From IMG/VR virus record IMGVR_UViG_3300049825_000533, positions 1 through 26,806 of that record: a stretch of DNA of 26,806 bases; one strand, given 5' to 3'. This document shows positions 1 through 26,806 of the stretch, piece after piece (position 1 is the stretch's first letter; every line of letters starts with the position of its first letter). The notes below the pieces were generated by a model, which ran no database searches, was not told the origin of the DNA, and saw only the letters and a program-made list of their open reading frames with translations. The position numbers and the translations under genes were made by a program. Source of the stretch: a virus.

Positions 1-170
1 ATCCTGGCCACCGCGCACCGAATAATAGACTCCACGCGCACGACAGATAGACCCATGGCGGCAGCTATCTCCTCGGGCGTCATGCCGCCAGCTTCCCGTG
101 ACCGTTGGATTAGACGGCGAGCCTCGTGGTGGAGCTCAAGCGGCAGGTCCCACTCGGGCGACGTCCTCAC
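1..170 (-). CDS. Helix-turn-helix protein, C-terminus cut by window edge
   Basis: The frame opens at a GTG (170-168) that overlaps the TGA of the preceding gene as GTGA, and stays open to base 1, giving 56 visible residues. Residues about 31-50 (MTPEEIAAAMGLSVVRVESI) look like a sigma-70 region-4 or generic helix-turn-helix recognition segment: an initiation helix, a Gly turn and a second helix. Before it lies a charged segment with His-His and several Arg. It is the last gene seen in the leftward early operon and may bind DNA or act as a small regulator. The function is inferred only from this motif, and the missing C-terminus prevents a firmer call. Confidence 0.6.
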   Translation of the reverse strand, partial: MRTSPEWDLPLELHHEARRLIQRSREAGGMTPEEIAAAMGLSVVRVESIIRCAVAR

Positions 171-658
171 TTGTCCTGGCACGGTTGCTCCGCGTCAAAA
201 ACCAGCAAAAACACGAGAGAACAAGCAGCGTGAGCCAAATGCGGCAGCCCGCTCTCAACGTCGCTAAGCTGTCCGTCGCGCCACGCCAGCATGTGGCGCA
301 TGGCCGCTGCGTAGTACCTGTCACGAGCGCGGTCAACGTCGCGCCAGTTACCATCTCCGTACTTACTCGCTCCGTACCCCAGGACGCGCGCCATGGCCAG
401 CAGCGCAGACGGCGGGAACAGGTCTAGCCTATCCTTGTCCCTATCGTCTTTGCGACCGCGCAGGCGCGGCTCCGGCGCGGACCAGCCTACGAAATGACGC
501 GCAACCCATTCAGCGACGCTTTCCCCCGGTGAGTAGTCGCCGCGATAGAAGCCACGTGCCAGCTCTGCACCATCACAGCGTACATAACCGCCATCTGCGA
601 CTTCCATCTCACCGACTCGCCTGTCAATGATGACGCTGCAGTTTTTTATATCAATCAT
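167..658 (-). CDS. DUF5664-type dATP/dGTP pyrophosphohydrolase (MazZ-like fold)
   Basis: 163 aa. Residues about 69-155 carry the recognisable DUF5664 pattern: a Lys-Asp-Asp start, RLDLFPPSALLAMARVLGYG, ASKYGDGNW, RYYAAAMRHMLAW and SGLPHLAHA. Members hydrolyse purine dNTPs to dNMP plus pyrophosphate; the MazZ branch removes dGTP and supplies dGMP in phages with 2-aminoadenine DNA. The all-alpha MazG-like core with Glu, His and Asp metal ligands is visible in the SGLPHLAHA segment. The N-terminal 65 residues are unrecognised. ATG 658-656 is preceded by AGGGTGA and overlaps the upstream stop by eight bases. It may tune nucleotide pools alongside the dUTPase in the same operon. A Z-genome role cannot be claimed because no PurZ is in the window. 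Confidence 0.72.
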   Translation of the reverse strand: MIDIKNCSVIIDRRVGEMEVADGGYVRCDGAELARGFYRGDYSPGESVAEWVARHFVGWSAPEPRLRGRKDDRDKDRLDLFPPSALLAMARVLGYGASKYGDGNWRDVDRARDRYYAAAMRHMLAWRDGQLSDVESGLPHLAHAACSLVFLLVFDAEQPCQDK

Positions 659-851
659 GCTTCACCCTATCCATCAGAATGTTCTTGCAGACTCGTGAAG
701 CGTTCGGGCACAGCGGGTCAAGCGCGACCTCGCACAGCGCGAGTACCTCGGGGGCAGCACCACCCATCATCGCGCGCACAGCGTCGTCTGTGAGCTCGTG
801 AGGAGGCAGCGGCTGGTCGCATCGGGTGAAACGGTGTTTGCGGCTCTTCAT
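651..851 (-). CDS. Small basic protein of unknown function
   Basis: 66 aa from ATG 851-849, which overlaps the TGA of the upstream gene as ATGA; a GTG two codons earlier (857) is the alternative. The N-terminus is strongly basic (MKSRKHRFTR), followed by a Pro-rich turn (QPLPPHEL) and a helical middle. Three Cys are spread through the C-terminal part (CEVALDPLC, RVC). I do not recognise a family. The Cys pattern could be chance or a small metal site. It sits between the alanine-rich repeat protein and the DUF5664 protein, with translational coupling on both sides. Confidence 0.5.
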   Translation of the reverse strand: MKSRKHRFTRCDQPLPPHELTDDAVRAMMGGAAPEVLALCEVALDPLCPNASRVCKNILMDRVKHD

Positions 852-1270
852 GCGCACACCTTCTTTGCGAGCTCGTGGAGCTCGGCTAGTTGCGTTTTGA
901 GTTCTTCTCGTTCGCCGGCGGCGGTGGTGACGGCGGCGGCGGCGCGGGCGTAGTCGGCGGCGTTGGCGGCGGCGACGGCGCGGGAGGTGTAGCGGGCGTC
1001 GGCGGCGTAGCGGGCGGCGGCGCGGGCGTCGGCGGCGTAGCGGGCGGCGTAGTGACCGTCGTAACCCTTGGCCCTATCCGCGCAGCCTTCGGCGAAGAGC
1101 GCCGCCGACTCGGGGTCGACTCTACCTAACAACCAACACAGCCAATCCACTCGGTCTAGGCGGAGCAGGATCTCCTCTGCCGATCCCTCCTGAGTGTGCA
1201 CCCAATCAAAAGCGGGGAGACAGGCCTTGAGGGCCCCCATCCTATCCAGGAGGTCTTGCTTACTCCGCAT
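848..1270 (-). CDS. Alanine-rich repeat protein, unknown function
   Basis: 140 aa. Residues 1-65 form an ordinary globular or helical segment with several Trp (FDWVHTQEG, RVDWLCWLLGRVD). Residues about 70-115 are built from short Ala/Tyr/Arg/Asp repeats such as AARYAADARA, and residues about 117-139 look like an amphipathic coil (EREELKTQLAELHEL). Similar Ala-Tyr-Asp helical repeats occur in unassigned phage and plasmid proteins and in the Imm5-like immunity family, but the match is compositional, so no function is given. ATG 1270-1268 overlaps the upstream metalloprotease gene end by 11 bases; its own TGA overlaps the next gene as ATGA. Confidence 0.6.
   Translation of the reverse strand: MRSKQDLLDRMGALKACLPAFDWVHTQEGSAEEILLRLDRVDWLCWLLGRVDPESAALFAEGCADRAKGYDGHYAARYAADARAAARYAADARYTSRAVAAANAADYARAAAAVTTAAGEREELKTQLAELHELAKKVCA
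992..1049. repeat. 30-bp-period direct repeat in the Ala-rich gene
   Basis: A 28-base block at 992-1019 recurs exactly at 1022-1049, a 30-base period that encodes ten residues (AARYAADARA). Shorter GGCGGC-type echoes extend across about 922-1060. The repeat is in frame, so gain or loss of a unit changes protein length by ten residues without a frameshift. Confidence 0.85.
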
Positions 1271-1709
1271 AGTGCACCGCCTTGTCTATTTGCGCTTGCG
1301 TCATGTTCCATGCGTAAGGGGCCCTCGCCATGATGTTCGACGCCTCCGCCACGTGGTTGAGCCCAAGCGCGTGCAGTAGCTCGTGGGCGGCATGGACGGG
1401 AGATGCCCGGTCAATCAGCGTAACCACGGCTCCTGCCTCCGAGCGGACGCACTTGCCGACGTAGCAAGCTGTCTCCGTGCACGGCAGCCACAGGGCACCA
1501 CGAACCACGATACCGTCGTCGACCCCGCTCTCACTGTGCGCCACGATGACCTCGAACACGGGCTCGCCGATGATGTCGTTTAGACTGTGGGCGGCTTGGG
1601 CCACCTCGCCGAGCATGTAGTGCGCACTTGGCGCGACGTAGACTATTGCCGTCCTGTCCAGCGCGCAGGACGCAGACAGCAGAGAGCACGCGACTAGCAT
1701 ACCATGCAT
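1260..1709 (-). CDS. Matrixin-like zinc metalloprotease with putative lipoprotein signal
   Basis: 149 aa from ATG 1709-1707, preceded by GGGGAG with an eight-base spacer; longer in-frame starts (GTG 1739, start at 1805) exist. Residues 109-119 read HELLHALGLNH, the HExxHxxGxxH zinc motif of metzincins: three His ligands plus Glu110. Met127 in SNIM follows at the distance of the matrixin Met-turn. The N-terminus is hydrophobic and ends LLSASC, resembling a lipobox with Cys15, although a basic n-region is weak unless GTG 1739 is used. Three further Cys (77, 82, 87) suggest an exported, disulfide-bonded protein. Known family members cleave peptides outside the cytoplasm. A role in host envelope modification or exclusion is inference only. 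Its place among early genes is unusual. Confidence 0.7.
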   Translation of the reverse strand: MHGMLVACSLLSASCALDRTAIVYVAPSAHYMLGEVAQAAHSLNDIIGEPVFEVIVAHSESGVDDGIVVRGALWLPCTETACYVGKCVRSEAGAVVTLIDRASPVHAAHELLHALGLNHVAEASNIMARAPYAWNMTQAQIDKAVHYAE

Positions 1710-1771
1710 ATAACCCACTCCCCGTAGTAGTTGGTGCACAAGAATATCGCGTACTTGACGACGGGTGTCAT
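1694..1771 (-). CDS. Mini-ORF of 25 codons bridging two early genes
   Basis: An ATG at 1771-1769 overlaps the upstream TGA as ATGA, and the TAG at 1696-1694 lies just inside the start of the metalloprotease gene. It fills the only sizeable gap in the leftward operon. The peptide starts MTPVVKYAIFLCTNYYGEW, is hydrophobic and has three Cys. It may simply carry ribosomes to the next start, whose Shine-Dalgarno sequence lies within it. Product function is unknown, and conservation would be needed to call it a real protein. Confidence 0.3.
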   Translation of the reverse strand: MTPVVKYAIFLCTNYYGEWVICMVC

Positions 1772-2007
1772 GGCGCAGCCTCGGCTTCGGCCTGGGTAAG
1801 GGCATGGTGGTCTGCCACGGCCTTTTCCAACTCCGTGTATAGCCTGGTGGCCTCGTCGTGGATTGCTATGAAGTTCTCGTTACTAACAGGGTCAATATCC
1901 AATGACCGCAAGACCTGGATCGCCATCCTCGCCTGTGATGCGAGGTCGCCTAGGTCTGATGCCGCTTCGTATAGCCGCATTGTCATGTGGTACATTTTAT
2001 CTGTCAC
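1768..2007 (-). CDS. Small helical protein, unknown function
   Basis: 79 aa from GTG 2007-2005, overlapping the upstream TGA as GTGA. The sequence is predicted almost entirely helical: two amphipathic stretches (RLYEAASDLGDLASQARMAI and IHDEATRLYTELEKAVADHH) joined by an Asp-Pro-Val-Ser-Asn turn, ending in an Ala/Glu-rich tail. This could fold as a helical hairpin. No family is recognised. It lies next to two coiled-coil proteins of similar size, and the three may form or regulate one complex, which is inference from position. Confidence 0.55.
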   Translation of the reverse strand: MTDKMYHMTMRLYEAASDLGDLASQARMAIQVLRSLDIDPVSNENFIAIHDEATRLYTELEKAVADHHALTQAEAEAAP

Positions 2008-2210
2008 GACATGCTCCTTCGCTGCATCGAGGCAAGCGCTGATTCTAGAACTTCGATTCTGTCGTTCAGGTTCTCGACCTCAGCCTCAAGCGCGAGGACG
2101 TCCGCCCCGTCTCCGTCAACAGTCTCCTCTAGCAGAGCTATCCTGCCGACTAGCTTGGCGAGCTCCTTCTGAACGTGCTTCACGAATCCCTTGATGGACA
2201 TTTCGGTCAT
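2004..2210 (-). CDS. Short coiled-coil protein
   Basis: 68 aa from ATG 2210-2208 (ATGA overlap with the gene before). Residues about 12-62 show heptad spacing of Leu, Ile and Val (LAKLVGRIALLEETV, then VLALEAEVENLNDRIEVLES) interrupted by a Gly-Asp-Gly kink, so two coiled-coil segments are likely. No membrane segment or catalytic motif is visible. It is acidic except at both ends. Function unknown; an oligomerising adaptor is plausible. Confidence 0.55.
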   Translation of the reverse strand: MTEMSIKGFVKHVQKELAKLVGRIALLEETVDGDGADVLALEAEVENLNDRIEVLESALASMQRRSMS

Positions 2211-2422
2211 TTGAAATCTTCTTTCAGCGATGAGGACAGTGTACGTAAGGTGTTGCTTAGTAACAGCCGTTTTTCAGCAAGCTCGGCAAGAAAATTATCA
2301 ACAGCAACCTGGTTGTTATTCCTCTCCTCCAGCAGCTGTCTTAGACTGCGCTCTAGCCACTTGATCCTGTTCAATGTGTCGCATGCCGAGTCCATGACTC
2401 CTAGAGTGTTGTTACCGATCAT
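2207..2422 (-). CDS. Short coiled-coil protein
   Basis: 71 aa from ATG 2422-2420, overlapping the DUF1064 gene stop as ATGA. After a short polar N-terminus the chain is a long amphipathic helix (LNRIKWLERSLRQLLEERNN, then FLAELAEKRLLLSNTL) typical of a coiled coil. The base composition is visibly more AT-rich than in its neighbours (the 2210-2420 stretch), a possible sign of separate origin. Function unknown. It directly precedes another short coiled-coil protein, so the pair may assemble together. Confidence 0.55.
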   Translation of the reverse strand: MIGNNTLGVMDSACDTLNRIKWLERSLRQLLEERNNNQVAVDNFLAELAEKRLLLSNTLRTLSSSLKEDFK

Positions 2423-2745
2423 TTCTTCTTCTTTCGTTTTGGTGGAGACACGATGTCAAGGACAGCTGCGATGTTTGGATGTTCGTGCTTGAGCATCCTC
2501 ATTTTTAGCCGAAAAACCGGAGTTTGGATGCCTTTAGCCTCTACGTACCTTACTATCTTGTCGTCTTCGACGATTGCGAAGTCACAGACGTACTTCGCGC
2601 CGCACGCGAACTTTATCGGGACCTGCTCTAGGAGCACCTCATTTGGCAGCAGGGCCGCCTTTAGGGCTGCGGCCACCTTCGCCTCGAACTTGGAAGCGTA
2701 ATGCCCGGTTCGGACTGCGCGGTACTTGGAACGCCTAACCGCCAT
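2419..2745 (-). CDS. DUF1064-type PD-(D/E)XK nuclease, resolvase-like
   Basis: 108 aa. The N-terminal segment KYRAVRTGHYASKFEAK and the core YVCDFAIVEDDKIVRYVEAK match the DUF1064 phage family, which has the restriction-endonuclease fold. Candidate catalytic residues are Glu21, Asp55, Glu69 and Lys71 (the E-x-K of VEAK). Family members are thought to cut branched DNA or act in recombination and packaging. That role fits a phage that recombines with YqaJ and Bet proteins, since no RusA or other resolvase is seen here. The C-terminus ends in a basic tail (PPKRKKKK). ATG 2745-2743 overlaps the dUTPase end by 11 bases. Confidence 0.75.
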   Translation of the reverse strand: MAVRRSKYRAVRTGHYASKFEAKVAAALKAALLPNEVLLEQVPIKFACGAKYVCDFAIVEDDKIVRYVEAKGIQTPVFRLKMRMLKHEHPNIAAVLDIVSPPKRKKKK

Positions 2746-3220
2746 TGCCCCCGGGCCTCACCGGTGATCCGTTAGCGTCTACGCTGATAGGCCTGATACC
2801 GCTACTGCCAAATCCGTTTGCGCCACGCGAGGTATCGCCGAGCTCCGAGCACGCGTCGAACTTGAACAGCAAGTGCGGAACGACGACAAGCTGTGCGATT
2901 CGATCTCCAGACCTTACTGTCCATTTTTCTCGTAACGAAGCGTTCTGTGCGATGGCTCGAATCTCTCCACGGTATGCCGGGTCTATTGTGCCGGTGTGGA
3001 TCGTGAATCCTTGACTGGAAAGCCCGCTCCTCGGAAGCGAGAACGCAACGTACCCAACGGGGAGCTCGATTGCGATGCCGAGGGATATCGTCCGCATCTC
3101 GCCTGGGTACAACGTCCACTCCTCTATTGAGTGCACGTCCGCGCCAGCATCGCCCTCGCGCTGGGCAGGGATGATTGCTCTCGGGTGCAGAAGCTTGATC
3201 TTGATATTCATCGGACTCAT
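2735..3220 (-). CDS. dut: dUTP diphosphatase (dUTPase)
   Basis: 161 aa, the usual size for a trimeric dUTPase. All five motifs are visible in order: motif 1 GDAGADV near residue 23, motif 2 PRSGLSSQG near 62, motif 3 GTIDPAYRGEIRA near 76 with the catalytic Asp and uracil-pocket Tyr, motif 4 GDRIAQL near 105, and motif 5 RGANGFGSSG near 131. It converts dUTP to dUMP and pyrophosphate, keeping uracil out of phage DNA. ATG 3220-3218 overlaps the stop of an upstream mini-ORF as ATGA. A second ATG (3211) gives the N-terminus MNIKIKLLHPRA, which looks more like other family members, so translation may begin at either. Confidence 0.93.
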   Translation of the reverse strand: MSPMNIKIKLLHPRAIIPAQREGDAGADVHSIEEWTLYPGEMRTISLGIAIELPVGYVAFSLPRSGLSSQGFTIHTGTIDPAYRGEIRAIAQNASLREKWTVRSGDRIAQLVVVPHLLFKFDACSELGDTSRGANGFGSSGIRPISVDANGSPVRPGGNGG

Positions 3221-3306
3221 GTACCCCCCCCAGCTCTGAAAACACTTCGGCGAAGGCGAATGTCTGACGGCTTATCCATGGCTACCACTCCTCCTCGCGA
3301 TCTCAT
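3217..3306 (-). CDS. Mini-ORF leading into the dUTPase gene
   Basis: 29 codons from ATG 3306-3304, which overlaps the upstream TGA as ATGA; an internal ATG at 3279 has a very strong Shine-Dalgarno (AGGAGGAG, eight-base spacer) and would give 20 residues. Its TGA overlaps the dUTPase ATG as ATGA. The peptide is basic (DIRLRRSVFRAGGGT) and ends on a run of eight G (minus strand). A -1 slip on that run would join it in frame to the dUTPase. It may serve mainly to load ribosomes for dUTPase. Both ends being coupled argues against chance. Confidence 0.45.
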   Translation of the reverse strand: MRSRGGVVAMDKPSDIRLRRSVFRAGGGT

Positions 3307-3551
3307 GCACGGTTGGTGCCCTCCCAAATATCGTCGGCTACGTCGTCGAGGACTTCAGACGAATAAACAGAACCTGAGCGCACTTCATCGGCGGCTTCGC
3401 GCCTGATCTGCTCCACAATGCGCCTGCGCTCTCGTATCGCGTATTCAGCGGCACTCGCGCGAAGCTTGGCCACGCCAGCCAGGGCCACGACCATGGCCCC
3501 CACTACGGAGCCCAGAAATAGCCCAGCTCCAGCTGCGACAGTCTCATACAT
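3303..3551 (-). CDS. Small membrane-anchored helical protein
   Basis: 82 aa. Residues about 5-28 (VAAGAGLFLGSVVGAMVVAL) form one transmembrane helix rich in small residues. After it comes a long charged helix (YAIRERRRIVEQIRREAADE) and an acidic tail. Positive charge after the helix suggests the C-terminus lies in the cytoplasm. No family is recognised. It could be an inner-membrane protein acting early in infection, for example in exclusion, but that is inference. ATG 3551-3549 overlaps the previous stop by eight bases. Confidence 0.55.
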   Translation of the reverse strand: MYETVAAGAGLFLGSVVGAMVVALAGVAKLRASAAEYAIRERRRIVEQIRREAADEVRSGSVYSSEVLDDVADDIWEGTNRA

Positions 3552-3744
3552 TGCGCACCTCGACGTTGCTCTTGTGTACGGGGGCCAGTCCGCCCCACGC
3601 GAACCTCACCACCATCGTTTGGTGGTCTACCACGCGAACGACCTCAGCTGGCTCTCCAGCTAGCGTAAGCCGGCATGCGTGCTTGGACGGGCGCTGGTCG
3701 GTCATGATGGCGTATACAGGTGAGCGTATGATTGCCCTAGTCAT
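3544..3744 (-). CDS. Small protein of unknown function
   Basis: 66 aa from ATG 3744-3742, preceded by GAGGAG with a seven-base spacer; this start is preferred over an upstream TTG (3771). The C-terminal half (LAGEPAEVVRVVDHQTMVVR, FAWGGLAPVHKSNVEVR) alternates hydrophobic and polar residues as in a small SH3-like or KOW-type beta barrel. That fold is a guess from pattern only. The stop of the gene before lies inside its first codons. Function unknown. Confidence 0.5.
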   Translation of the reverse strand: MTRAIIRSPVYAIMTDQRPSKHACRLTLAGEPAEVVRVVDHQTMVVRFAWGGLAPVHKSNVEVRNV

Positions 3745-4039
3745 TGCACAACTCCTCAAGTTCCCACGCAAGTAGCCTCAACGCGACCAGCAACTCTTCG
3801 TGCACAGCAGCCGCAACCACGACGTGCTTTGGACCAGCGTAGGCACGTACGTGTGAGCCTCCTGGGTAGAATTGCGCGTTCCAGTGCATTCGCTCACAGA
3901 GAACACTCTCGACCCTCCGCATTGCCGCTCCCACCTGCTGGTGGGGGGACGGGACTGGATTTGGCTCGTGCCACAAAGGCAAATCAATAACAGGCACGCG
4001 CAACGGTGCTGGGCGCCTCAAAACTGTGTTTTCGCTCAT
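3737..4039 (-). CDS. Hypothetical protein, second gene of leftward operon
   Basis: 100 aa from ATG 4039-4037, overlapping the repressor stop as ATGA. The N-terminal 35 residues are Pro-rich and likely extended (RRPAPLRVPVIDLPLWHEPN). The remainder looks like a small alpha/beta domain ending in a long helix (HEELLVALRLLAWELEELCN). No motif is recognised. Being translated directly after the repressor, it could be a partner or antirepressor, but only position suggests this. Confidence 0.5.
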   Translation of the reverse strand: MSENTVLRRPAPLRVPVIDLPLWHEPNPVPSPHQQVGAAMRRVESVLCERMHWNAQFYPGGSHVRAYAGPKHVVVAAAVHEELLVALRLLAWELEELCND

Positions 4040-4248
4040 GGTTGGTACTCCTCAGCTGACGTAATCAGTTCGACTGCAGACAGGTCCAGTGCAGCAGCAA
4101 TACGTAGTAGCGTTGCGATTGATGGAATGTTCCCCTTTGTTTCCAACCTCACCACCCCCTGGCGGTGCATGCCGGCGAGAAATGCGACCTCGCCCTGGGT
4201 CAGGCCCAGTTCCAGCCGCCGGCTACGTATCGCTGCTGCAATGTCCAT
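4036..4248 (-). CDS. Cro/C1-type helix-turn-helix repressor
   Basis: 70 aa starting at ATG 4248-4246. The chain is almost exactly one HTH_3 domain: IRSRRLELGLTQGEVAFLAG (helix 1 and scaffold helix 2), then MHRQGVVRLETKGNIPSIAT (recognition helix) and two closing helices (LLRIAAALDLSAVELI). It has no cleavage or dimerisation domain, so it resembles Cro-type or short regulators more than lambda CI. It is the first gene of the leftward operon and faces a divergent operon across a 94-bp dyad-symmetric region, its likely binding target. No Shine-Dalgarno precedes the ATG, and the inferred promoter would give a leaderless transcript. Confidence 0.85.
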   Translation of the reverse strand: MDIAAAIRSRRLELGLTQGEVAFLAGMHRQGVVRLETKGNIPSIATLLRIAAALDLSAVELITSAEEYQP

Positions 4249-4254
4249 GTCCAA

Positions 4255-4283
4255 ACAGTACACGGTTCCCAGCCGGGGTGCAA
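4255..4283 (-). promoter_or_regulatory. Candidate leftward early promoter
   Basis: Read on the minus strand: a TTGCAC box (4283-4278), a 17-base spacer, then TACTGT (4260-4255), with six bases to the repressor ATG at 4248. Both boxes are weak matches to sigma-70 consensus, so the call rests mainly on spacing and exact mirror symmetry with the rightward candidate. Transcription would begin at or next to the ATG. Confidence 0.42.
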
Positions 4284-4318
4284 CGTTTTTGTTTCGAACC
4301 ATTTCTGTTGCACACCGG
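4273..4318. promoter_or_regulatory. Dyad-symmetric operator between divergent early operons
   Basis: Outer arms CCGGGGTGCAAC (4273-4284) and GTTGCACACCGG (4307-4318) are reverse complements at 11 of 12 positions. The palindrome TTCGAA (4293-4298) lies exactly at the centre. Each arm contains the candidate -35 box of one divergent promoter, so a dimer of the adjacent repressor bound to the arms could shut both promoters. The inner flanks are A/T-rich and not symmetric. Confidence 0.65.
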
Positions 4319-4336
4319 GACGGCAGGCTGTAGGCT
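4308..4336 (+). promoter_or_regulatory. Candidate rightward early promoter
   Basis: TTGCAC (4308-4313), a 17-base spacer and TAGGCT (4331-4336), with six bases to the ATG at 4343. The layout is the mirror image of the leftward candidate about 4295/4296. The GAGG at 4337-4340 is too close to the ATG for a normal Shine-Dalgarno, consistent with a leaderless start. The -10 box is poor, so this is an inference from symmetry. Confidence 0.42.
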
Positions 4337-4342
4337 GAGGGT

Positions 4343-4669
4343 ATGACAAAAACAAAAAACGGGAACGGGTTCAGCATCGAGTGCGTAAGCATCACGACCA
4401 CGGCCGGGTTCTACCCGGAGTTTCTTGTTAGCGTGTGCGTCGAGGACTTCGAGGAAACGAACCTCGTCTACGATTGCACGTTGTACTATTCGAGTTTAGA
4501 CAACGAAGTTGTCGACGTGTCCGACGTCAGTCTGAACGGCGTAGAACAGGACGTGTGGCCAGAGGGGCTGGAAGAATTCCTGCGCTCGGAACAGGCGGAA
4601 AGGAAGCTCCGGGATACCTCCGACTGGTTCCTGGAAACTGCCGATCTTACCGACGCGGGGCTCAAGTGA
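4343..4669 (+). CDS. Acidic hypothetical protein, first gene of rightward operon
   Basis: 108 aa from ATG 4343. After a Lys/Asn-rich start (MTKTKNGNGF) the middle is beta-rich and acidic (SVCVEDFEETNLVYDCTLYY, VVDVSDVSLNGVEQDVWPEG), and the C-terminus is helical. The overall negative charge could suggest a DNA mimic or a partner of the recombinase that follows, but no family is recognised. Its TGA overlaps the exonuclease GTG as GTGA. It is the likely first product of the rightward operon and may be leaderless. Confidence 0.6.
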   Translation: MTKTKNGNGFSIECVSITTTAGFYPEFLVSVCVEDFEETNLVYDCTLYYSSLDNEVVDVSDVSLNGVEQDVWPEGLEEFLRSEQAERKLRDTSDWFLETADLTDAGLK

Positions 4670-5268
4670 GCGAGCGCGAGGAGTGGCTGGCCAAGCGCCG
4701 CAATTTTGTGACCGCAAGTGACTGCGCCGCTCTGCTGAACTTGAGCCCGTACAAGACTCGCGACCAGTTGCGCATGGAAAAGATGGGGCTGGCCGACGAG
4801 TGGAAGGGAAACGAGGACTCTGAACTCGCTTTGCTATTCGAGGAACGATTCATCCAGGTGTCAGGGATCCGATTCGGATGGAACGTAAAGCCATGGGGGC
4901 TCAACATGGTTTCAGACTTCGCGTGCCAAAGGCTGGGGGCAACACCGGACGCGGTATTGGAAACTCCATGGGGAACCGCGATAGCCCAGTACAAGTGGAC
5001 AACCTGCCAGGCGAAAGAAGACTGCGAGCCACTCACGAAGAAGGGGAAGCCGTCTACCGCTGCGTATCTAAACGGTCCTCCGCTCCACTATCAGATACAG
5101 GTACAGGCTGAGATGGCTTGTATGAACGTAGAACACGCGTCACTGGTGGTGATGCACATGGCTAACGGCACTAAGAAACTGCGCGCCTATTACATTCCAC
5201 GTCACGACGGCGTGATTCGCAAAATACGTGAGGAAACAATGAAGTTCTGGAAGGAGATTGAAGGATGA
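4666..5268 (+). CDS. YqaJ-type viral recombinase, 5'-3' exonuclease of the Red pathway
   Basis: 200 aa starting at GTG 4666, which overlaps the upstream TGA; the open frame reaches back to 4435 but that part is a shadow. Family features in order: ASDCAALLNLSPY near 17-29, an acidic LLFEERF near 56-62, the metal-binding Asp in LGATPDAVL (Asp95), the QYK triad (108-110), and HYQIQVQAEMACM near 143. In lambda-type exonucleases the triad is Glu-x-Lys; here the codon is CAG, so Gln replaces the catalytic Glu. Known members resect double-stranded ends for a Bet/RecT partner, which follows immediately by ATGA overlap. The Gln raises the question whether nuclease activity is retained. Confidence 0.85.
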   Translation: MSEREEWLAKRRNFVTASDCAALLNLSPYKTRDQLRMEKMGLADEWKGNEDSELALLFEERFIQVSGIRFGWNVKPWGLNMVSDFACQRLGATPDAVLETPWGTAIAQYKWTTCQAKEDCEPLTKKGKPSTAAYLNGPPLHYQIQVQAEMACMNVEHASLVVMHMANGTKKLRAYYIPRHDGVIRKIREETMKFWKEIEG

Positions 5269-6329
5269 CCACGTCAGTCACGAAGCACGAACAACTCGAC
5301 GATGGTCAGTTGTTACTACTCAAGAACACCATCGCAAAGGGCGCCAGCACGGCCGAGTTCGACATGTTCGTCCAGGTATGTAATCGGCTACGGCTTGACC
5401 CGTTCAGTCGTCAGATTTTTTTAGTGAAGCGCTACGACAGCTCGTTGCGCGCTGAGGTGGCTCAGCCCCAGGTGTCCATTGATGGATTTAGGCTTGTTGC
5501 GGAGAGAACTGGACAGTACCGAGGTCAGACACCGCCGCAATGGTGCGGCAGGGACGGCGTGTGGCACGACGTGTGGCTGGCGGACGAACCGCCAACTGCA
5601 GCTCGTTGTGGCGTGTACAGAGAGGGTTTCGCGGAGCCGCTGTACAGGGTGGCTCGCTATGCAAGCTACGTACAGACAACTCGCGACAAGCAGACCGGGC
5701 AAATGCGTCCAAACAGGATGTGGTCGACTATGCCGGACGTAATGTTGCATAAGTGTACGGAAATGCTCGCTATTCGGGCAGCGTTCCCAAACGAGCTTTC
5801 CGGAGTGTACGGCACCGACGAAATGGGACAGGCAAACAATGAAGACGCACGCGCGTCACTGCCTCGCGTGAGAGCGACGCTCGACGACGTTGCTGCACCA
5901 GAGCCCAGGGCGCTGCCAGCACCCAAGGGGCTGACTAGGGCTGAGATGTCCGAGGCTACGCGTGAAGCGCGCGCTATGCGCGGGCCCGACTACGTTGCCG
6001 CACCAGAGCCAAAAACGCTCACGCAATCGCAGCTGTCAGGCTCGCCTGGATATCGCGAGGCCGTGGCAGTGCGCGAGCCAGACTGCCTAGACGGCACGAC
6101 CGACGAGGCGAAGTTTGACGAGTACGGTCTGCAGATACCAAATCACCCGTGCCCGGTGGTGACAGGTAAAGGACCGCACTCTGGCAAGCGCTGGGACGAG
6201 CTGCCTGGCCCGCTGGTGAACAAGATGTATGCGGACAACTCGGGCAAGATGACCATGGAAAAGGTCGAATGGTGCGAATACCTGATATCGAATCGGGCCG
6301 CACGGAAAGCACAGGAGAGTGGAAAGTGA
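5265..6329 (+). CDS. bet: Bet/RecT-family single-strand annealing protein
   Basis: 354 aa. Residues 1-195 match the Red-beta (Bet) family: CNRLRLDPFSRQIFLVKRYD, QVSIDGFRLVAERTGQYRGQ, PNRMWSTMPDVMLHKCTEML and AIRAAFPNELSGVYGTDEM. The protein anneals complementary strands after exonuclease resection. It is longer than lambda Bet (261 aa). Residues about 205-285 are a Pro/Ala/Glu-rich linker with a repeated VAAPEP unit. The last 75 residues form a second small domain (VVTGKGPHSGKRWDELPG, then MEKVEWCEYLISNRAARK) that resembles DUF3820-like modules of the pattern GKhxGKxWxExP; this is a loose match. The gene is coupled to the exonuclease by ATGA and to the next gene by GTGA. Confidence 0.88.
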   Translation: MTTSVTKHEQLDDGQLLLLKNTIAKGASTAEFDMFVQVCNRLRLDPFSRQIFLVKRYDSSLRAEVAQPQVSIDGFRLVAERTGQYRGQTPPQWCGRDGVWHDVWLADEPPTAARCGVYREGFAEPLYRVARYASYVQTTRDKQTGQMRPNRMWSTMPDVMLHKCTEMLAIRAAFPNELSGVYGTDEMGQANNEDARASLPRVRATLDDVAAPEPRALPAPKGLTRAEMSEATREARAMRGPDYVAAPEPKTLTQSQLSGSPGYREAVAVREPDCLDGTTDEAKFDEYGLQIPNHPCPVVTGKGPHSGKRWDELPGPLVNKMYADNSGKMTMEKVEWCEYLISNRAARKAQESGK

Positions 6330-6414
6330 CAACTCACGATTTTGGAAGCGGTCCAGTAGCGGCACACCAGCATCCAAACGGAGGCGGGTGGGTCGCAGAC
6401 ACCGCGTCTGTGGA
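6326..6414 (+). repeat. Direct repeat, left copy (pairs with 7285-7379)
   Basis: The first about 89 bases of the short hexapeptide gene are closely similar to the start of the full-length gene at 7285-7379, with a two-codon gap and long matching stretches such as CAAACGGAGGCGG and GGGTCGCAGACACCGCGT. The copies are 959 bases apart and enclose ssb and the helix-turn-helix gene, so recombination between them would delete both. Confidence 0.8.
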
Positions 6415-6502
6415 GTCGACCGCGCTTGTGAAGCTAGGCGCTCAGGTGTCCGGAGACGCTCAGGTGTCCGGTCACGCAGACGGGAGGTTGCAAAGTGAGT
6501 AG
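6326..6502 (+). CDS. Short paralogue of the hexapeptide-repeat protein
   Basis: 58 aa from GTG 6326 (GTGA overlap with bet). Residues 9-27 (GPVAAHQHPNGGGWVADTA) are identical to residues 11-29 of the protein at 7285-8010, and the flanking DNA is also similar. After this head it has only two hexapeptide-like units (AQVSGDAQVSGHADG) before stopping, so the beta-helix body and the C-terminal domain are absent. It could be an independent small protein or a remnant of duplication. It overlaps the start of the SSB gene by eight bases, so its translation may be needed for SSB expression. Function unknown. Confidence 0.65.
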   Translation: MTTHDFGSGPVAAHQHPNGGGWVADTASVESTALVKLGAQVSGDAQVSGHADGRLQSE

Positions 6503-6887
6503 CACAAACGTGGTCGTTATCGACGGGTACCTGGGCAAGGATCCTGAACTCCGTCACTCCAACTCTGGGTGCGCCTTCCTGTCGTTCAGCGTGGCGGTGA
6601 AGGCGTGGCGCAAGAGCAAGGAGGGCGGGGGGCAGGAAGTCACTAGCTGGATTGACTGCCAGGCAATCGGGAAGCGAGCAGAGTCACTAGGCAATGTGTT
6701 GCATAAAGGGCTGTTCGTGGTCATCAGCGGAGAGTTGCAACAGGAGACGTGGGAGAAGGAAGGAAGGAGGCAATCTAGGCTGCGGGTTATCGTGAACAAC
6801 CTTTCGCTGGGGCCGCGTAGCGATGGCCCGCGATCACGTGTAGATTCCCAGAGTCAAACGATCGACGACGACCAAATCCCATTCTGA
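6495..6887 (+). CDS. ssb: Single-stranded DNA-binding protein
   Basis: 130 aa from GTG 6495. The OB fold is evident: VVVIDGYLGKDPELRHSNSG, FLSFSVAVKAWRKSKEG, TSWIDCQAIGKRAESLGNVL, then KGLFVVISGELQQETWEKEG. The C-terminus ends IDDDQIPF, the acidic tip by which SSB proteins recruit partners. It coats single strands during replication and recombination and probably works with the exonuclease and annealing protein encoded just upstream. The linker is short, so it is smaller than E. coli SSB (178 aa), as is usual for phage versions. Confidence 0.95.
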   Translation: MSSTNVVVIDGYLGKDPELRHSNSGCAFLSFSVAVKAWRKSKEGGGQEVTSWIDCQAIGKRAESLGNVLHKGLFVVISGELQQETWEKEGRRQSRLRVIVNNLSLGPRSDGPRSRVDSQSQTIDDDQIPF

Positions 6888-6896
6888 GGAGGCAAC

Positions 6897-7298
6897 GTGA
6901 AGGCGTGGAAATCGGTCGACTGGACACTGAGCAACGCGAATATCGCGAATATTCAGGGCGTAAACATCAAGACGGTGGCCAAGTACCGTTGCGCGTTTGG
7001 CCAAAAACGAGAAACGCCGGCTCAGTCGGTGGACAAAAAACTTGCACGCGCCGACTGGAGCAAGACGAACGCAGAGATAGCACGGGAGTTTGGCGTTGAC
7101 CTTGAGTCAGCAGCAAAGAGGCGACCGGTTGGTACCGTACCAGCGAAGCAGCTGGCACGGAGAGAACTGGAGGAGAGCGTCGATTGGACAAGCGTCGACT
7201 GGTCAAAGTCTGACGGGCAAATAGCGTATCAAAAAAGAGTCCTTATTTCCACCGTAGTCAGTAATCGAGCAAAAAGGGAAGCGAATGACAACGTATGA
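6897..7298 (+). CDS. Protein with three helix-turn-helix-like repeats
   Basis: 133 aa from GTG 6897, with a strong GAGGAGG six bases before it. Three related segments are visible at residues 7-31 (VDWTLSNANIANIQGVNIKT and on), 52-76 (ADWSKTNAEIAREFGVDLES and on) and 100-124 (VDWSKSDGQIAYQKRVLIST and on). Each fits D-W-[ST]-x-[STN]-[ND]-x-x-I-A-x(4)-V-x(4)-[AV]-x(3)-R, a homeodomain-like helix-turn-helix. The second unit has the clearest Gly-Val turn; the others have drifted. Basic linkers separate the units by 45 and 48 residues. Three DNA-binding heads on one chain could recognise a repeated site. Target unknown; a regulator or replication-origin binder is possible. Confidence 0.65.
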   Translation: MKAWKSVDWTLSNANIANIQGVNIKTVAKYRCAFGQKRETPAQSVDKKLARADWSKTNAEIAREFGVDLESAAKRRPVGTVPAKQLARRELEESVDWTSVDWSKSDGQIAYQKRVLISTVVSNRAKREANDNV

Positions 7299-8010
7299 TT
7301 TTGAGGACGGCCTAGGGCCAGTCGCCGCACACCAACACCCAAACGGAGGCGGATGGGTCGCAGACACCGCGTTAGTGGATGCAACCGCGGAGGTGTTCGC
7401 AACCGCGGAGGTGTTCGGTAACGCCAAGTTGTTCGGTAACGCCAAGTTGTTCGGCAACGCGAGGGTCTACGGCAACGCGATGGTCTACGGTAACGCGAGG
7501 GTCTACGGTAACGCGAGGGTCTACGGTAACGCGAGGGTCTACGGGGACGCGAGGGTCTACGGCAACGCGAGGGTCTACGGCAAAGCGAGGGTCTACGGCA
7601 ACGCGAGGGTATGCGGCAACGCGGTGGTGTGCGGTGGGGCGAAAGTGTACGGGGACGCGGTGGTGTGCGGGGACGCGGTGGTGTACGGGAACGCTAATGC
7701 GTACGGGAACGTTAAGGTGTCCGGAGACGTGTGGACATTTGGGGACGATCCAGCGCCGACGCGAGAGGAGCAGGTCAGGCTCGCGAGGCTCGTACTCGAG
7801 CAGGCAGATAACGGACTCGTGGACACGAAATCATGGCACTGCGGCACATATCACTGCGTTGCAGGCTGGGCGCAAGTGCTCAGAGGCAGGAGAGAGTGCA
7901 GTGGCTCCGCGTACGAGGACGGCGTCAAACTAATACCGCTTATGGCCCCGCACTTCTTCGAATCCTCAGAAGTCGCAATCAAGAAGCTGACGGACCTGGC
8001 GCGGGGCTAG
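7285..8010 (+). CDS. Hexapeptide-repeat (left-handed beta-helix) protein with Cys/His C-terminal domain
   Basis: 241 aa from ATG 7285. Residues 1-30 share the GPVAAHQHPNGGGWVADTA head with the 6326 gene. Residues about 31-150 are some twenty V-[YFC]-G-[ND]-A-x units, the pattern of a left-handed beta-helix in which each three units make one turn, so about six or seven turns. Catalytic hexapeptide transferases have interruptions and an active-site His; none is clear, so a structural or binding role is more likely. Residues about 160-241 form a separate domain with the motif SWHCGTYHCVAGWAQVL, seen in small unassigned phage and actinobacterial proteins. Rightmost gene of the early operon; its TAG shares a palindrome with the amidase stop. 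Confidence 0.72.
   Translation: MTTYDFEDGLGPVAAHQHPNGGGWVADTALVDATAEVFATAEVFGNAKLFGNAKLFGNARVYGNAMVYGNARVYGNARVYGNARVYGDARVYGNARVYGKARVYGNARVCGNAVVCGGAKVYGDAVVCGDAVVYGNANAYGNVKVSGDVWTFGDDPAPTREEQVRLARLVLEQADNGLVDTKSWHCGTYHCVAGWAQVLRGRRECSGSAYEDGVKLIPLMAPHFFESSEVAIKKLTDLARG
7381..7731 (+). repeat. 18-bp tandem repeats encoding hexapeptides
   Basis: About nineteen tandem 18-base units of the form [AG]ACGCGAGGGTCTACGG[TC]. The units between about 7456 and 7610 are nearly identical at DNA level, while those at both ends have drifted. This gradient is typical of recent expansion in the centre. Length changes would keep the frame and add or remove a third of a beta-helix turn each. Confidence 0.9.
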
Positions 8011-8633
8011 AAGCCTGCGGCGCGCACAGCTGCTAGGATAGCCAGGCCGGGGTCGCTCTTTGTTGAGCGCGCGTGGAAGTGGCCTACTACGCCGCGGAAG
8101 CGCTCCCAAGCGTCTCGCCCCATCGCGCGGGCGACAATGGCGTCGGCGACAACCGGCACGCGCAACGGAAGCTTGTACGCGGTGCACAAGGCCTTGCAAA
8201 GGGCCACTGCAGACTCCACCTGGGCCGGCAGGAAGTCCGCGTGGAGCATTCGGCGCCCGTTTATCGTCTCGGCCGTCATGGGGCGCTCGAGGCCCCTCTG
8301 CTCGTGCCTAGCGTGGTTGATTATCTCGATCGCGATGGTATCGGCGTTGGCGCTTGTCACGCCGTCGTCGAGGCGACCAGCATGCGCGCACAGGCTGTTC
8401 GCGTCGCAGTACTGCCAGACCTTGCCGGCAGCATCGACGCAGAAGTGAACGCTTAGCTGCTTCTCAAGCAACGTGTCGTAAACGCGCCTGGAGTCTCCGG
8501 TGCCGCCCGTCCAGTGCAGCACCACCTTGGTAGTCTTGGTGCGAGTGGGGAGCCTGCCAAAGCGCATCCCGTGGTTCCACCACTCGAACACGTCCACCTC
8601 GCAGGGGACGTCTTGCCCGTTAACGACCAGCAC
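8007..8633 (-). CDS. N-acetylmuramoyl-L-alanine amidase (endolysin)
   Basis: 208 aa from GTG 8633. It is an Amidase_2 (AmpD/T7-lysozyme type) zinc hydrolase that cuts between MurNAc and the stem peptide. Visible elements: VVLHWTGG with zinc ligand His40, VHFCVD near 62-67, HAG at 84-86, AIEIIN with the acidic Glu103, and GHFHARSTKSDPG near 184-196 providing the second His ligand and Asp194. No signal peptide or separate wall-binding domain is seen, so release depends on a holin. It is the last gene of the late operon and begins inside the end of a 38-aa ORF, after the holin-like genes. Its TAG (8009-8007) overlaps the convergent gene stop. Confidence 0.9.
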   Translation of the reverse strand: MLVVNGQDVPCEVDVFEWWNHGMRFGRLPTRTKTTKVVLHWTGGTGDSRRVYDTLLEKQLSVHFCVDAAGKVWQYCDANSLCAHAGRLDDGVTSANADTIAIEIINHARHEQRGLERPMTAETINGRRMLHADFLPAQVESAVALCKALCTAYKLPLRVPVVADAIVARAMGRDAWERFRGVVGHFHARSTKSDPGLAILAAVRAAGF

Positions 8634-8736
8634 GTCGGGCTCTCCTGCGAGCTCTAACGCGCTCTGCGATTACTTGGATAATCCCGACTACCTCGCGCAC
8701 GACCGGGAGCCATACGGTTACTTTGCCTGGTGTCAC
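8620..8736 (-). CDS. Small basic lysis-cassette protein (38 aa)
   Basis: A frame of 38 codons opens at GTG 8736, overlapping the holin-like gene stop as GTGA, and ends with TAA at 8622-8620, inside the amidase gene (14-base overlap). The N-terminal half is hydrophobic (VTVWLPVVREVVGIIQVIAE), and the rest is almost pure Arg/Ala (RVRARRRARRAGR). An amphipathic or membrane helix with a strongly basic tail could be an antiholin, a holin accessory or a pinholin-like peptide. Its position and two-sided coupling support a real gene. No homologue is recognised. Confidence 0.55.
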   Translation of the reverse strand: MTPGKVTVWLPVVREVVGIIQVIAERVRARRRARRAGR

Positions 8737-8915
8737 GAGTCGCCCCTGCCGGTTGCTGGCCCAAGGTCGCCTGCGCGCCTGATTGTCTGTCCGCCTACGA
8801 GCAGCGCCACGAGCTGGCGAACGTACTCTGCTTGGTCGGCTGGCAGGTAGCTCGCCGCGACGTACACCGCGATACCGGCCAACACCGTCAAACCCTTGAT
8901 TAGTCTTGGATCCAT
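8733..8915 (-). CDS. Holin-like small membrane protein
   Basis: 60 aa from ATG 8915, preceded by GGGGTGA with a five-base gap; a GTG three codons upstream (8924) is the other possible start. A first hydrophobic helix covers residues 6-23 (IKGLTVLAGIAVYVAASYL), and a second weaker one covers about 30-42 (YVRQLVALLVGGQTI). The C-terminus is polar and charged. Size, two helices and position before an amidase fit a class II-type holin that permeabilises the inner membrane, but the sequence is not from a family I can name. Confidence 0.6.
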   Translation of the reverse strand: MDPRLIKGLTVLAGIAVYVAASYLPADQAEYVRQLVALLVGGQTIRRAGDLGPATGRGDS

Positions 8916-8954
8916 ATCAGTCACCCCATCCGGCTATTGCCTGTAATCCGACGC

Positions 8955-9197
8955 CTATATATTAGCAGCCCACCATGCGACCGCGCTGCATATCGCGGCG
9001 GTAGCAGCGACGGCCCCTGCGCTCCACGCCTTCGCCCGGCCTACTTCCTCCTCCAGGAAATCAATGCGCTCGTCAATCTCGTCTAGTTCGTCTACGTCGA
9101 TCGTGAGGCGCACGAGTTGCTCTTCGATTCGAGCGACTGCGACCCTTACGTTGGACACGTCACGCGCGATATCCTCAAGCTTGCCTTCAATATCCAT
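8955..9197 (-). CDS. XhlA-like coiled-coil membrane protein
   Basis: 80 aa from ATG 9197, with GGGGG six bases before it. Residues 1-52 are a highly charged coiled coil (LEDIARDVSNVRVAVARIEE, VDELDEIDERIDFLEEEVGR), followed by one C-terminal transmembrane helix (AGAVAATAAICSAVAWWA). This N-coil plus C-anchor design is that of the haemolysin XhlA family, which cooperates with a holin to release an amidase, as in the B. subtilis PBSX cassette. Here the order XhlA-like, holin-like, small basic ORF, amidase supports the same role. Confidence 0.7.
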   Translation of the reverse strand: MDIEGKLEDIARDVSNVRVAVARIEEQLVRLTIDVDELDEIDERIDFLEEEVGRAKAWSAGAVAATAAICSAVAWWAANI

Positions 9198-9200
9198 ATA

Positions 9201-9896
9201 TTACCCCCATGCAGGCGATCGCGTCGCGATAGATGTCTGGTCTAGAGGAGAGCCACGCTGAAGCACCACTCCGCCCACGGAGTCCGTGATGTCTCCCAGC
9301 GCCAGCTGCGGCGTCCACATGCGCGACGCAGGCACAGACGGCATGTCGACGATACGACGCCCGCGCTGAGTCGCAGACCACCACTGCGCCACGTCCTGAG
9401 CGCTGGGCACTCCTAGCCCGTAGGACGAGCCGTAATAATCCAGGAACCCGTTCCCGAGTCCGGCGCGCCCAACGTACAGAGTGTGCCCGTCCGTCGGGAT
9501 GTCCGTTGCGATCGCGGTCCCGTCTCCCACCTGACTACCCTGCACGTAGAGACGGACCCTCGATCCGTCGTGGACTCCGACCAGACCGATTACGGTGTCT
9601 ATTACAGGAGCGACACCGGGAGAATGCACGATCCCGCCCCCGGCATCGGAGCACGAAAAGGTCAAATTGCCCGCAATATTCCTGAATTGCCACCTAACCG
9701 ACCCCCCGTTGAAAGCGAAGGAGATCATGTCCCATGCCGGCGAGTTTATTTTGACGACTGCCGACACGAAAAACCCACCGGGGTCCCCCTGGGCACCGGA
9801 CTGGCTAGTCGTCTCCAGGTATACGCCTCCGTCGAGCGATCCCACTCCGTACAGAGTCGCCCTGTTCACCCTAAGTCTGAGGTCTATCCGCCTCAT
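9201..9896 (-). CDS. LamG/concanavalin-like structural protein
   Basis: 231 aa from ATG 9896, which overlaps the tailspike TGA as ATGA; the frame extends upstream to 10001 but that part overlaps tailspike coding sequence. The middle, residues about 35-175, resembles a Laminin_G_3 jelly-roll: GGFFVSAVVKINSPAWDMIS, GLVGVHDGSRVRLYVQGSQV, then TLYVGRAG and FLDYYGSSYG, whose order is typical. It ends with a C-terminal stretch rich in Trp and Gly. Such domains bind carbohydrate in phage tail fibres and appendages. Placed after the tailspike and before lysis genes, it is probably a receptor-binding or virion-decorating protein. Confidence 0.65.
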   Translation of the reverse strand: MRRIDLRLRVNRATLYGVGSLDGGVYLETTSQSGAQGDPGGFFVSAVVKINSPAWDMISFAFNGGSVRWQFRNIAGNLTFSCSDAGGGIVHSPGVAPVIDTVIGLVGVHDGSRVRLYVQGSQVGDGTAIATDIPTDGHTLYVGRAGLGNGFLDYYGSSYGLGVPSAQDVAQWWSATQRGRRIVDMPSVPASRMWTPQLALGDITDSVGGVVLQRGSPLDQTSIATRSPAWG

Positions 9897-11803
9897 ATAG
9901 AGACAACCTTTATCTCGGTCACCCAGGAGATAGTCGTTGCCGCCGCCCCGATCAGCTGAGTGCCGACGAAATTCCCCGAAACAAAAGTGGAAGCGTCCCA
10001 TGCGGGGTTGCTTTCGACCGACGAGTGGACCACCTCGGCGCCTTGTCGAGTCGCGCCCCCTCCGCTCCGGAAAAAAAGAGACTCCTTCTCGTACAGGGCC
10101 CGATCCGACGATGCCTTGGCGATCACCTTAGCCCGATATCTGGCAGCTGTTAGGTTTTGCAAAGGGAAAAAAGCAGTGTTCGAGGAGACCCCGGACGTGG
10201 TTATGTTCTCGTACACGAGCTCTACGTCTATCCCCGTCAGCACCGCCGCGTCGATGCTTATCTGAGGAAGATTCAGCGAGCCATCGCATCGCATGCCTCT
10301 GATGTACAGCCCGGAGATCGCCGGTGATCCGTCTATAATCAACCCGTATCTGTGCTTAGGAGAAGGCCTGGTATCTACAGACTTGTTGTTGATCAGGGCT
10401 ATGCGCGAGTGCGCAGCCCCGCCGATGTAAAATCCGGAACCCGTACTCAGATCTGCAACGTTGTTGTCTACGGACGTGTTCCCTTCTAGGGTTATGTCTG
10501 CCCCGATCGATCCTCCTAGGATAAAGCCGCTGTAGCCGTTCAGGTATGCTGTGTTTCCTCGGATTTCGCCGTGCGAGTCATTAGAGACGCTGTACCCCCC
10601 GAGCGCGTTCGAGTGGCTCACGTTATCTACTATTATGACCTTCCCGTACACGACGCTCGACCCGTTAGCCCACTCTACGCCGTGCCCGCCGTTGCTGTAC
10701 GTGTGGTTCCCCTGAACGATCGCATGCCTGGGCGAGCGCTCCGTGCCTGCTCCGCCGGAGGTGGCCAGGTAGATCCCTGGTCCTTCGTTGTTATACACAG
10801 AGTTGGCTACGACCTTGACGTTGTACCCGCCGTTTATCTGGATGCCGGGAACGGTCCCGTTGCCCGGAACGGTCCCGTTGCCTGTGCATCTTCGGATTAT
10901 ATTGCCAGTTATCACCCCGTTTATGGCCTCTGTAGTCCAGTTGATCCCGGACTTTGTTGTATTCTCTATCAGGCAGTTTGATATGGTACCCTGAGACCCG
11001 ATTCCGCCAAGGGACCCAGCTGACACGCTGATACCGTTGACCCCTTGCGGGGCTGCTTCAGTCGGCGTTCCGCCGTTGAAAACCCTTACTCGATCAATCA
11101 GGAACCCAACGCAGTTGTTGATCTGGAGTAAGGCCGCGTCTAACTGGCCCTTGAGCGATCCGTCGATCGCCAAGTCTCTTACGTGAACTCCTGTGATTGG
11201 AGAGGCTGGGTTCTCGAACAGGATCGGCAGGAACCTGCTGGCAGACGGGTTCACCTTTATGACTGATCCCCATCCACTCCCGCTGAGCGTGATGCCGCGA
11301 GTGATAGTGACGCGAGACGATATTAGGTAGGTTCCGACGGGGAAAAACAACTCGCCTCCCGTAGGAGTCCCAGCGATGGCCGCGACCATCGCCAGCGTGT
11401 CATCGGATACGCCATTGCCACTGGCCCCGAACCACCTTACGCTGACAGATCCGGTGAACACGCGCTTCCACCGCCCGGCAGGCGCAGATCCGAATACGGT
11501 CCCGCCGTCCACTGCAGTCGTCGATGCGACGTCCCACACGAACTGTCCACCACCACCGTCGCCACGCGCCGAATAGCCGTCGCACGTGAGCGACGCCCTG
11601 TCTACAGTGCCCGCTAGGCCGCTCAGCGCGGTGCACAGTATCCCCAGCGCGCCAGACAACACGGTTACGTCTGTCTGCTCCGTGACCGGGTTGTCCGCGA
11701 CGAGAACGCCGTCTCCGACGTAGTTTATCTTCTGCCGTACAGGCACCGGAACGCCGTCGTTTGAGAGTTCCTTCAGTCCGATCAGGTTGTCGAGCATACT
11801 CAT
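9893..11803 (-). CDS. Tailspike with right-handed beta-helix
   Basis: 636 aa from ATG 11803. Residues 1-75 form the N-terminal attachment part (NLIGLKELSNDGVPVPVRQK). The pectate-lyase-3 entry motif WFGASGNGVSDDT lies near 125-137, followed by GTYLISSRVTITRGITLSGS. About 300 residues then carry many Asn/Gly-rich parallel beta-helix turns (for example ISNCLIENTTKSGINWTTEA and VVANSVYNNEGPGIYLATSG). Trimeric proteins of this type bind and often cleave or deacetylate surface polysaccharide. No catalytic pair can be assigned by eye. A near-perfect duplication gives NGTVPGNGTVPG in the middle. It is the main candidate for host specificity. Confidence 0.85.
   Translation of the reverse strand: MSMLDNLIGLKELSNDGVPVPVRQKINYVGDGVLVADNPVTEQTDVTVLSGALGILCTALSGLAGTVDRASLTCDGYSARGDGGGGQFVWDVASTTAVDGGTVFGSAPAGRWKRVFTGSVSVRWFGASGNGVSDDTLAMVAAIAGTPTGGELFFPVGTYLISSRVTITRGITLSGSGWGSVIKVNPSASRFLPILFENPASPITGVHVRDLAIDGSLKGQLDAALLQINNCVGFLIDRVRVFNGGTPTEAAPQGVNGISVSAGSLGGIGSQGTISNCLIENTTKSGINWTTEAINGVITGNIIRRCTGNGTVPGNGTVPGIQINGGYNVKVVANSVYNNEGPGIYLATSGGAGTERSPRHAIVQGNHTYSNGGHGVEWANGSSVVYGKVIIVDNVSHSNALGGYSVSNDSHGEIRGNTAYLNGYSGFILGGSIGADITLEGNTSVDNNVADLSTGSGFYIGGAAHSRIALINNKSVDTRPSPKHRYGLIIDGSPAISGLYIRGMRCDGSLNLPQISIDAAVLTGIDVELVYENITTSGVSSNTAFFPLQNLTAARYRAKVIAKASSDRALYEKESLFFRSGGGATRQGAEVVHSSVESNPAWDASTFVSGNFVGTQLIGAAATTISWVTEIKVVSI
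10845..10880. repeat. 18-bp tandem duplication in the tailspike gene
   Basis: Two adjacent 18-base copies (10845-10862 and 10863-10880) differ at one base and encode a repeated NGTVPG. Each copy includes the inverted repeat CGGGA/TCCCG or a close variant. The extra unit falls in a loop between beta-helix turns. Confidence 0.85.
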
Positions 11804-11807
11804 GGCG

Positions 11808-12767
11808 TCACCCGTTCCCGATCAAGCTGTCAGCAAACTGTACCTCGACCCAGTTCAGGTTCGTCTGAGTTGCCCCGAGAGTTGCTGCTGTAAAAACGAT
11901 ACGCTGCTCTGCCTGCGATCTCGCCGCGGACACCGATATAGCACCGGATGATAGGACCGCGCCGCCGGCTACGATGGGCCCGGTTGCCAGTAGCGTCGTG
12001 GTCTCCACCGTCGCACCTGTGACAGTGTTCGGTATGCGCGTGCTAATCGATAGCAGCGGAGCTCCTCCGGCCCCTGGGACTCCTGTGATGGTAATGCCGA
12101 CTCGTATGCGCGTGATCACCGCGCCGCTTGGCAACTCGGTCATCGGGATAACGAGCACGGCGGCATCTATAGTCGTCAGGGAGTTTCCGGCAGCGTCTAC
12201 GGTCCAGTTCAGGCCTGCGCCAGCAGCTGGGCTAACGTATCTCAGGGTTGACGGCGACCCGACAACATTTATAGGAGACGAAGCGCTTACCACCGAGGTG
12301 TCCAGAACGCGCCAGCCCAGCGACACAGAATCGCTGATCACCTCGACGCTCGATCTTGGGCCTAGCGCGTAGTCTGAGCTGCCCGGACACAGGATGCGAT
12401 TGGCGGCGGTTTCTCCGCCATCTATGTGGCGCAGAGTTACCGTGTTGGCCGAGTCTATATTCACGATCGTCTTGCGCTTCACGACCGCCGACGCGTCGAG
12501 CCCAAGCAGCACGAACCCTGGCCCAGTCGGGTTTAGTCGTACCACGTCCGCAGTGGACCACCCAGCGGGGGAATACGCAGACTGATTTGCAGACAACGTG
12601 ATCGTCGCGGTCTGCTCGGGTGCGTCGGCGCGAGATTTTGCGTTCAGCGTGCGATTTGCGAGAGACTGAAATGCCGCCTGAATACTCGCCGCGGTACGCG
12701 CGTCGCCTCCCGAAGGCACCGTGATCGTCGGCGAGAACGTGTTTACGTCTACTAGATTTAATGGCAT
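11808..12767 (-). CDS. Tail fibre / baseplate-attached structural protein
   Basis: 319 aa from ATG 12767. The start (VNTFSPTITVPSGGDARTAA, SIQAAFQSLANRT) resembles the N-terminal part of phage fibre proteins that attach to the baseplate. The rest is beta-rich with Gly, Ser and Thr and alternates short hydrophobic strands (ADVVRLNPTGPGFVLLGLDA, VITRIRVGITITGVPGAGGA), consistent with an adhesin or fibre shaft. No catalytic motif is seen. It lies between the last baseplate gene and the tailspike, four bases after the former, so it may link the tailspike to the baseplate. Assignment rests on position and composition. Confidence 0.6.
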   Translation of the reverse strand: MPLNLVDVNTFSPTITVPSGGDARTAASIQAAFQSLANRTLNAKSRADAPEQTATITLSANQSAYSPAGWSTADVVRLNPTGPGFVLLGLDASAVVKRKTIVNIDSANTVTLRHIDGGETAANRILCPGSSDYALGPRSSVEVISDSVSLGWRVLDTSVVSASSPINVVGSPSTLRYVSPAAGAGLNWTVDAAGNSLTTIDAAVLVIPMTELPSGAVITRIRVGITITGVPGAGGAPLLSISTRIPNTVTGATVETTTLLATGPIVAGGAVLSSGAISVSAARSQAEQRIVFTAATLGATQTNLNWVEVQFADSLIGNG

Positions 12768-12771
12768 GCCA

Positions 12772-13497
12772 TCACCCTATCGCCAGCTGCGCCGGCCCAA
12801 AATCGTCCCATAGACCACCGTCGTCCCATATACCCGGAGGATAGTCCCAGAGCTCGCGATCGCCCGTGAGCAACACGACCTCGCCGCGCGTATGAGCGGC
12901 GTTCCACTCGCCCGGGATCAGCCTGATGTCCTCGACATCTTGCACAGACAGCGCGGAGTCCCAGACCCCGCCGTCGTCCCATGTCCCCGAATCGGCCCAT
13001 CGGCCGTCTGACGCCACAGGAGTCGGCCACTCGTAGAATAGCCAGAATCTCGCCCATTTCTGCGGCATATCGTCGACATTGAACGGTATGGTGTCCGTGG
13101 TGACTACGCCTTGCGCGGTCATGCTGTATCGCTTGCCCGACCGATACACGAGCTGTACCGGGAATGCTGCGGGCGAGTAGTGCGCGTAGATCTGCGCGAG
13201 CATAGCGTACGGTCCGCCGCGAAATCGGTGGGCGTCGAGCCAGCCGCGCAGCCTGGACTCGTAGACGGCGTCGGGTTCGGCACGCCCACGCGACATGCGA
13301 CGGTCGCGCCCGATATACGAGAGAGCCTCCGACGGCGCGGAGCCTGGATAGCGCAGCTTCACAGCCTCGACACAGGCGTCCGCAAGCGCGTCCAGGTGGA
13401 TGCCCACGGAGTACAGGACGCGCTGGCCAACCGGCCCCTGTAGCCACCTAGGGGACAGCTTGCGCAGCGAGTCGCGGAATGTGATTTCGCCGCTCAT
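12772..13497 (-). CDS. Baseplate-proximal tail protein, Mu gp48 / P2 I-like
   Basis: 241 aa from ATG 13497 (ATGA overlap with the baseplate J gene). Position directly after baseplate J is that of Mu gp48 and P2 gpI, which attach fibres to the wedge. Residues about 40-115 (YPGSAPSEALSYIGRDRRMS, SRLRGWLDAHRFRGGPYAML) are helical with an Arg-rich motif typical of this class. The C-terminal half carries repeated Trp-Asp-Asp-Gly units (WADSGTWDDGGVWDS, IWDDGGLWDD), which look like a small repeat domain for fibre contact. The family call is mostly from order. Confidence 0.65.
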   Translation of the reverse strand: MSGEITFRDSLRKLSPRWLQGPVGQRVLYSVGIHLDALADACVEAVKLRYPGSAPSEALSYIGRDRRMSRGRAEPDAVYESRLRGWLDAHRFRGGPYAMLAQIYAHYSPAAFPVQLVYRSGKRYSMTAQGVVTTDTIPFNVDDMPQKWARFWLFYEWPTPVASDGRWADSGTWDDGGVWDSALSVQDVEDIRLIPGEWNAAHTRGEVVLLTGDRELWDYPPGIWDDGGLWDDFGPAQLAIG

Positions 13498-14642
13498 ACT
13501 CGCGCTCGCGCGGTGATTGACGCTGCGACGATTGCCCCCGACACAGGCACCTGGGTTCCAGTGAGCACTAGATCGGCCGCGGGCAGGTCAAGCGTGACGT
13601 GATAAATGGCGTCCACTGCGCCGCGGATTACCGAGACGATCGAATCGAGATAGACGGCCCCAGGGCCCACGCCGATCATGTCGCCGCCGATCGGCACCGA
13701 GGAAAAGTAAGTCGCCAAGGCCGCTTCGATGGCACCGCGTAACGCGGTCTCGGACAGCCCAGAATCGCTGTACATGTAGAGCCGGTAGGTCACGTTGACC
13801 AGGAGAGCATTGGCGCTCAAAACGGTCGCTGTGACCGCCAGCGGAGCCGCATTCTGCTGGATTGCTGTGTCCACAATCGCGAGGTCTGGCGCGGTCAATC
13901 CACCCGACGCCGTTGCCACGTAGGTCACTACGGCACCGAAGCCGTCTGCCGTCGACAGCACGCGCGTCACGCCGATGCTCGTGCCATCCGCGCGCACGGC
14001 GTTGCGGGCAGCGTAGGAGTACGCGTCCCACGGACCAAACGGACTAAGTGAGCCGAGCTTCTCGCGACATCGGATACGCAGCGCCGAATCGAGCTCGTCG
14101 TCGAGGCCTACGAGAGCGCCAGCGTTCGAGCACGTCACGCCGGTCAGCGTCGTGACCATTACGCTAATCTGCGTGGCTACAGCGGTGCCCAGGGAGCCCG
14201 CCTCGACCGCCGCAATCGCCACGACGAGACTGGACACGGGGAGCAGGGTGAAAGTCGCCGTGTTGCGATACGTCGCTCCAGTGTCTGGATTGGACACGAT
14301 CAGGTCGCCTGGGTTCAGCGTGTATGTGCCTCCCGAGGCGTTCGTGAGTGTCACGTTGCCCGCTGCGAACGTCGCTAGCGTCCGCTCTACGCCGTAGACG
14401 TAGCGCGCCGTTAGCGTGAGCCAGCCTGATATTGCGAGGTCGAGGAATGCGCTTTGAGCGAGCCCAGCTATCAGGCTCGACAAAAACGCGAGCACGATAC
14501 TCACTGCGTAGACGATCGTACGGACAACGCTACCCGTCTTCCACGCGGTCGTGTTCACCCCGACCGTTTCGAGCGTCGCGTATATGCTCGCGCGAACTTC
14601 GGCGCTCGTGACGGGTGTGACTAGATCGGATATCGCGAGCAT
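13494..14642 (-). CDS. Baseplate J-like protein (Mu gp47)
   Basis: 382 aa, the usual size. A hydrophobic N-terminal helical region with LDLAISGWLTLTARYVYGVE leads to a beta domain (AAGNVTLTNASGGTYTLNPG, DLIVSNPDTGATYRNTATFT), then the baseplate-J signature region SNAGALVGLDDELDSALRIR and FGPWDAYSYAARNAV. The protein forms the wedge ring around the tail tip and triggers sheath contraction. It starts at ATG 14642, which shares one base with the stop of the gpW gene (TAATG), and ends in an ATGA overlap. One of the clearest assignments in the tail module. Confidence 0.9.
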   Translation of the reverse strand: MLAISDLVTPVTSAEVRASIYATLETVGVNTTAWKTGSVVRTIVYAVSIVLAFLSSLIAGLAQSAFLDLAISGWLTLTARYVYGVERTLATFAAGNVTLTNASGGTYTLNPGDLIVSNPDTGATYRNTATFTLLPVSSLVVAIAAVEAGSLGTAVATQISVMVTTLTGVTCSNAGALVGLDDELDSALRIRCREKLGSLSPFGPWDAYSYAARNAVRADGTSIGVTRVLSTADGFGAVVTYVATASGGLTAPDLAIVDTAIQQNAAPLAVTATVLSANALLVNVTYRLYMYSDSGLSETALRGAIEAALATYFSSVPIGGDMIGVGPGAVYLDSIVSVIRGAVDAIYHVTLDLPAADLVLTGTQVPVSGAIVAASITARARV

Positions 14643-15124
14643 TAGCCAACCTCGGAAGCTAGTTTGCCGGTCGAATCGACCGAGAAAACAAGGGAAAACT
14701 GGCCTATTGACGGGTCACGCGCGACGCATTGCGCAGACACGTCCAGCGTCGACGTGGCGGACGTGTACGTCGCAGATACCGTGGCAGACAGCACGCGGTC
14801 ATCGCGCGTTATCTCCTCGCGCACGCTGGCCTCGACGCCGCGTAGCCCTTGCTGCGTCGTGCCCTCGCTCAGTAGGCCGGCCACGTCGATCCCGTAGTTG
14901 GGGTCGTCGTCGATGCCTCCCAGGAATCCACGCGGAGTCTGTAGCCTGCGAAGTATAGACTCGCCGATGCCCGTCACGGACGCCTGTGAGGTCTCTGTGA
15001 GCCTGACCGACAGGTCTGTGACGCATGCCATGTCTACGCCGTATCCGAGCGGACCCGTGGGCGCAGGGACTATCCTGGACAAAGCGGCGAGCTCGAGCGC
15101 CACGAAATCGGACATCGCAGTCAT
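14642..15124 (-). CDS. Baseplate protein, gpW/gp25-like (Mu gp46)
   Basis: 160 aa from ATG 15124 (another ATG follows at 15115). The segment ILRRLQTPRGFLGGIDDDPN and then YGIDVAGLLSE, followed by VEASVREEITRDDRVLSATV, matches the GPW_gp25/Mu gp46 pattern: a short domain that starts sheath polymerisation on the baseplate wedge. The rest is a beta sandwich (VSATYTSATSTLDVSAQCVA). It lies directly before baseplate J, as in Mu and P2. A 31-base gap upstream holds the ribosome site GGTGACGCC but no gene. Confidence 0.8.
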   Translation of the reverse strand: MTAMSDFVALELAALSRIVPAPTGPLGYGVDMACVTDLSVRLTETSQASVTGIGESILRRLQTPRGFLGGIDDDPNYGIDVAGLLSEGTTQQGLRGVEASVREEITRDDRVLSATVSATYTSATSTLDVSAQCVARDPSIGQFSLVFSVDSTGKLASEVG

Positions 15125-15155
15125 GGCGTCACCATAGCACCGTGCGCGTGGCGGA

Positions 15156-16322
15156 TCATGCGATCCTCACGACTCCCGAGCCGCTTGTAATCTCGCCGTA
15201 CGCATACGGGTCTAGCCAAGTCACCGTGCCCGTGGCCGGAGATCCTCCGATTGTGCCCTCGAATGACCCGGTAGGCATCGTGACGCGCACCGTGTCCGAT
15301 TGTCGTGCCGCAGCGGGCCCGCCCACTCCACCGAGCTCCAGGGCCGTCGGGGCGTGTCCGGGGCCGCCACGCCCCACGTAAGACTGGATGTACGGCTTAC
15401 GCCGATCCCCCTCGACGAACCCCACGAGCACCTCGCTCCCGAGCGCCAGCGTCGCGTGCGTGCCTGGCACACCGTGCCACTGATCGATCGGTAGCAGATC
15501 GGGCAGTCCAGCGGACTGTGAGGCTACCTGGAGCTCCACGCGGTACACGGACATGCGGACCACGCGGTACGGGTAGACGCCCCATAAGCGCTCCGAGTCG
15601 GCAGCGCGGGCTATCGAGCGCAGCATGCCAGCTATGCGCGTGCCGGAGCTAGGGACCCCACACCACGCGACTATCACGCGCTCGGTGGGCGTGACGCGGA
15701 TTTCGATGTCACGCGCGACCAGCTCCTGCTCGCCCACGCGTATCGTGGAGCCCACGGGGATCAGCGCGAGGTCGTCGACATGGAGCTCCACGCGCCCGCT
15801 GCGAGGCTCGTATCCGGCCACTGCGTATCGAGTCGCGTCCGGCGTGGACAGTGGTCGACTCCCGACGTGGGTAAGCCCCAAGTAGTCGACCCACCACTGC
15901 GTAGCGCCTATGGCGTCCACAAGGCTCGCCGCGGCCAACCCTGACGGCCTGACGTAGTGCGTGCCGAGCCTGGCGGACGCGGGCGAGAACGAGCCAAGGG
16001 ACTCGCCCGTGGCCCTGGCCAGGTCTTCTGCGACCGAGGAGACCTTGATCCCCGCGTCGTTCGCGTAGTCCTGTGGGGACAGGGACACGCGCCACCCGTT
16101 CGCTCCTCCCACGACACGGAGGGAGCGAGTGGTGCCAAATATTCCGGCTCGCCCTGCGTCCACTGTGCCAGACAGGACGAGTGTCTCGCCGATCGCCACG
16201 GACACTCGTCCCGTGAGCGCGGAATCGTCGTCCACCTCGATGTCCGCGAACCATGGCCCAGTCCATCCCACGGTGAGCCTCATGGATGACACCGGGAGAC
16301 CATTTATCGTGACACTGCTCAT
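15156..16322 (-). CDS. Baseplate hub fused to a gpV/gp45-type spike OB domain
   Basis: 388 aa from ATG 16322 (ATGA overlap). Residues about 1-235 are beta-rich and resemble tail hub domains (WTGPWFADIEVDDDSALTGR, VSLSPQDYANDAGIKVSSVA, then ATQWWVDYLGLTHVG). Residues about 245-330 resemble the OB fold of phage_base_V spikes: GVYPYRVVRMSVYRVELQVA, LPIDQWHGVPGTHATLALGS, then VLVGFVEGDRRKPYIQSYVG. In Mu these are two proteins (gp44 hub and gp45 spike); no separate second gene is seen here, so one protein appears to do both. The C-terminus is Gly/Thr-rich and may form the spike shaft. Confidence 0.65.
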   Translation of the reverse strand: MSSVTINGLPVSSMRLTVGWTGPWFADIEVDDDSALTGRVSVAIGETLVLSGTVDAGRAGIFGTTRSLRVVGGANGWRVSLSPQDYANDAGIKVSSVAEDLARATGESLGSFSPASARLGTHYVRPSGLAAASLVDAIGATQWWVDYLGLTHVGSRPLSTPDATRYAVAGYEPRSGRVELHVDDLALIPVGSTIRVGEQELVARDIEIRVTPTERVIVAWCGVPSSGTRIAGMLRSIARAADSERLWGVYPYRVVRMSVYRVELQVASQSAGLPDLLPIDQWHGVPGTHATLALGSEVLVGFVEGDRRKPYIQSYVGRGGPGHAPTALELGGVGGPAAARQSDTVRVTMPTGSFEGTIGGSPATGTVTWLDPYAYGEITSGSGVVRIA

Positions 16323-16855
16323 TTGCTCAGCTCGTTCAGCGTGTTTTGCAGAACCGCCGTTTTTGTGATCACTTCCGCGTCTACCGCGTCTACCGCGTCC
16401 ACTTGCGCGGGCTTAGGCGCCTCGACTTTGGCCTGCGACGGTTCAGGAAACCCCTTGAACTCCATAAAGCTTATCGTCAGGTAGTAACCGCCAAACGTAT
16501 CGTGTTCGAGCTGCGACACGCTCAGCACAACGCACGATGTGACGCCTATTGCTGACAGCTGTGGATGCGATATCGTCAGCGCGTTGTCTTTGCGCTGCTT
16601 GTCAGGAGCACGGTCTATGAGAGATCTCCAGACAGTAAGATCCGCAAGATCCTCACGCGTGAATAGGTGCAGTCGAACGGAAAACTTAGCAAGCTCTCGC
16701 TTTTTGAACAACATTCGCGCGCCTGTGAAATAAGGCGCCTCCTGAATGTGGTAGTCGTAGTTCGCGCGCGCGTCTGACACCTCGGCAATACCTGGGCTTT
16801 TTTTGCCACCGAGTACGACGTAGTCTTGCGGGCTATCCCAAAGCTCGACGCTCAC
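16319..16855 (-). CDS. Tail tip protein between tape measure and hub
   Basis: 178 aa from GTG 16855 (GTGA overlap with tape measure). The main part (DYVVLGGKKSPGIAEVSDAR, YDYHIQEAPYFTGARMLFKK, FSVRLHLFTREDLADLTVWR, ALTISHPQLSAIGVTSCVVL) resembles a domain common in contractile-tail baseplate proteins located here, which in Mu is the place of gp43 and in other phages of gp53 or LysM-bearing proteins. No LysM follows; instead there is a Pro/Lys/Ala linker with AVDAVDAE repeats and a final helix. It probably joins the tube or tape measure to the hub. Family uncertain. Confidence 0.5.
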   Translation of the reverse strand: MSVELWDSPQDYVVLGGKKSPGIAEVSDARANYDYHIQEAPYFTGARMLFKKRELAKFSVRLHLFTREDLADLTVWRSLIDRAPDKQRKDNALTISHPQLSAIGVTSCVVLSVSQLEHDTFGGYYLTISFMEFKGFPEPSQAKVEAPKPAQVDAVDAVDAEVITKTAVLQNTLNELSK

Positions 16856-18729
16856 GACGTTGCTCCGATCTGCACCTGGATACCTGACAGCACGTCTTCG
16901 AGGGCCGCGCGAATGTCCTGAGCTATCGAAGTCGCATCGGTAGCGCTCGTGTGAATGTTGACCGCCTCGATTCGTATCGTCGGCCTAGATGCGGACGCCC
17001 GCGAGCCCTGTCGCGCGGTAGATGGCGCGCTTGGCGGCGTCACCATCGTAGATACGCTGCGGTCCAGTGACGACTTGCCAGCTTCAATACCTGACTCGAC
17101 ACCGCGCGGAAGTTGAACACCGAGCTCGGCAAACTCACGCGAGGGGCTGCGAATACCAAGGGAAGACTTGAACGCGCCCATGGTCTGGTCGGCGAGGCCA
17201 GTGATCGCGTCTAGTACCCATTTGGCCCCGGATTTTATTCCGTCGACTATACCGAGAGCGATTGAACGGCCGAGCTCGGGCCAGTCCGTGCTTTGAAACA
17301 GCCGAATCAGCCCGTATGTTGCAGCAGCCACGCCCACCAGCACCGCGGCGAACCCGATGAATGGTGCGGCCAACGCGTATCCAGCGGCCACCATGCCAGC
17401 TAGCACTGCGAGTCCCGAGTAAAGGACCGGCAACAACGCCACACCCAGGAGTCCAATGGCGACCGTGGCAGCTCCAAGCGCCGTAGCCACGCCATACACG
17501 GCTATTTTGCCGAGCGTGAGCGCGCCAGTCGCGTCGTCCATGAGTCGTGGCAGCTGGATTCCGAAAGTGCGCTTGAGCCACAGCGCGGATTTTGCGATTG
17601 CGATCGTGATGTCGAGCGCGCCGATCGCCATGCCCTGGAAAAACCGCTTAGCCCCCGATGTCGCAGACTCTAGGCCGCCAATAAACGGCTGAAAAACAGC
17701 GCCAATGACGACTCGCAACGCTTTGCCCGTCGCAGTGAACTCGGCGAACAAGTCGGCAACGGACTTGAGCGATCCCAAGAAGCCTTCAGTCTTCAAGCCG
17801 TCAAAAAGCGTCGAAAACGACTCCGAAAGCTTCTCGGATATCACGGGTAGCGAGAGCATCTGCTTAGCCGCAATGCCTCCTAGGCGCGCGCGAACCTGGT
17901 CCGCGAACTTGCGTACTGATCCTCCTGCGAGTGCGATGTTGGCAGCCGTACCAGTCCACGCTTCAGCAGACGCGTCGCCCAGCACAGATGCCTTGAGCGC
18001 GCTCACTTCGAGCGCCTGCGATAGGTTGTCCCCGCGTAGCCCGGCCTTGTAGAGCTGCGTGGCGTAGCCCGCGATCTCACTGCGCCCAATCGCGCTGGAC
18101 GAGGACACGCGGTCGATAGCGGACTGCAGCTCAGTCGCAGATCCGGCCGCTATGCCCCATACTGATCGCCGTTTTGTGAGCCCCTCTAAGCGCAGGAGCT
18201 CGCTGCGCCGCGCGTCCGCCTGGGCTATACCGTACTTGATAAGCGCGGCGCCAGCGGTCACAGCGGCTGCCGTCACGAGAGCCAATGCGGCCGCCGTGGC
18301 CACGATTCCCAGACTTACCGAGCCTCCCCCGGTCAGCAGGCTACGAATCGATCCAAGGCGCCCTGCGACGCCGCCTAATGGGCCGCCTAGCCCCTGGGCC
18401 TGCGCCTGCATGCGCGCCATTGCTTCGGCGTACCCGCTTGCCGGGCGCTTGCCGCGCTCGAGGGTCCCGCCGAGATCGATTACGCTCGACTGCGCGGCGG
18501 CAATGCGCTCCTTTGTGGCGTCGATTTGAGTTTGTAGCTTCTTGATTTGATCGACGTTGGCTGAGCTCGATCCTTTGAGGTTTTTTTGCGCTCGCTGCAG
18601 CTGCGAGAGTGCCTTGGTATCCGCCGTGATTGAGGCGCGTAGGCCTTCGAGGGCTTTTACGGCGGACTCGGCAGCTCCCGACACGCCGTCTTCGAGATTG
18701 ATCTGAAAAGTGGCGGTATCGGCAGCCAT
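16852..18729 (-). CDS. Tail tape measure protein
   Basis: 625 aa from ATG 18729, two bases after the frameshifted chaperone stop. Residues about 1-105 form a coiled coil (ALSQLQRAQKNLKGSSSANV, IKKLQTQIDATKERIAAAQS), followed by hydrophobic helices near 135-165 (VSLGIVATAAALALVTAAAV) and another long block near 405-475. The C-terminal region has the SSLGIRSPSREFAELG segment typical of tape measures. The protein sets tail length and enters the cell at ejection. At about 0.15 nm per residue it predicts a tail near 95 nm, which is short for a myovirus. Confidence 0.9.
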   Translation of the reverse strand: MAADTATFQINLEDGVSGAAESAVKALEGLRASITADTKALSQLQRAQKNLKGSSSANVDQIKKLQTQIDATKERIAAAQSSVIDLGGTLERGKRPASGYAEAMARMQAQAQGLGGPLGGVAGRLGSIRSLLTGGGSVSLGIVATAAALALVTAAAVTAGAALIKYGIAQADARRSELLRLEGLTKRRSVWGIAAGSATELQSAIDRVSSSSAIGRSEIAGYATQLYKAGLRGDNLSQALEVSALKASVLGDASAEAWTGTAANIALAGGSVRKFADQVRARLGGIAAKQMLSLPVISEKLSESFSTLFDGLKTEGFLGSLKSVADLFAEFTATGKALRVVIGAVFQPFIGGLESATSGAKRFFQGMAIGALDITIAIAKSALWLKRTFGIQLPRLMDDATGALTLGKIAVYGVATALGAATVAIGLLGVALLPVLYSGLAVLAGMVAAGYALAAPFIGFAAVLVGVAAATYGLIRLFQSTDWPELGRSIALGIVDGIKSGAKWVLDAITGLADQTMGAFKSSLGIRSPSREFAELGVQLPRGVESGIEAGKSSLDRSVSTMVTPPSAPSTARQGSRASASRPTIRIEAVNIHTSATDATSIAQDIRAALEDVLSGIQVQIGATS

Positions 18730-18730
18730 G

Positions 18731-19368
18731 TCATTCCCTCGGCGCGGTCAGGAGCTTGCGTATCGTCGGCAGTTCAGCGAGCATTTCGGCCAAAAACAGC
18801 GCCCCTACGTTCACGCTTACCTCGTGCTCGTCGTCCCTGAATGAGTCCGCAGACAGTAAGGCCAGGAGACTATGCGCTACGACCGTCAGGTTTTTTTGGC
18901 CGGCCAGCCGTAGCTCACCTATTTTTTTTGCACCTCATTTGTGCGCGCACCAGCCATTTCAGCCACCGCGCTCGCGCATGTGGTCAGAGTCATCGGCTGA
19001 TCGTCACAAATCTCGGAAAACCGAGCTTTCGCTGGATGTAGCAGTGATGGACTGACCAAGTCGAAAAGTTCCTTTTCTCCGGTTTTCCCGGATTGAATGA
19101 ACCTTTTCCAGACTATGGGCTCTGAGCGTTTGAGCACGATTGCTCCGAATGGCGTGCGCACGACGCACACACGAAGCTTCCCTGGCTCGGACTCGCCGTG
19201 GACGTATGAAGTGCCGTGCTCTGCCTCGATCCGCTCGATTGACTCGTCATCTGCGAGGCCCTGGCGTTCGGACTCGACGGCGGCCTCGACGGACTCCAGC
19301 GCGGAACGGTGTGCGCGTGCCTCGGCCAATGCCAGGCGCTTAGCGCGGATTGTGTCGATTTCAGACAT
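18731..19368 (-). CDS. Tail assembly chaperone, -1 frameshift (gpGT-like) product
   Basis: A -1 slip on A AAA AAA (18928-18922) replaces the TAG and continues for 63 codons to TGA 18733-18731, giving about 212 aa. The extension begins IGELRLAGQKNLTVVAHSLL and ends LLTAPRE, a helical segment like the T domain that contacts the tape measure in lambda gpGT. The extension has no ATG near its start and stays open exactly up to the tape measure gene, so frameshifting is the only evident way to express it. The shift itself is predicted, not shown. Confidence 0.7.
18919..19368 (-). CDS. Tail assembly chaperone, unshifted (gpG-like) product
   Basis: 149 aa from ATG 19368, adjoining the tube gene stop. 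The N-terminus is a charged helix (RLALAEARAHRSALESVEAA), then a small beta domain (KLRVCVVRTPFGAIVLKRSE) and a helical end. The last codons are CAA AAA AAA TAG, ending in the slippery A8. Position between tube and tape measure, with an overlapping second frame, is diagnostic of tail assembly chaperones, which bind the tape measure protein while the tube forms and are absent from the virion. Confidence 0.75.
   Translation of the reverse strand: MSEIDTIRAKRLALAEARAHRSALESVEAAVESERQGLADDESIERIEAEHGTSYVHGESEPGKLRVCVVRTPFGAIVLKRSEPIVWKRFIQSGKTGEKELFDLVSPSLLHPAKARFSEICDDQPMTLTTCASAVAEMAGARTNEVQKK
18922..18930 (-). promoter_or_regulatory. Programmed -1 frameshift site
   Basis: The minus strand reads CAAAAAAAA followed by TAG. 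In the zero frame this is CAA AAA AAA TAG, so A AAA AAA is a perfect slippery heptamer directly before the stop. The downstream sequence (GAGCTACGGCTGGCCGGCC) is GC-rich and could pair, for instance through GGCCGGCC, but no strong stem-loop was proved by eye. Confidence 0.7.
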
Positions 19369-19848
19369 TTAGAATGGACCCCTTGAGGAATCAAACAACG
19401 TCTTGCCGTTGCGGAATATCGCCATGCAGTCGATTGCAAAATCGGTCATGGCGGCATCGGGCCCCTCGGCGTTGGACTCCGTGACGCCAGCGATACGGCA
19501 GCGGTCAAGTATCACGGTTACCGGGACGTTGCCGAGCTCGATGTATTGGATCACGGTCTGGAAAGTAACGGTGCCGTAGCTTAGTCCGTTCAGCGAACGC
19601 AGAGACAGCGCCGTAATGAGCGACTGGGCTGAGTCGCGATACGCAGTGAGCTTGGCTTCGTCTGTCTCGTAGCGGCCCCTCGTGCGACCACGAGCTCCCT
19701 GGGCGACGCCTAGTCCGTAGCCCTTGGACATCACGAGCTTGTCGCCGTAGTCGACGGCCGTAAATCCCGTGAATGGCTCGCCGTCGAGCTTCACAGATAT
19801 CGAGCCGAAGCTCAACAGATTGCCGTTTACCCTAATCGCGTCTGGCAT
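19369..19848 (-). CDS. Tail tube protein
   Basis: 159 aa from ATG 19848. Features are those of Mu gpM/XkdM-type tubes: an N-terminal beta strand pair with LLSFGSISVKLDGEPFTGFT, AVDYGDKL, then a helix of about 18 residues (TDEAKLTAYRDSAQSLITAL) and closing strands (TVIQYIELGNVPVTVILDRC). The hexameric rings stack into the tube inside the sheath. It follows the sheath gene by nine bases, the standard sheath-tube order. Confidence 0.85.
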   Translation of the reverse strand: MPDAIRVNGNLLSFGSISVKLDGEPFTGFTAVDYGDKLVMSKGYGLGVAQGARGRTRGRYETDEAKLTAYRDSAQSLITALSLRSLNGLSYGTVTFQTVIQYIELGNVPVTVILDRCRIAGVTESNAEGPDAAMTDFAIDCMAIFRNGKTLFDSSRGPF

Positions 19849-19857
19849 GTTGACTCC

Positions 19858-21312
19858 TTACGCCGTCACTTGGAGGGCCGGATTTGCGAACCCTACGGAC
19901 ACGTTGATGAACTCGACGTATCCCAGCGGGATAACGCGCGCGTCGCCTGTGAGTGTCGACGTAGACAGTATGTTGTCCGTACGCGACAGTGAGAACTGGC
20001 AGGCCGAAGCCTTTGGCGTGGCGAGCAGCGCGGATTCCATCGCTGACAAGGCGCCAGCTTCGATTTCTAGGGCTTCCTCCTCCAGAATGAAGCCAGTCAC
20101 GCCGTCCACTCGTATCGGCTGATTCAGCCGGCGAACGAAGTACGCGGCGAGTACGGACTCGGCCAGGTTGATCACGCGCCTGTGAGTGACCAGCTGGAAG
20201 TCTGAACCGCTCGCCGAGAAGATGCGCGGTCTCGTTACGTAGACGCCTTGCGGGCTGTCGCCGAACGTTCGAAGCGTGTAGAACCGCGCATCGTCGAGGC
20301 CAGGACTGATGTACTCGTTGTGATACTTGGGGTTTCCGTTCGAGTCCATGACGGTCACTGGTAGCGCGCCTAGGTTCACCGATGCGGTGTTCACCTCTTG
20401 ACTTACGCCGGCCTCGAGCGAGCCGGCAAGTACGCTGATAGACTTCATGTACTGGTTACCGGACACCCCGGACGTCATCTCGCAAGAGCCCGCGGTTATC
20501 GCGCCGTACGTCGTAGCCTTCGCCGCGAAGGCAGACGACAGCGATGCGAGGTAGGTCGCCTCGGACTCTCCGATCGTAGGAATGCGAGCGCCTGCGACGT
20601 ATAGGCGAAATCGATTCTTCGCGCGCCAGCCCGTGAAAATAGGCTCCAACGTGTCGACGTCTGCAGCGGCGAGCGCGCCAACAATCTCCACGATGTCCCA
20701 CGCGATCGAGCTGTTTCCGAGCGCCGTCAGAGCAGACGACAAACTCCCCGAGTTCCACTTCGCGCCGATCGTGCGGAAGGAGAACGAATACCCCGCGCCG
20801 ATAGTGCCGGCGGCGAAGTTGATCACGACTCCACTGTTCGGGATCGTGAACGTGTTCGCAGTCAACAGCGCTGTCACGGCGGAGTAGTTACGCCCTCCAT
20901 CGAGCGAATACCTGAATGTGATTCCTGTAATTCCAATCGTTCCAGTCGCGACCGCTGTCCACACGACCTCGTAGTCGTCGACCGGGGTCACGGGAGTGAC
21001 AGATACAGTAGGAACACTGGTACCGACGCCGCCAGGCGCCAGAACAGGCGAGGTAGCTGTGCCATCCACGCTAGAAGCGGTCCTGACGAACGCGACGGGC
21101 TTGCCGGTCCTAAGGATGTGGATTGCGGCAGCTTCGACGCCGGCGCCATACCCGAATGCGGACACGAGGTCCTGGATACGCCCGAACGTCGCAGGCGTAT
21201 CCACTGTGCCGGCGGAGCTCGTGCCTACGACGGCGAGTAATCGGCCAGCGGATTGCGGCAGCACCCCTAGGGCGCCGTCTATTTCTGTGAGTGTTACGGC
21301 GGGTACTGTCAC
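19858..21312 (-). CDS. Contractile tail sheath protein
   Basis: 484 aa from GTG 21312 (GTGA overlap). The N-terminal part (GVLPQSAGRLLAVVGTSSAG) and the later GWRAKNRFRLYVAGARIPTI and THRRVINLAESVLAAYFVRR segments are typical of sheath proteins, the last from the conserved C-terminal domain that interlocks with neighbours. A beta-rich insertion lies near residues 100-185 (VVWTAVATGTIGITGITFRY). It proves a contractile tail. It is immediately followed by the tube gene and preceded by the tail terminator and completion genes. Confidence 0.92.
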   Translation of the reverse strand: MTVPAVTLTEIDGALGVLPQSAGRLLAVVGTSSAGTVDTPATFGRIQDLVSAFGYGAGVEAAAIHILRTGKPVAFVRTASSVDGTATSPVLAPGGVGTSVPTVSVTPVTPVDDYEVVWTAVATGTIGITGITFRYSLDGGRNYSAVTALLTANTFTIPNSGVVINFAAGTIGAGYSFSFRTIGAKWNSGSLSSALTALGNSSIAWDIVEIVGALAAADVDTLEPIFTGWRAKNRFRLYVAGARIPTIGESEATYLASLSSAFAAKATTYGAITAGSCEMTSGVSGNQYMKSISVLAGSLEAGVSQEVNTASVNLGALPVTVMDSNGNPKYHNEYISPGLDDARFYTLRTFGDSPQGVYVTRPRIFSASGSDFQLVTHRRVINLAESVLAAYFVRRLNQPIRVDGVTGFILEEEALEIEAGALSAMESALLATPKASACQFSLSRTDNILSTSTLTGDARVIPLGYVEFINVSVGFANPALQVTA

Positions 21313-21857
21313 GTTGCCTCCGGTATCGTGAGATTTTCGTCGCGGTCTAGCAGGGATACCACTAGGTCAATGTCTGAGTCCAATGGCGCCACTGCGTGCG
21401 CGATATCGGGGATCATAGAGTCGAGGCGTAGAATAGCACGTATGCAAGCCCCGTGAGGACGCCCGGACTTAGGGCGAACCCATTCACTGGACTGCACGGC
21501 GAACGTGCCGCGCGCGGCCAGGTAGACGGCCCTGTACCACGCGTCAAATAATAGTCTAGTGGCGGTGTACTGGGCGAGCTCTACAGTCGGCGCAGACGGG
21601 TCAAACGCGAACACGTCGACCGTGCAGAGCTCGGCGAGCGTGGCGAGTGGACGCGGGTTGCGGCCGGGTTGCTTGGGAGCTTCGATGGGCCCCAGGTTGC
21701 CGCCGAAGTCTCCTGGCATCCATGTAATGCGCGCTGTGACGGTCGCTAGGCGCGGTTGCTCTAGCCAGCCGAATGACTGGGCACATACTGTGGACTCGGC
21801 GGCGAATCGGGCCACCACGGCCTCGTAGAGCACGGGAAGCGCGAGGACCGTAGGCAT
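21309..21857 (-). CDS. Tail terminator / gp37-like protein
   Basis: 182 aa from ATG 21857, which shares one base with the preceding stop (TGATG); a TTG at 21860 is the alternative. The beginning (LPVLYEAVVARFAAESTVCA) is a helix that places it with tail terminator families (Mu gp37, DUF1834 or similar), and the middle shows AELCTVDVFAFDPSAPTVEL and TATRLLFDAWYRAVYLAARG. Such proteins cap the tail tube and join it to the head. The call is mainly by order, directly before the sheath gene. Confidence 0.6.
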   Translation of the reverse strand: MPTVLALPVLYEAVVARFAAESTVCAQSFGWLEQPRLATVTARITWMPGDFGGNLGPIEAPKQPGRNPRPLATLAELCTVDVFAFDPSAPTVELAQYTATRLLFDAWYRAVYLAARGTFAVQSSEWVRPKSGRPHGACIRAILRLDSMIPDIAHAVAPLDSDIDLVVSLLDRDENLTIPEAT

Positions 21858-22252
21858 CAATCGCCACCATCGGCGATGCTGCGAAACACATCAGACAGGG
21901 CTACCGCGATGCGCGCGGACATGCGCAACGGTATGGCTCGATTCGGCAGCACGCGGCGTTTAGTGCCGCCCTTGGCCGTGCCGTTGTTGTGGCGCGCCAC
22001 GTGGCCCGACAGGGCCGCGAATACTCGATGTCCGATAGATGTTACGCGTAGTGATTTGCCGGCCGTCTTGAGGGCTTTACGGCCGTCCACGGTGAGTTCC
22101 CAGGGCTCGCCGTAGGCCGTGGTCGACGCGTCGATCGTAGACTGCAGAGACTCGCGAACCGCGACGGCAACCTTGGGAGCCGCGTTCGCCGGCATCGCCT
22201 GCAGCGCGCGAAGCTTTGCGATCATGCGACTCATGTCGGAGTCGCCGCTCAT
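21857..22252 (-). CDS. Tail completion / virion morphogenesis protein
   Basis: 131 aa from ATG 22252, overlapping the DUF1320 gene by four bases. An N-terminal helix with KLRALQAMPANAAPKVAVAV is followed by a motif (STTAYGEPWELTVDGRKALK, LRVTSIGHRVFAALSGHVAR) shared with Mu gpG and HK97 gp10-type tail completion proteins, including an RHNNGT turn and a basic KGGTKRRVLPNRAIP segment. It probably helps fit the tail to the connector. In Mu its counterpart lies near the capsid genes, so the placement agrees. Confidence 0.65.
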   Translation of the reverse strand: MSGDSDMSRMIAKLRALQAMPANAAPKVAVAVRESLQSTIDASTTAYGEPWELTVDGRKALKTAGKSLRVTSIGHRVFAALSGHVARHNNGTAKGGTKRRVLPNRAIPLRMSARIAVALSDVFRSIADGGD

Positions 22253-22740
22253 CGCGACGTGCCCTCGCCATTACCGTCCTCGGTCCTGCCACGAACCGCT
22301 TGCCGCGTAGTCCATACGTACGGGCTCGCCTCGCTGTACGATCGCGGAGCGGGCCTCGTGAGGCCGCTAGCGTCCGTGTCCGCGCGTAGCGGTAGGTCGT
22401 AGAGTCCTGTCTCAGCGTTGGCCGCTTCGAGTACCTCGGCCTTCGCCGCAGTCGCATCGGCGAGCATCGCCACGTACTGGTCGTCCACGGGGTCAATGCC
22501 GCGACGCATGAGCACGCGTGCGTCTAGGATGCGCGCTGCCCATGACTGTATAGCTAGCGGATACGGAGCCTCGAAGGGCGTCACGTAGCGCTTGGACAGA
22601 CGTGCGTCGATCTCCAGTGCGGACACGAGGTCGATCTGTTTCTCGACCCATCCTGGGTGTCTAGTGGCGACCTCCGAGATCCACTCCAGGGGTAGAGTCG
22701 AGCAGATCTCGTAGGCCGCAAGATTTGGAAAGTACCCCAT
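22249..22740 (-). CDS. Head-tail connector protein, DUF1320 / Mu gp36-like
   Basis: 163 aa from ATG 22740. The helical pattern WVEKQIDLVSALEIDARLSK, then RYVTPFEAPYPLAIQSWAAR, matches DUF1320 (Mu gp36), in which a helix ends in a ..RY.. turn before a second helical bundle. Family members are head completion or connector adaptors. The C-terminal 45 residues are polar and probably flexible. It follows the major capsid gene after a 47-base gap that holds a likely terminator. Confidence 0.75.
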   Translation of the reverse strand: MGYFPNLAAYEICSTLPLEWISEVATRHPGWVEKQIDLVSALEIDARLSKRYVTPFEAPYPLAIQSWAARILDARVLMRRGIDPVDDQYVAMLADATAAKAEVLEAANAETGLYDLPLRADTDASGLTRPAPRSYSEASPYVWTTRQAVRGRTEDGNGEGTSR

Positions 22741-22760
22741 TTGCCCTCGATTCGCGCGGA

Positions 22761-22780
22761 TAAATGGGGCGCGTGCCCCA
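22761..22780 (-). terminator. Weak intrinsic terminator or attenuator after the capsid gene
   Basis: TGGGGCGCGTGCCCCA (22765-22780) folds into a six-base stem with a four-base loop. On the minus strand it is followed by TTTAT, a short T-run. It is placed between the major capsid gene and the DUF1320 gene, where partial termination would raise capsid relative to connector mRNA. The T-run is short, so termination may be incomplete. Confidence 0.45.
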
Positions 22781-22787
22781 GCCTAGC

Positions 22788-23777
22788 TCACGTTGCGCGG
22801 CAACGGAACACGAACTCAGGGCGACCGGGAGCGACCACTGCGCGACCGGCACAGGTCCACTGGAACGTCCTGCTACGGGCTAGCTCGGCGCTTGTCATGG
22901 GGCCGTGGTACTGCACGGTTACAGGCTCGCGATTCAGGTAGATGGCTCCGCCAACTTCGGTGCCTACGGGCGCGCAGAAAATGTAATATGCCGTGTCGCT
23001 TAGCAACTCGGGAGCCATGATTGTCTCGATGTTAAAATCGCTGATTACGGCCTGTATATCAGTGGATCCTATGGACGAGCCGCCGACGAATCGCGACTGG
23101 CTCGCGATCAGCGCCTGTCTGTACAGACTCGGGGAGCACACGAGGTATTTGGGCTCCATTCCGCGCGGCGTCACACCGTCGGTGGAGACCAGGCTACGGA
23201 TGTAAGCGATCGCCTTGCCAAGGTTGGCGTTGGCCACTTCGGCGGTTCCAGTGATAGGCACGGCCCCAGGGAATATGCCGCTTGCGGCGCCTGTGAGGTC
23301 GTTGGCAAATGTGCCGTTCGAGCCCCCGAACATATTGGGATGGGCCGCGTTGAACAGGCTCAGGCCGTCGTAGCATGACGCCGAGCCGGCGAGCAGCATT
23401 GCGGCAAGCTTGCGCTGCGGGAACAGCGCAGCCTGAACGGCGATCTTAGAGGACCAGTCGGCAGACTTGGTAAGCCCGGCTCCGTCAGAGTCCTCAAGCT
23501 CGCTTCGGAGCACCTTGAGACCGGGTGCGTCAAAAAACTGCGGGGTAAGATCGATGCGGCCAACGGTCTGATCCTCAAACCGAACGTTGCCTTCGGTCGA
23601 GTAATCCATGGTCCCGCCGGTCAGCAGGAAGTGAAGGTGCTCGGCCGATGCCGTGGACGGGAGCTCCTTGAGCACCTTGTCGGCCCAGCGGTTTTTGAGG
23701 GCGCCCGCATAGGCGTCCTCGCTGATCGTGCGCATGTTGTCTTCGATGCGCGTCAAAAATGCTGTAGATAGTGCCAT
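22788..23777 (-). CDS. Major capsid protein (Mu gpT-like)
   Basis: 329 aa from ATG 23777. It begins without a cleaved delta domain (ALSTAFLTRIEDNMRTISED). HK97-fold features follow Mu gpT: FEDQTVGRIDLTPQFFDAPG, LEDSDGAGLTKSADWSSKIA, LFNAAHPNMFGGSNGTFAN, GMEPKYLVCSPSLYRQALIA, and the strand-rich end DIQAVISDFNIETIMAPELL. It builds the icosahedral shell. The gene follows the decoration protein and precedes the connector, the expected order. Confidence 0.92.
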   Translation of the reverse strand: MALSTAFLTRIEDNMRTISEDAYAGALKNRWADKVLKELPSTASAEHLHFLLTGGTMDYSTEGNVRFEDQTVGRIDLTPQFFDAPGLKVLRSELEDSDGAGLTKSADWSSKIAVQAALFPQRKLAAMLLAGSASCYDGLSLFNAAHPNMFGGSNGTFANDLTGAASGIFPGAVPITGTAEVANANLGKAIAYIRSLVSTDGVTPRGMEPKYLVCSPSLYRQALIASQSRFVGGSSIGSTDIQAVISDFNIETIMAPELLSDTAYYIFCAPVGTEVGGAIYLNREPVTVQYHGPMTSAELARSRTFQWTCAGRAVVAPGRPEFVFRCRAT

Positions 23778-23783
23778 GGTCGA

Positions 23784-24203
23784 TTATCCTTGGAATCTTG
23801 CGGCCAACTCGACATAGACCGTGGCACCAGCGCCACTGCCGACTAGACCCCATACGCGCCCGGCGACAGACTTTCCAGTTCCCGTCATGGACACGTCTGT
23901 TGCAGAGTGCAGGTACGTCAGGGAGCCAACGTCGTCGTCAGCTACCGGGCCCGTTGCCGAGCTAACCATCGGAACGACCTCGACGGGAGCGAAAAGGCGC
24001 ACGAAGATCGTAGTCACTCCATCGCCAGTGGCGCTCGACTCGAACACGCCGATCGTAAGCAGCGTAGTAGACACCGATGCTGGAACGAGCGACCCGTCGG
24101 AAGTGTCAATGCAGGCTACTTGGCCTTTTTCGGCGACTGCCGCATTTTTCAATACGCGCTCTAGACGCGTCCAGACCTGAGTCTGTATTACTCTCGCAGC
24201 CAT
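23784..24203 (-). CDS. Head decoration-type protein
   Basis: 139 aa from ATG 24203. Beta-rich and Gly/Ser/Thr/Val-rich (VSTTLLTIGVFESSATGDGV, TIFVRLFAPVEVVPMVSSAT, VAGRVWGLVGSGAGATVYVE), typical of capsid cement proteins and of the small protein encoded between protease and capsid in this phage group. It probably trimerises on the capsid surface. Called from composition, size and location; no sharp motif. Confidence 0.65.
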   Translation of the reverse strand: MAARVIQTQVWTRLERVLKNAAVAEKGQVACIDTSDGSLVPASVSTTLLTIGVFESSATGDGVTTIFVRLFAPVEVVPMVSSATGPVADDDVGSLTYLHSATDVSMTGTGKSVAGRVWGLVGSGAGATVYVELAARFQG

Positions 24204-24205
24204 GC

Positions 24206-24748
24206 TTACGCTCCCTTCCGGGCAGCGCCCAGAATCAGACTGTGTTCAGTGCGGACTGTGCCAGTGGACTTTTGAGCTCCAATGCCCATGAGGGCATCAG
24301 CGCGCTCGAACTCAGGACTCGTGGATCGCGCGTTCGCCTGTCCCTCCCCGAGTGTGAGGGTAGTGGCCGCTGCTGTTTTTGCCGCGAATTTAGCGCGTCG
24401 CGGCAACGCCCCGACAATCGCGCGCACTTCGGCGAGCGGTTTGGTTCGCAGCACGTCGACGAGCTCGGGCCCGAGGTCGTCTCGGCTCGCCAGTAGCGCC
24501 TTGCGATCGTCTGACTCGCGCGTCGCTGTTAGCTCGCCGATGCGCGCGCTCAGCGTCTGCACCTGCTGGGCGAGCTGGGCGACCATGGACGCCTCGATCG
24601 TTGACTCGTCCGTGGGCGCAGCGGGCTCCACTTCGCCGGGCTCCTCGGGCTCCGCAAGCTTGGCCACAGCAGCCTTCGCCATACCCGCGTCTTCCCCCTC
24701 GCCCTTAGCCATGTCGGCTAGAGCTGTCATCAGTTCGCCATATGTCAT
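24206..24748 (-). CDS. Nested scaffold protein (Mu gpZ / lambda Nu3 type)
   Basis: An in-frame ATG (24748-24746) inside the protease gene is preceded by AGGAG eight bases upstream and would make 180 residues (MTYGELMTALADMAKGEGED and on). It covers the Glu/Pro-rich, coiled-coil C-terminal part and excludes all protease residues. Mu gpI/gpZ and lambda C/Nu3 use this arrangement, so separate translation of a scaffold is likely. The start site is seen directly; its use is inference. Confidence 0.6.
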   Translation of the reverse strand: MTYGELMTALADMAKGEGEDAGMAKAAVAKLAEPEEPGEVEPAAPTDESTIEASMVAQLAQQVQTLSARIGELTATRESDDRKALLASRDDLGPELVDVLRTKPLAEVRAIVGALPRRAKFAAKTAAATTLTLGEGQANARSTSPEFERADALMGIGAQKSTGTVRTEHSLILGAARKGA

Positions 24749-25477
24749 CTCTGACGCTCCTGGCCCGGACAGGGCCGCTAGAAACTCACGGTAGCCTAGC
24801 ACAGCATCCACCAACATGGCGGATCGCGCAGACTCACCCACGCACACGGCAGCTTGGAGTGACCTAGCGTCTAGACCTCTAGCAGACTGCACGTGATCGA
24901 AAAACACTGCGGCAATGTCGTCTACCATGCGCTGCCTCGCAGCTATTTCACCGTCATTCACTGCGACGTATGGGTGACCGTCGGCTTTACGCGCGCCGCT
25001 CGCGATCACCGAATACCGCACGCCTGACGCGTCATTCGCGGCGGAAACGTCCACGCGACAGTCGACCACACCTATGGATCCTACCAGGCCCGTAGAGCAC
25101 GTGGTGATTGACTCTGACGCGCATGCGATTGCGTATGCGGCGCTGCAACACTGCCCGGACACATACGCGACCAGGCGCTTGTTTGACGCTGCGCAGACCT
25201 CGCGGATGGCGTCGGCTGCCTCAAACAGCCCGGATACCACGCCGCCGGGGGAATCGATGTCGAGCACGACGTAATCAGCGTCGGTGGCGCACGCGTCGTA
25301 GACCCTGGACACGATCGATTCGTAGCTCTCGCATCCATGTCCCGGTGCGTCTATCGGGCCGCGTATCGGGACAATGGCGATCGGCCCGGGCCCCCGTGTG
25401 TTCCCGACCGTGGGCGGGACGGTCGTACCGATCGCAGACGGATCGATCGCGAGTAGTCCTGTGCGCGCGTAAATCAT
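24206..25477 (-). CDS. S49-family prohead protease with C-terminal scaffold domain
   Basis: 423 aa from ATG 25477, which overlaps the portal TGA as ATGA; the open frame extends to 25684 but that is portal coding sequence. Residues about 33-190 form the SppA/ClpP-like fold: VLDIDSPGGVVSGLFEAADA, catalytic Ser112 in CCSAAYAIACAS, TGLVGSIGVV, and catalytic Lys164 in GARKADGHPY. This is the serine-lysine dyad of S49 peptidases. Residues about 244-423 are Glu/Pro/Ala-rich and include a coiled coil (EASMVAQLAQQVQTLSARIG), the scaffold. The protein degrades the scaffold during head maturation, as in Mu gpI and lambda gpC. Confidence 0.9.
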   Translation of the reverse strand: MIYARTGLLAIDPSAIGTTVPPTVGNTRGPGPIAIVPIRGPIDAPGHGCESYESIVSRVYDACATDADYVVLDIDSPGGVVSGLFEAADAIREVCAASNKRLVAYVSGQCCSAAYAIACASESITTCSTGLVGSIGVVDCRVDVSAANDASGVRYSVIASGARKADGHPYVAVNDGEIAARQRMVDDIAAVFFDHVQSARGLDARSLQAAVCVGESARSAMLVDAVLGYREFLAALSGPGASEMTYGELMTALADMAKGEGEDAGMAKAAVAKLAEPEEPGEVEPAAPTDESTIEASMVAQLAQQVQTLSARIGELTATRESDDRKALLASRDDLGPELVDVLRTKPLAEVRAIVGALPRRAKFAAKTAAATTLTLGEGQANARSTSPEFERADALMGIGAQKSTGTVRTEHSLILGAARKGA

Positions 25478-26799
25478 GTCTGCCCCCCGGACACCAGTGA
25501 TAGAGCTACCTGTTGGCCCGGTACAGGCTCGACCAGCGGGATACCGTACTGCGCAGCGATCGCGCGAACATCGGGCCTTAGGCCGGCTTTTGCGAGCGAA
25601 TCTATCAGGCTGCCGATGGCGGTCGCGGTCGTTTGCAGCGCTGCGGCTTCGCGCGTCTTGTCCGCTGCGGGAGTGACGTCCCATTCAACCTGCGGCGATT
25701 GCGATAGGTCGATGCTGTCGAGGTCTGCGCCGAATGCCGCAGCGAAATAGTAAGGCAGAACCTGAGTGTTCACTGTGTACGCTAGAGCATCGGCGGTCGC
25801 TTTGATCAGGTCGCTTCGAATCGCTGCGTGAATCGATGCGTTTGCGAACCCTGATCCGCCATCAGTCGTGACGGTCTGACCGGCCAAGCACGTCACAATG
25901 GCGTTGTTTTCGGCCTCAATCGTCTTGAGGAAGCACTCGTATCCGCGCCCATTGGACTCGACGAGCTTGATGTCGTAGCCCGGACGGATGCCAAAAACGG
26001 TGCTACGCCCCCAGTCGATTACGGACTGCAGCCACGACTCTGACGCGGACTCACTGGCCCCAGCCGGCGACACTGCGACTCGTGCGGGATTGGCGAGTGT
26101 GGACTCCCAAGCATCCTTGGACAGCTGGGCGTGAGACTTGCGTACGTAGCTGGTCACCAGGGCCCGCCATGCGCCCGATAGCCACGGCGCAATTGCGCCG
26201 CCTGGACGGTGCAGCACCCAGCGACCATTGCCCGGGTAAATGGGCAGCAGGCCAGCAGTCGATCGGTAGTACCAGAGATTTTCGGACCATCGGTAGACCA
26301 AAAACTCTGGGTCAAGCCGCACGATTGAGGGGAAAACCTGCCCCTCGGTCCACACGAGTTCGGCAACGGAAACACCCAAAGCAATGCCGTCCGCGACCAT
26401 GGCGCTGATTTCGGCAGCCGGGCAGACCTCGTCGAAATCCGTGCGCGCGTAAGCGTGATCGTCAGTCAGTTGGCGCACCACGTCTGGGCGTCCGCGAAAC
26501 TTGCGCGGCAGTCGAACGAGGCCATCGGTGCGCGTTGACAGCACGCCTGCAAGCACGCCGTCTGCTCTCGATGCGCGGAACAGTTGCGCAGCTGTGCACA
26601 GGTTGCCCGCGTTCGCCTCGTGCTCCGCACGCTCGATGTCTTCTAGGTACCACCGCGTTCCGCTGGTCGGCTGAAACTGGACTCGACCGTTATACGCGGC
26701 GCGAGCCTTCTCCACCGACGCGTCTCCCAGCGATGGAGGCAACGAAGCCGGTCTCGGCGACCAGCGAATCAGTCCGGTCAATACGTCCATTACGCCCAT
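25474..26799 (-). CDS. Portal protein, DUF935 (Mu gp29-like)
   Basis: 441 aa from ATG 26799, seven bases from the window edge; Met4 (26790) is another possible start. DUF935 features are visible: DFDEVCPAAEISAMVADGIA, SVAELVWTEGQVFPSIVRLD near 140-165, the portal-core segment YVRKSHAQLSKDAWESTLAN, and the long helix and tail FLKTIEAENNAIVTCLAGQT, TTDGGSGFANASIHAAIRSD. It forms the dodecameric DNA channel of the head. The terminase large subunit gene would be expected just outside. No MuF-like (gp30) gene follows; the protease starts directly, by ATGA overlap. Confidence 0.9.
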   Translation of the reverse strand: MGVMDVLTGLIRWSPRPASLPPSLGDASVEKARAAYNGRVQFQPTSGTRWYLEDIERAEHEANAGNLCTAAQLFRASRADGVLAGVLSTRTDGLVRLPRKFRGRPDVVRQLTDDHAYARTDFDEVCPAAEISAMVADGIALGVSVAELVWTEGQVFPSIVRLDPEFLVYRWSENLWYYRSTAGLLPIYPGNGRWVLHRPGGAIAPWLSGAWRALVTSYVRKSHAQLSKDAWESTLANPARVAVSPAGASESASESWLQSVIDWGRSTVFGIRPGYDIKLVESNGRGYECFLKTIEAENNAIVTCLAGQTVTTDGGSGFANASIHAAIRSDLIKATADALAYTVNTQVLPYYFAAAFGADLDSIDLSQSPQVEWDVTPAADKTREAAALQTTATAIGSLIDSLAKAGLRPDVRAIAAQYGIPLVEPVPGQQVALSLVSGGQT

Positions 26800-26806
26800 T
26801 ATCGAC

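Follow-up and report, generated by a model that had tools for sequence, protein, structure and literature searches.

How two operons that diverge across only 94 bp might both be started and controlled from the DNA between them is the question raised by positions 4249-4342 of the sequence studied here, a viral record from IMG/VR whose 26,806 bases together we call the window. To answer it we considered in turn the genes on either side of the gap, the start codons and promoter-like boxes, the symmetry of the gap, and comparable regions elsewhere.

Gene order around the divergent region

The genome from which this fragment comes is probably that of a contractile-tailed phage. Genes for portal, head protease, sheath, tape measure, baseplate and tail spike run from 26.8 to 9.2 kb on the minus strand, and the early genes lie at 0.1-8.0 kb. 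As listed, the portal-like ORF (25474-26799, minus strand) overlaps the head-protease-like ORF (24206-25684, minus strand) by 211 bp (25474-25684), and the start of the latter is probably internal to the listed ORF. At 7285-8010 on the plus strand there is a 241-aa protein with a repeated YGNARV motif, of the YdcK-type beta solenoid kind.

The leftward operon is headed by a gene for a 70-aa HTH_3/Xre repressor (4036-4248, minus strand, ATG at 4248; Pfam HTH_3, 3.5e-13), followed by several small proteins with no assigned function, a dUTPase (2735-3220, minus strand; Pfam, 1e-24), a protein resembling Holliday-junction resolvases and endonucleases (2419-2745, minus strand; PHROG 190, 2.1e-10) and, on the same strand, a dATP/dGTP diphosphohydrolase-like protein (167-658; Pfam PF18909, 1.5e-31). 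The rightward operon, on the plus strand, codes in order for a 108-aa acidic protein (4343-4669), a YqaJ/RecE-like exonuclease (4666-5268; PHROG 434, 2e-26), a RecT-like annealing protein (5265-6329; PHROG 2780, 1.6e-62) and a single-strand DNA binding protein (SSB; 6495-6887; Pfam SSB, 1.2e-22).

The 70-aa protein also matches PHROG repressor families, and its AlphaFold model (pLDDT 91) has five helices forming a single HTH_3 domain. Its closest folds in the PDB are C.BclI, C.AhdI, C.Esp1396I, DdrO and 434 Cro, the restriction-modification C proteins being the best PDB matches both by sequence and by fold. The 108-aa protein gave no family match in Pfam, PHROGs or NCBIfam; it was modelled with low confidence as a beta-sheet plus helix, and no fold match at E <= 0.001 was found for it. 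Inside its gene, at 4404-4418 on the plus strand, the hairpin CCGGGTTCTACCCGG, followed by AGTTTCTTGT, looks terminator-like but is at chance level.

Start codons and promoter-like boxes at the operon heads

It can be seen that both strands read TTGCAC-N17-TAnnnT-N6-ATG between the ATG at 4248 (minus strand) and the ATG at 4343 (plus strand). The minus-strand boxes are TTGCAC at 4278-4283 and TACTGT at 4255-4260; on the plus strand they are TTGCAC at 4308-4313 and TAGGCT at 4331-4336, each -35-like box being separated by 17 bases from a -10-like box that lies six bases before its ATG. The first-pass annotation had described the -35 and -10 matches as weak, and this was borne out, with each box matching the consensus at 3/6 positions and a strict sigma-70 scan detecting no promoter in the gap (4249-4342). 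Weak hexamers would fit low or regulated promoters.

In high-GC bacteria the leaderless signature is a TAnnnT box whose first T lies about 12 bases before the start codon (PMC3160421), and in leaderless genes of Deinococcus the box is separated from the ORF by six to seven bases (PMC12340547). At both ATGs in the window the distance from the first T of TAnnnT to the start codon is exactly 12 bases. Moreover, duplex energies with the anti-Shine-Dalgarno sequence revealed no well-placed Shine-Dalgarno site at either operon head: the repressor head, at 0 kcal, ranks last of 35 genes, and the value for the 108-aa head (-2.5, against a random median of -2.2) is background, whereas most operon-internal genes have good sites (for example -7.8 for the gene at 3737 and -10.9 for that at 6495). 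A GAGG at 4337-4340 precedes the plus-strand ATG and could be a poorly spaced Shine-Dalgarno site, which would count against a leaderless reading. The start codons themselves are supported on both sides, since profiles align with the repressor from its residue 1 onwards, and a longer upstream start for the 108-aa gene is made impossible by the in-frame TAG inside its -10-like box TAGGCT.

The annotation had also suggested that both transcripts are leaderless. The TAnnnT spacing and the lack of a usable Shine-Dalgarno site, together with the recurrence of such pairs described below, bear this out, and leaderless starts at ATG 4248 and ATG 4343 appear well supported by the pattern. The host, whichever it is, is here assumed to tolerate leaderless mRNA. 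The rightward candidate opens with ATGACAAAAACAAAAAAC (4343-4360, plus strand), which is A-rich/CA-rich; A-rich or CA-rich starts are reported to help leaderless translation.

Mirror symmetry of the gap and the putative operators

The symmetry axis of the gap falls at 4295/4296, with 26/47 pairs matching across its whole length, and the positions given in the annotation for arms, centre, boxes, spacers and ATGs all proved to be right. The left arm, CCGGGGTGCAAC (4273-4284), overlaps the leftward -35 box, and the right arm, GTTGCACACCGG (4307-4318), overlaps the rightward one; the two form an inverted repeat with 11/12 positions paired, and we propose both as operators. Exact copies of GTTGCACNCCGG in the window are limited to two, one per arm. 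On the axis lies a 12-bp palindrome, TGTTTCGAACCA (4290-4301, 10/12 paired), which includes TTCGAA at 4293-4298 and surpasses every other short palindrome in the gap. If each arm holds a -35 region, and an equal 17-bp spacer and a start at the ATG follow, the -10 boxes and ATGs must be symmetric as well; that they stand equally far from the axis results from the identical geometry of the two promoters and adds no independent evidence.

With a half-width of 30, the axis at 4295/4296 ranks first of the 26,746 centres in the window (19/30 pairs; mean 7.9, sd 2.5), and at a half-width of 47 its score is reached by no more than 4 centres, itself among them. When the -10 boxes and the N6 stretches were left out, 21 of the 35 inner pairs matched against 8.9 expected, a value reached by 0/5000 shuffles. 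An arm pair matching at 11 of 12 positions occurred in 0.7% of simulated 94-bp regions. These figures bear on the possibility that ordinary leadered transcripts are made from other promoters, the symmetry and the TAnnnT boxes having arisen by chance. The weakness of the hexamers is in keeping with that idea, as is the finding that 11-of-12 inverted repeats with loops of up to 40 bases are not rare across the window (8 found, about 4.6 expected by chance). However, the 60-bp symmetry is the strongest in the window and its inner part was matched by no shuffle, both boxes stand at an equal, leaderless distance in a gap of only 94 bp, and the in-frame TAG blocks an upstream start on the plus strand. 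We regard leadered transcripts combined with chance symmetry as a very improbable explanation of the region.

The annotation had further proposed that one bound dimer of the 70-aa repressor could control both operons. Dimers of the 434 Cro or C-protein fold contact roughly 10-20 bp. The centres of the arms are 34 bp apart, so a single dimer cannot span both arms, and the proposal is not supported as far as a dimer across the arms is concerned; one dimer on each arm, or one on TGTTTCGAACCA, is the likelier fit. The second of these arrangements would leave a single dimer on TGTTTCGAACCA in control of both leaderless promoters, with the arms reduced to -35 regions plus a chance extension. The palindrome is centred exactly on the axis, and its size suits one dimer of an HTH protein like 434 Cro or the C proteins. 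It lies, however, between the -35 boxes, about 47.5 bases upstream of both starts, and overlaps neither box; its 10/12 match is weak by itself, five matches with up to 2 mismatches occurring in the window where about 2 are expected, and the arms are both better matched (11/12) and extended over the CCGG beyond the -35 box. We consider control from the centre by one dimer to be unlikely.

As to the protein that binds, the usual target of a small HTH protein encoded beside an intergenic region is that region itself, and it is plausible that the 70-aa protein acts on both operons here. The arms might instead be bound by another regulator, either from the host or a phage protein encoded outside the fragment such as a prophage repressor, leaving the 70-aa protein to act elsewhere or as a one-sided, Cro-like autoregulator. 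A regulator of this kind may be missing from a 26.8-kb fragment in which no integrase was found among the proteins scanned, and the leftward dUTPase, resolvase and dATP/dGTP diphosphohydrolase look lytic rather than lysogenic. Against this, no other HTH repressor was found adjoining the gap, and the usual behaviour of neighbouring HTH proteins, exemplified by phage PY54, favours the 70-aa protein. We judge binding by another regulator to be distinctly improbable.

The reading that we prefer, and hold to be reasonably probable, is that the gap is an early control region in which dimers of the 70-aa protein bind the arms and repress both operons from back-to-back leaderless promoters. In this early region of a tailed phage genome two weak sigma-70-type promoters would stand back to back, and each transcript would begin at the A of its own ATG or no more than one base from it. 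The mRNAs heading both operons would thus be leaderless, and the distal genes would mostly be translated from Shine-Dalgarno sites. We infer that the bound protein is the 70-aa HTH_3 protein, which would dimerise and bind operators in the symmetric region and would repress, about equally, its own promoter and that of the rightward exonuclease-RecT-SSB operon. Two-dimer occupancy, with one dimer per arm over each -35 box, seems most likely, and a further dimer on the central TGTTTCGAACCA could possibly bridge or help those on the arms. A stronger form, in which arms and centre make up one composite mirror operator where two or three cooperative dimers co-repress both leaderless promoters, is in our view doubtful. 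If true, it would make the region a strict two-way co-repression switch with both proteins made from leaderless mRNA.

Other phage loci and known systems

A DNA search of the control region against phage records returned nothing, a scan for both arms in other sequences was likewise negative, and IMG/VR searches with the 108-aa protein, the YqaJ protein and the portal-like protein uncovered no homologous control region. Upstream regions differ from that of the window both for the IMG/VR relatives of the 70-aa repressor and for the nearest RecT relatives, L028 and L029. The early region of L029, which carries one of the two closest RecT relatives, also contains an ORF of tandem GGCACCGCGACGGCTGGC copies (4155-5012). 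Comparable loci have other repressors and lack such arms, and, as no relative carries them, operator function is without support from conservation; within the window, further operator copies did not occur above chance. Relatives of RecT occur in Chloroflexota, Acidobacteria and Streptomyces records, and those of the sheath and baseplate proteins in Meiothermus, Thermus and Myxococcus phages. When Actinomycetota and Chloroflexota genomes were searched with the sheath protein, matches were few and distant, and a YqaJ search of Chloroflexota found nothing.

In a comparative set of 1.15 Mb, made up mostly of RecT-bearing phage loci with a few repressor-bearing ones, we counted divergent ORF pairs of the form TAnnnT-Nn-ATG for n from 1 to 19, the 18 spacings other than six serving as decoys. 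Five divergent pairs were found at (6,6) as against six in all over the decoy spacings (mean 0.33), an excess with P of about 3e-5 (4e-4 if the window is not counted) by a rough Poisson estimate that treats the spacings as exchangeable. On one side of most of the five stands a repressor or a small regulator-like protein.

Beyond the window, divergent pairs of the TAnnnT-N6/7-ATG form were seen in five other RecT-bearing phage loci, accompanied by a regulator or a small protein resembling one; most of these pairs lack the symmetry. The gaps of divergent pairs with such a protein measure 83-97 bp, and the comparison heads have no Shine-Dalgarno site except for the plus head of L098 (-4.6). Strong mirror symmetry is confined to the window, L057 being marginal (P 0.015). 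Two of the loci are clear repressor regions. In L057 a divergent leaderless-type pair (4479-4575) adjoins an S24-type cI-like repressor, and roughly five repeats containing CTAG (TCTAGC/GCTAGA), which are likely to be operators, lie in its gap; in L098, Cro-like and cI-like genes lie on the two sides. The small proteins of L010, L071 and L091 are ribbon-helix-helix-like by eye, with L071 and L091 at spacing 6/7; a borderline match to the Arc repressor (E 0.047) was obtained only for that of L071, and for the 70-aa protein of L010 a family match was not found. L010 reads TACTGT-N6-ATG on both sides (3061-3148) and repeats GTACTGTCGAT, one copy overlapping the rightward -10 box. One of the five strict pairs, that in L072, has a 162 bp gap and no sign of a regulator and is probably due to chance; L102 and L104, in which GTG is the start codon on one side and a regulator was not evident, were set aside.

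Among cellular systems, the AhdI C protein is made from a leaderless mRNA and EcoRV has divergent, overlapping promoters (PMC5333194); these are the nearest cellular parallels to the region described here. The C proteins C.AhdI, C.BclI and C.Esp1396I, the closest solved folds and sequences, resemble the 70-aa protein as small autoregulating HTH dimers. A role for it as a restriction-modification C protein was nevertheless rejected: neither GACT nor AGTC, the halves of a GACT/AGTC C-box, occurs within 4249-4342, and no restriction or methyltransferase gene lies beside the 70-aa gene, whose neighbours are YqaJ, RecT, SSB, dUTPase and unassigned proteins.

In phage PY54, RACE placed the 5' ends of both divergent mRNAs, those of cI and cro, at the AUG (PMC4488713), which shows that a divergent leaderless cI/cro arrangement works in a phage. 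Both regions have divergent regulator-containing promoters with an HTH repressor gene opposite the early operon, and the small Cro-type regulator that binds the intergenic region of PY54 has a putative counterpart in the 70-aa protein. PY54 differs in that repressors lie on both sides and a single operator of 16-18 bp is located upstream of cI, whereas in the window no opposing Cro or cI regulator of a PY54- or lambdoid-type switch was found, the opposite side being taken by a 108-aa protein that matches no HTH or other family; here the symmetry spans the whole gap, and the palindromic operator candidates are the central 12-bp palindrome and the inverted arms, all of them putative. With TAnnnT leaderless genes (PMC3160421, PMC12340547) the window shares a TAnnnT box six bases before the start of an operon-proximal gene with no Shine-Dalgarno site; it differs in that the pattern occurs at both heads of a single divergent phage region and is combined with putative operators in mirror image.

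We conclude that the switch design is already known in other phages and that the window is an attractive further example rather than a new type of system. It is a clean and testable one, in which the loss of both leaders would allow two promoters, two start codons and the putative operators of a tiny repressor to be packed into less than 100 bp. That an 83-97-bp divergent leaderless layout recurs with regulators of different types suggests a constraint that deserves a survey, and a composite mirror operator, if true, would point to a compact 83-97-bp module with interchangeable repressor types as a general design of phage early control.
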